In this document: in pieces, positions 1 through 38,564 of the stretch
Numbering within the stretch: position 1 is the first letter of the stretch
Layout: the number at the start of each line of letters is the position of its first letter
NCBI GenBank assembly: GCA_947304405.1
Contig: CAMZBB010000016.1
Location: 1-38,564 of the forward strand
Source of the DNA: an uncultured Clostridia bacterium
Lineage (GTDB): Bacteria; Bacillota; Clostridia; Saccharofermentanales; Saccharofermentanaceae
Reading direction: 5' to 3'
Length of the DNA stretch: 38,564 nucleotides
The notes under the pieces: generated by a model
What the model saw: the letters and a program-made list of their open reading frames with translations, nothing else
The model's database searches: none
What the model was told of the DNA's origin: nothing
Made by a program: the position numbers and the translations under genes

Positions 1-407
1 AAGACTTCCTGAGCCTCAACGTTCTTGAGGAGTGCTCTGTAACGCTCTTCGTGATGCTTCTCGATAGCCGCTACCATACGGAATTTTGCTGCAAGTGCCG
101 GGAATCCTTCTTCTTCAGCGGTCTTTGCGAAACCTTCATACATATCGGTCCACTCAAAGTTCTCGCCGTCAGCAGCTGCTCCGAGGTTCTCAGCGGTATC
201 ACCGATACCCTCTAATTCCTTGAACCAGATCTTTGCATGTTCCTTCTCGTTGTCAGCGGTCTTAAGGAAGAGTGCGGCTATCTGCTCGAATCCCTCCTTC
301 TTTGCCTTTGAAGCAAAGTAAGTGTACTTGTTTCTTGCCTGTGATTCGCCTGCGAAAGCAGCCTGAAGATTTTTCTCTGTCTGTGTACCAGCATATTTAT
401 TTGCCAT
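1..407 (-). CDS. Rubrerythrin (partial, C-terminus outside window)
   Basis: The 136 visible residues begin [20 protein letters not shown] and continue with GESQARNKY and a later EKEHAKIWF segment. These are the ferritin-like helices that carry the di-iron ligands of rubrerythrin, a cytoplasmic peroxidase of anaerobes that removes hydrogen peroxide using rubredoxin-type electrons. The C-terminal rubredoxin-like domain, if present, lies beyond position 1. The start is supported by an AAGGAGG ribosome site about 7 bases upstream. The gene has its own promoter facing away from the transporter at 501. The family call is secure; whether it is the long or short form cannot be seen. Confidence 0.95.
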
Positions 408-439
408 GTTTACGTCCTCCTTAAGTATATTTGATAAAC

Positions 440-480
440 GCACCTAATATTATTTTCCATAGCCTGAGTCAAGTCAATAT
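440..480 (-). promoter_or_regulatory. Promoter of the rubrerythrin gene
   Basis: On the minus strand two overlapping TTGACT hexamers (TTGACTTGACT) are followed about 17 bases later by AATAAT or TATTAG, and then by the rubrerythrin ribosome site. It lies back to back with the promoter of the transporter at 501. Confidence 0.55.
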
Positions 481-485
481 TGGGA

Positions 486-494
486 TGATATAAT
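486..494 (+). promoter_or_regulatory. Extended -10 promoter directly abutting the DMT transporter start
   Basis: TGATATAAT matches the extended -10 consensus (TGnTATAAT). Only six bases separate it from the ATG at 501, so the predicted transcript would begin at or within a base or two of the start codon. No Shine-Dalgarno sequence precedes the ATG. This suggests a leaderless mRNA. Confidence 0.55.
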
Positions 495-500
495 ACTCCA

Positions 501-1406
501 ATGCGTAAAACGACACCCAAAGGTATAATACTTCTGCTGATCACCGCCATCATCTGGGGTTCATCTTTCGTTGCCCAGGAGATCGGCATGAAGTCGATCG
601 ATGCATTTACCTTTACCGGGATCAGAACGGCTCTTGGCGCGATCGCCCTCCTGCCTGTAGTCCTGATCGTAAACAAGGGCATGGATCTTAACAGGAACAC
701 TCTCGTTGCGGGAATTGTGCTGGGTATCGTCTTTTCAGTTGCCCAGAATTTCCAGCAGTTTGCATTCTATTATTCCACTTCGGGCAAGATCGCATTCATC
801 ACGGCATTCTATATGTTCTTCGTCCCGCTCTTCTCGGTATTTCTCGGCAAGAAGATCAAGCTTTTGACGTGGCTGTCCATCCTGATGGGTCTGGCCGGAC
901 TTTTCCTGCTCTGCATCAACCCGTCAGACATGACGAAGATCAATCTTGGCGATGTTCTTGCGCTCATCTGCGCTGTCTTCTATGCAATCCAGATAATGCT
1001 GATCGATAAACTCCTCGAAAAGGACATCAACGGCATCCAGCTCTCTTTCATGCAGTTCGTCGTTGCGGCTCTGATATCGATCGCCGCGATGTTCATTTTC
1101 GAAAAGCCTGTGATCGCGGATATAAAAACCGCAGCCCCTTCCCTTATGTATTCGGGAATAATGAGCTGCGGCATTGCCTATACTCTTCAAATCGTAGGCC
1201 AGAAGCACGCCAATCCTGTGATCGCGTCACTTCTGATGTGCATGGAGTCGGTCTTCGCCGTCATAGCGGCGGCGCTTGTCCTCCATCAGGGAATGAGCCT
1301 GAAAGAGGCTGCCGGCTGCGTCATAATGTTCGCTGCGATAATTATTTCGCAGCTTTCTGAGTCGCTTTCTCGGCGTCCTTCTGGAGAGTCGCGGCATCAG
1401 GCGTAG
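501..1406 (+). CDS. DMT superfamily (EamA) transporter
   Basis: A 301-residue, very hydrophobic protein of about ten membrane helices with two EamA repeats. The first begins GIILLLITAIIWGSSFVAQE and the second near residue 150 with NLGDVLALICAVFYAIQIM, the usual layout for drug/metabolite exporters. Substrate cannot be read from sequence; the family includes amino-acid and metabolite exporters. The ATG at 501 is needed to include helix 1, but it has no ribosome site and sits six bases after a -10 box. The last 65 bases overlap the 3' end of the opposing NhaC-type gene, which supplies an Arg/Ser-rich tail to this protein. Confidence 0.88.
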   Translation: MRKTTPKGIILLLITAIIWGSSFVAQEIGMKSIDAFTFTGIRTALGAIALLPVVLIVNKGMDLNRNTLVAGIVLGIVFSVAQNFQQFAFYYSTSGKIAFITAFYMFFVPLFSVFLGKKIKLLTWLSILMGLAGLFLLCINPSDMTKINLGDVLALICAVFYAIQIMLIDKLLEKDINGIQLSFMQFVVAALISIAAMFIFEKPVIADIKTAAPSLMYSGIMSCGIAYTLQIVGQKHANPVIASLLMCMESVFAVIAAALVLHQGMSLKEAAGCVIMFAAIIISQLSESLSRRPSGESRHQA

Positions 1407-2979
1407 GGAATACAACCCTGAGGATAACGATCACGACTGTAAGCAGAACGATTCCGAAAGCAAGTGAGATGGCAGAGTTTGCTCCGTAAGACGGAACGAA
1501 TATCTGAAGGATTCCTGCAAAAAGATATACCACGAACGATACGACCGCTGCGGTGAGTGCGTAAGGCAGCTGCGTTGATACGTGCGCGATGTGGTTGCAC
1601 TGGGCACCTGCAGAAGACATGATCGTCGTGTCGGAGATCGGTGAGCAGTGGTCACCGCAAACGGCACCGGCCATGCACGCTGACATGCAGATGATCGCGA
1701 GAGGGCTTCCGCCTTCAAGCGAGAATGCCTTGAGCGTGATCGGAATGAGGATACCGAAAGTACCCCATGAAGTACCGGTAGCGAATGAGAGTCCGCAAGC
1801 GATCAGGAATATGATCGCGGGCATTGCCCAGTTGAGATTCTTGAATGCATCCTGGCTGACGAAATTGGCAACGCAGTTAGCGGCACCGAGAGAATCGGTC
1901 ATGGACTTGAGCGTCCAGGCAAGCGTAAGGATAGCGATGGGCGGAACCATAGCCTTAAAGCCTGTCTCAACACAGCCCATGCATTCCTTGAATTTGAGAA
2001 CGCCTCTTACCAGATAGTAAATGACCATGAAGACGACTCCGCCGAACGCGCCGTATGCAAGACCTACGGAAGCATCGCTGTTTGCGAATGCGTTAACGAA
2101 TGACTCACCATCGAAGAAGCCGCCGGTGTAGATCATGCCGATGACGCAGAAGATGATCAGCATAATGACAGGCAGAACGAGATCGACGACCTTGCCCCTG
2201 CCCTTAGCTTCGTTATCAGAAGACTGGACCGGAGGTTCGACTGTAAACAGATCGCCCTTGAGAGCATTCATTTCATGACGTTTCATCGGACCGTAATCGA
2301 TCTTGAATACAGCGAGACCGACCATCATGAGGATGGAAAGGATCGCATAATAGTTGTAAGGAATAGCCTTGATGAAAAGCATCAGTCCGTTCGTGCCTTC
2401 GGGAGCAAAACCCGAGACAGCCGCCGCCCATGATGAGATTGGAGCGATGATACAGACAGGTGCAGCGGTCGCATCGATAAGATAAGCAAGCTTGGCTCTT
2501 GATATCTTCTCCTTGTCTGCGACGGGACGCATAACTGAACCTACGGTGAGGCAGTTGAAATAGTCGTCGATGAAGATGAGGCATCCGAGAAGGATCGTGG
2601 CAAGCTGAGCCATAACTCTCGAATGAACATGCTTTGAAGCCCATTCGCCGAAAGCTGCGGATCCTCCCGCCTTGTTCATCATCGCGACGATGATGCCCAG
2701 GAACACAAGGAAGATCAGGATACCCACGTTGTATGAATCGGAAAGAGACTTGATAAGGCCGTCCTTGAACACGTGGTTCAGTGCCATTACCGGATCAAAA
2801 TACGGACTGGTATGTGAGAACGAATAGATCAGTCCGCCTACAAGAACGCCGGCAAAAAGCGAACTGTAGACCTCTTTGGTGATGAGGGCCAAAAGGATCG
2901 CCACGATAGGCGGTACCAAAGCCCAAAACGTTTCATAAAGAATCGGCACATATGGTGCCACTTCTGCTTCAAAACCCAT
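1342..2979 (-). CDS. NhaC-family Na+/H+ antiporter
   Basis: A 545-residue membrane protein with about a dozen predicted helices. It carries the family's conserved segment GDHCSPISDTTIMSS near residues 442-456, followed by AGAQCNHIAHVSTQLPYAL. Relatives exchange sodium for protons, or malate for lactate in some Bacillus proteins, so the exact ion is inferred only. An AGGAGGGG ribosome site precedes the start at 2979. An extended -10 element lies just upstream. The gene runs tail to tail into the EamA transporter with 65 bases shared, and no terminator hairpin is visible between them. Confidence 0.9.
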   Translation of the reverse strand: MGFEAEVAPYVPILYETFWALVPPIVAILLALITKEVYSSLFAGVLVGGLIYSFSHTSPYFDPVMALNHVFKDGLIKSLSDSYNVGILIFLVFLGIIVAMMNKAGGSAAFGEWASKHVHSRVMAQLATILLGCLIFIDDYFNCLTVGSVMRPVADKEKISRAKLAYLIDATAAPVCIIAPISSWAAAVSGFAPEGTNGLMLFIKAIPYNYYAILSILMMVGLAVFKIDYGPMKRHEMNALKGDLFTVEPPVQSSDNEAKGRGKVVDLVLPVIMLIIFCVIGMIYTGGFFDGESFVNAFANSDASVGLAYGAFGGVVFMVIYYLVRGVLKFKECMGCVETGFKAMVPPIAILTLAWTLKSMTDSLGAANCVANFVSQDAFKNLNWAMPAIIFLIACGLSFATGTSWGTFGILIPITLKAFSLEGGSPLAIICMSACMAGAVCGDHCSPISDTTIMSSAGAQCNHIAHVSTQLPYALTAAVVSFVVYLFAGILQIFVPSYGANSAISLAFGIVLLTVVIVILRVVFPTPDAATLQKDAEKATQKAAK

Positions 2980-3014
2980 ACAAAACCCCTCCTGTAATGA
3001 ATTTCAATACCGTT

Positions 3015-3023
3015 ATCATAGCA
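3015..3023 (-). promoter_or_regulatory. Extended -10 promoter of the NhaC-type gene
   Basis: TGCTATGAT on the minus strand fits an extended -10 box about 35 bases upstream of the start codon. A clear -35 box is absent, as is common with the TGn extension. It sits just past the stop codon of the VWA gene. Confidence 0.45.
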
Positions 3024-3054
3024 CAATCCGTTACAAGAGGGGCAGTACTGTTGA

Positions 3055-3696
3055 TCACCTTTTCCTGTTGTCTTCTTCAAGTTCTTCAGCCCAGTTATCT
3101 GCTATCTTTGCGCAGCTCCTCATGCTTCCCAATGCCGCGCCTACAGTCTCATAAAGAAGTCCCGTTCCGCGCGCATCGCACTTGTAACTTGCCGTTCTCC
3201 CTTCCTTGATTCCGATCGCGGCACCGGTCTCGACGGCATCGATATTCGCTGCGAGATAGAGGAACTCCCACCCGTGTTTCTCAGTCTTTTTGCTGACCAT
3301 CTTCCTGACCTTGTCAGCCGAATAGATCCTGCTCGCGTTTTCCATTCCGTCAGTCGTGATCACGAAGATCGTATGCTCCGGGATATCCTCTTCCCTGATG
3401 TATTTATGGATATTCCCGATGTGCTTGATCCCTAAACCCAGCGCATCGACCAATGCCGTGCAGCCTCCTGCACAGTAATCCTTTTCTGTCATGGGCGTAA
3501 CTTCGGAGAGCGGGACTCTGTCGTAGACAACTTTCTGACCGTTGTCGAAAAGGACGCAGGACACGATGCATTCGCCGTCAAGTTTCTTCTGCTTTTCGAT
3601 CATTGCGTTAAAGCCTCCGATGGTGTCCTTTTCAAGGCTTGCCATGCTGCCTGATTTGTCAATGATGAAGACCAGTTCCGTAAGATTCTTTTTCAT
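3055..3696 (-). CDS. VWA-domain protein
   Basis: A 213-residue cytoplasmic protein that is essentially one von Willebrand factor A domain. The MIDAS metal site is visible: DKSGS at about residues 13-17 (ELVFIIDKSGSM), a threonine in CAGGCTALVDALG near residue 80, and the aspartate of TTDGMENASR near 115. Such stand-alone domains bind a divalent ion and mediate protein-protein contact; the partner is unknown and no MoxR ATPase or Ter-type gene is adjacent. The ribosome site GGGAGGATATTA is one arm of a 13-base inverted repeat. An internal TATAAT separates the gene from the upstream GH51 gene, so it is probably transcribed on its own. Confidence 0.88.
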   Translation of the reverse strand: MKKNLTELVFIIDKSGSMASLEKDTIGGFNAMIEKQKKLDGECIVSCVLFDNGQKVVYDRVPLSEVTPMTEKDYCAGGCTALVDALGLGIKHIGNIHKYIREEDIPEHTIFVITTDGMENASRIYSADKVRKMVSKKTEKHGWEFLYLAANIDAVETGAAIGIKEGRTASYKCDARGTGLLYETVGAALGSMRSCAKIADNWAEELEEDNRKR

Positions 3697-3698
3697 GT

Positions 3699-3763
3699 TA
3701 ATATCCTCCCTTTTTCATGAAGCTTTTGCTTTGGCTTACGGCTTCATTATAGGGAGGATATTA
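3699..3763 (-). repeat. Nested inverted repeat covering the VWA ribosome site and promoter
   Basis: TAATATCCTCCCT at 3699-3711 is perfectly repeated in inverted form at 3751-3763. Inside it, ATGAAGC and GCTTCAT form a second 7-base pair of arms. The 3699-3711 arm contains the complement of the VWA ribosome site. A TATAAT at 3746-3751 lies beside the other arm, so a transcript from this promoter would contain only one arm, whereas read-through RNA from the GH51 gene would contain both. Confidence 0.7.
3746..3751 (-). promoter_or_regulatory. -10 box of the VWA gene
   Basis: TATAAT on the minus strand, 50 bases upstream of the VWA start. No convincing -35 box is seen at the right spacing. A palindromic GTCGCAT-GAA-ATGCGAC lies upstream and could be an activator or operator site. 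Confidence 0.45.
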
Positions 3764-3772
3764 CATTCGGTG

Positions 3773-3789
3773 GTCGCATGAAATGCGAC
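3773..3789. repeat. Short palindrome between GH51 and VWA genes
   Basis: GTCGCAT and ATGCGAC are perfect 7-base arms around a 3-base loop. It lies 19 bases past the GH51 stop. It may be a stem-loop at the 3' end of that mRNA; there is no T-tract, so termination is not assured. It may equally be a protein-binding site for the VWA promoter. Confidence 0.4.
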
Positions 3790-3807
3790 ATTTGGAGGCA
3801 GGAAGTT

Positions 3808-5436
<1,629 letters not shown>

Positions 5437-5440
5437 CTAT

Positions 5441-5468
5441 TAGACATATGACAATCTGGTGCTATTAT
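5441..5468 (+). promoter_or_regulatory. Promoter of the AraC regulator gene
   Basis: TAGACA at 5441-5446, a 16-base spacer and TATTAT at 5463-5468, preceded by TG in the extended position. It lies in the 194-base divergent region shared with GH51, which is the natural place for the AraC protein to bind. Confidence 0.45.
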
Positions 5469-5516
5469 ATTAGTTATATTTAACAAGTTCCAAACACTCA
5501 GAATGGATCAGCGCAT

Positions 5517-6332
5517 ATGATTGACATATTGTATTCAGGTTACAACTACACCCATAAGAACGGGATAAGGTTTGACACAAAGGCCGGTCACGCAGGCTTT
5601 GAGTGCTGGCTTCTGGTCTTTTCGCACAGTCCGGTCTATTTCCCGACTGACGAAGGAATGAAGCTCTTCCCTCCCGAGACTATCCTCCTTTTCCCACAGA
5701 ATACCCATAAGTTCTATTATTCTCCGGAAGGCGAACCTTATACGAACGACTGGATCCACTTCAGGACCGACGAGAATCTGATCGCGGATATTCCTTTCAC
5801 GGGAATACCCTTTACGCCTTCTGATCCGGAATACATCCATAATCTGATCAAACTGATCTCATGGGAATCCCAGGTCAACAACGATCCTTCCAGCCCGATA
5901 ACCGGAGATCTTTTTCACGCACTTTTCTCCAAGCTGTCCGGTGATATCATCGCCCGCAGGGAGTCTTCATATCAGCCGCAGCTGCAAAGCCTCAGAAAAG
6001 AGATCTTACTCCACCCCGAGAACCCCTGGACCGTAGCAAAGATGTCAGACACCCTGAGCATCAGTCCCGCGCATCTGCAGCTGCTGTACAAGAACGCCTT
6101 CGGGATCTCATGCATGAACGATGTTATCTGGCACAGGATCAAGCTCGCCCAGGATAAGCTCTTATACTCAGCAGACACTATCTGCACGGTCGGAGAACAG
6201 TGCGGTTACAGGAACACGGAGCATTTCTGCAGGCAGTTCCGTAAGATCACGGGACTGTCGCCCAGGCAATACAGATTAAAAGCTATGCAAAAACAAAAAG
6301 GGAGAAACATATATGAAGAAACAGGCATTTAA
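5517..6332 (+). CDS. AraC-family transcriptional regulator
   Basis: A 271-residue regulator. The N-terminal 150 residues resemble a cupin-type ligand domain (NTHKFYYSPEGEPYTNDWIHF). The C-terminal 100 residues hold two helix-turn-helix motifs, ending with GYRNTEHFCRQFRKITGLSP followed by RQYR, the AraC signature. It probably senses an arabinose- or xylose-containing sugar and controls the divergent GH51 gene and its own operon. Its last 20 bases overlap the start of the GH43 gene, so the two are translationally linked. The ribosome site before the ATG is weak (GGATC). Confidence 0.92.
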   Translation: MIDILYSGYNYTHKNGIRFDTKAGHAGFECWLLVFSHSPVYFPTDEGMKLFPPETILLFPQNTHKFYYSPEGEPYTNDWIHFRTDENLIADIPFTGIPFTPSDPEYIHNLIKLISWESQVNNDPSSPITGDLFHALFSKLSGDIIARRESSYQPQLQSLRKEILLHPENPWTVAKMSDTLSISPAHLQLLYKNAFGISCMNDVIWHRIKLAQDKLLYSADTICTVGEQCGYRNTEHFCRQFRKITGLSPRQYRLKAMQKQKGRNIYEETGI

Positions 6333-7749
6333 TCCTTACCTTCCATCATGGGAATACGTTCCGGACGGAGAGCCTTATGTATTTGACGGGCGCGTCTACG
6401 TTTACGGCTCGCACGATATTTTCGGAGGCCACGTTTTCTGCCTGAACGACTACGTTTGCTGGTCCGCACCTGTTGATGATCTCGGCAACTGGAGGTATGA
6501 AGGCATAATCTACAAAAGGACCCAGGATCCTTTGAACAAGGACGGTCACATGGCTCTTTATGCTCCCGATGTCACGGTAGGACCTGACGGCAGATACTAT
6601 CTCTACTATGTTCTCGATAAGGTCAATGTCGTATCTGTCGCAGTATGCGATACTCCTGCAGGCAAATACGAATTCTACGGTTATGTCCATTACAGCGACG
6701 GAACTCTCTTGGGAAACAAGGAAGGAGACGATCCGCAGTTCGATCCCGGCGTCATCACCGAAAACGGCGTAACGCATCTTTACACGGGCTTCTGCCCTAT
6801 CGGCGATAAGTCAAGGCACGGTCCCATGCACACTGTATTAGGCGAAGACATGCTCACCATCGTTAAGGGCCCCAGATTCATAATGCCTTCTCAGCCTTAT
6901 TCCGAAGGAAGCGGATATGAAGGCCACGAATTCTTTGAAGCTTCATCCATCAGAAAGAGAAACGGCATCTACTATTTCATCTATTCTTCCGTTGTACTTC
7001 ACGAACTCTGCTATGCGACATCGGACAGTCCCGAGGGCGAGTTCACTTACAAGGGCGTCGTGGTAAGCAACTGCGACCTTCACATCGGCGGTTATAAGCC
7101 TGCCGAAAAGCCCGTCTACTACACTTCCAACAATCACGGAAGCATGGAGGAGATAAACGGCAAATGGTATATCTTCTATCACCGTCATACCAACGGCACC
7201 GTCTTTTCAAGACAGGGCTGCGCCGAAGAACTGACCTTCAACGATGACGGCACGATCAATCAGGCCCAGATCACCTCATGCGGCCTTAACGGCGGCCCTC
7301 TCGAAGGAGCAGGCTGGTATCCTTCCTATATCGCCTGCAATCTGTTCACGGACAATGAGCAGATGTATACTGGCGGATCTTGGGGACACGGCATGTTCCT
7401 TGGTTCAGAATTTCCGAGGATCACTCAGGACGAAGAAGACCGTGACGAGAACACGGGCTTTGGTTACATCGCCAACATGACGGATTCATCCACTGCCGGC
7501 TTTAAGTTCTTTGATCTCAAAAACAGCAAGGTCAGCATGATAAGGATCAGAGGCTACGGCAACGGCGTTTTCGAAGTAAGGACAGAGATCGGCGGAGAAG
7601 TGTTGGGAACATTCCCCGTAGAGAACTACAACTACTGGACCGATGTCAAATCAGACGTTAAGCTGCCGGACGGCAAAGCCAGCCTGTATTTCACTTTCAA
7701 AGGAGTCGGCAATCCCGATCTCGCAGGCTTCGAGCTCAAGGAGGATTGA
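6313..7749 (+). CDS. GH43-family arabinofuranosidase/xylosidase
   Basis: A 478-residue glycosidase without a signal peptide. The five-bladed propeller spans about residues 5-330. By alignment to the family pattern, the general base is Asp18 (YVPDGEP), the pKa-modulating Asp is 144 (FDPGV) and the general acid is Glu209 (FFEASSIRKRNG, matching the usual EGPh-y-K-r-n-G). The last 110 residues look like a CBM6-type beta-sandwich. Inverting hydrolysis of beta-xylosides or alpha-L-arabinofuranosides is expected, but the two cannot be told apart here. GGGAG ribosome site; overlaps the AraC gene by 20 bases and is followed 3 bases later by the esterase. Confidence 0.9.
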   Translation: MKKQAFNPYLPSWEYVPDGEPYVFDGRVYVYGSHDIFGGHVFCLNDYVCWSAPVDDLGNWRYEGIIYKRTQDPLNKDGHMALYAPDVTVGPDGRYYLYYVLDKVNVVSVAVCDTPAGKYEFYGYVHYSDGTLLGNKEGDDPQFDPGVITENGVTHLYTGFCPIGDKSRHGPMHTVLGEDMLTIVKGPRFIMPSQPYSEGSGYEGHEFFEASSIRKRNGIYYFIYSSVVLHELCYATSDSPEGEFTYKGVVVSNCDLHIGGYKPAEKPVYYTSNNHGSMEEINGKWYIFYHRHTNGTVFSRQGCAEELTFNDDGTINQAQITSCGLNGGPLEGAGWYPSYIACNLFTDNEQMYTGGSWGHGMFLGSEFPRITQDEEDRDENTGFGYIANMTDSSTAGFKFFDLKNSKVSMIRIRGYGNGVFEVRTEIGGEVLGTFPVENYNYWTDVKSDVKLPDGKASLYFTFKGVGNPDLAGFELKED

Positions 7750-7752
7750 CAG

Positions 7753-9090
7753 ATGCTGAGACAGACTGAAGTTAAGAACGGCAAAGTAAAAGGCCTTCCC
7801 GGAAACGATCCCAGAATTACTGTATATAAGGGCATTCCTTTCGCGGCACCTCCCGTAGGTGAACTCAGATGGAAAGCTCCCCAGCCCTGCACAGACTGGG
7901 AAGGCGTCCTCGAAGCTTATAATTTCGGACCGATATCAGTTCAGGACCAGCCTGCTGTAGGAACCGACATCTACTGCAAAGAGTGGCATGTTGATCCGGA
8001 CATCCCGATGAGTGAAGACTGCCTTTACCTCAACGTCTGGACTCCGGCGAATACCACAGATGAAAAGCTCCCCGTTCTCCTCTGGATCTTCGGCGGCGGC
8101 TTTCAGTGGGGTTATACCGCAGAAATGGAATTCAACGGCGAGCGTCTTGCCCGCCGCGGAATAGTAGTCGTAAGCGTTAATTACAGGCTCGCTGCCCTGG
8201 GATTCCTGTCTCATCCTGATCTTACGGCAGAATCTCCCGATGCTCCGGCAAACTTCGGCCTTTTGGATCAGCAGGCCGGTCTCAGATGGGTAAAAGAGAA
8301 CATCGCCGCATTTGGCGGAGACCCTGACAACATAACCATCGCAGGACAGTCCGCTGGCGGCGGAAGCGTTTTAAACCAGATCGCAAACGAAGACAATTTC
8401 GGCCTGATCAAAGGAGCCGTCATAATGAGCGGCATGATCCGTTTTCCCGGAAACGGTGATGATATCCTCCTTCCCGTCACGCTCGACAGAGCTGAAGCAA
8501 AGGGCAAGGAGTTCCTTGAATTCCTCGGCGTAAACAACATCGCCGAAGCCCGTAAGCTCGACGCTTTCACAATAAGGGACAAATACGGCGAATGGGCGCA
8601 AAACCATCCGAGATTTGCTCCCGTCCAGGACGGAGTAAACTTTAAGACTGATGCGCTTATCAGTTTCGAGGAAAACCGCTGCAACGGCATTCCGGTCATG
8701 ACCGGATACACTTCAGACGAATTTGTTTTCGAGGGCATTCACATCGTCGAGAAATCAGTTAGGGAATCCTGCACAAAGGCAGTGTCTGCAGGTGTCTCCC
8801 CCATTTATGTCTATGAATTCGGAACCGATATCCCGGGAGAAGACGATCCGGGCAATTTCCATTCTGTCGATCTGTGGTTCTGGTTCGACAACGTGATCAA
8901 ATGCTGGCGTCCCATGAGAGGAAGGCATTTCGAGCTCGCAAGACAAATGGCCAATTATCTTACGTCATTCGTAAAAACAAAAGATCCCAACTGCACGGAT
9001 AATGACGGCAAAGAAATGCCTCTTTGGAAGCCTTACGACGACAATAACAGTCTGATGAAGTTCACTTCAGAAGGAGCTGTCCCCTCTTAA
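7753..9090 (+). CDS. Type-B carboxylesterase, short form
   Basis: A 445-residue alpha/beta hydrolase of the COesterase family with the N-terminal hallmark YKGIPFAAPPVGELRW, EDCLYLNVW, the oxyanion FGGGF and the nucleophile elbow GQSAGGG (Ser200). Glu323 in TSDEF and His370 in FHSVDLWFWF complete the triad. Only about 47 residues separate Glu and His, well short of the usual spacing in this family, so an internal segment is missing. In this operon it may remove acetyl or feruloyl esters from imported xylo-oligosaccharides; that is inference. AAGGAGG at 7738-7744 overlaps the GH43 stop. Its stop is two bases from the opposing yesL-like gene. Confidence 0.88.
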   Translation: MLRQTEVKNGKVKGLPGNDPRITVYKGIPFAAPPVGELRWKAPQPCTDWEGVLEAYNFGPISVQDQPAVGTDIYCKEWHVDPDIPMSEDCLYLNVWTPANTTDEKLPVLLWIFGGGFQWGYTAEMEFNGERLARRGIVVVSVNYRLAALGFLSHPDLTAESPDAPANFGLLDQQAGLRWVKENIAAFGGDPDNITIAGQSAGGGSVLNQIANEDNFGLIKGAVIMSGMIRFPGNGDDILLPVTLDRAEAKGKEFLEFLGVNNIAEARKLDAFTIRDKYGEWAQNHPRFAPVQDGVNFKTDALISFEENRCNGIPVMTGYTSDEFVFEGIHIVEKSVRESCTKAVSAGVSPIYVYEFGTDIPGEDDPGNFHSVDLWFWFDNVIKCWRPMRGRHFELARQMANYLTSFVKTKDPNCTDNDGKEMPLWKPYDDNNSLMKFTSEGAVPS

Positions 9091-9092
9091 GA

Positions 9093-9842
9093 TCAGGACT
9101 TCTCTTCTTCCTCTTCCGTTACTTCATCTTCAGCAGATTCATCAGGATCCGGTTCCTCTTTTTCCTCAGAGGGATCGGATTCTCTTTTGAATGTCTCGGG
9201 TGCTATCTTGTTGCCGAACTGGTCAACACCGTCCAGTTTGTCGAAAACAGGCATGTAGATGCATGCGCAGAAATACCACGGCAAAGATATGCCGAACGCG
9301 ACAAGGAGCGGAATGAACTTGTAATCGAAAAAGATCAGGACACCCAAAGCGACAAGGAAAGCCTGAACGGCTATCATCAGGATGGTCCTTATCGGATGCA
9401 CCACGCATATGATCGCAGCATTCTTGAAGAGCTCCTTAGTCTTATTGTAGTAGTGTGCCTGAAGAGGAAAAATATAGAGCATGAGCGCGAAAACTATTAC
9501 CGCCATTACTATCGCAACAGTCTTCATCGCTTCAGAAAAAGCCGTACCTATCTGCCTTGAATAATAAACGTCATAAGCAAGCACGCCTTCGATCAGGAAA
9601 ATTATCATCCATACAATAGTAGCCTGCTTGAAATTCTTGCCGAAAGCCTTGAAAAACTCTCTGGTGACCATAACATCCTCATGGTGAAGGATCTTATATA
9701 TCACAGATGACATGGCACTGAGCGAAGCGCCTATGGTAAAGACAGGAATACTGCACACCAATACCAGAAGGTTGACCCAGATGAGGTCAGCCGCCCTGGA
9801 AAGAAGCTGCATCAATGGACTGTCATATCTGAATAGGTTCAT
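9093..9842 (-). CDS. YesL-like (DUF624) membrane protein
   Basis: A 249-residue protein with about five membrane helices, starting MNLFRYDSPLMQLLSRAADL and continuing LIWVNLLVLVCSIPVFTIGA, the standard DUF624 opening. The last 35 residues are almost all Glu, Asp, Ser and Pro, a cytoplasmic acidic tail. DUF624 proteins are regularly found with YesM/YesN kinases and LplABC-type sugar transporters, as here, but their biochemical role is not established. GGGAG precedes the start. Confidence 0.88.
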   Translation of the reverse strand: MNLFRYDSPLMQLLSRAADLIWVNLLVLVCSIPVFTIGASLSAMSSVIYKILHHEDVMVTREFFKAFGKNFKQATIVWMIIFLIEGVLAYDVYYSRQIGTAFSEAMKTVAIVMAVIVFALMLYIFPLQAHYYNKTKELFKNAAIICVVHPIRTILMIAVQAFLVALGVLIFFDYKFIPLLVAFGISLPWYFCACIYMPVFDKLDGVDQFGNKIAPETFKRESDPSEEKEEPDPDESAEDEVTEEEEEKS

Positions 9843-9914
9843 GTAGTACTCCCGCTTAAAACTATCGTTAATGATACATTAAAGCACTTAATTATTCTAT
9901 TGTCCTTTAAATGC

Positions 9915-9945
9915 TTCAGGCGTCCCGTTTTGTGGGGCGCCTGAA
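9915..9945 (-). terminator. Strong hairpin downstream of the sugar ABC permease genes
   Basis: TTCAGGCGTCCC pairs with GGGGCGCCTGAA (one T-G wobble) around a 7-base loop, a 12-pair stem. It sits between the permease stop (9978) and yesL. The T-tract after it is poor, so it may act as a partial terminator or as a 3' end stabiliser. Confidence 0.6.
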
Positions 9946-9977
9946 ACATAAACCGTTGAAACACAAAGGACGTTATT

Positions 9978-10874
9978 TTATTCTTTAACACCGCCGATCG
10001 TAAGACCGGTAACGAAATACCTCTGAAGGAACGGGTATATGAACAGGATAGGTACCATCGTACATATCGTGGCAGCCGCCCTGATCGAAGTAGGCGTGAT
10101 ACTCGTACCAGAGTTCTTAAGGCCTTCTACACTTCCCGCTGACTTCATGGCAGTCTCAAGCTGCTTCATGAGCTCATACTGGAGAACCGTCAGATTATCC
10201 TTCATCTTGTTGTAAAGCATTGCATCGAACCATGAATTCCACTGGTAAACTGCGACGAACAGTGCGATCGTGGCATAAACCGGTTTGCACAGAGGCGAGA
10301 TGATGCTGTAGAAGATCTTGAAATAACCTGCGCCGTCGATCTGTGCAGATTCCTCGAGGGAATCCGGAATACCGTTCATGTAGTTACGGATAACGAGCAT
10401 GTTGAATGCACTTGCCGCACCCGGAATGATATAGACCAGGAAGTTGTTCGTAAGATGAAGCTTCTGGAAAACGATGAATGTCGGGATGAGACCGCCGTTA
10501 ACATACATCGTGATGACCCAGAACAAAGAGAAACTCTTCTTGAAAAGGAATCTCTTTCTGCTGATGACAAATGCCAGGACAGCATTTACGGCAAGTGAGA
10601 TCAAGGTTCCGAAAACAGTTCTCGCAACAGTGTTGACGGCTCCGATCCTATATCCTTCTTTGGCAAATACTGCCTTATAGTTATCAGTCGTGAACTGATG
10701 CGGAATGAAGTGGATCCTGTGAGTAACCGTATCAAAACCGTCGTTGAACGAGATCGCAAGCGTGTTGATAAGCGGATACAGCGTTACAAAAACGAAGATA
10801 ACAAGGAACAAGATCAGAAAGATCTCAAAGATCACATCTCCTGCATGAATCTGTCTTTTCATTTTAGTTTTCAT
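9978..10874 (-). CDS. Carbohydrate ABC transporter permease, LplC/YtcP type
   Basis: A 298-residue inner permease with six predicted helices. The EAA loop that contacts the ATPase is visible near residue 190 (EESAQIDGAGYFKIFYSIIS). The N-terminus (KRQIHAGDVIFEIFLILFLV) and the terminal VTGLTIGGVKE are typical of the LplC branch of CUT1 transporters, which import oligosaccharides. It lies 15 bases after its partner permease, behind a GGGGGGAG ribosome site. No ATPase gene is present in the window; such systems commonly borrow a shared MsmX-type ATPase. Confidence 0.94.
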   Translation of the reverse strand: MKTKMKRQIHAGDVIFEIFLILFLVIFVFVTLYPLINTLAISFNDGFDTVTHRIHFIPHQFTTDNYKAVFAKEGYRIGAVNTVARTVFGTLISLAVNAVLAFVISRKRFLFKKSFSLFWVITMYVNGGLIPTFIVFQKLHLTNNFLVYIIPGAASAFNMLVIRNYMNGIPDSLEESAQIDGAGYFKIFYSIISPLCKPVYATIALFVAVYQWNSWFDAMLYNKMKDNLTVLQYELMKQLETAMKSAGSVEGLKNSGTSITPTSIRAAATICTMVPILFIYPFLQRYFVTGLTIGGVKE

Positions 10875-10889
10875 ATCAATCTCCCCCCT

Positions 10890-11843
10890 TTAGAACAACC
10901 GTTCATCGCCGGTCTTCTTGGCAATAAAGTTGCCGGTGCACACAAGTATGAGAGCTATGACGCTCTTGAAGATACCTGCGGCGGTACCGAGAGAGAAGTC
11001 GAACTGAGAAATACCCCAGTCGAGAATGAATACGTCAAGTATCTTGGAAACATCTGAGATAACGTCATTACCGAGAATGTACTGAAGTTCAAAACCGGCG
11101 TTAAGGACATTACCGATGTTAATAAGCAAAAGGATCATGATGGTCGGACGCAGAGAAGGAAGAGTAATATATCTCATCTTCTGGAATCTGGAAGCGCCGT
11201 CCATATCTGCCGCTTCATAGAGGCAGGGATCGATAGCCGTGATGGCCGCGAGATATATGATCGCGTTCCAACCGGTCTCTTTCCAAACGTTGGTAAATGC
11301 AACGATCCACCAGAAATATGCTTTTTCCGCGAAGAAATCGATTGCCTGAGGGTTGCCGCAGATCTTCATAAGGAACTCGTTTACGATACCGTCAGCAGAG
11401 AGAACGTCTCTTACGATAGCGGTAACGATGATCCATGAAAGAAAGTGAGGCATGTAAGAAATCGTCTGGACAAATTTCTTTACTATAAAAATACGTACTT
11501 CATTGAGGAGCAGAGCAAAACCGATAGCTGTAATGAAGTGGAATACCAAATTGATGACACCCATGCACAGCGTGTTTCTGAAAGCAAGGAAGAACGTCTC
11601 GTTTTCGAATAATTTGACGAACTTATCAAATCCTACCCACTGCTGATCAAGCAGGCCCTTTGCCGGCTTATAATCCTGGAAAGCCGTAAGCCAGCCGACT
11701 ACGGGAAGATAGTAAAAGATAATTCCATATAAAAGAAGAAGTGCTGAGGAAATAAGGAGAAATGGCTGTCTCTTTGCTTCAGCCCAAAACTTAACTTTCT
11801 TATGGGGCTTAAGCTCCTCAATGTTAACTGAATTTGTTGCCAT
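10890..11843 (-). CDS. Carbohydrate ABC transporter permease, LplB/YteP type
   Basis: A 317-residue permease with six predicted helices after a basic N-terminus. The EAA loop reads YEAADMDGASRFQKMRYITL near residue 215. It forms the heterodimeric channel with the permease that follows. AGAGGT precedes the ATG. A long hairpin separates it from the solute-binding gene upstream, which likely lowers permease relative to binding-protein expression. Confidence 0.94.
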   Translation of the reverse strand: MATNSVNIEELKPHKKVKFWAEAKRQPFLLISSALLLLYGIIFYYLPVVGWLTAFQDYKPAKGLLDQQWVGFDKFVKLFENETFFLAFRNTLCMGVINLVFHFITAIGFALLLNEVRIFIVKKFVQTISYMPHFLSWIIVTAIVRDVLSADGIVNEFLMKICGNPQAIDFFAEKAYFWWIVAFTNVWKETGWNAIIYLAAITAIDPCLYEAADMDGASRFQKMRYITLPSLRPTIMILLLINIGNVLNAGFELQYILGNDVISDVSKILDVFILDWGISQFDFSLGTAAGIFKSVIALILVCTGNFIAKKTGDERLF

Positions 11844-11900
11844 ATTTAACCTCTGAAAAGGATCGCGAGTGGAAGATTTTGAGTGTTTTTTAGTAAGAAC

Positions 11901-11932
11901 AGGCGGCCATCGACCTGGATCAATGGCCGCCT
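11901..11932 (-). promoter_or_regulatory. Intercistronic stem-loop between binding protein and permease
   Basis: AGGCGGCCAT at 11901-11910 and ATGGCCGCCT at 11923-11932 are perfect 10-base arms around a 12-base loop. No run of T follows on the minus strand. Such structures after a binding-protein gene commonly stabilise the upstream message or allow only part of transcription to pass. Confidence 0.65.
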
Positions 11933-11985
11933 GCCCTGATTAATTACTATTAATGTCTGGATGACGATTAAGAGTTATTAGTGAA

Positions 11986-13698
11986 TTACTTCTTAGAAGC
12001 TGCCTCGTAAGCTGCAATACGCTTGTCGAGCTCTACCTGCATCTCTGCGAGGAAGTCTTCAGGCTTGCATGCTGCGTAAGCCTTCATGTACTCATCCCAA
12101 GTCTTATCGAAATTCTTGGACATGACTACCTTAGGAAGCCACTTATGCTTGCACTCACCCATCTTATTCCAAGCTGTACCGCCCTTTGTGTCGGTCTTCA
12201 TGTTGTTGGAGTAAGAATACATAGGATACCAGACGCCTGCCTTGTTGACGGAACCGAGGAGCTGTACATAAGTATCAACCTTGTAAGCCTCGAATACCTT
12301 CTTAACGGGCTCAGGGAGAGACTGCTTGAACTCAGAAGGCTGCTCTGTAGGCATCATAGCGTTCTTGCCATCTCTTGAAGTACCGGACCACTGAGGGAAG
12401 TAAGAATAGTTGCAGATGTGCTTAGCCTTGTAAGTAGGATCAGCAACCTGTTTTCTCATATCTTCTGTTCTGTAGAAGAGACCATTGTCGTCAACCTTGT
12501 AGTCAACATCCTTAACGCCCCAGAAACGGAGGTCATGGATTTCCTGTGAAAGGAGATCATCGATGAACTTGAAAGCGCCGTCAATATCCTTGCAGCTCTT
12601 TGTGATAGCAATACCGGAAGAAACATTGAGTGTACCGCCGGATGTGTACCACTGGTTCTCAATACCCTTGTCGATCGTCAGACCGAGAGGAATGTAGTTG
12701 TAACCATACTGCTCTGTGCCCTGTGTCTTAAAGATGTCGTTGATCTGTGAGAAATCCCACCACTGGTCGCACATACCGAGAACAACGCCTGTAGAAAGCT
12801 TGGAGATGTACTCTTCGTATGTCTGTGTGAAAGCCTGAGTGTCGATTACGCCCTTAGCGTACTCTTCATTGAGCTTCTTGAAATATCTCTTAGCTGTAGG
12901 GATTGTGTTGTAGTCAACGATCTTCTTTGTGTTAACGTCAACGATAACGGAACCGTCGTTCGGATAACCATCGAGGAACTGAGGAGCATTCTCGATGCAG
13001 AAGTAACGCCAACCTTCGCAAAGCATTGTGTAAGGGATGTTCTTCTTGCCGTCGTGTGTTGTCGGGTTAGCGGCATTGTACTTCTCAAGTACGTCGAAGT
13101 ATTCGTCGAGTGTCTCGATCTTAGGATACTGAGCCCACTCAAGAACTCTTGCCTGGATCCAGAAAGCCTCACCGTTCTGAACGGTTGTCTTGTCGTCGCC
13201 ATAGATGTTCTCGAACGGATTCATCCAGTAGATCTTTCCATCAGACTGTCTGAACTGGCTCCACTCATAATCAGAGAAGAATTCCTTGATGTTCGGATAC
13301 TTGTCAATGTAGTCATCCCAAGCAACAAGAGCGCCAGCCTCATAGAGAGAAGTCATAGCGTTACCGCCGTTGATGAAATCGGGATACTCACCGGAAGCGA
13401 TGAATACGCCGACAGCCTCAGCTTCTTTCTGACCTGTAAGCCATGTCTCGTTGCACTTTGCACCGATCTTCTCAGCGATGATCTTCTGGATCTCATTATC
13501 CTTGTTGATCTCTGAGGGTGCGGGTACTGCGAAGAAAGCGCTGAACTCCTTGATCTGCTTAGGAGCATCTGTTGCTGCGGTGGTCTCTCCGCCTGCACCT
13601 GTGGTTGTAGTAGCTGCCGGTGTCTTGTTACATCCTGCCATAGCAGAAAGGGACATTAAAGACGCCAACATCACTGCTGCGATTTTAGTCTTCTTCAT
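11986..13698 (-). CDS. Sugar ABC transporter solute-binding lipoprotein, LplA/YtcQ type
   Basis: A 570-residue exported protein. The signal peptide ends in a lipobox AMAGC with the lipidated Cys at 23, followed by a Thr/Ala-rich linker to about residue 50. The rest is a large two-lobed binding protein of the family-1 extracellular type, and the length fits the LplA/YtcQ branch that binds oligosaccharides. It heads the transport operon with its own -10 box. The ribosome site AAAGGAAGG directly abuts one arm of a 16-base inverted repeat whose other arm lies just past the yesN stop codon. Confidence 0.93.
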   Translation of the reverse strand: MKKTKIAAVMLASLMSLSAMAGCNKTPAATTTTGAGGETTAATDAPKQIKEFSAFFAVPAPSEINKDNEIQKIIAEKIGAKCNETWLTGQKEAEAVGVFIASGEYPDFINGGNAMTSLYEAGALVAWDDYIDKYPNIKEFFSDYEWSQFRQSDGKIYWMNPFENIYGDDKTTVQNGEAFWIQARVLEWAQYPKIETLDEYFDVLEKYNAANPTTHDGKKNIPYTMLCEGWRYFCIENAPQFLDGYPNDGSVIVDVNTKKIVDYNTIPTAKRYFKKLNEEYAKGVIDTQAFTQTYEEYISKLSTGVVLGMCDQWWDFSQINDIFKTQGTEQYGYNYIPLGLTIDKGIENQWYTSGGTLNVSSGIAITKSCKDIDGAFKFIDDLLSQEIHDLRFWGVKDVDYKVDDNGLFYRTEDMRKQVADPTYKAKHICNYSYFPQWSGTSRDGKNAMMPTEQPSEFKQSLPEPVKKVFEAYKVDTYVQLLGSVNKAGVWYPMYSYSNNMKTDTKGGTAWNKMGECKHKWLPKVVMSKNFDKTWDEYMKAYAACKPEDFLAEMQVELDKRIAAYEAASKK

Positions 13699-13710
13699 AA
13701 TTGGACCTTC

Positions 13711-13805
13711 CTTTCTATATTTTGTCCGTTGTAGTGATTATACAGAGTTGTTTTTGTGTAAAACTCCGACAAATTCAAGTCGGACTCCCGACAAAATATA
13801 GAAAG
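13711..13805 (-). repeat. 16-base inverted repeat flanking the binding-protein promoter
   Basis: CTTTCTATATTTTGTC at 13711-13726 recurs perfectly inverted at 13790-13805. Between the arms are a TATAAT (13737-13742) and a further short inverted repeat TCCGAC-N8-GTCGGA. The near arm is in the 5' leader beside the ribosome site; the far arm is upstream of the promoter. It could be a pair of YesN sites, or an RNA hairpin that forms only in read-through RNA from yesN. Confidence 0.7.
13737..13742 (-). promoter_or_regulatory. -10 box of the solute-binding protein gene
   Basis: TATAAT preceded by TG on the minus strand, about 39 bases upstream of the start codon. No good -35 box is visible at 16-18 bases, consistent with an activator-dependent promoter. 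YesN is the obvious candidate. Confidence 0.5.
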
Positions 13806-13813
13806 TTGCACAA

Positions 13814-15400
13814 TCAGATATTCCGTCTGTACTTTGTAGGGGTACAGCCGTTTATCTCAATAAATTTTGATACAAAATAATCAATATCCTTATACCCTAC
13901 CTCAGCCGCTATATCAGCTACTTTGCGGTCGCTCTTGAGGAGCATTTCAGCCGCGGCATTGATCCTGCAGTTATTAAGATAATCTTTAAAAGAGATTCCG
14001 TACTTTTTATGGAAAAGCTGACCCAGATACGAGCTGTTGATGTAATACATCTTGCCCAGGTCCCTCAAGGTGAGATTCTCCGCATAGTGATCCTGGATAT
14101 ACCTTTCAACGTCCTTAAGGCCTCTGTGACCTGAATCCTTCTTAAGCTGGGAAAGATAGTCCGAATACTCAAGCGCAAAATTCCTGAAATGCTCTTTGAA
14201 ATTCTTGCCCGGAACAAAAACGTCATCGCTTATATAAAGAAGTATATTATCCTGTTCTACCGTCTCATCGATCTCAACGGCAAGATGGATCATCCTGAAA
14301 AGGAAATAATTGACATTCAGATTGAGGAATCTGTTGAAATGGGCATTTTCCATATTCTCGAAAAGCCTGTCAACGCATTCGGATATCTCGTCATGGTCGT
14401 GCTTGATCACCGCGTTGACCAGATCGTCAGCGGCATCCTTGTGGATCATTGTCTTGGCCTGAGAGTGAGGGACATACATATCATCGTCATAGTAGTAGAC
14501 GCCGCCGCCCTTCTGGAAGCTCCTGAAATAGCGCAGTTCACATGCGCCGGAATAAGATGATGCCAGTTTCTCCATCTCATTTACCGTACGGCCGACAAGG
14601 AGCACTACCTCCGTCGGGATGTTTCTCATCGCTGTCTTCCTGAACTCTTCCAGGTATTCACGGTCAGTCATTCCGGCATCCTTTGCCATAGAACCACAAT
14701 AGAGGAATCCTATCTCATAATCCTCCTCAAAGCCTTCAGCCTCCGGAAGAAGGTGATCGCTGTATTTACCAAGGTATTCCTTGCAGTTCTCGATGATCTT
14801 TTTCTTTATCTCGGAAACTTCCTCGTCCGTCATTTCTTCAAGGCTTGCAACATTATCAAGCGTAATGTGCACAAAATTCATGTCACCGCCGGTAATAAGG
14901 TTTTCACAGACATAGTCAACCTGATGCTGGTTTGATTTTCCGTTCAGGATGGCAAGGATATACTGCACAAGGCATGCGCGCTTTAGTTTTTCGGCATGTT
15001 CCTGCATGACATTGTCAGCATCTTTCTTTATGCCGATCTTACGCAGCAAAGCAACGAGCTGTTTCTTGCTTACGGGTTTGAGAAGATAATCCACGACTCC
15101 GAGTCTCAGTGCCGTCTGGGCATAGTCAAAATCAGAGAAGCCGCTTAATATGACGAAATCCGTATCTACCCCGCCTTCTTCTTTTACTCTGCTGATCAGG
15201 TCCAGACCGGTAAGCTCGGGCATTCTGATATCCACTATAGCCAGATCTATCTTCTTGCTGGTGATTATGTTATAAGCCTCAAGGCCGTTGGAAGCCGTGC
15301 CTGCGATCTCGCAGCCGTACAGTTCCCAGTCGATGAGCATCTGAAGTCCTTTAAGGATAAACGGTTCATCATCCGCCAACAGTACCTGTACCCTTGACAT
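13814..15400 (-). CDS. YesN-type response regulator (receiver plus AraC HTH)
   Basis: A 528-residue regulator. Residues 1-125 form the receiver, with acidic Asp10/Asp11, phospho-acceptor Asp57 (AIVDIRMPELTG) and the conserved Lys in YLLKPVSKKQL. The middle 300 residues are a poorly conserved linker domain. The last 100 are an AraC-type double helix-turn-helix ending GCTPTKYRRNI. It probably activates the adjacent binding-protein and permease genes when the YesM kinase senses an extracellular sugar or transporter state. Its ATG overlaps the kinase stop by one base (TAATG), so the two are translationally coupled. Confidence 0.94.
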   Translation of the reverse strand: MSRVQVLLADDEPFILKGLQMLIDWELYGCEIAGTASNGLEAYNIITSKKIDLAIVDIRMPELTGLDLISRVKEEGGVDTDFVILSGFSDFDYAQTALRLGVVDYLLKPVSKKQLVALLRKIGIKKDADNVMQEHAEKLKRACLVQYILAILNGKSNQHQVDYVCENLITGGDMNFVHITLDNVASLEEMTDEEVSEIKKKIIENCKEYLGKYSDHLLPEAEGFEEDYEIGFLYCGSMAKDAGMTDREYLEEFRKTAMRNIPTEVVLLVGRTVNEMEKLASSYSGACELRYFRSFQKGGGVYYYDDDMYVPHSQAKTMIHKDAADDLVNAVIKHDHDEISECVDRLFENMENAHFNRFLNLNVNYFLFRMIHLAVEIDETVEQDNILLYISDDVFVPGKNFKEHFRNFALEYSDYLSQLKKDSGHRGLKDVERYIQDHYAENLTLRDLGKMYYINSSYLGQLFHKKYGISFKDYLNNCRINAAAEMLLKSDRKVADIAAEVGYKDIDYFVSKFIEINGCTPTKYRRNI

Positions 15401-17229
15401 TAAGCTTCTCCTCCTTCATGCTGCTGAAGATCAAAGTCCTTAAGCGGCATAGTGATCTTTATGTACGTACCGATCTTTTCCTCGCTCTCGAAAATGAAAT
15501 CGACATCGTCACCGGCGATAAGCTTGGTCCTGAGGCACGCATTCAATATACCTATATGCTTGTTCTTTTTAAGATCCGCAAAAGTGCATTCGTTCATCCG
15601 CTTCTGAAGTCGCTCTGCACTCGCACTGTCCATGCCGGCTCCGGTATCCTCAACTTCAAGGATAAGCCTGTCGCCTGAAGCCTTGGCGCTGATCATGATC
15701 ACAACATCCCTGGTCTTCTTCTCAGCTCCGTGAACACAGGCATTCTCAACGAATGTAGCCAATGTAAGCTTAGGTATTGATGCATCCTTTACGTCTTCGG
15801 ATACGTTGATCGAAAAACTGAACCTTTCTCCGTACCTGTACTGCTGGAGCTTAAGGTAATTCTTGATGAAGTCCATCTCTTTATGCAAAGGGATAACGTC
15901 CTGATTCCATTCAACGACGTCGCGCTCAAGCGCGGCAAGGCGCTCGATCATAGCGGCAGTCTCTTTTTCGCCCTTAATGACGCTGTGCATCCTCAGGTTC
16001 TCAAGACAGTTGAACAGGAAGTGCGGATTGATCTGCATACGCATTGCAAGGAGTTCCGCCTGCTGTTTCTCGATCTCTGTCTCCTGATATACGAGCTTAT
16101 CATCATATATCGTCTTGATAAGATTTCTGTTTCTCATGACCAGGTCGTTATAACTGTTCATGAGATGCGCGATCTCATCCGTTCCCTCGACATTGTTGAC
16201 GGTTACAAGCGCAACATTGTCATTTCCACTCTCGAAGACCTTATCGAGCTGCCAGAGCCTGCTGGTAAAGGATTTATTTATCAGCCTGACCAGGAGCAGC
16301 GGCAAAAGGATATTAAGAGTGAGAAGCAGGACTATTATCAGAGCATGATTCTTGAGAGCGTTTGAGACAACATTGGAGTTTTGTGGAAACAACATGACCG
16401 TATATGTTTTCCCCATATATTCAAACGTACTGGTGTATGCAGACTTCCTCCTGTCTGCATCATTGATCGATGAATAAGGGCTGTAGATATTCGTCTGACC
16501 GTCGGTAGTTATGACTATCTTGTCCCCGTCACAGATGTATGCCAGCATTCCGTACTTTTTGCTCGAGAAGTTGCTCATCAGCATCGGATAGTCAAGATTA
16601 ATAACAAGGAGCTTCTTCATGTTTGTCCCCTTGTGGTAGTCAAGCCACCTGACAAGCTTGAGCTGCTTGGTCTTTGTCTGGTTCGCTCCGCTTTCCCCGT
16701 CTCCCATGAAATAGAATACGAGCTTGGTCTTGGTATCAGAAGCTATAAAATCCTTGTACCAGTTGGTATCCTTAACGGAATCCAGAGTGTATACATTACC
16801 GCCGGAAGTCATGGTGTTATTATCCGCAACAAATAAGAAGCTCGAAAGGTTCGGAAGGTAATAAAGCGATGAGATGCCGTTATTCTCGAAATAATCATAA
16901 TACTGGGAATAGAAATCGGAATTGTCTTCAAATTTCGTTTCAAGGAAAGTATAGATAGACCTGTCAACATACAGGTTGTTTGAAATATCAGAGGCTGTCT
17001 TTACAGACGCGATAAAGTCTGCGGCCACATTGGTCGAGGTATTCCTGAGTTCTTCCTTGAACTCGGCTCTCTCCCTCGAAATGATCATGGTTAAGATGAC
17101 GCCGTCAGTCAACAGAAGCGGGAAAAACACGCAGAAAAAATAAAGGAGCAACAGCTTCCTGTTGAGCGTCAGGTTGTTCAACACCCCGACTAATCTGTCC
17201 TCAACTTTATTCTTCTTAAAAATGTTCAT
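15400..17229 (-). CDS. YesM-type sensor histidine kinase
   Basis: A 609-residue membrane kinase. Helix 1 spans about 24-50 and helix 2 about 303-324, flanking an extracellular sensor of roughly 250 residues. A HAMP segment follows, then the His_kinase motif QINPHFLFNCLENLRMH with the phosphorylated His403, and a C-terminal ATPase domain (VENACVHG, DTGAGM). It is the partner of the overlapping YesN gene. The start has no ribosome site: it lies 12 bases after the stop of the preceding gene, and TGATAGAAT, a possible extended -10 box, ends six bases before the ATG. Confidence 0.93.
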   Translation of the reverse strand: MNIFKKNKVEDRLVGVLNNLTLNRKLLLLYFFCVFFPLLLTDGVILTMIISRERAEFKEELRNTSTNVAADFIASVKTASDISNNLYVDRSIYTFLETKFEDNSDFYSQYYDYFENNGISSLYYLPNLSSFLFVADNNTMTSGGNVYTLDSVKDTNWYKDFIASDTKTKLVFYFMGDGESGANQTKTKQLKLVRWLDYHKGTNMKKLLVINLDYPMLMSNFSSKKYGMLAYICDGDKIVITTDGQTNIYSPYSSINDADRRKSAYTSTFEYMGKTYTVMLFPQNSNVVSNALKNHALIIVLLLTLNILLPLLLVRLINKSFTSRLWQLDKVFESGNDNVALVTVNNVEGTDEIAHLMNSYNDLVMRNRNLIKTIYDDKLVYQETEIEKQQAELLAMRMQINPHFLFNCLENLRMHSVIKGEKETAAMIERLAALERDVVEWNQDVIPLHKEMDFIKNYLKLQQYRYGERFSFSINVSEDVKDASIPKLTLATFVENACVHGAEKKTRDVVIMISAKASGDRLILEVEDTGAGMDSASAERLQKRMNECTFADLKKNKHIGILNACLRTKLIAGDDVDFIFESEEKIGTYIKITMPLKDFDLQQHEGGEA

Positions 17230-17243
17230 AGCGCTATTCTATC
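17229..17243 (-). promoter_or_regulatory. Possible -10 box abutting the yesM start
   Basis: TGATAGAAT on the minus strand ends six bases before the yesM ATG, with its TGA serving as the stop of the upstream gene. There is no ribosome site. It may allow yesM/yesN to be made independently of the upstream genes; coupling by re-initiation is the alternative. Confidence 0.35.
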
Positions 17244-18240
17244 ACAGGCTCAAAAGCATGGCCGTTATCAGGGAAGCCGAGTCATTCTGGTCCTTGCTCA
17301 AGACATTCATTCCGATGACGACCGATGCCGGCTGATTCTTCCAATAACTCGTATAACCGAGCTTTTTTACTATCTCCTCGTCCTCGATAAGGAAACCGAT
17401 CATTATCTTCTGATCGGAAAAAGAAGAGTAGTCGACCTCCGCAGTGCTCATGTCATATCCCTTGCTGCGTCTGAATTCCGTGATGAGTTTCTTATATTCC
17501 CTCTCAGACATATATACGGGAGTGATCTTAGCGTACGTTTCCTCTGGCAATGCGCCCTTCAGCGATTCATAAAGCGAAGTACAGTCAGTATAGTATTCGA
17601 AAAAGTACGGTGATGCGGCTTTGTCGGTTACCAGGACATTGGTTCCGGAATAAAGTGTCGTGACCGCAGCCTGATTCGTAAAGAGATCCGCCTGCTGGCC
17701 CTCATCGTTCACTGCTATGTAGCAGTATGTCAGAATGCTGGGATTATTGTAACCGAGCTTCTTGGTGATCTCCTTGTAGTATTCATCACTGAGCTCAAAG
17801 TTTCCGATCGAGATGATACCGCAGTCAACGGAAGGCTTGAAAAACAGCGAATTGATAACGAATACCGTACCCAAAATGAAAACAACGGCTGCCACATAAT
17901 ATTTCCATGTATAAGACACATAGTTCTTCCACTCAGCCTTTGTCTTATTTAGGAACTTCTTCTCTTTTGCCCTGGCTTCTTCAGCCTCTTCACGCTTATC
18001 CCTGTTGCCCGTCGCTATATCATAAGCTGCAGAAAGGTCGGTCAGTTTCTGTTCGGCATCATCTCCGCGGCTGGTCCTTAAGTTTTTTGACAGCTGCCAG
18101 AACCTTTTATCGATTGCCTCGCTGTCGGCATCTTCAGGCAGTCCCAGAAATTTCAAAGCCTCTTCCCTGGTCATGTTGGCGACCTGCTCGCTCGCTCCTT
18201 CCTCGGGATTGATACTTTTCTTCTCTTTATCTGTTGCCAT
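17242..18240 (-). CDS. Membrane protein with degenerate J-like domain
   Basis: A 332-residue protein I cannot assign to a named family. Residues 22-80 (EEALKFLGLPEDADSEAIDK onward, then KLTDLSAAYDIATG) have the helix pattern of a J domain, but the HPD tripeptide that stimulates Hsp70 is absent. A charged coiled stretch follows, then one membrane helix near residues 113-133 and a C-terminal domain of about 200 residues that should lie outside the cell. I chose the ATG at 18240, 10 bases after the upstream stop, over a TTG at 18282 that would overlap it. Its place directly before yesM suggests a link to that sensor, but this is inference. Confidence 0.75.
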   Translation of the reverse strand: MATDKEKKSINPEEGASEQVANMTREEALKFLGLPEDADSEAIDKRFWQLSKNLRTSRGDDAEQKLTDLSAAYDIATGNRDKREEAEEARAKEKKFLNKTKAEWKNYVSYTWKYYVAAVVFILGTVFVINSLFFKPSVDCGIISIGNFELSDEYYKEITKKLGYNNPSILTYCYIAVNDEGQQADLFTNQAAVTTLYSGTNVLVTDKAASPYFFEYYTDCTSLYESLKGALPEETYAKITPVYMSEREYKKLITEFRRSKGYDMSTAEVDYSSFSDQKIMIGFLIEDEEIVKKLGYTSYWKNQPASVVIGMNVLSKDQNDSASLITAMLLSL

Positions 18241-18250
18241 TTTCCGTCCG

Positions 18251-18859
18251 TCAGCCTCCGATAGTTTCTTCGTCCATAGCAAGAAGTACGCCGTTTATCT
18301 CCCTGATATCGTACTTCTTGTTGATAATGAAATACATAATGACAAGATCGCCCTTACTGCCGTCCGACAAAGCGTATCCGGCTTTCATAAGCAAAGCGCG
18401 TGCCTCTTCAATGTTCATCTCAAGCGCGATGGCAAACGCGATCACGGTTTTCTTGCCCGGATGATAATGAATATCGCTTCTGATCTTTGAAAAGAGCTTT
18501 CTGTCTACATTTGCCCTCTTATAGCATTCGGCATCGGTCATGCCGCGTTCATCGATCTTTCGGAGAAGCATCTGCGAAAAGCTCTCGTCTATCCTGCTGT
18601 CTATGAAAGAATCGATATTCGGGGCCGTGGCTGCCTCATCACAGCATTCTGCCATGGCGGAAGGCGGCATCGCGCTGCGCATCTCCATTGCTCTCCCGGC
18701 CTTCTGAAACCCGAACAGTTTCTTTTTGGGAGAACTGCCCGTACTCATGGCGGCAGAACCGGTATAGATCACATCTGCCGGGATATAGCGTTCTTTTACG
18801 AATCTTATGACATCATCAAGCAGTTCCTTATTGATGCTGCCATAATCATTGTCAGGCAC
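18251..18859 (-). CDS. HTH-like protein of unknown function
   Basis: A 202-residue soluble protein. The C-terminal 110 residues ([20 protein letters not shown], then [30 protein letters not shown] and YDIREIN) resemble a domain common in Clostridia that looks like an XRE-type helix-turn-helix and is sometimes, to my recollection, fused to other enzymatic domains. Here the N-terminal 90 residues are low-complexity and carry no recognisable enzyme. GTG start with GGAGGAT five bases upstream. It sits 23 bases after the lipoprotein and 10 before the J-like membrane protein, so the three are probably co-transcribed. Confidence 0.7.
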
Positions 18860-18882
18860 AAGATCATCCTCCGGGAATCAGG

Positions 18883-20220
18883 TTATTCGTCCATCGACGA
18901 CTTGATGACAGTCACGCTGTCATCCTGGCTCTTAAGAACGAGCCATTCTGCGCTGAAAGTACCCTTTTTTGCGCGGAGCCTGTAATAAGGGAAAACATCT
19001 CCGACTACGCAGTTGAACTGATAAATGGTTCCTGCCTTTGTCTGGATGTTGAACATCTCCTTTTCGGGTGCAAATGTATCGGTATTCATATCCCAGGAGC
19101 CCTTCTCAAGGATAACGGTTACGTCGTCAGCATCGGAGACGAACCTCATGTCGGTTCCGTTTCCGCTGTTAAGAACATATACCATGTTGCCAAGGGCCGT
19201 ATACTCGGGCTTGTCAGGGTTGGGATAGATCGTGATGCCGAATTTTCCAGCAACGTCAACAACACCGGCCGAAGACGATGGTGTGCTTTCCCCGTTCTGA
19301 TCGGTCCATGTTGCCTCTTTGGCGGTGAAGCTCTTGGTTGCGGAAAGCTGGGTCATCCGCTCTTCCGTAACTTCTTCAGCGCCCATGTCCTTAAGTGCGG
19401 CGACAAACTTCTCTTCGAGGCTCTTCTCTGCCTCATCGGAAGACCACCTTCCGACAGAGAAAGACACCTTGCCGTCAGCTATGTACTCACGGATCAGGAA
19501 ATCCCCTGCCAGTGCCTCATATTCTTCAATAGATGTTCCTTCTGCCTTGGAAAGATGCTTGAACATCTCCGTAGCTGCTACTCCGAGATATTCGCTGAAA
19601 GTGAATACTTCTTTGCACTTGCCACCGGAAGCGACACTGATGAGGGACATCTTGTATATTCCCCTTGCCGGCATATTATCCGACTTGAGATAACCGCTCT
19701 CGAAAAGCCTGTACTCATTGGGATCTGATTCTTCAACCAAGGCGTTCATCACCAGGTTGCCGTCTTCGTGCGCTATAACACAGATAACCGATGCTTCGCC
19801 GTGGTCGAGCCTTTCGAGGCTCAAAGCCAGTTCAGATATACCGTCCTCTCCGAAATCCATGATGCAGTAACGCATCTTCGAACCCGAGGCAGTATCGAAC
19901 CTGACTGCCTTTTTCAGATCATCGATACTGTAATTACCGTAATGCAGCTCAAGATAAGATTTGCCGCCGTCTTTTTCAAAGCAGCCGGATGTGGAGACTT
20001 TGTTCTTGCCCTGTAGAAAATCGTTATATGCCTTGAGCGCTTCTTCAGCCGGATCCGGTGCAGTCGTCTCGGGAGGCACCGTCTCGGTATTGGAAAGGGT
20101 TGAAGCGGGATCGGAAGTATATACCGCCGTTGTATCGGCAGTATACGGAGCAGAGCATCCCGCCAAAAGGGATACGCTTAATAAAGTACTGACAGCGACT
20201 GCGGCCGCTTTCTTCTTCAT
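18883..20220 (-). CDS. Lipoprotein of unknown function
   Basis: A 445-residue exported protein. The signal peptide ends in lipobox LLAGC with Cys22, followed by a Ser/Thr/Pro-rich linker to about residue 55. The mature part has two apparent lobes: residues 60-290 with repeated short beta segments, and a C-terminal beta-rich part (FVSDADDVTVILEKGSWDMN) that may bind a ligand or peptide. I do not recognise a family. The start at 20220 is backed by GGAGGAAAG; the longer reading to 20256 would spoil the signal peptide. First gene of the run leading into yesM/yesN. Confidence 0.78.
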   Translation of the reverse strand: MKKKAAAVAVSTLLSVSLLAGCSAPYTADTTAVYTSDPASTLSNTETVPPETTAPDPAEEALKAYNDFLQGKNKVSTSGCFEKDGGKSYLELHYGNYSIDDLKKAVRFDTASGSKMRYCIMDFGEDGISELALSLERLDHGEASVICVIAHEDGNLVMNALVEESDPNEYRLFESGYLKSDNMPARGIYKMSLISVASGGKCKEVFTFSEYLGVAATEMFKHLSKAEGTSIEEYEALAGDFLIREYIADGKVSFSVGRWSSDEAEKSLEEKFVAALKDMGAEEVTEERMTQLSATKSFTAKEATWTDQNGESTPSSSAGVVDVAGKFGITIYPNPDKPEYTALGNMVYVLNSGNGTDMRFVSDADDVTVILEKGSWDMNTDTFAPEKEMFNIQTKAGTIYQFNCVVGDVFPYYRLRAKKGTFSAEWLVLKSQDDSVTVIKSSMDE

Positions 20221-20260
20221 CCGTTCTTTCCTCCACATAAGGCGGCAAAACCTCATCTAG

Positions 20261-20284
20261 ATAATCTAATAGATTATTTTATCA
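20261..20284 (-). promoter_or_regulatory. Promoter with palindrome for the lipoprotein operon
   Basis: TGATAAAAT on the minus strand (20276-20284) fits an extended -10 box. ATAATCT-AAT-AGATTAT at 20261-20277 is a 7-base inverted repeat overlapping the predicted start point, so a repressor could sit there. Confidence 0.45.
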
Positions 20285-20296
20285 AATAAATGCGAA

Positions 20297-20328
20297 CAAA
20301 AAAACAGGCGGTGCAATCTTGCACCGCC
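20297..20328 (-). terminator. Intrinsic terminator of the GGGtGRT operon
   Basis: GGCGGTGCAA at 20307-20316 pairs fully with TTGCACCGCC at 20319-20328. On the minus strand the stem is followed by a run of T (20297-20304 as A on the plus strand). It lies 28 bases past the GGGtGRT stop. Confidence 0.9.
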
Positions 20329-20355
20329 CGTATGATTTATTCTTTGTCCTTAAGA

Positions 20356-21378
20356 TCAGAACTTGCCTGCCTTAGCAGCTTCCTCAACGGAAACAGCCGT
20401 GGAAACGGTCATACCGACCATCGGGTTGTTGCCGGCACCGATGAGACCCATCATCTCAACGTGAGCAGGAACTGAAGAAGAACCTGCGAACTGAGCGTCA
20501 GAGTGCATACGGCCCATAGTATCTGTCATACCATAGGAAGCAGGACCTGCAGCCATGTTATCAGGGTGAAGTGTACGGCCTGTACCACCGCCGGAAGCAA
20601 CGGAGAAGTACTTCTTGCCTGCCTCGAGGCGCTCCTTCTTGTATGTACCTGCAACAGGGTGCTGGAATCTTGTAGGATTGGTTGAGTTACCTGTGATGGA
20701 AACGTCAACGTTCTCCTTCCAAAGGATAGCTACACCTTCCTGAACGTCATCTGCACCATAGCAGTTGACCTTTGCTCTCGGGGATGCAGGATCCTTTGAA
20801 TAGCATGTTCTGGAGAGTTCCTTGAGCTCACCTGTCTTATAGTCGTACTGTGTCTCAACATATGTGAAGCCGTTGATTCTGGAAATGATCTTTGCAGCGT
20901 CCTTTCCAAGACCGTCAAGGATAACTCTGAGGGGCTTCTGACGAACACGGTTAGCCTTCTCTGCAATACCGATAGCGCCCTCAGCAGCTGCGAATGACTC
21001 GTGGCCTGCGAGGAATGCGAAGCACTCTGTATCTTCCTCAAGGAGCATCTTGCCGAGGTTACCGTGGCCTAAACCAACCTTACGTCTGTCAGCAACAGAA
21101 CCGGGGATGCAGAAAGCCTGGAGGCCTTCACCGATCGCAGCAGCAGCGTCAGCAGCTCTTCTGCAGTTCTTCTTGATTGCGATAGCAGCGCCTACTGTGT
21201 AAGCCCACTTAGCGTTCTCGAAGCAGATAGGCTGAATGCCTTCGATGAGGTGATAAACATCAAGACCTGCATCTTTTGTGATCTTCTCAGCTTCTTCGAT
21301 GGAAGCGATTCCATATTCAGCAAGCTTAGCGTTGATCTGGGGGAGTCTTCTCTCGTATGATTCAAATAAATCTGCCAT
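20356..21378 (-). CDS. GGGtGRT protein
   Basis: A 340-residue soluble protein bearing the motif that names the family, GGGTGRT, at about residues 263-269 (VASGGGTGRTLHPDN). The family is conserved in Clostridia and other anaerobes and regularly lies beside an iron-sulfur scaffold-like gene, as here, but its biochemical function is not established. The Gly-rich motif suggests phosphate or nucleotide binding, which is inference. GGAGG precedes the start, 13 bases after the scaffold gene, and a strong terminator closes the two-gene operon. Confidence 0.93.
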   Translation of the reverse strand: MADLFESYERRLPQINAKLAEYGIASIEEAEKITKDAGLDVYHLIEGIQPICFENAKWAYTVGAAIAIKKNCRRAADAAAAIGEGLQAFCIPGSVADRRKVGLGHGNLGKMLLEEDTECFAFLAGHESFAAAEGAIGIAEKANRVRQKPLRVILDGLGKDAAKIISRINGFTYVETQYDYKTGELKELSRTCYSKDPASPRAKVNCYGADDVQEGVAILWKENVDVSITGNSTNPTRFQHPVAGTYKKERLEAGKKYFSVASGGGTGRTLHPDNMAAGPASYGMTDTMGRMHSDAQFAGSSSVPAHVEMMGLIGAGNNPMVGMTVSTAVSVEEAAKAGKF

Positions 21379-21391
21379 TTGTCATTCCTCC

Positions 21392-22084
21392 TTATTCCTT
21401 GCGGGGGTCGATGAACTTAACAGCGTCATCAACACGTCCATACTTGCCGGAAGCCTTCTCAAGAGCTGTAGCAGCATCGTCGCCCTTCTTGATGAAGTCC
21501 ATCATCTTGCCGAAGTTAACGAACTTGTAGCCGATGATCTCGTCGTTCTCATCAAGACCGATCTCTGTGATGTAGCCGTCTGTGAGTTCAAGATAACGGG
21601 GACCCTTAGCAAGTGTACCGTATGTTGTACCGACCATTGAACGAGCGCCCTTACCGAGGTCCTCAAGGCCTGCGCCGATCTGAAGTCCGTCTTCAGAGAA
21701 AGCGCTCTGTGTTCTACCGTAAACGATCTGAAGGAAGAGTTCCCTCATTGCTGTGTTGATAGCGTCGCAAACGAGGTCTGTGTTAAGAGCTTCGAGGACT
21801 GTGAGTCCGGGAAGGATCTCGGATGCCATAGCAGCGGAGTGTGTCATACCGGAGCAACCGATCGTCTCGACCAATGCCTCCTGGATGATGCCGTCCTTAA
21901 CGTTGAGGGACAGCTTGCAAGCACCCTGCTGAGGAGCGCACCAGCCGATACCGTGTGTGTAACCGGAGATGTCCTTAACATCCTTTGCGCTAACCCACTT
22001 TGCTTCCTCAGGGATCGGTGCAGCACCGTGATGAACACCCTGATGAACAGAGCACATGTTCTTGACTTCTGTTGAATAAATCAT
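21392..22084 (-). CDS. Iron-sulfur cluster scaffold-like protein, partner of GGGtGRT
   Basis: A 230-residue soluble protein with cysteines at 11, 49, 56 and 77, in contexts HGIGWCAPQQGACKL and ETIGCSGMTHSAA. The last resembles the central cysteine region of NifU/IscU scaffolds, and the family is generally annotated as iron-sulfur scaffold-like. No cysteine desulfurase lies nearby, so a classical assembly role is unproven. I chose the ATG at 22084 (AGGAG 7-8 bases upstream); the reading to 22162 runs back into the promoter. It heads the operon with the GGGtGRT gene. Confidence 0.88.
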   Translation of the reverse strand: MIYSTEVKNMCSVHQGVHHGAAPIPEEAKWVSAKDVKDISGYTHGIGWCAPQQGACKLSLNVKDGIIQEALVETIGCSGMTHSAAMASEILPGLTVLEALNTDLVCDAINTAMRELFLQIVYGRTQSAFSEDGLQIGAGLEDLGKGARSMVGTTYGTLAKGPRYLELTDGYITEIGLDENDEIIGYKFVNFGKMMDFIKKGDDAATALEKASGKYGRVDDAVKFIDPRKE

Positions 22085-22147
22085 GTGTATTTCTCCTTTC
22101 CTTTCAAGGAATTTGTAGGTGGAATTATTAAAAGTTTCCGAATTGTT

Positions 22148-22176
22148 ATTATATAAAAGCACTGGGGGCTTTTCAA
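22148..22176 (-). promoter_or_regulatory. Promoter of the scaffold/GGGtGRT operon
   Basis: TTGAAA (22171-22176), a 17-base spacer and TATAAT (22148-22153) on the minus strand: a near-consensus housekeeping promoter 64 bases upstream of the start. The leader carries a small hairpin TTCCTT-TC-AAGGAA just before the ribosome site. Confidence 0.75.
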
Positions 22177-22222
22177 CACAAAATCGTTCAGAGCCTTATA
22201 TATAAAATAATATCCCGACTGG

Positions 22223-23587
22223 TCAGAGCGCGATCGAAAGAAAGTGCGTGGCAAGCGCGAAATAGATCAGGAGCGAGACGGCATCCACGATCGTCGTGAT
22301 GAGAGGGCTCGCCATGACTGCAGGGTCGAGCTTTATCTTGGCAGCGACCATAGGGAGCGTGCAGCCGATGGACTTCGCGAAAATGACAACCAGGACAAGC
22401 GTAATGCAGATTATCCCCGCAATGTGCACGGGGAGCTTGTCCAGAAGAATAAGTTTAACGAAGTTTGCCGAGGAAAGGACTGTTCCGCAGATGGTAGCGA
22501 CACGAATCTCCTTCCAAAGGACCTTGAAGAAGTCCCCGAACTGGATCTCCCTGAGCGAAAGACCACGGATTATCGAAACGCTTGCCTGTGAGCCGGCGTT
22601 TCCTCCGGTATCCATCAGCATCGGAATATAGGCCGTCAGGATAACAAAATTCGACAAAGCTTCCGTATACCTCGTGATAATCGCGCCGGTAAAGGTCGCG
22701 GATACCATGAGGAACAAAAGCCAGGGCATTCTGCTCTTAAAAGTCTCCAGGATACCGATCTTGAGATACGGCCTGTCTGTCTGGTCCGGGATGATAGCGG
22801 CCATCTTCTCGATATCCTCGGTGGCCTCTTCTTCCATGATGTCCATGACGTCGTCGACCGTGATGATTCCGACCAGGCGGTCTTCATTGTCAACAACGGG
22901 CATCGCGGTAAAGTCGTATTTCTGGAATAAGCGGGTTGCCTCTTCCTGGTCATCCGTCGTCTTGATCGAGATGACGTTGTCATTCATGATGTCACCGATT
23001 ATCTCGTCAGGCTGCCTTATGAGGAGGTATCTCAGGGCAACGGTGCCGACAAGAAGCCTCTTACGGTCAAGTACATAGCAGATATTGGTGGTCTCGGCGT
23101 CAAGGCCGATCTCTCGGATGCGCAGGATTGCATCAGCCACGGTCATGTCCCTTTTGAGGTCAACATACTCGACCGTCATGATCGAGCCTGCGGAATCGTC
23201 CGGATACTTAAGAAGATGATTTACGTCTTTTCGCTGTTCGGGGCTGGCATTCGCGAGGATCCTCTTTACGACGTTCGCAGGCATTTCCTCGAGAAAGTCC
23301 GCAGCATCGTCCGCCATGAGGTTATCGATGATGTTCGATGCCTCGTTCGTGGACAGTGACATGATGATGTATTTCTGGTCATCGACCTCAAGCTCGGCGA
23401 AAACGTCCGCAGCCATGGCTTTTGGAAGAATTCGGAAAATCTTAAGACTGTCCTCGTTCTCCATAGAATCCATAATGGAAGCGATATCGACTTCCATCAT
23501 GTCAGATAGTTTTAAACGGAGCTCTTTATAACGCTTCTCTTCAAGAAGAGCTAAGATCTCTTCCTTAACAGATGCCATTTCTTCCAT
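22223..23587 (-). CDS. mgtE: MgtE magnesium transporter
   Basis: A 454-residue Mg2+ channel/transporter. The N domain spans about residues 1-130, a CBS pair about 135-260 (DIMNDNVISIKTTD, then VDDVMDIMEEEATEDIEKMA), and five membrane helices fill the C-terminal part, with the conserved MDTGGNAGSQASVSIIRGLS. The CBS/N region senses cytosolic Mg2+ and closes the pore, so the protein is self-regulating. GGGAGAT lies 5-6 bases before the ATG at 23587. That site is complementary to a segment inside an overlapping upstream ORF, so translation may also be controlled. No M-box riboswitch pattern was found. Confidence 0.95.
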   Translation of the reverse strand: MEEMASVKEEILALLEEKRYKELRLKLSDMMEVDIASIMDSMENEDSLKIFRILPKAMAADVFAELEVDDQKYIIMSLSTNEASNIIDNLMADDAADFLEEMPANVVKRILANASPEQRKDVNHLLKYPDDSAGSIMTVEYVDLKRDMTVADAILRIREIGLDAETTNICYVLDRKRLLVGTVALRYLLIRQPDEIIGDIMNDNVISIKTTDDQEEATRLFQKYDFTAMPVVDNEDRLVGIITVDDVMDIMEEEATEDIEKMAAIIPDQTDRPYLKIGILETFKSRMPWLLFLMVSATFTGAIITRYTEALSNFVILTAYIPMLMDTGGNAGSQASVSIIRGLSLREIQFGDFFKVLWKEIRVATICGTVLSSANFVKLILLDKLPVHIAGIICITLVLVVIFAKSIGCTLPMVAAKIKLDPAVMASPLITTIVDAVSLLIYFALATHFLSIAL

Positions 23588-23660
23588 AGCAAATCTCCCT
23601 AATTGGTGAATTTATGATGCATAATCGCGATCGGGGATTGTCAGAATCGCTTCGTGTCAT
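23565..23660 (-). CDS. Leader ORF overlapping the mgtE start (31 residues)
   Basis: ATG at 23660 follows a very strong GGGAGGTGATTTT ribosome site, stronger than that of mgtE. The peptide begins MTRSDSDNPRSRL, continues with CIINSPI, and ends inside mgtE, overlapping it by 23 bases in another frame. The early Asp-Ser-Asp-Asn-Pro stretch recalls acidic/proline-rich Mg2+-responsive leader peptides such as MgtL of enterobacteria, although the sequences are unrelated. Codons for Asn8-Pro9 (AATCCC) can pair with the mgtE ribosome site. Its translation is inferred, not shown. Confidence 0.6.
   Translation of the reverse strand: MTRSDSDNPRSRLCIINSPIREICYGRNGIC
23592..23639 (-). promoter_or_regulatory. 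Possible ribosome-site sequestering structure before mgtE
   Basis: On the minus strand AATCCC (within 23633-23639) can pair with GGGAGATT (23592-23599), seven pairs with a single bulged A. This would mask the mgtE ribosome site. A ribosome moving through or halting on the leader ORF would disrupt it. Confidence 0.45.
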
Positions 23661-23694
23661 AAAATCACCTCCCTTGCCATGGAAAATCTAAAAG

Positions 23695-23703
23695 ATTATA
23701 GCA
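23695..23703 (-). promoter_or_regulatory. Extended -10 promoter of the mgtE leader
   Basis: TGCTATAAT on the minus strand is a perfect extended -10 box. The predicted start near 23688 gives a leader of about 100 bases including the upstream ORF. Confidence 0.65.
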
Positions 23704-23736
23704 CAAGGATCTTGTCTTTTGTAGGAAAAAAGTCTG

Positions 23737-24849
23737 TCAGATAACGACTTTGTTGCGGCCGCTCTCTTTACCCATGTAAAGCTTCTTGTCGGCATCGTCA
23801 ATGGCCTGTTCTATGCGGTTGCTGATATCAAGTTCCGTATCGGAAGCGGAAACCATGACATTTACATCCGTCACACCGAAAGTCATGGTCACGGGGATCT
23901 TGATATCCTTCCAATAGATCTCAAGTGTCGAGATCTTAAGCCTAAGGCCGTCCAAAGCGACAAAAGCGTCATCTAAGTTCATGTCATCGAAAACAAACAC
24001 AAACTCCTCACCGCCCCATCTTATCGCTTCACCATATTGGGTCATAAAATCATCAAAAAGCTTTGCCAAGCTCTTAAGGACTTCGTCACCGGCCTCATGG
24101 CCGTAAGTATCGTTGACCTTCTTGAAAAGATCGATGTCGCCGATCGCGATGCTCATACCCGTAGAGAAACTGCCGCCCATTATCTTGGAGACCATATCGC
24201 TCATGCCGCTTCGTCTGTTGAGGAGCCCTGTCAGGTGGTCATGCTCGGCAACTACCTTGAGCTGGCGGTTATACTGGGCAAGTTTTGCCTCAGTAGCAAG
24301 CTTGTCGCGGGTAAAGATCGTCAGGATAACGATAAGCGACAGGAAGATCGAGACTATGTTGATTATCTGGAAAGTTACCGACATCGGCTTGGGCAGAGTC
24401 TCGAGCGGCTCATTTGTGATATGCCACATGTAAAGAAGCATTCTTATACAAAAGACGCCGATGCTCGCGAGTATCTTCTCTTTCATAGAACGGTACGTGG
24501 CAACGAACACCAGTACCAGGAGCACGAATACAAAATGCTGTATGCCGCATTCCCATCCCCATTGGATGACGAACCGGAACATCCAGATTACTGTAACCGC
24601 ACTGTAGAGGAACAGCGCCGCAATATTCTTATTTCTGTATGTCAGATAAGTTGAGAAAGCATAAGCCGTCAGACCGACAAAGCATATGGCGGTGTTGATA
24701 TATCGCGCTGAAATGCCGAAAACGGATATCCAGATCAGAAAATAAATACACATCATCAGGGAATTGATCCTGACGATGTATGATACACGGTTCGATTCGT
24801 TCGCTCCGGTCACATCTTTAAATATTAACTTGGCGAGCTTTGTCTTCAT
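23737..24849 (-). CDS. Membrane-bound GGDEF diguanylate cyclase
   Basis: A 370-residue protein. About six membrane helices fill residues 28-180, with no large extracellular domain. The GGDEF domain begins near residue 203 (DHLTGLLNRR) and has the active-site motif GGEEF at 279-283 (RWGGEEFVF), so cyclic-di-GMP synthesis is expected. No RxxD inhibitory site is seen five residues before the motif. The start codon lacks a ribosome site and lies six bases after TGATAAAAT, so a leaderless message is likely. It is single, followed downstream by the independent mgtE promoter. Confidence 0.93.
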   Translation of the reverse strand: MKTKLAKLIFKDVTGANESNRVSYIVRINSLMMCIYFLIWISVFGISARYINTAICFVGLTAYAFSTYLTYRNKNIAALFLYSAVTVIWMFRFVIQWGWECGIQHFVFVLLVLVFVATYRSMKEKILASIGVFCIRMLLYMWHITNEPLETLPKPMSVTFQIINIVSIFLSLIVILTIFTRDKLATEAKLAQYNRQLKVVAEHDHLTGLLNRRSGMSDMVSKIMGGSFSTGMSIAIGDIDLFKKVNDTYGHEAGDEVLKSLAKLFDDFMTQYGEAIRWGGEEFVFVFDDMNLDDAFVALDGLRLKISTLEIYWKDIKIPVTMTFGVTDVNVMVSASDTELDISNRIEQAIDDADKKLYMGKESGRNKVVI

Positions 24850-24855
24850 GATTTG

Positions 24856-24864
24856 ATTTTATCA
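24856..24864 (-). promoter_or_regulatory. Extended -10 promoter abutting the GGDEF start codon
   Basis: TGATAAAAT on the minus strand ends six bases before the ATG at 24849, the same layout as at 486-501. No ribosome site intervenes. Confidence 0.55.
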
Positions 24865-24915
24865 CGGTAAATTTTAAGAAAGAGTGAATTTTCCCATACA
24901 TGACAGGAAATAGTA

Positions 24916-25089
24916 TCAACCTGCTCTGTCAAACCCCATCTTAACCTTCAGATCACCGAGGCTTTTTTCATATTGAGCCTTCGATATCGCATGATGCTCG
25001 AGAAAAGTATCAAGAGTCTGTTTCTGCTCAAGAAACAATTCTCTCGTCTTTTGCTCCGGAGTAAGTGATTCCCACTGTTCCCACTGCAC
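24916..25089 (-). CDS. Small conserved-looking protein, 57 residues
   Basis: A short, highly charged, helical protein: after an initial MQWEQWESLTPEQKTRELFL it runs through a long amphipathic helix and ends with KSLGDLKVKMGF. There is no signal or membrane segment. I recall similar small hypothetical proteins from Lachnospiraceae but have not been able to check. The GTG at 25089 has GGAGGT nine bases upstream; an upstream GTG at 25110 would include that ribosome site in the coding region and is rejected. It has its own extended -10 promoter. Function unknown. Confidence 0.7.
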   Translation of the reverse strand: MQWEQWESLTPEQKTRELFLEQKQTLDTFLEHHAISKAQYEKSLGDLKVKMGFDRAG

Positions 25090-25118
25090 CTTTTCGCTAC
25101 CTCCAATCACTAATGTTT

Positions 25119-25127
25119 ATAATAGCA
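25119..25127 (-). promoter_or_regulatory. Extended -10 promoter of the small protein gene
   Basis: TGCTATTAT on the minus strand, about 30 bases before the GTG start. A perfect 10-base palindrome TGACTAGTCA lies further upstream at 25212-25221, whose role is unknown. Confidence 0.45.
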
Positions 25128-25244
25128 CTTATGGTATGGGTTGTTGATGATACAATTTAGTGATGTAATAGGATATTTTTGTTATATCGATGGCTTTATC
25201 ATCACAAAGAGTGACTAGTCAAAAATATGCTATAACGGTACAGA

Positions 25245-26240
25245 TCAGATTTGATATTTCGGCCAGATCCCCTTCTTATCGTGGGTGTGTTCCGGCAGCT
25301 GGTAAAGATCATGACCGGGATAATCATTGCCTTCAACAATGGCCGGACGGTCGGGAGTAAAACATACGTCCCATCCAATATATCCGACCTGGGGCACAAC
25401 GAGCGCAGCTTTCGTGCACATCTCGCAGACCTCGTCCCACATCGGGAAGACAAAACCCTTGATGGCGGCACCTGTCTCGGGATGATGCGTGAAAAGGTTC
25501 TTGCTCTTATCAATAGCGTAATCCGTTATCTCGCCGGTCTTCTCATCCATCGGGGCTGTCATTCCGCCGCTGTTGAAGTTATCAACCGTGTTCCCGTGAT
25601 TGCCGAACCTTACACAAGCGCTCGGAATATGGACCTTACCGTCCTTCAATATCGTAACTACCCTTACCGTATTGATCGCATGGGGGTAGATCGCGCTGAC
25701 CGCAGGGTGCTGAACAAGGACTTCTTCGAGCAGATGGGGCCTCTCCATGTGAAGGAGCCTCTCATACAAATGCTCAGGGTCTTCTTTTTTGCAGTCGACC
25801 ATCTCGACAGTCTTGCCGCAGGAACCGAGATCCGCCTTGGCTATGAGTTTGTCGTGTTCTTTTATGAAACTGATGACCTCATCCTTGTTATCTTCCCTGA
25901 TCGGAATCCACTTACGGGCGAGAAACTCCCCGAAATGCTCGTTAAATTCGATCTTGTTGTCGATCAGATGAGTATATTTCGGATCGTTATACCTGTTTAC
26001 GAGGTCATTGCTCCTGCCTCTCGTGATATACGTGTCCCTTTCGGCATCCGTGAGGTTATACATCTCGTAGAGCCAGTAATCCATGTATCCCGCGCCGAAC
26101 TTCCTTCCGCAGTGGACCATATCGAAAAAAATCCACAACCGGGACTTGCCCGATTTCTCGTGGATATCCTTGATCTTGGCGTGCATCGCCTTATAGTCCA
26201 TGCGCAAAACGCGCCTTGTCAGATATTTAATGCTCGGCAT
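25245..26240 (-). CDS. Sugar-transfer-associated ATP-grasp protein
   Basis: A 331-residue soluble protein resembling the ATP-grasp group found in polysaccharide and capsule clusters (ATPgrasp_ST). The nucleotide-binding part is seen in LIAKADLGSCGKTVEMVD (about residue 135) and the C-terminal catalytic strand in YIGWDVCFTPDRPAIVEGND, whose Asp, Glu and Asn bind the metal-ATP. It should join a carboxylate to an amine or thiol, but the substrate is unknown. The start at 26240 has no ribosome site and follows TATAAT by seven bases; an internal ATG at 26201 is the alternative. It is divergent from the diaminopimelate dehydrogenase gene. Confidence 0.85.
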   Translation of the reverse strand: MPSIKYLTRRVLRMDYKAMHAKIKDIHEKSGKSRLWIFFDMVHCGRKFGAGYMDYWLYEMYNLTDAERDTYITRGRSNDLVNRYNDPKYTHLIDNKIEFNEHFGEFLARKWIPIREDNKDEVISFIKEHDKLIAKADLGSCGKTVEMVDCKKEDPEHLYERLLHMERPHLLEEVLVQHPAVSAIYPHAINTVRVVTILKDGKVHIPSACVRFGNHGNTVDNFNSGGMTAPMDEKTGEITDYAIDKSKNLFTHHPETGAAIKGFVFPMWDEVCEMCTKAALVVPQVGYIGWDVCFTPDRPAIVEGNDYPGHDLYQLPEHTHDKKGIWPKYQI

Positions 26241-26247
26241 GTCGAAT

Positions 26248-26280
26248 ATTATAATACAACGGCTCCGTTTTTGTTATAAT
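26248..26280. promoter_or_regulatory. Overlapping divergent promoters with central palindrome
   Basis: TATAAT at 26248-26253 (minus strand, for the ATP-grasp gene) and TATAAT at 26275-26280 (plus strand, for ddh) face away from each other only about 20 bases apart. AACGG-CT-CCGTT between them at 26258-26269 is a perfect inverted repeat, well placed for a regulator that controls both genes. Confidence 0.5.
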
Positions 26281-26308
26281 GTGTGCGTTAATAAGGAGGT
26301 AATTCATT

Positions 26309-27286
26309 ATGTCTATTAAAATCGGTATTTACGGTTACGGTAACCTTGCCAAGGGCGTCGAGCTCGCAGTAAAGGCAAATCCCGACATGGAGCTCGCGGC
26401 TGTCTTCACAAGACGCGACCCCTCTACAGTTAAGATTGCTACAGAAGGCGCGGTTGTCGCTTCTTCATCAGATATAGCATCCTTCAAGGACAAGATCGAT
26501 GTCATGATCATCTGCGGCGGTTCCGCTACGGATCTGCCCGAGCAGACGCCCGCCATCGCAAAGCTTTTCAACTGCGTTGACAGCTTCGATACACACGCAA
26601 AGATCCCCGAGCATTTTGCCAATGTTGACGCGGCTGCCAAGTCCGGCAGCAACACCGCCCTCATCTCCTGCGGTTGGGATCCCGGCATGTTCTCTCTCGC
26701 AAGACTTTACGGCAACTGCATCCTTCCCGACGGCAAGGATTACACATTCTGGGGCAAGGGCGTATCCCAGGGCCACTCCGATGCGATCAGGAGAGTACCC
26801 GGCGTCAAGAACGGCAAACAGTACACGATCCCTGTAGAAGCAGCATTGGAAGCCGTCCGTTCAGGTTCAAATCCCGAGCTGACAACACGCCAAAAGCACA
26901 CCAGAGAGTGCTTTGTAGTCGCTGAAGACGGCGCAGACAAGGCTCTCATTGAGAAGACCATCAAGGAAATGCCCAACTATTTCGCAGATTATGACACGAC
27001 CGTTCACTTCATCTCTGAGGAAGAGTTCAAGGCTAACCACTCCGGAATGAACCACGGCGGCTTCGTTTTCAGAACAGGAACAACAGGCGGCAACAAGCAC
27101 GTCATCGAGTATTCGCTCAAGCTCGATTCCAACCCCGAGTTCACAGGCTCCGTCCTCACCGCTTACGCAAGAGCCATCTACAGACTCTCACAGAAGGGTG
27201 ACTTCGGCTGCAAGAGCGTTTTCGACATCGCTCCCGCACTCCTCTCACCTCTTTCAGGCGAAGACTTGAGAGCTCACTTGCTGTAA
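26309..27286 (+). CDS. ddh: meso-Diaminopimelate D-dehydrogenase
   Basis: A 325-residue NADP-dependent enzyme that converts tetrahydrodipicolinate directly to meso-diaminopimelate, giving lysine and the peptidoglycan cross-linking residue. Evidence is the Rossmann start IGIYGYGNLAKGVELAV, the nucleotide-selecting VFTRRDPS, and substrate-pocket segments SCGWDPGMFSLARLYG and TFWGKGVSQGHSDAIRR, all hallmarks of this family, with normal length. AAGGAGG lies 10 bases before the ATG, with TATAAT upstream. Followed by the SGNH hydrolase 12 bases later. Confidence 0.96.
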   Translation: MSIKIGIYGYGNLAKGVELAVKANPDMELAAVFTRRDPSTVKIATEGAVVASSSDIASFKDKIDVMIICGGSATDLPEQTPAIAKLFNCVDSFDTHAKIPEHFANVDAAAKSGSNTALISCGWDPGMFSLARLYGNCILPDGKDYTFWGKGVSQGHSDAIRRVPGVKNGKQYTIPVEAALEAVRSGSNPELTTRQKHTRECFVVAEDGADKALIEKTIKEMPNYFADYDTTVHFISEEEFKANHSGMNHGGFVFRTGTTGGNKHVIEYSLKLDSNPEFTGSVLTAYARAIYRLSQKGDFGCKSVFDIAPALLSPLSGEDLRAHLL

Positions 27287-27298
27287 TCCAAAACAACA

Positions 27299-28072
27299 AT
27301 GAGCAGATCAACAGGCAAGACCAAAACCCGTAAGACCACTGTCGTTTTAGCCGGAGTCCTGGCCTTGCTTGTTCTTTTTGCTCTGGCAGTCTTCGTCATC
27401 CGGCCTGCTTACAAGCATTATTACGTGACCCATAAGGAATACCCCGTTTATGGAGGAATGACCCAAGATCTCAAAGACTGTGATCTGTACAAGGATATGC
27501 AGAGCGGAAAGTCTTTCTGCTTTCTCGGCGACAGCGTCACTTCAGGTTACGAGATAAACAACATCCCCTGGTATCAGCCGCTTGTCCCCTACATAAAAGG
27601 CAATATCTCAAACATCTCTCGTGGCGGATGGATGGTCCATCATCTGATAGAGCAGGCTGATAATATTCCTGCCGCTGACGTTTACGTCATAGCCATCGGA
27701 GTCAACGACGTTGTTTTTCCCTGGGGAAAATACGCAGCGCAGACACCGGAAGAATATATAAACAGATTGGATAAGCTGGCAGGAATAATTCGCGTAAAAT
27801 CTCCCGATGCAAAGATCTATTTCATAACACCGTGGACATTTACCGGTCAATTCACACAATATGAAGAAAGAGGCGAGCAGTTCCGCGCCGCTCTCTCCAA
27901 ATGGTGCAGCAGTTCCGGCTTTGAATGCATAAATCCCCACCCGTATATATCATCAGTCCTGAAAGAAAAAGGCGAAAACGGTTACCTTCTCAGCGGCATT
28001 CACCCGGATAATCCAAAAGGCATCGGGCTTTACTGTTACGCCGTACTGAAAGCGGATCACGAAAGTCTATAG
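27299..28072 (+). CDS. Membrane-anchored SGNH/GDSL hydrolase
   Basis: A 257-residue protein with a basic N-terminus, one membrane anchor at about residues 14-35 and an extracellular hydrolase domain. Block I FLGDSVTSGY puts the nucleophile Ser at 79, block III reads IGVNDV, and block V reads SGIHPDN with the catalytic His. Family members deacetylate or deacylate carbohydrates and cell-wall polymers; the substrate is not readable. The ATG lies 12 bases after ddh with no ribosome site and no promoter, so it probably depends on coupling to ddh. Confidence 0.85.
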   Translation: MSRSTGKTKTRKTTVVLAGVLALLVLFALAVFVIRPAYKHYYVTHKEYPVYGGMTQDLKDCDLYKDMQSGKSFCFLGDSVTSGYEINNIPWYQPLVPYIKGNISNISRGGWMVHHLIEQADNIPAADVYVIAIGVNDVVFPWGKYAAQTPEEYINRLDKLAGIIRVKSPDAKIYFITPWTFTGQFTQYEERGEQFRAALSKWCSSSGFECINPHPYISSVLKEKGENGYLLSGIHPDNPKGIGLYCYAVLKADHESL

Positions 28073-28091
28073 CATTTTTCTGTGAAAACGC

Positions 28092-28127
28092 ACTTACGAA
28101 AATGAGTTTTTTCTGATTTTAGTAAGT
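28092..28127. repeat. Hairpin in the convergent SGNH/ECF gap
   Basis: ACTTAC at 28092-28097 pairs with GTAAGT at 28122-28127, extended by AAAA/TTTT after one mismatch. It lies past both stop codons and may serve as an AT-rich two-way terminator. Confidence 0.35.
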
Positions 28128-28135
28128 CATCACTT

Positions 28136-28666
28136 TTAAGCATGCTGTATTGAAGTCCGCACTTTGGCAAATGGCTTTAAATACATAAGAGGAACCGCTC
28201 CGACTATTGCGGCACTGGCCTGAATGCCGTTGGGGATCACCGAACCCAAAGCTGCTGCGACACCGTACATAAACGGAAGAGATTCAAACGCGAAGTATCC
28301 TGCAACCATGATGACCTCTGCGATGAACGAAGCAGAGAGCTTTCGCCCAAGTGAGACCTTACCTTCCTTGTCCCTCTTAAGAAGGAGTCCTGCAACAAAT
28401 CCCATTATTCCCTTTATCAGGAACGTGGCGACTGCATACTGCGGATAACCTGCAAGAAGATCAGCCAAAGTAGATCCTATGGCACCCGGGATAAATGCGA
28501 ATGGTCCGAGTATATATGCACTGACAAGTATTACTAGGTCACCGAGATTGATGTGTCCTATCGCTGTAGGTATGTGAAGTTCGGTTCCGACAAACGTCAG
28601 TGCTGCGAGCACTCCTGCATATGCTATCTTCCTTAAGTTCTTTTTGTTCTTTTCATTGATGCTCAT
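28136..28666 (-). CDS. ECF transporter S component (substrate-binding membrane subunit)
   Basis: A 176-residue membrane protein with five to six helices. After a basic start it has YAGVLAALTFVGTELHIPTA and GHINLGDLVILVSAYILGPF, then GAIGSTLADLLAGY, the pattern of ECF S components. These pair with a shared EcfA-EcfT module, which is not in this window. The bound substrate is not readable from the protein. However, its leader carries a Cys/Met-rich ORF and attenuator and an operator shared with the cysteine operon, so a sulfur-containing nutrient is the best guess. Confidence 0.88.
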   Translation of the reverse strand: MSINEKNKKNLRKIAYAGVLAALTFVGTELHIPTAIGHINLGDLVILVSAYILGPFAFIPGAIGSTLADLLAGYPQYAVATFLIKGIMGFVAGLLLKRDKEGKVSLGRKLSASFIAEVIMVAGYFAFESLPFMYGVAAALGSVIPNGIQASAAIVGAVPLMYLKPFAKVRTSIQHA

Positions 28667-28684
28667 AAATATTTCCTTTCCAAT

Positions 28685-28712
28685 TAAAACGGGAATTCCG
28701 AAGAACTCCCGT
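28685..28712 (-). terminator. Attenuator hairpin before the ECF S-component gene
   Basis: ACGGGAGTTC-TTCG-GAATTCCCGT on the minus strand (28689-28712), with one mismatch and a stable UUCG-type loop, followed by TTTTAATT. It lies between the leader ORF stop and the ECF start. Its 5' arm can instead pair with 28766-28774 inside the leader ORF. Confidence 0.75.
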
Positions 28713-28738
28713 GTTATTTCTTTATTGTTTCTTTTCGG

Positions 28739-28828
28739 TCATGCGCGACACATCGCACAAACCATACACGGGAGAGTGGTCTGACAGGAACACATGCACA
28801 TCAAAGTTGTAGTTGTGAAAGCCTTCAT
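28739..28828 (-). CDS. Cys/Met-rich leader peptide of the ECF gene (29 residues)
   Basis: ATG at 28828 follows a consensus AGGAGGTAAGTGT ribosome site. The 29-residue peptide opens MKAFTTTTLMCMCSC and has cysteines at 11, 13, 15, 21, 24 and 27, plus methionines at 10, 12, 22 and 26: ten sulfur residues after position 9. Codons 19-22 (CTCCCGTGT) are exactly complementary to the 5' arm of the downstream terminator (28706-28714). A stalled ribosome at Cys11-Cys15 would leave this segment free to block the terminator. A 7-pair hairpin at 28742-28759 could be a pause site. Confidence 0.78.
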   Translation of the reverse strand: MKAFTTTTLMCMCSCQTTLPCMVCAMCRA

Positions 28829-28855
28829 ACACTTACCTCCTGTTTGATTGGGATA

Positions 28856-28889
28856 AAGTTATCACTATTTACCTGCCATGTCAATAGGT
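28856..28889 (-). promoter_or_regulatory. Promoter and Rrf2-type operator of the ECF leader
   Basis: On the minus strand TTGACA (28879-28884), a 17-base spacer and TAACTT (28856-28861). The 19-base ACCT-centred repeat at 28871-28889 (ACCTATTGACATGGCAGGT on the minus strand) covers the -35 box. It differs at two positions from the operator before the cysteine operon (35712-35730). Confidence 0.7.
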
Positions 28890-28927
28890 TTATCGCGGTT
28901 ATGAAAAACATCAATAAAACCTGTTAA

Positions 28928-29695
28928 TTATTTGCCTTCAGGATAAAGCACTTCAAGCGTTGGGAGTTCGGTAGATACCGTCTGCTCACGCATTTGAGCA
29001 ACCGGAGTGAGCGTTCCGTCCGGAGCCACAGATACGGGTATTCCCTTCCTTGCAATTACGGCAGAAACAAATTCTTCGATAGACGCGATCTTCGTATCGA
29101 AAAGCATGCCTCCCAGTTCATTGTCGCGGAAATAATGTATATCCGATCCTGACAGCATGGGCAGATCCAGTTTGGCACAGTACTCAAATCCAAGTGCGTT
29201 CATGTTTGCGCTGTTTGCAGCATTATAGACTTCGATACCGTCAACCGCAGTCGGCGCAAGCTTGATGTCGCTTAAATAGTCTCTTTCCCTGAACGGATGA
29301 GCCTGGATCATGATGCCGCCTGCCTTATGAACTGCATCAAACAGCTCGTGCCTTGTCATCTGCATGATGCCTTCATTATCAAGAAGCCACTTTTTATCTA
29401 CGCCGTAAAGGAGATACTCATCTTTATTGAAATTGAACTCCACACCGAACATGACATTAAAGTCTTTCCCTTCGGCTGCCTTCAAAGCTCTTTCATATCC
29501 GCTGCAATAGATCTCGACCCGTTCCTTCCACGAAAGATCAGCGGGCACGGCAGTATTGCCATTAAAGAAATGATCGGTGACGATCATTCCGCTATAGCCC
29601 CTCTCCATCATGTAGGGAATGTATTCTTCACCGTGTACTCTGCCGCACTTGCTGGCCTCACACGTATGAAGATGCGTCTCGTATAAAAAGCCCAT
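28928..29695 (-). CDS. PHP-domain phosphoesterase-like protein
   Basis: A 255-residue metal-dependent hydrolase of the PHP family. Metal ligands are visible: ETHLHTCEASKCGR (His8, His10), IVTDHFF, GVEFNFN, IQAHPFRERDY and SGSDIHYF, in the order expected. Relatives include histidinol phosphatase and nucleoside-phosphate phosphoesterases. The substrate is unknown. It follows the amidotransferase gene by 84 bases and precedes the ECF leader, so it may be the last gene of the sulfur operon or separately transcribed. AGAGGT precedes the ATG. Confidence 0.87.
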   Translation of the reverse strand: MGFLYETHLHTCEASKCGRVHGEEYIPYMMERGYSGMIVTDHFFNGNTAVPADLSWKERVEIYCSGYERALKAAEGKDFNVMFGVEFNFNKDEYLLYGVDKKWLLDNEGIMQMTRHELFDAVHKAGGIMIQAHPFRERDYLSDIKLAPTAVDGIEVYNAANSANMNALGFEYCAKLDLPMLSGSDIHYFRDNELGGMLFDTKIASIEEFVSAVIARKGIPVSVAPDGTLTPVAQMREQTVSTELPTLEVLYPEGK

Positions 29696-29779
29696 TTACC
29701 TCTTCCTTGATCAAGTAGCGTTATCAACCGAAAATGCTAACATTCGGCTCCATGTTAATCAAGAGAGAATTCTATATAA

Positions 29780-30535
29780 CTACAACATTGCATATTCCAT
29801 GAGGAGCATGTTCATCTGCTCTTCATCATGGACATATGTATGTTCGTGGGCAGGTCCCTCATAGATCTGCCTTCCATCGCGGTATATCAGAAGTCGGTTG
29901 ATCGGAACTTCTTCCCAAATTTCATTATCCAAAGGTTTCGTTGCGAAATATACATAGCCGTCGCATGTCTTTCTAAACATCGTTCCGGCTTCATTTTTGT
30001 GTACGTACAGATTTTCGCCGTCAAAGATCAAAAGGTTCAGTTTGTTGCCCTCAGAAAGCCTGGCAACCAGAGAATCCATCAGTTCAAATCTTTCTTTTTC
30101 TTCAGTAACGCCATCGTATTGATCAAGAATATAAAGGAACAGTCTTTCACTGTCCGTTTCACCTTCCTGTACATCAGCATACGGAAGAAGTTCTTCTGAT
30201 TCAAAGATCGTTCCGTTATGAACCAGTGTCCATTCACGGCCGTTGGCATCTTTTCCTGTGAACGGGTGCGTATTTTCATATGAAGTATGTCCGATCGTTG
30301 CCCTTCTGATGTGTGCAAACATTCCCCGGCATGTAAAACCGTCAGACAATAAACTTACGATCTTCTCGCTGCATGTTGAATTCAACGGTTCTTTAACGAG
30401 AGTAACAGAACCATTTTCATCCCATGAAGCAATGCCCCATCCGTGCGGGTTATATTCGCCGTGCTTGAAGAACTCCTTAAGTTCTTCAATGACGTCTATA
30501 TTCCTGTCAGATGAGACTCCGAAGACCTCACACAT
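29780..30535 (-). CDS. Class II glutamine amidotransferase (EgtC/YafJ-like)
   Basis: A 251-residue enzyme with the N-terminal nucleophile Cys2 (MCEVFGVSSDRN). The Ntn-amidotransferase pocket is seen in FAHIRRATIGHTSYENTHPF and LVHNGTIFESEEL. No synthase domain is attached. Stand-alone relatives such as EgtC and YafJ hydrolyse gamma-glutamyl bonds. It overlaps the glutamate-cysteine ligase gene by 8 bases, which suggests it acts on a gamma-glutamyl-cysteinyl product. That is the same pairing as EgtA/EgtC, but no EgtB or EgtD is present. Confidence 0.88.
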   Translation of the reverse strand: MCEVFGVSSDRNIDVIEELKEFFKHGEYNPHGWGIASWDENGSVTLVKEPLNSTCSEKIVSLLSDGFTCRGMFAHIRRATIGHTSYENTHPFTGKDANGREWTLVHNGTIFESEELLPYADVQEGETDSERLFLYILDQYDGVTEEKERFELMDSLVARLSEGNKLNLLIFDGENLYVHKNEAGTMFRKTCDGYVYFATKPLDNEIWEEVPINRLLIYRDGRQIYEGPAHEHTYVHDEEQMNMLLMEYAML

Positions 30536-31748
30536 TAAGCAGATACTCCTGATCTTTTTCCGTCAGAGCGCGGTTTGCCAGCTCCATCAAATATTTATAC
30601 CATTCTCTTGCGGTCTTTTCACCATAGATCTTCGCATCAAGACCATTGACGATGATCTCGTCAACGGCTTCCTGAATCTGTTCAAAAGAATCGATAAAAC
30701 CAAGTTCCTTTTCGAGGATGGCAAGATTCTTTTCTGAATAGACAAGCCCCTTAATGAGTGCCACGTAACTCAATGCACGATTAACTGGAACACTGTCAGC
30801 GACCCTGATCTCGATGTATTTCTTTACGCGGAAATGGAAAAAACCCATGGATATGAAATGTTCGACCAGTTTTTGTTTGCGTTTATTACCCAGGTCACCT
30901 TTGAAGACGCCTTCGTTTATCAGATCCTCTGCTGTCTTGCTCCCTACACTGATCGTCTCACCTTCATCTGTCAAAAGGATAAGCGGGGTATGAGTAATAA
31001 CATCAGCTATCTTTTCATAACCGAAATCCTTGTCAAACGAATGCGGATAAAAGCCGGTCCTGGCAGGATCGAGATCGCCCCACTCCTGAATACGCAGAAG
31101 ATGCTTTTTATTAGATCCTTTCTCGACCACCGAGTCCTCGTAACTCTTATTCTCAAATGCGATCATAAGTATCGGAGATATCTTTTGGAGCACGAGCAGT
31201 TTACGCACAAGATCTTTTTCAGAGCTGTAGTCAACGGAGATCTGAACCGATGAGGAAGCCCTCATCATGTACTTTCCGTATTTACCGCTGCTGCGGAAAT
31301 ATGCATCCATATACTTATAGCGTTTTTTGTGCGAAAGTGGGATCTCATCAGGATCGATCTTTCCCGATTCAACAAGAGGGAGGTTGCCTTTTGTTATTAT
31401 GTGATATCCCCGCTCCGCAAAGACAGGCTTCCAAAGATCCAGGAATTCACGGTAGATATCCTCGATCTCTGAAATATCGGAATGCGGATCGACACTTATC
31501 TCGAACTGGCATGAAGGTTCTAAAGTAACGGAATAACCCGGGGTATAGTAACCTACCGGGTATCCGTCCATGTATATGATCTCTGCATTAATCCGCGTGG
31601 CGACTTCTTTTATCAGTTCCGTCACTTCTTCAAAACCGATCGGGAAGCCCCGGTCATTAACCACAAAGTGTTCCACTTCAAGACCGAGATTCTGTCCTAT
31701 CGTCTCGCCTGATCTTATGTAATCTACTATGTATTCTTTGACACTCAT
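30528..31748 (-). CDS. Glutamate-cysteine ligase, GCS2 family
   Basis: A 406-residue ligase that would form gamma-glutamylcysteine from Glu, Cys and ATP. The family opening GLEVEHFVVND (residues 22-32), the active-site strand VTLEPSCQFEISVDPHSD (about 73-90) and RASSSVQISVDY (about 163) match GCS2/EgtA-type enzymes. No glutathione synthetase domain follows, so gamma-glutamylcysteine is the likely product, as a thiol buffer or a precursor. AGAGGTGG precedes the ATG, 10 bases after metI-like. Its place in a cysteine-supply operon supports the substrate. Confidence 0.9.
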   Translation of the reverse strand: MSVKEYIVDYIRSGETIGQNLGLEVEHFVVNDRGFPIGFEEVTELIKEVATRINAEIIYMDGYPVGYYTPGYSVTLEPSCQFEISVDPHSDISEIEDIYREFLDLWKPVFAERGYHIITKGNLPLVESGKIDPDEIPLSHKKRYKYMDAYFRSSGKYGKYMMRASSSVQISVDYSSEKDLVRKLLVLQKISPILMIAFENKSYEDSVVEKGSNKKHLLRIQEWGDLDPARTGFYPHSFDKDFGYEKIADVITHTPLILLTDEGETISVGSKTAEDLINEGVFKGDLGNKRKQKLVEHFISMGFFHFRVKKYIEIRVADSVPVNRALSYVALIKGLVYSEKNLAILEKELGFIDSFEQIQEAVDEIIVNGLDAKIYGEKTAREWYKYLMELANRALTEKDQEYLLNV

Positions 31749-31758
31749 GTTCCACCTC

Positions 31759-32412
31759 TTAAGTCTTTCTCGTCTTCTTTGACAGTCTGATTCCCAATTC
31801 CTGTATGAGCATTACCATGATTATCAGGAGCGTAACCGTAGTCCAAAGAACGTCCTTCTGATATCGGTAATAACCGTACTGAAGAGCTATCGCACCAAGT
31901 CCGCCTCCACCGATGACTCCTGCCATTGCCGAGTAACCCAGAACTGTTGCTACGTTGATCGCGCCACCCTGAAGAAGCGAAGGAGTTGCTTCGGGAATGA
32001 TGAAATGAAGTATCGTGTAGATCGGTGATGCGCCCATTGATGTCGCAGCTTCGATTATTCCCGGATTCACTTCGTTAAGTGATGACTCGACCATTCTTGC
32101 AACGATTGGAATCGCACCTATCGTAAGAGGAACGATCGCCGCAGTCGTTCCTATCGACTGACCTACTACAAATCTCGTGAAAGGAATAAGAAGTACAAGA
32201 AGGATCAGGAACGGCAATGAACGCGTGATATTGACTATCGCTCCGATCACAAAGTTGACTCCACGGTTCTCGAGCAGTCTTCCCCTGGAAGTAGAATACA
32301 GGATAACTCCAAGAGGCATGCCGACAAGATATGAAAACAGCGACGCAAAGAACGTCATTACGAACGTCTCCCAAACGCCTGATATTATGGCATCTTTAAT
32401 GTAATCACTCAT
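31759..32412 (-). CDS. metI: Methionine-type ABC transporter permease
   Basis: A 217-residue permease with five helices. The EAA-type region ESSLNEVNPGIIEAATSMGA and GYSAMAGVIGGGGLGAIALQ are characteristic of MetI. It imports methionine or a related sulfur amino acid together with the ATPase it overlaps by 8 bases. The start is set by GGAGGTGA inside the ATPase gene. No MetQ-type binding lipoprotein is in the operon. Confidence 0.93.
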   Translation of the reverse strand: MSDYIKDAIISGVWETFVMTFFASLFSYLVGMPLGVILYSTSRGRLLENRGVNFVIGAIVNITRSLPFLILLVLLIPFTRFVVGQSIGTTAAIVPLTIGAIPIVARMVESSLNEVNPGIIEAATSMGASPIYTILHFIIPEATPSLLQGGAINVATVLGYSAMAGVIGGGGLGAIALQYGYYRYQKDVLWTTVTLLIIMVMLIQELGIRLSKKTRKT

Positions 32413-33412
32413 TTACGGTCACCTCCGATACTGACAGCCCGCCTGCCTTGAAAAAATCTATTGCGGTCTGACGGTCTTTTGCGGGCTTAGGCAGTTCAAT
32501 GATCATCTGCCCGTAACCTATGCCGCCTACGCTTTTTGTATTTGCACTCAGTATGTTCACTTTGAGTCCGGTCTGTTCAACCAGGTTAGAGATGAAAGGC
32601 ACATTTGACTGAGTTCCGTCAAAGACTAACCTTACGATCTGTCCGTTTACGTCAGACGGATCAAAAGGATTGCTCGGGAATACGAGCTTCTTCGCGGCCT
32701 TCGACTGAGGATTTGAGAATACGTCCTTAACTTCGCCGATCTCGGCGAGATTTCCGTCATCAATGATCGCGACGCGGTCGCAGATCTTTTCAACAACGCT
32801 CATCTCGTGCGTGATGATGACTATCGTAAGCTTTCTCTCCTCGTTTATCTTCTTCAAGAGATCGAGTATCTCACCCGTTATCTTCGGATCAAGCGCGCTT
32901 GTAGCTTCATCGCAGAGCAACACTTTGGGATCAACGGCAAGAGCCCTTGCTATCGCAACTCTCTGCTTTTGGCCGCCCGACAATCTTGCGGGATATTCGT
33001 TTGCCTTTTCGGAAAGGCCAACGATCTCAAGCATCTGCTTTGCTTTCTCTCTTCTTACTGCACGGGGCGTTCCTATGATCCTCAGCGACTGCTCTACGTT
33101 TTGTATGACGGTACGCTGGTTAACGAGATTAAATCCCTGGAAGATCATTGAGATCGAATGTCTTACTTCTCTCAGTTCACGCGCCTTAAGAGATGCAAGA
33201 TCTTTGCCGTAAAAACTTACCGTACCGGAAGATACTTCTTCCAAACGGTTTAACGTACGGACAAGCGTTGACTTGCCTGCACCGCTCATTCCGATTATGC
33301 CGAAGATCTCTCCTTCCTTAACCGTGAGACTTACATCCTTGAGCGCGGTAAATTCCTTACCGTCGTTCTTATAAGTCTTATATACATTTTGAAGTTCGAA
33401 TACGTTGTCCAT
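32405..33412 (-). CDS. metN: Methionine-type ABC transporter ATPase with NIL domain
   Basis: A 335-residue ATPase. Walker A GMSGAGKSTL near residue 43, signature LSGGQKQRVAIARAL near 144, Walker B VLLCDEATSALDP near 164 and the H-loop IVIITHEM are intact. The C-terminal 90 residues form the NIL domain that binds methionine and shuts the transporter, so MetN rather than another importer is indicated. I set the start at the ATG (33412), which overlaps the preceding stop by one base (TGATG); a TTG at 33415 is less likely. Confidence 0.94.
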   Translation of the reverse strand: MDNVFELQNVYKTYKNDGKEFTALKDVSLTVKEGEIFGIIGMSGAGKSTLVRTLNRLEEVSSGTVSFYGKDLASLKARELREVRHSISMIFQGFNLVNQRTVIQNVEQSLRIIGTPRAVRREKAKQMLEIVGLSEKANEYPARLSGGQKQRVAIARALAVDPKVLLCDEATSALDPKITGEILDLLKKINEERKLTIVIITHEMSVVEKICDRVAIIDDGNLAEIGEVKDVFSNPQSKAAKKLVFPSNPFDPSDVNGQIVRLVFDGTQSNVPFISNLVEQTGLKVNILSANTKSVGGIGYGQMIIELPKPAKDRQTAIDFFKAGGLSVSEVTVNE

Positions 33413-34326
33413 CAATCAAATAATCCTTTGCTCAGATATCTGTCTCCTCTGTCCGGGAAGACAGTTACGATGTTTCCTTCATCGATCTCTTCAGCAAGTC
33501 TCAAAGCTGCAGCGAGAGCCGCACCGGAAGAAGATCCCGCTAAGATCCCTTCGTTCTTTGCAAGACTCTTTGAAGCTGTGAATGCCTCATCGTCCGTTAC
33601 TTTAATGACCTTATCGACAAGTGTTATGTCCATGGTGTCAGCGATAAAGTCATTGCCTATTCCTTCAATGTTGTAATCAAAATGTTCGCCGCCGCCGATC
33701 GTTGAACCGTAAGGATCTGCGAGCACGCCCTTAATGTCCGGGTTCTGCTCTTTCAGGTATTTGACAACACCTGTAAATGTTCCGCCGCTTCCTGCTCCGG
33801 CTACAAAGTAATCAACCTTGCCGTCAAGCTGTGAATATATCTCAGGACCTGTTGTCTCATAATGTGCCAGCGGGTTTGCGGGATTTCTGAACTGTCTTAA
33901 CGAGATCGCACCGGGGATCGTCTTAAGGAGTTCTTCCGCTTTCCGTTCTGCTCCGAGCATTCCTTCTTCTCTTGATGTGTGTACTATTTCCGCGCCCAGA
34001 GCGCGCATGACCTGCTGCTTTTCGATAGAGAACTTTTCAGGAACCGTGAAGATTACCCTGATACCCTGATTAAGTGCTGCAACTGCGATTCCAATTCCGG
34101 TATTGCCTGCCGTTGCGTCAACGATCGTGCCGCCTTCCTTAAGGATTCCGCGCTCTTTCGCATCGTCGATCATATAAACGCCGATACGGTCTTTAACGCT
34201 TCCGGCAGGGTTCATAAGTTCAAGTTTTGCATAAACGTTTACTCCGGGCTTAACGCCCATATGATTGATCTTGAGGATCGGAGTATTGCCGATCAAGCCT
34301 CTGATATCTTCAAATACATTATTCAT
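33412..34326 (-). CDS. mccA: Cystathionine beta-synthase/cysteine synthase family (MccA-like)
   Basis: A 304-residue PLP enzyme of the CysK fold. The PLP lysine lies in NPAGSVKDRIG (residue 45 from this start). The substrate loop reads DATAGNTGIGIA instead of the usual EPTSGNTG of CysK, which resembles MccA, the O-acetylserine-dependent cystathionine beta-synthase of Bacillus. With the MccB-like gene just upstream, homocysteine to cysteine conversion is the likely role. The ATG at 34326 has GAGG 8 bases upstream; the ATG at 34332 is only two bases from it. Distinction from a plain cysteine synthase needs an alignment. Confidence 0.82.
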   Translation of the reverse strand: MNNVFEDIRGLIGNTPILKINHMGVKPGVNVYAKLELMNPAGSVKDRIGVYMIDDAKERGILKEGGTIVDATAGNTGIGIAVAALNQGIRVIFTVPEKFSIEKQQVMRALGAEIVHTSREEGMLGAERKAEELLKTIPGAISLRQFRNPANPLAHYETTGPEIYSQLDGKVDYFVAGAGSGGTFTGVVKYLKEQNPDIKGVLADPYGSTIGGGEHFDYNIEGIGNDFIADTMDITLVDKVIKVTDDEAFTASKSLAKNEGILAGSSSGAALAAALRLAEEIDEGNIVTVFPDRGDRYLSKGLFD

Positions 34327-34338
34327 TTTCATAACCTC

Positions 34339-35493
34339 TTAAGCCTTTACTGAATTCTCGATTGCCTGCTTAAGATCTGCGATGAGATCTTCCACGTCTT
34401 CGATTCCTACCGAGAATCTGATGAGTTCGTCAACGATACCCACTTCTTTTCTGATTTCTGAGGGGATCGCCGCATGAGTCATCGTAGCCGGATGGCAAAC
34501 GAGTGATTCAACACCGCCAAGACTCTCAGCCAGCGTGATAAGTCCCAGGTTCTCGAAAAACTTCTTGTAGTCGTATTTATCGTTCAGGACGAATGAGATC
34601 ATCGCGCCTGCTCCGTCAGCCTGTTTTTTCTGGACTTCATAACCCGGATCTGATTCAAGGCCCGGATAGTAAACCTTGCTCACAAAGCCGCTGCCTGCCA
34701 GCCATCTGGCAATCTTTTCCGCATTGGCAACATGTCTGTCCATACGAACGCCCAGAGTCTTGATGCCGCGGATGATAAGAAAGCTGTCCCAGGGAGCGAG
34801 CACTCCGCCAATGGCGTTCTGAAGATAATAAAGTCTGTCAGCAAGTGCCTTGTCTTTAACAACGACAAAACCTGAGATAGTATCAGAATGACCACCAAGA
34901 TACTTTGTTCCGCTGTGGATGACGATATCCGCGCCGAGCGTCAGAGGACGCTGCAGATAAGGCGTGAGGAAAGTGTTGTCTACTATAGTGAGCTTGCCGT
35001 GCTTTTTAGCGATCTTGGAAACGGCTTCAATATCAGTAATGGTAAGAAGCGGGTTTGCCGGCGTCTCAATATATACGGCCTTTACGTCATCATCAATGGC
35101 GGCCTCAACAGCTTCAAGATCTGAAGTGTTTACGATCTTATAGGTTATATTGAAGTTCTTGAATACGTTATCCAGGATCCTGAAAGTTCCGCCGTAGATG
35201 TTGTCTGATACGACGAGCTTGTCACCGCTCTTGAAAAGAGACAGAACAGTGTTAATTGCTGCAAGGCCTGAAGCAAAAGCCAGACCATATTTTCCTTCCT
35301 CAAGATCTGCGATAAGTTTCTCAAGTGCAGCTCTGGTAGGATTGCCGGTTCTGGAATACTCCCAACCTCTGTTCTTGCCGAGACCGTCCTGTTTATAGGT
35401 AGAAGTCTGATAAATGGGAACGTTAACTGCGCCCGTTACTTCATCTCCGTCAATACCACCGTGTATAAGTAAAGAATTTCTTTTAATGCTCAT
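34339..35493 (-). CDS. mccB: Cystathionine gamma-lyase/synthase (MccB-like)
   Basis: A 384-residue PLP enzyme of the Cys/Met-metabolism family. The PLP lysine is Lys197 in HSGTKYLGGHSD, with cofactor contacts EYSRTGNPTR, FASGLAAI and YIETPANP. Next to an MccA-like gene it probably splits cystathionine to cysteine (reverse transsulfuration); a gamma-synthase or methionine gamma-lyase activity cannot be excluded. It is the first gene of the operon, behind a leader peptide and attenuator. AAGGA lies 8 bases before the ATG. Confidence 0.88.
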   Translation of the reverse strand: MSIKRNSLLIHGGIDGDEVTGAVNVPIYQTSTYKQDGLGKNRGWEYSRTGNPTRAALEKLIADLEEGKYGLAFASGLAAINTVLSLFKSGDKLVVSDNIYGGTFRILDNVFKNFNITYKIVNTSDLEAVEAAIDDDVKAVYIETPANPLLTITDIEAVSKIAKKHGKLTIVDNTFLTPYLQRPLTLGADIVIHSGTKYLGGHSDTISGFVVVKDKALADRLYYLQNAIGGVLAPWDSFLIIRGIKTLGVRMDRHVANAEKIARWLAGSGFVSKVYYPGLESDPGYEVQKKQADGAGAMISFVLNDKYDYKKFFENLGLITLAESLGGVESLVCHPATMTHAAIPSEIRKEVGIVDELIRFSVGIEDVEDLIADLKQAIENSVKA

Positions 35494-35515
35494 TTGTTTG
35501 TCCTTCTTTCAGTAG

Positions 35516-35548
35516 AAATAAAAAGCCCGGGATCAGATTTCCCGGGCT
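35516..35548 (-). terminator. Attenuator terminator before the mccB-like gene
   Basis: AGCCCGGGA and TCCCGGGCT (35524-35548) form a perfect 9-base stem with a 7-base loop, followed on the minus strand by TTTTTATTTC. It lies upstream of the first operon gene and downstream of the leader ORF. The segment ACAGCCCG leading into its 5' arm (35543-35550) can pair with CGGGCTGT at 35626-35633 in the leader ORF. Confidence 0.85.
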
Positions 35549-35570
35549 GTTAAGTCAGATGCTTTTTTAG

Positions 35571-35669
35571 TTAACATCGAATATCGTCAAGGCGCATTCC
35601 TGTGCAGTCAAACGCCGAGCCCGATACAGCCCGTAATACATGCATTCGACAACACATCATCTTATTCAT
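35571..35669 (-). CDS. Cysteine leader peptide of the mccB operon (32 residues)
   Basis: ATG at 35669 follows GGAGG with seven-base spacing. The peptide opens MNKMMCCRMHVLRAV, with tandem cysteines at 6-7 and further cysteines at 22 and 32, and five methionines in all. A perfect terminator follows 23 bases after its stop. A ribosome halted at Cys6-Cys7 would cover bases to about 35637, leaving the antiterminator segment at 35626-35633 free. This is the layout of transcription attenuation responding to cysteinyl-tRNA. Confidence 0.8.
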   Translation of the reverse strand: MNKMMCCRMHVLRAVSGSAFDCTGMRLDDIRC

Positions 35670-35697
35670 ATTGTGCCTCCTTCAATCTGATGAACAC

Positions 35698-35730
35698 ATT
35701 ATAGCCTAATTACCTACTATGTCAATAGGT
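35698..35730 (-). promoter_or_regulatory. Promoter and Rrf2-type operator of the mccB operon
   Basis: TTGACA (35720-35725), a 16-base spacer and TATAAT (35698-35703) on the minus strand, near consensus. The 19-base repeat ACCTA-N9-TAGGT (35712-35730) covers the -35 box, a repressor position. It is shared with the ECF gene promoter. Confidence 0.78.
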
Positions 35731-35735
35731 TTATC

Positions 35736-35769
35736 TTGATTTACCTACTGACCTTTAGGTATAATAGGT
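35736..35769 (+). promoter_or_regulatory. Promoter and operator half-sites of the Rrf2 gene
   Basis: TTGATT (35736-35741), an 18-base spacer and TATAAT (35760-35765). ACCTA at 35743, ACCTTTAGGT at 35751-35760 and TAGGT ending at 35769 give overlapping ACCT/AGGT half-sites inside the promoter, consistent with autorepression. Confidence 0.68.
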
Positions 35770-35794
35770 AAAAAGGAATTTGGAGGTTGGTCAA

Positions 35795-36190
35795 ATGATT
35801 TCCACCAGGGGTAGATACGCATTAAGGGTAATGATAGACCTGGCCGAGAATAACACCGGCGAACACATCCCGCTCAAGGACATAGCCGAAAGACAGGAAA
35901 TCTCAAAGAAGTACCTTGAGATAATAGTTAAGGATATGGTTACAGGCGGTCTGATCGTCGGAGCCAGCGGAAAAGGCGGCGGCTATAAGCTCGTCAAGAA
36001 ACCCGAAAAATACACAGTCGGCGAGATCTTGGAGTTAATGGAAGGAACACTCAATTCAGTAGTATGCCTGGCCGACAAGAAATACAAGTGCGACAGAAAG
36101 AAGATCTGCAAGACTCTTCCCATGTGGAAAGAGTTTGACGGGATCGTTCACGACTATTTCTACGGAAAGAAACTTACTGATCTTCTTTAA
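35795..36190 (+). CDS. Rrf2-family transcriptional regulator
   Basis: A 131-residue winged-helix regulator: the N-terminal MISTRGRYALRVMIDLAEN, recognition helix ISKKYLEIIVKDM and wing GASGKGGGYKL are typical of Rrf2. Cysteines at 91, 99 and 105 lie where IscR binds a [2Fe-2S] cluster (92, 98, 104), so a cluster-sensing form is possible; CymR, the cysteine regulator of Bacillus, lacks them as I recall. It is divergent from the sulfur operon, and ACCT/AGGT sites occur in both promoters, so it is the likely repressor. ATG at 35795 has GGAGG 8 bases before it; a TTG at 35780 is rejected. Confidence 0.93.
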   Translation: MISTRGRYALRVMIDLAENNTGEHIPLKDIAERQEISKKYLEIIVKDMVTGGLIVGASGKGGGYKLVKKPEKYTVGEILELMEGTLNSVVCLADKKYKCDRKKICKTLPMWKEFDGIVHDYFYGKKLTDLL

Positions 36191-36191
36191 C

Positions 36192-36998
36192 TCAAGAACC
36201 AAAGCTTTCTTTTGCTTTTTGAGCAGTAAGTTTCCTTTTTTCCAAAGTCTTTTCAAACATCATGTCAGCAGCCTGAGGGAACAAGTCGTAAATGACCTTT
36301 GTTCCCTCTTCTGTTATTCCGCCCTTTGTAGCAACCCTGTTTACGGCATCTTCAAAAGACATTTTCTTTTCAAGCATCAGTTCTCCTGTTGCGCTCATGG
36401 TCTTTAATACCATGGAAACTATCTGCTCACGCGGTATCTCAGTATGCTTTTGAGCACTGTTGCAGATAACATCGAATATTGAAGCTATAAAACCGGGCAT
36501 GCAGCTGACAAGTTCAGATCCCATGCCGACTTCATTTTCAGGCAGTTCGATCACATCTCCGACCGTCTTAAGAAGTGATTCAAGGATCTTCTTATCCTCA
36601 TCCGTTACCTTTTCGTTGTAACAGACGATCGTCTGGGAGCGGTCTATCTCCGCGGTCAGGCTGGGAATTACTTTTGCAGTCTTGTGTTCAACAACCTTTT
36701 CGATCATGTCAAAAGTAATGCTGCCGTTCAAAGTAACTAAAAGAGCATCTTTCTTAAGTTCCGGACCGATTTCAGCCAGAACGTCTTTTAGGTCAACCGG
36801 ACGGATGCAGACGAAAACGATATCACAGTTTACTGCGACTTCCCTGTTGCTGCTTATTACGGCTATTTCTTCAGCTTCTCCGAGTTTTTCCGAAGTCCTG
36901 TTTGCTACGTACAGTTCTTCTTTCCTGATGCCAGAACCGGAAAACTTCCAGAGCAGCATCTTTCCCATGCTTCCGTAACCGATTATCCCAACCTTCAT
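36192..36998 (-). CDS. Pyrroline-5-carboxylate reductase family protein
   Basis: A 268-residue dehydrogenase with the Rossmann start MKVGIIGYGSMGKMLLWKF and a C-terminal dimerisation domain containing ELVSCMPGFIASIFDVIC and RVATKGGITEEG, which matches the ProC pattern (vaspGGtT). Either the last step of proline synthesis or the related ComER/ProI-type role is possible; I cannot decide. Its stop is one base from that of the opposing Rrf2 gene. TATAAT at 37030-37035 and GAGGGATC precede the start. Confidence 0.82.
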   Translation of the reverse strand: MKVGIIGYGSMGKMLLWKFSGSGIRKEELYVANRTSEKLGEAEEIAVISSNREVAVNCDIVFVCIRPVDLKDVLAEIGPELKKDALLVTLNGSITFDMIEKVVEHKTAKVIPSLTAEIDRSQTIVCYNEKVTDEDKKILESLLKTVGDVIELPENEVGMGSELVSCMPGFIASIFDVICNSAQKHTEIPREQIVSMVLKTMSATGELMLEKKMSFEDAVNRVATKGGITEEGTKVIYDLFPQAADMMFEKTLEKRKLTAQKAKESFGS

Positions 36999-37029
36999 AT
37001 TGATCCCTCACAAGCTTATTTTTCGTACC

Positions 37030-37035
37030 ATTATA
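37030..37035 (-). promoter_or_regulatory. -10 box of the P5CR-like gene
   Basis: TATAAT on the minus strand, with TTTACT about 16 bases further upstream. It lies just after the terminator of the preceding operon. Confidence 0.5.
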
Positions 37036-37055
37036 CTTTTCCTTTTGCAAAAGTA

Positions 37056-37095
37056 AAAAGGCAGTGGTTCACCATGACGAAAACCACCGCCTTTT
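37056..37095 (-). terminator. Terminator after the AhpD-like gene
   Basis: AAAAGGC-A-GTGGTT and AACCAC-C-GCCTTTT form a long stem with one mismatch and a 12-base loop; T-rich sequence follows on the minus strand. It closes the alcohol dehydrogenase/AhpD-like pair. Confidence 0.8.
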
Positions 37096-37119
37096 CTAAG
37101 ATTGAAGGACGAAAATTGA

Positions 37120-37674
37120 TTATTTGATCGCCTCACGCCATGTTGCCGGCTTGAACTCTCCGAGCAAAGGCAGAAGTCTCTTATCTACGTCGATCTTGAA
37201 TACTGCGTTGAAGTTGTTAGTTGCGATCATCTGTCCAGCGAAGCCTACGATAACAACGAGTTCCTGATCGTTGAAGAATTTTCTGAGCTTATCGAAAAGC
37301 TCGTCTGAAACTGCTGTAGGATTCTTTACATACTGCTCAGCAAGTTCTGTAAGTACAGTTTCCTTCTCGTCATATACGAGGTTTGCGGGATCAAGGCCCA
37401 ATCCCTTAACGTCACTGATAAAGAAAAGTGAGCAGAGCTGGCATGAGTTTGTTGTGGAAATCTTATGTGCAAAAAGAATGGCATCCTTCTCTCCGATTAC
37501 TTCAACCAGACGGTTCCATGATGTATACCATGCCATGTAAGCATCGTAAGTTGCAGCGTCGTTGAGAAGTCCTTTCTTCATGTTGGTTACTGCGTTGCGG
37601 CCGGCGAGCTCATCATAGCGCTCCTTCTCGGCACCTGTCGCTTCGTTCTGTTCTACCAGTTTAATTCTAGCCAT
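37120..37674 (-). CDS. Carboxymuconolactone decarboxylase/AhpD-like protein
   Basis: A 184-residue, mostly helical protein with the redox pair Cys78-x-x-Cys81 in KISTTNSCQLCSLFFISD, the AhpD-type active site. Such proteins reduce hydroperoxides or partner thiols. The C-terminal half (about 110-165) repeats the helical fold without cysteines. AAGGAG precedes the ATG. It follows the alcohol dehydrogenase gene by 42 bases and shares its terminator, so the two likely act together, perhaps under oxidative or aldehyde stress. Confidence 0.85.
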   Translation of the reverse strand: MARIKLVEQNEATGAEKERYDELAGRNAVTNMKKGLLNDAATYDAYMAWYTSWNRLVEVIGEKDAILFAHKISTTNSCQLCSLFFISDVKGLGLDPANLVYDEKETVLTELAEQYVKNPTAVSDELFDKLRKFFNDQELVVIVGFAGQMIATNNFNAVFKIDVDKRLLPLLGEFKPATWREAIK

Positions 37675-37716
37675 TTTCTTGTTTCTCCTTTGCGATATTT
37701 TGTCTCGGTATTTAAT

Positions 37717-38564
37717 TTAAAGAGCAAGACGTAAGATCTCTATAAATCTTGTCTTGTCGAGCGGGACGTAGTGTCCTACGCTGCCGCCTGCTGTTGCGCG
37801 CTCTGCCATGACCTCAAAGTCTTTGTCATCGATCCCAAGTTCGGATAAATGAGTCTTAAGTCCTAACTTTTTGAAGAATCGCTCCAATTCTTCAGATAAC
37901 AGAAGCGCACGTTCTTTTTCTGAATAGTCATACGGGTCCTTTCCGTAGACTCTGCTTGCAAGAAGCGCAAGCCTCCAGGGCTTTACATCTGACATATATT
38001 TGGTCCATGCCGTGAATACGACCGCCATGCCTTCACCGTGAGTAATGTTGTACTGGGCTGACAGTTCGTGTTCGATACGGTGTGACCCCCAATCGGCTCT
38101 TCTTCCGGCATCAAGGAAATTATTGTGTGATACCGAAGCCAGCCACTGAAGTTCTGCTCTTGCGTTTATGTCTTTGGGATCATCGATGAGTCTTTGAGCA
38201 TTTACGAGAAGTGCCCTCACCGCGCCCTCGATAAGATAGTCCGTCGTGTCTGAATTCTTCTCATCGGAAAAATATCTTTCAAGAAGATGAGACAGAACGT
38301 CTGCGATACCTACATATGTCTGATAAGCAGGAAGATTTACCGTATACCTCGGATTCATGATCGCAAACTTAGGTATTATCCGGTCATCTTCAAAACCTTT
38401 CTTCCACTCTCCATATGAGAGGATCGCACAGTTGGATGTCTCGGAACCGCTCGATGCCGTTGTCGCGATCACTCCGATGTTAAGGACATTTTCGGGAGCT
38501 ATACCCTTATCGAAGAAATCCCAGACATCGCCATCGTACGGTATACCGAGAGCTATCGCCTTGG
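37717..38564 (-). CDS. Iron-containing alcohol dehydrogenase (partial, N-terminus outside window)
   Basis: The C-terminal 281 residues of a group III alcohol dehydrogenase related to BdhA/YugJ butanol dehydrogenases. TTASSGSETSN is the nucleotide-side motif; GIADVLSHLLERY gives the first metal ligands (Asp, His) and HRIEHELSAQYNITHGEGMAVVF the remaining histidines. It should reduce aldehydes with NAD(P)H. The reading frame is open to the window edge, so the true start lies past 38564; a GTG at 38472 is internal. Confidence 0.92.
   Translation of the reverse strand, partial: KAIALGIPYDGDVWDFFDKGIAPENVLNIGVIATTASSGSETSNCAILSYGEWKKGFEDDRIIPKFAIMNPRYTVNLPAYQTYVGIADVLSHLLERYFSDEKNSDTTDYLIEGAVRALLVNAQRLIDDPKDINARAELQWLASVSHNNFLDAGRRADWGSHRIEHELSAQYNITHGEGMAVVFTAWTKYMSDVKPWRLALLASRVYGKDPYDYSEKERALLLSEELERFFKKLGLKTHLSELGIDDKDFEVMAERATAGGSVGHYVPLDKTRFIEILRLAL

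Follow-up and report, generated by a model that had tools for sequence, protein, structure and literature searches.

In classical attenuators of the trp and his type, protector, anti-terminator, and terminator helices compete, and stalling of the ribosome at control codons decides the outcome. In Firmicutes, such tasks fall to T-boxes and riboswitches, and amino-acid leader attenuators were long considered rare there (PMC2965389). Two groups of cysteine leaders resemble those studied here. The uORFC-8-2 motif before cysS in Rhodobacterales is described as a tandem-Cys uORF with an intrinsic terminator for which ribosome-mediated transcription attenuation was proposed (PMC8632094). In actinobacteria, polycysteine leader ORFs, which are short and contain Cys codons, precede cys genes such as the mycobacterial cys operons (PMC1262725), and cysteine-responsive attenuation is attributed to them (Canestrari et al. 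2020, as cited in PMC13236596).

The DNA analyzed here, referred to as the window, is a stretch of 38,564 nucleotides (contig 16, positions 1-38564, of a 2.16-Mb draft genome); its close relatives in the public records are rumen and gut MAGs (Saccharofermentans sp., Clostridiales, Ruminococcaceae bacterium). The gene for an ECF transporter S component in this window is very likely controlled by ribosome-mediated transcription attenuation in response to charged tRNA-Cys, as part of a Cys-leader regulon of Saccharofermentans-type Clostridia. A first-pass annotation had proposed a 29-codon Cys/Met-rich ORF with a ribosome site, followed by a terminator, and each of these was found where it had been placed. 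All elements of the ECF leader lie on the minus strand:

28136-28666, minus strand: ECF transporter S component, the gene under the leader (PF07155, 104.7 bits against a cutoff of 26.7)
28689-28714, minus strand: intrinsic terminator, from folding; 5' arm (T5') ACACGGGAG at 28714-28706, 3' arm (T3') at 28698-28689, then a U-tract
28739-28828, minus strand: Cys leader peptide ORF MKAFTTTTLMCMCSCQTTLPCMVCAMCRA, 29 codons plus TGA
28766-28774, minus strand: segment A (CUCCCGUGU), the anti-terminator 5' strand by complementarity, beginning 10 nt past codon 15
28784-28798, minus strand: control codons 11-15, reading C-M-C-S-C; orthologs have their CC doublet at this place in the alignment
28836-28841, minus strand: Shine-Dalgarno (SD) AGGAGG, predicted from sequence and duplex energy to pair with segment A when the leader takes its "off" (reset) fold
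28856-28884, minus strand: sigma-70-type promoter just upstream of the leader ORF, read from the sequence as TTGACA (28884-28879), 17 nt, TAACTT (28861-28856)
28869-28889, minus strand: 17-bp inverted-repeat operator candidate CCTATTGACATGGCAGG (with flanks), from a pattern search, overlapping the -35 box of this promoter

The leader ORF carries six Cys codons (codons 11, 13, 15, 21, 24, and 27) and four internal Met codons. At the Cys codon rate of 1.36% found across 34 window genes, at least six Cys in 28 codons would be expected with P = 1.9e-6. The terminator stem pairs 28712-28703 with 28698-28689 around a four-base loop and is followed by TTTT (-14.4 kcal/mol). The complementarity between a nine-base ORF segment and the 5' arm of the terminator, also noted in the first-pass annotation, is exact: CTCCCGTGT (28774-28766) is the reverse complement of ACACGGGAG, and an ORF/terminator-arm complement of at least 9 nt arose in 0.4% of dinucleotide shuffles (P = 0.004). 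Calculated duplex energies in this leader were -13.8 kcal/mol for SD:A and -17.1 kcal/mol for A:T5'. Overall, the locus contains several parts typical of an attenuator: an SD with an ORF of clustered codons, an intrinsic terminator, and a positioned alternative helix with covariation, the last at the level of the leader family.

A second leader, complete and built alike, occupies 35730-35524 before mccB and heads an mccB-cysK-metNI-gcs2 operon; its TTGACA promoter is inside the operator candidate CCTATTGACATAGTAGG. The operon, its leader, and a divergent regulator are as follows:

30528-35493, minus strand: sulfur operon, on the same strand as the ECF gene and upstream of it (gene calls and family matches)
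30528-31748, minus strand: GCS2 ligase (glutamate-cysteine ligase), operon member
31759-32412, minus strand: metI, operon member
32405-33415, minus strand: metN, operon member
33412-34332, minus strand: cysK-like gene, operon member
34339-35493, minus strand: mccB, operon member
35524-35550, minus strand: GC-rich terminator of the mccB leader (ACAGCCCGGGA...UCCCGGGCU), from folding, with a U-tract after it
35571-35669, minus strand: second Cys leader ORF MNKMMCCRMHVLRAVSGSAFDCTGMRLDDIRC, ending in a stop codon (sequence and ortholog comparison)
35589-35595, minus strand: late-ORF anti-SD segment GCGCCUU of the mccB leader (coevolution analysis)
35626-35633, minus strand: segment A of the mccB leader (CGGGCUGU), an exact 8-nt complement of ACAGCCCG at 35550-35543
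35675-35682, minus strand: SD segment AAGGAGGC of the mccB leader, from sequence
35710-35730, minus strand: the same operator candidate, CCTATTGACATAGTAGG, over the -35 box of the mccB leader promoter (pattern search)
35780-36190, plus strand: Rrf2-family regulator (CymR/IscR-like), divergent from the mccB leader (family match)

Inside the sulfur operon, an EgtC-like class-II amidotransferase adjoins the GCS2-type glutamate-cysteine ligase (29780-31748). A scan of the window against Rfam gave no riboswitch or T-box, SAM riboswitches included, at the gathering score, and five leader peptides matched no family in NCBIfam or Pfam.

Conservation was examined in a genus sample of 85 genomes, the source genome included. 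Among the 30 genomes with the closest S components, a leader directly precedes the ECF gene in 14; in 12, it comes straight after a sulfur-operon gene, either metI or the amidotransferase, with no leader between; in 3, it adjoins a GntR/aminotransferase regulator; and the remaining one (L011) has an unassigned context. About half of the closest congeners are thus without a leader before this gene. The Cys doublet of the ECF leaders is spelled TGCTGT, TGCTGC, TGTTGT, or TGTTGC, synonymous variation that indicates coding selection, and the downstream CTC CCG (pairing segment CTCCCG) is invariant in the 14 ECF leaders, which points to selection on the nucleotides. One ECF leader (L009) has CMCP instead of CC. 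Among mccB orthologs with at least 83% identity and enough upstream sequence, 53 of 54 have a CC leader, nearly all of the form (M)CC(C)(R)M. Both the Cys codons and the paired segments, whose conservation the first-pass annotation had made one test of its proposal, therefore recur in related leaders, and the doublet and the same arrangement before other sulfur genes support its suggestion of a leader that stalls at cysteine codons and attenuates the ECF gene.

The pattern ATGTGYTGYCGNATG occurs in multiple copies in two genera of the family, this one and one other, and is rare elsewhere in the order; three matches to the MCCRM pattern from outside the family (L209-L211) were without operators and were read as chance. 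MCCRM-type leaders also precede metQ, metN, metY-type OAH sulfhydrylases, mccB paralogs, a LysR gene, and one iron alcohol dehydrogenase (in L184), a homolog of which, at 37717-38472, is apparently cut by the window end. The LysR-type regulator gene has its own MCCRM leader in L179, L183, and L190, and the Cys-leader regulon may feed into this other regulator. Most non-ECF leaders (L078-L207; for example, 35571-35669 in the window) end in CGA TGT TGA/TAA (Arg-Cys-stop), and most carry TGT TGT CGA ATG with synonymous change almost absent.

The alternative helix was assessed in 74 unique leaders, in which the terminator was located independently and its 5' arm was then matched with its strongest duplex partner in the part of the ORF that follows the Cys codons. 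The mean A:T5' duplex was -18.5 kcal/mol, compared to -11.6 kcal/mol for shuffled ORFs, with p <= 0.05 in 53 of the 74. The duplex starts about 10 to 16 nt past the last Cys codon of the doublet in 57 of the 74 leaders and 3 to 9 nt past it in the rest; given the size of the ribosome footprint, RNA would be expected to emerge about there when the stalled codon sits in the A site. Matched A:T5' pairs averaged -18.4 kcal/mol against a mismatched mean of -14.2 kcal/mol, and 0 of 10,000 permutations did as well, although permutation leaves shared ancestry in, and such counts, here and below, are not strict probabilities. Matched pairs also beat mismatched pairs within the mccB group and within the other-gene group. 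Compensatory variants of A and T5' were seen by inspection (GGGCUGU/ACAGCCC, GGGCA/UGCCC, GGGCUUGU/ACAGGCCC, and CUCCCGGGC/GCCCGGGAG). This covariation comes from sister leaders and not from the ECF clade, within which the segments are too conserved for covariation to be informative (2074 of 10,000 permutations); p values for single ECF-leader duplexes were mostly 0.03 to 0.2. The search for the ORF-hairpin-ECF arrangement in related Clostridia that the earlier annotation called for thus yielded ECF leaders in 14 genomes, with helix covariation at the family level.

When transcripts were folded up to, and without, the terminator, segment A paired with the leader's own SD in 11 of 11 ECF leaders folded, these being thermodynamic folds in which part of the sequence does not vary. 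Leaders of the mccB and metQ types differ in that their SD pairs with a late-ORF segment, which closes a domain that holds A. Matched SD:late-ORF duplexes averaged -11.1 versus -8.4 for mismatched ones (0 of 10,000 permutations as good), and the late-ORF segment coevolves with the SD spacer (GGAGGCG/CGCCUU, GGAGACAG/CUGUCUU, and GGAGCGUAACAG/AUGUUGCGCUCUU). The SD:late-ORF and A:T5' helices cross and so should exclude each other. SD:A was dropped as a general pairing for all leader types, being true of the ECF leaders and not of the mccB and metQ types. A UCGAAU:AUUCGA helix running from the Cys codons to the ORF end was likewise dropped as a general protector; only 10 of 72 leaders contain the two halves together. 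The reset of the switch, which had appeared unclear from the sequence in the earlier annotation, now has a candidate explanation in these folds, namely, sequestration of A by the leader's own SD in the ECF leaders.

From these elements we infer the following mechanism. When cysteine is short, the ribosome would stall at the leader Cys codons; segment A (CUCCCGUGU) would emerge just ahead of the stalled ribosome and pair with the 5' arm of the terminator, and transcription would continue into the ECF gene. With ample cysteine, or with no translation of the leader, A would be paired within the leader, either held by its own SD (ECF leaders) or enclosed by the SD:late-ORF helix (mccB and metQ types), and the terminator would form. 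A second layer of control probably comes from an Rrf2-type repressor acting at the inverted repeat that overlaps the -35 box.

The earlier annotation had named cysteine or methionine as the signal; the first of these stood, and methionine is now less favored. A leader that senses methionine, with the Met codons around the Cys doublet as control codons, would fit the four internal Met codons of the window leader, the MCC(C)(R)M motif of the mccB and metQ leaders, and the presence of metN, metI, metQ, and metY among the targets. However, several ECF leaders have T, K, or another residue in place of the Met that precedes CC (LTCC, HKCC), while CC stays and varies only synonymously. The products of the locus also argue against methionine: MccB, CysK, MetN, MetI, GCS2, and the ECF S component, a set picked after the operon had been seen, hold 4 Cys in 1825 amino acids, versus 154 in 9784 for the remaining window genes (P = 5.6e-8). 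The rate in those genes predicts about 29 Cys for the set, whereas Met, at 33 versus about 54, is only mildly low. The S component has no Cys in 176 amino acids, and two further genes between the leaders (28928 and 29780) have a normal Cys content. Cys depletion is the expected look of proteins made under cysteine starvation. Moreover, mccB and cysK serve Cys synthesis from Met or homocysteine, which speaks against a methionine signal. Cysteine is thus favored by the sequence evidence as the sensed amino acid, and methionine sensing is very unlikely.

The composition of these short, Cys-rich peptides could also suggest a nascent-chain arrest peptide, or a metal- or thiol-sensing peptide like CruR/CRCcut, in place of a simple codon gauge, and CCRM and the terminal RC are kept at both the residue and the nucleotide level in most mccB/metQ-type leaders. 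Beyond CC, however, the leader types differ (CC-FEVTLPRMTGIC in ECF leaders and CCRMHYTRAVS... in mccB leaders), and the genes under the leaders belong to sulfur amino-acid metabolism rather than to metal handling. Codon usage points away from a peptide sensor as well: the leaders have 250 TGT to 59 TGC (250/309 TGT), versus 27 to 131 in window genes (131/158 TGC), and such use of the rare TGT codon is as expected for tRNA sensing. The codon after a leader Cys is usually CGA, the rarest Arg codon in window genes. An arrest or metal-sensing peptide is accordingly given little credence. It is more improbable still that the ORF is a chance short frame before an ordinary terminator, with control exerted through the promoter operator only; the conserved operator over the -35 box could regulate alone, but the leader ORF, the Cys doublet, and the A:T5' pairing recur and coevolve in 74 leaders. 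A tRNA-Cys-sensing attenuator remains the preferred reading.

With respect to that operator candidate, a search of the genome with up to 3 mismatches gave only two sites, both preceding Cys leaders, and the reversed control pattern gave none. The inverted repeat CCTATTGACATAGTAGG overlaps the -35 box of nearly every Cys leader promoter, and a further, similar inverted repeat is found at 35740-35776. The divergent regulator at 35780-36190 belongs to the Rrf2 superfamily; it scored 83.6 bits against the CymR equivalog model NF047409, below the cutoff of 195. It is the candidate binder of the inverted repeat over the -35 boxes and probably the protein that acts there.

The S component had been thought, in the first-pass annotation, to bring in a sulfur compound. 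CbiQ/EcfT is encoded elsewhere in the source genome, as expected for an S component that uses a shared EcfT. A sulfur ligand would agree with the position of the ECF gene in 26 of the 30 genomes with the closest S components, where it either has a Cys leader (14 genomes) or comes right after genes of the sulfur operon. However, just one clear relative has a solved structure, 4hzu_S (HmpT/PdxU2; E = 3.9e-10, profile 2.7e-13), from which pyridoxamine was extracted and identified as the substrate (PMC4860826). Close homologs (65 to 73% identity) are divergent from a pdxR-type GntR/aminotransferase (MocR) gene, which suggests that these homologs are B6 importers; the one such regulator scanned (L029) scored 388 bits, over the PdxR equivalog cutoff of 320. 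In L029, L030, L031, L059, and L060, ATCTGGTTAT repeats lie between the ECF S homolog and the MocR regulator. PdxU transporters belong to PdxR regulons (PMC5320631), as in the context of these homologs; unlike them, the S component of the window clade sits under a Cys leader. None of the 85 genomes of the genus yielded PdxS, and sulfur-side and pdxR-side homologs have the same residue at most pocket positions, both of which also count against a sulfur ligand. Of the 4HZU pocket (E41, H84, Q87, Y120, N140, and Q143), four of six published positions are kept (Y, N, and Q) or conservatively changed (E to D), and two differ, His84 and Gln87 being Lys85 and Met88 in the window protein. Thus, the HmpT/PdxU2 relationship and the pdxR neighborhood point away from a sulfur compound, which is now rather doubtful, and toward a vitamin B6 vitamer, itself a candidate rather than a proven ligand. 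A B6 vitamer, which would feed PLP-dependent Cys enzymes, is the most likely substrate, with about an even chance of being correct; some ligand of neither kind is unlikely. If B6 is imported, tRNA-Cys starvation might directly control its uptake, and these PdxS-less bacteria might couple PLP supply to cysteine demand through a shared Cys attenuator, an idea that we hold tentatively, at somewhat less than even chance.

In a clade of rumen Clostridia, a multigene sulfur regulon appears to operate through Cys leader peptides, and the leader gives an otherwise uncharacterized ECF S component both a regulatory signal and a testable ligand hypothesis. Our search of a mostly open-access literature found no report of a Cys leader peptide joined with an ECF transporter, with Clostridia, or at such a regulon scale. 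The uORFC-8-2 motif differs from the window leaders in belonging to Alphaproteobacteria and in having the single target cysS and no ECF gene; the likeness is one of described design, and the part of that account available describes no SD:A or SD:late-ORF helix (PMC8632094). The actinobacterial leaders are without conserved terminators, and Rho or translation attenuation has been proposed for them (PMC1262725); their Cys run is near the stop codon, and in mycobacteria they are leaderless. The window leaders would share with the classical trp and his attenuators a three-helix logic decided by stalling at control codons. Unlike in those systems, segment A is part of the ORF, a short way downstream of the predicted stall, and its predicted protector partner is the leader's own SD segment, so that the reset would be self-contained, with the switch segment hiding the leader's own ribosome site. 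The mechanism is therefore of a known kind, while the clade, the set of targets, and the proposed SD-based reset are new relative to the literature searched.
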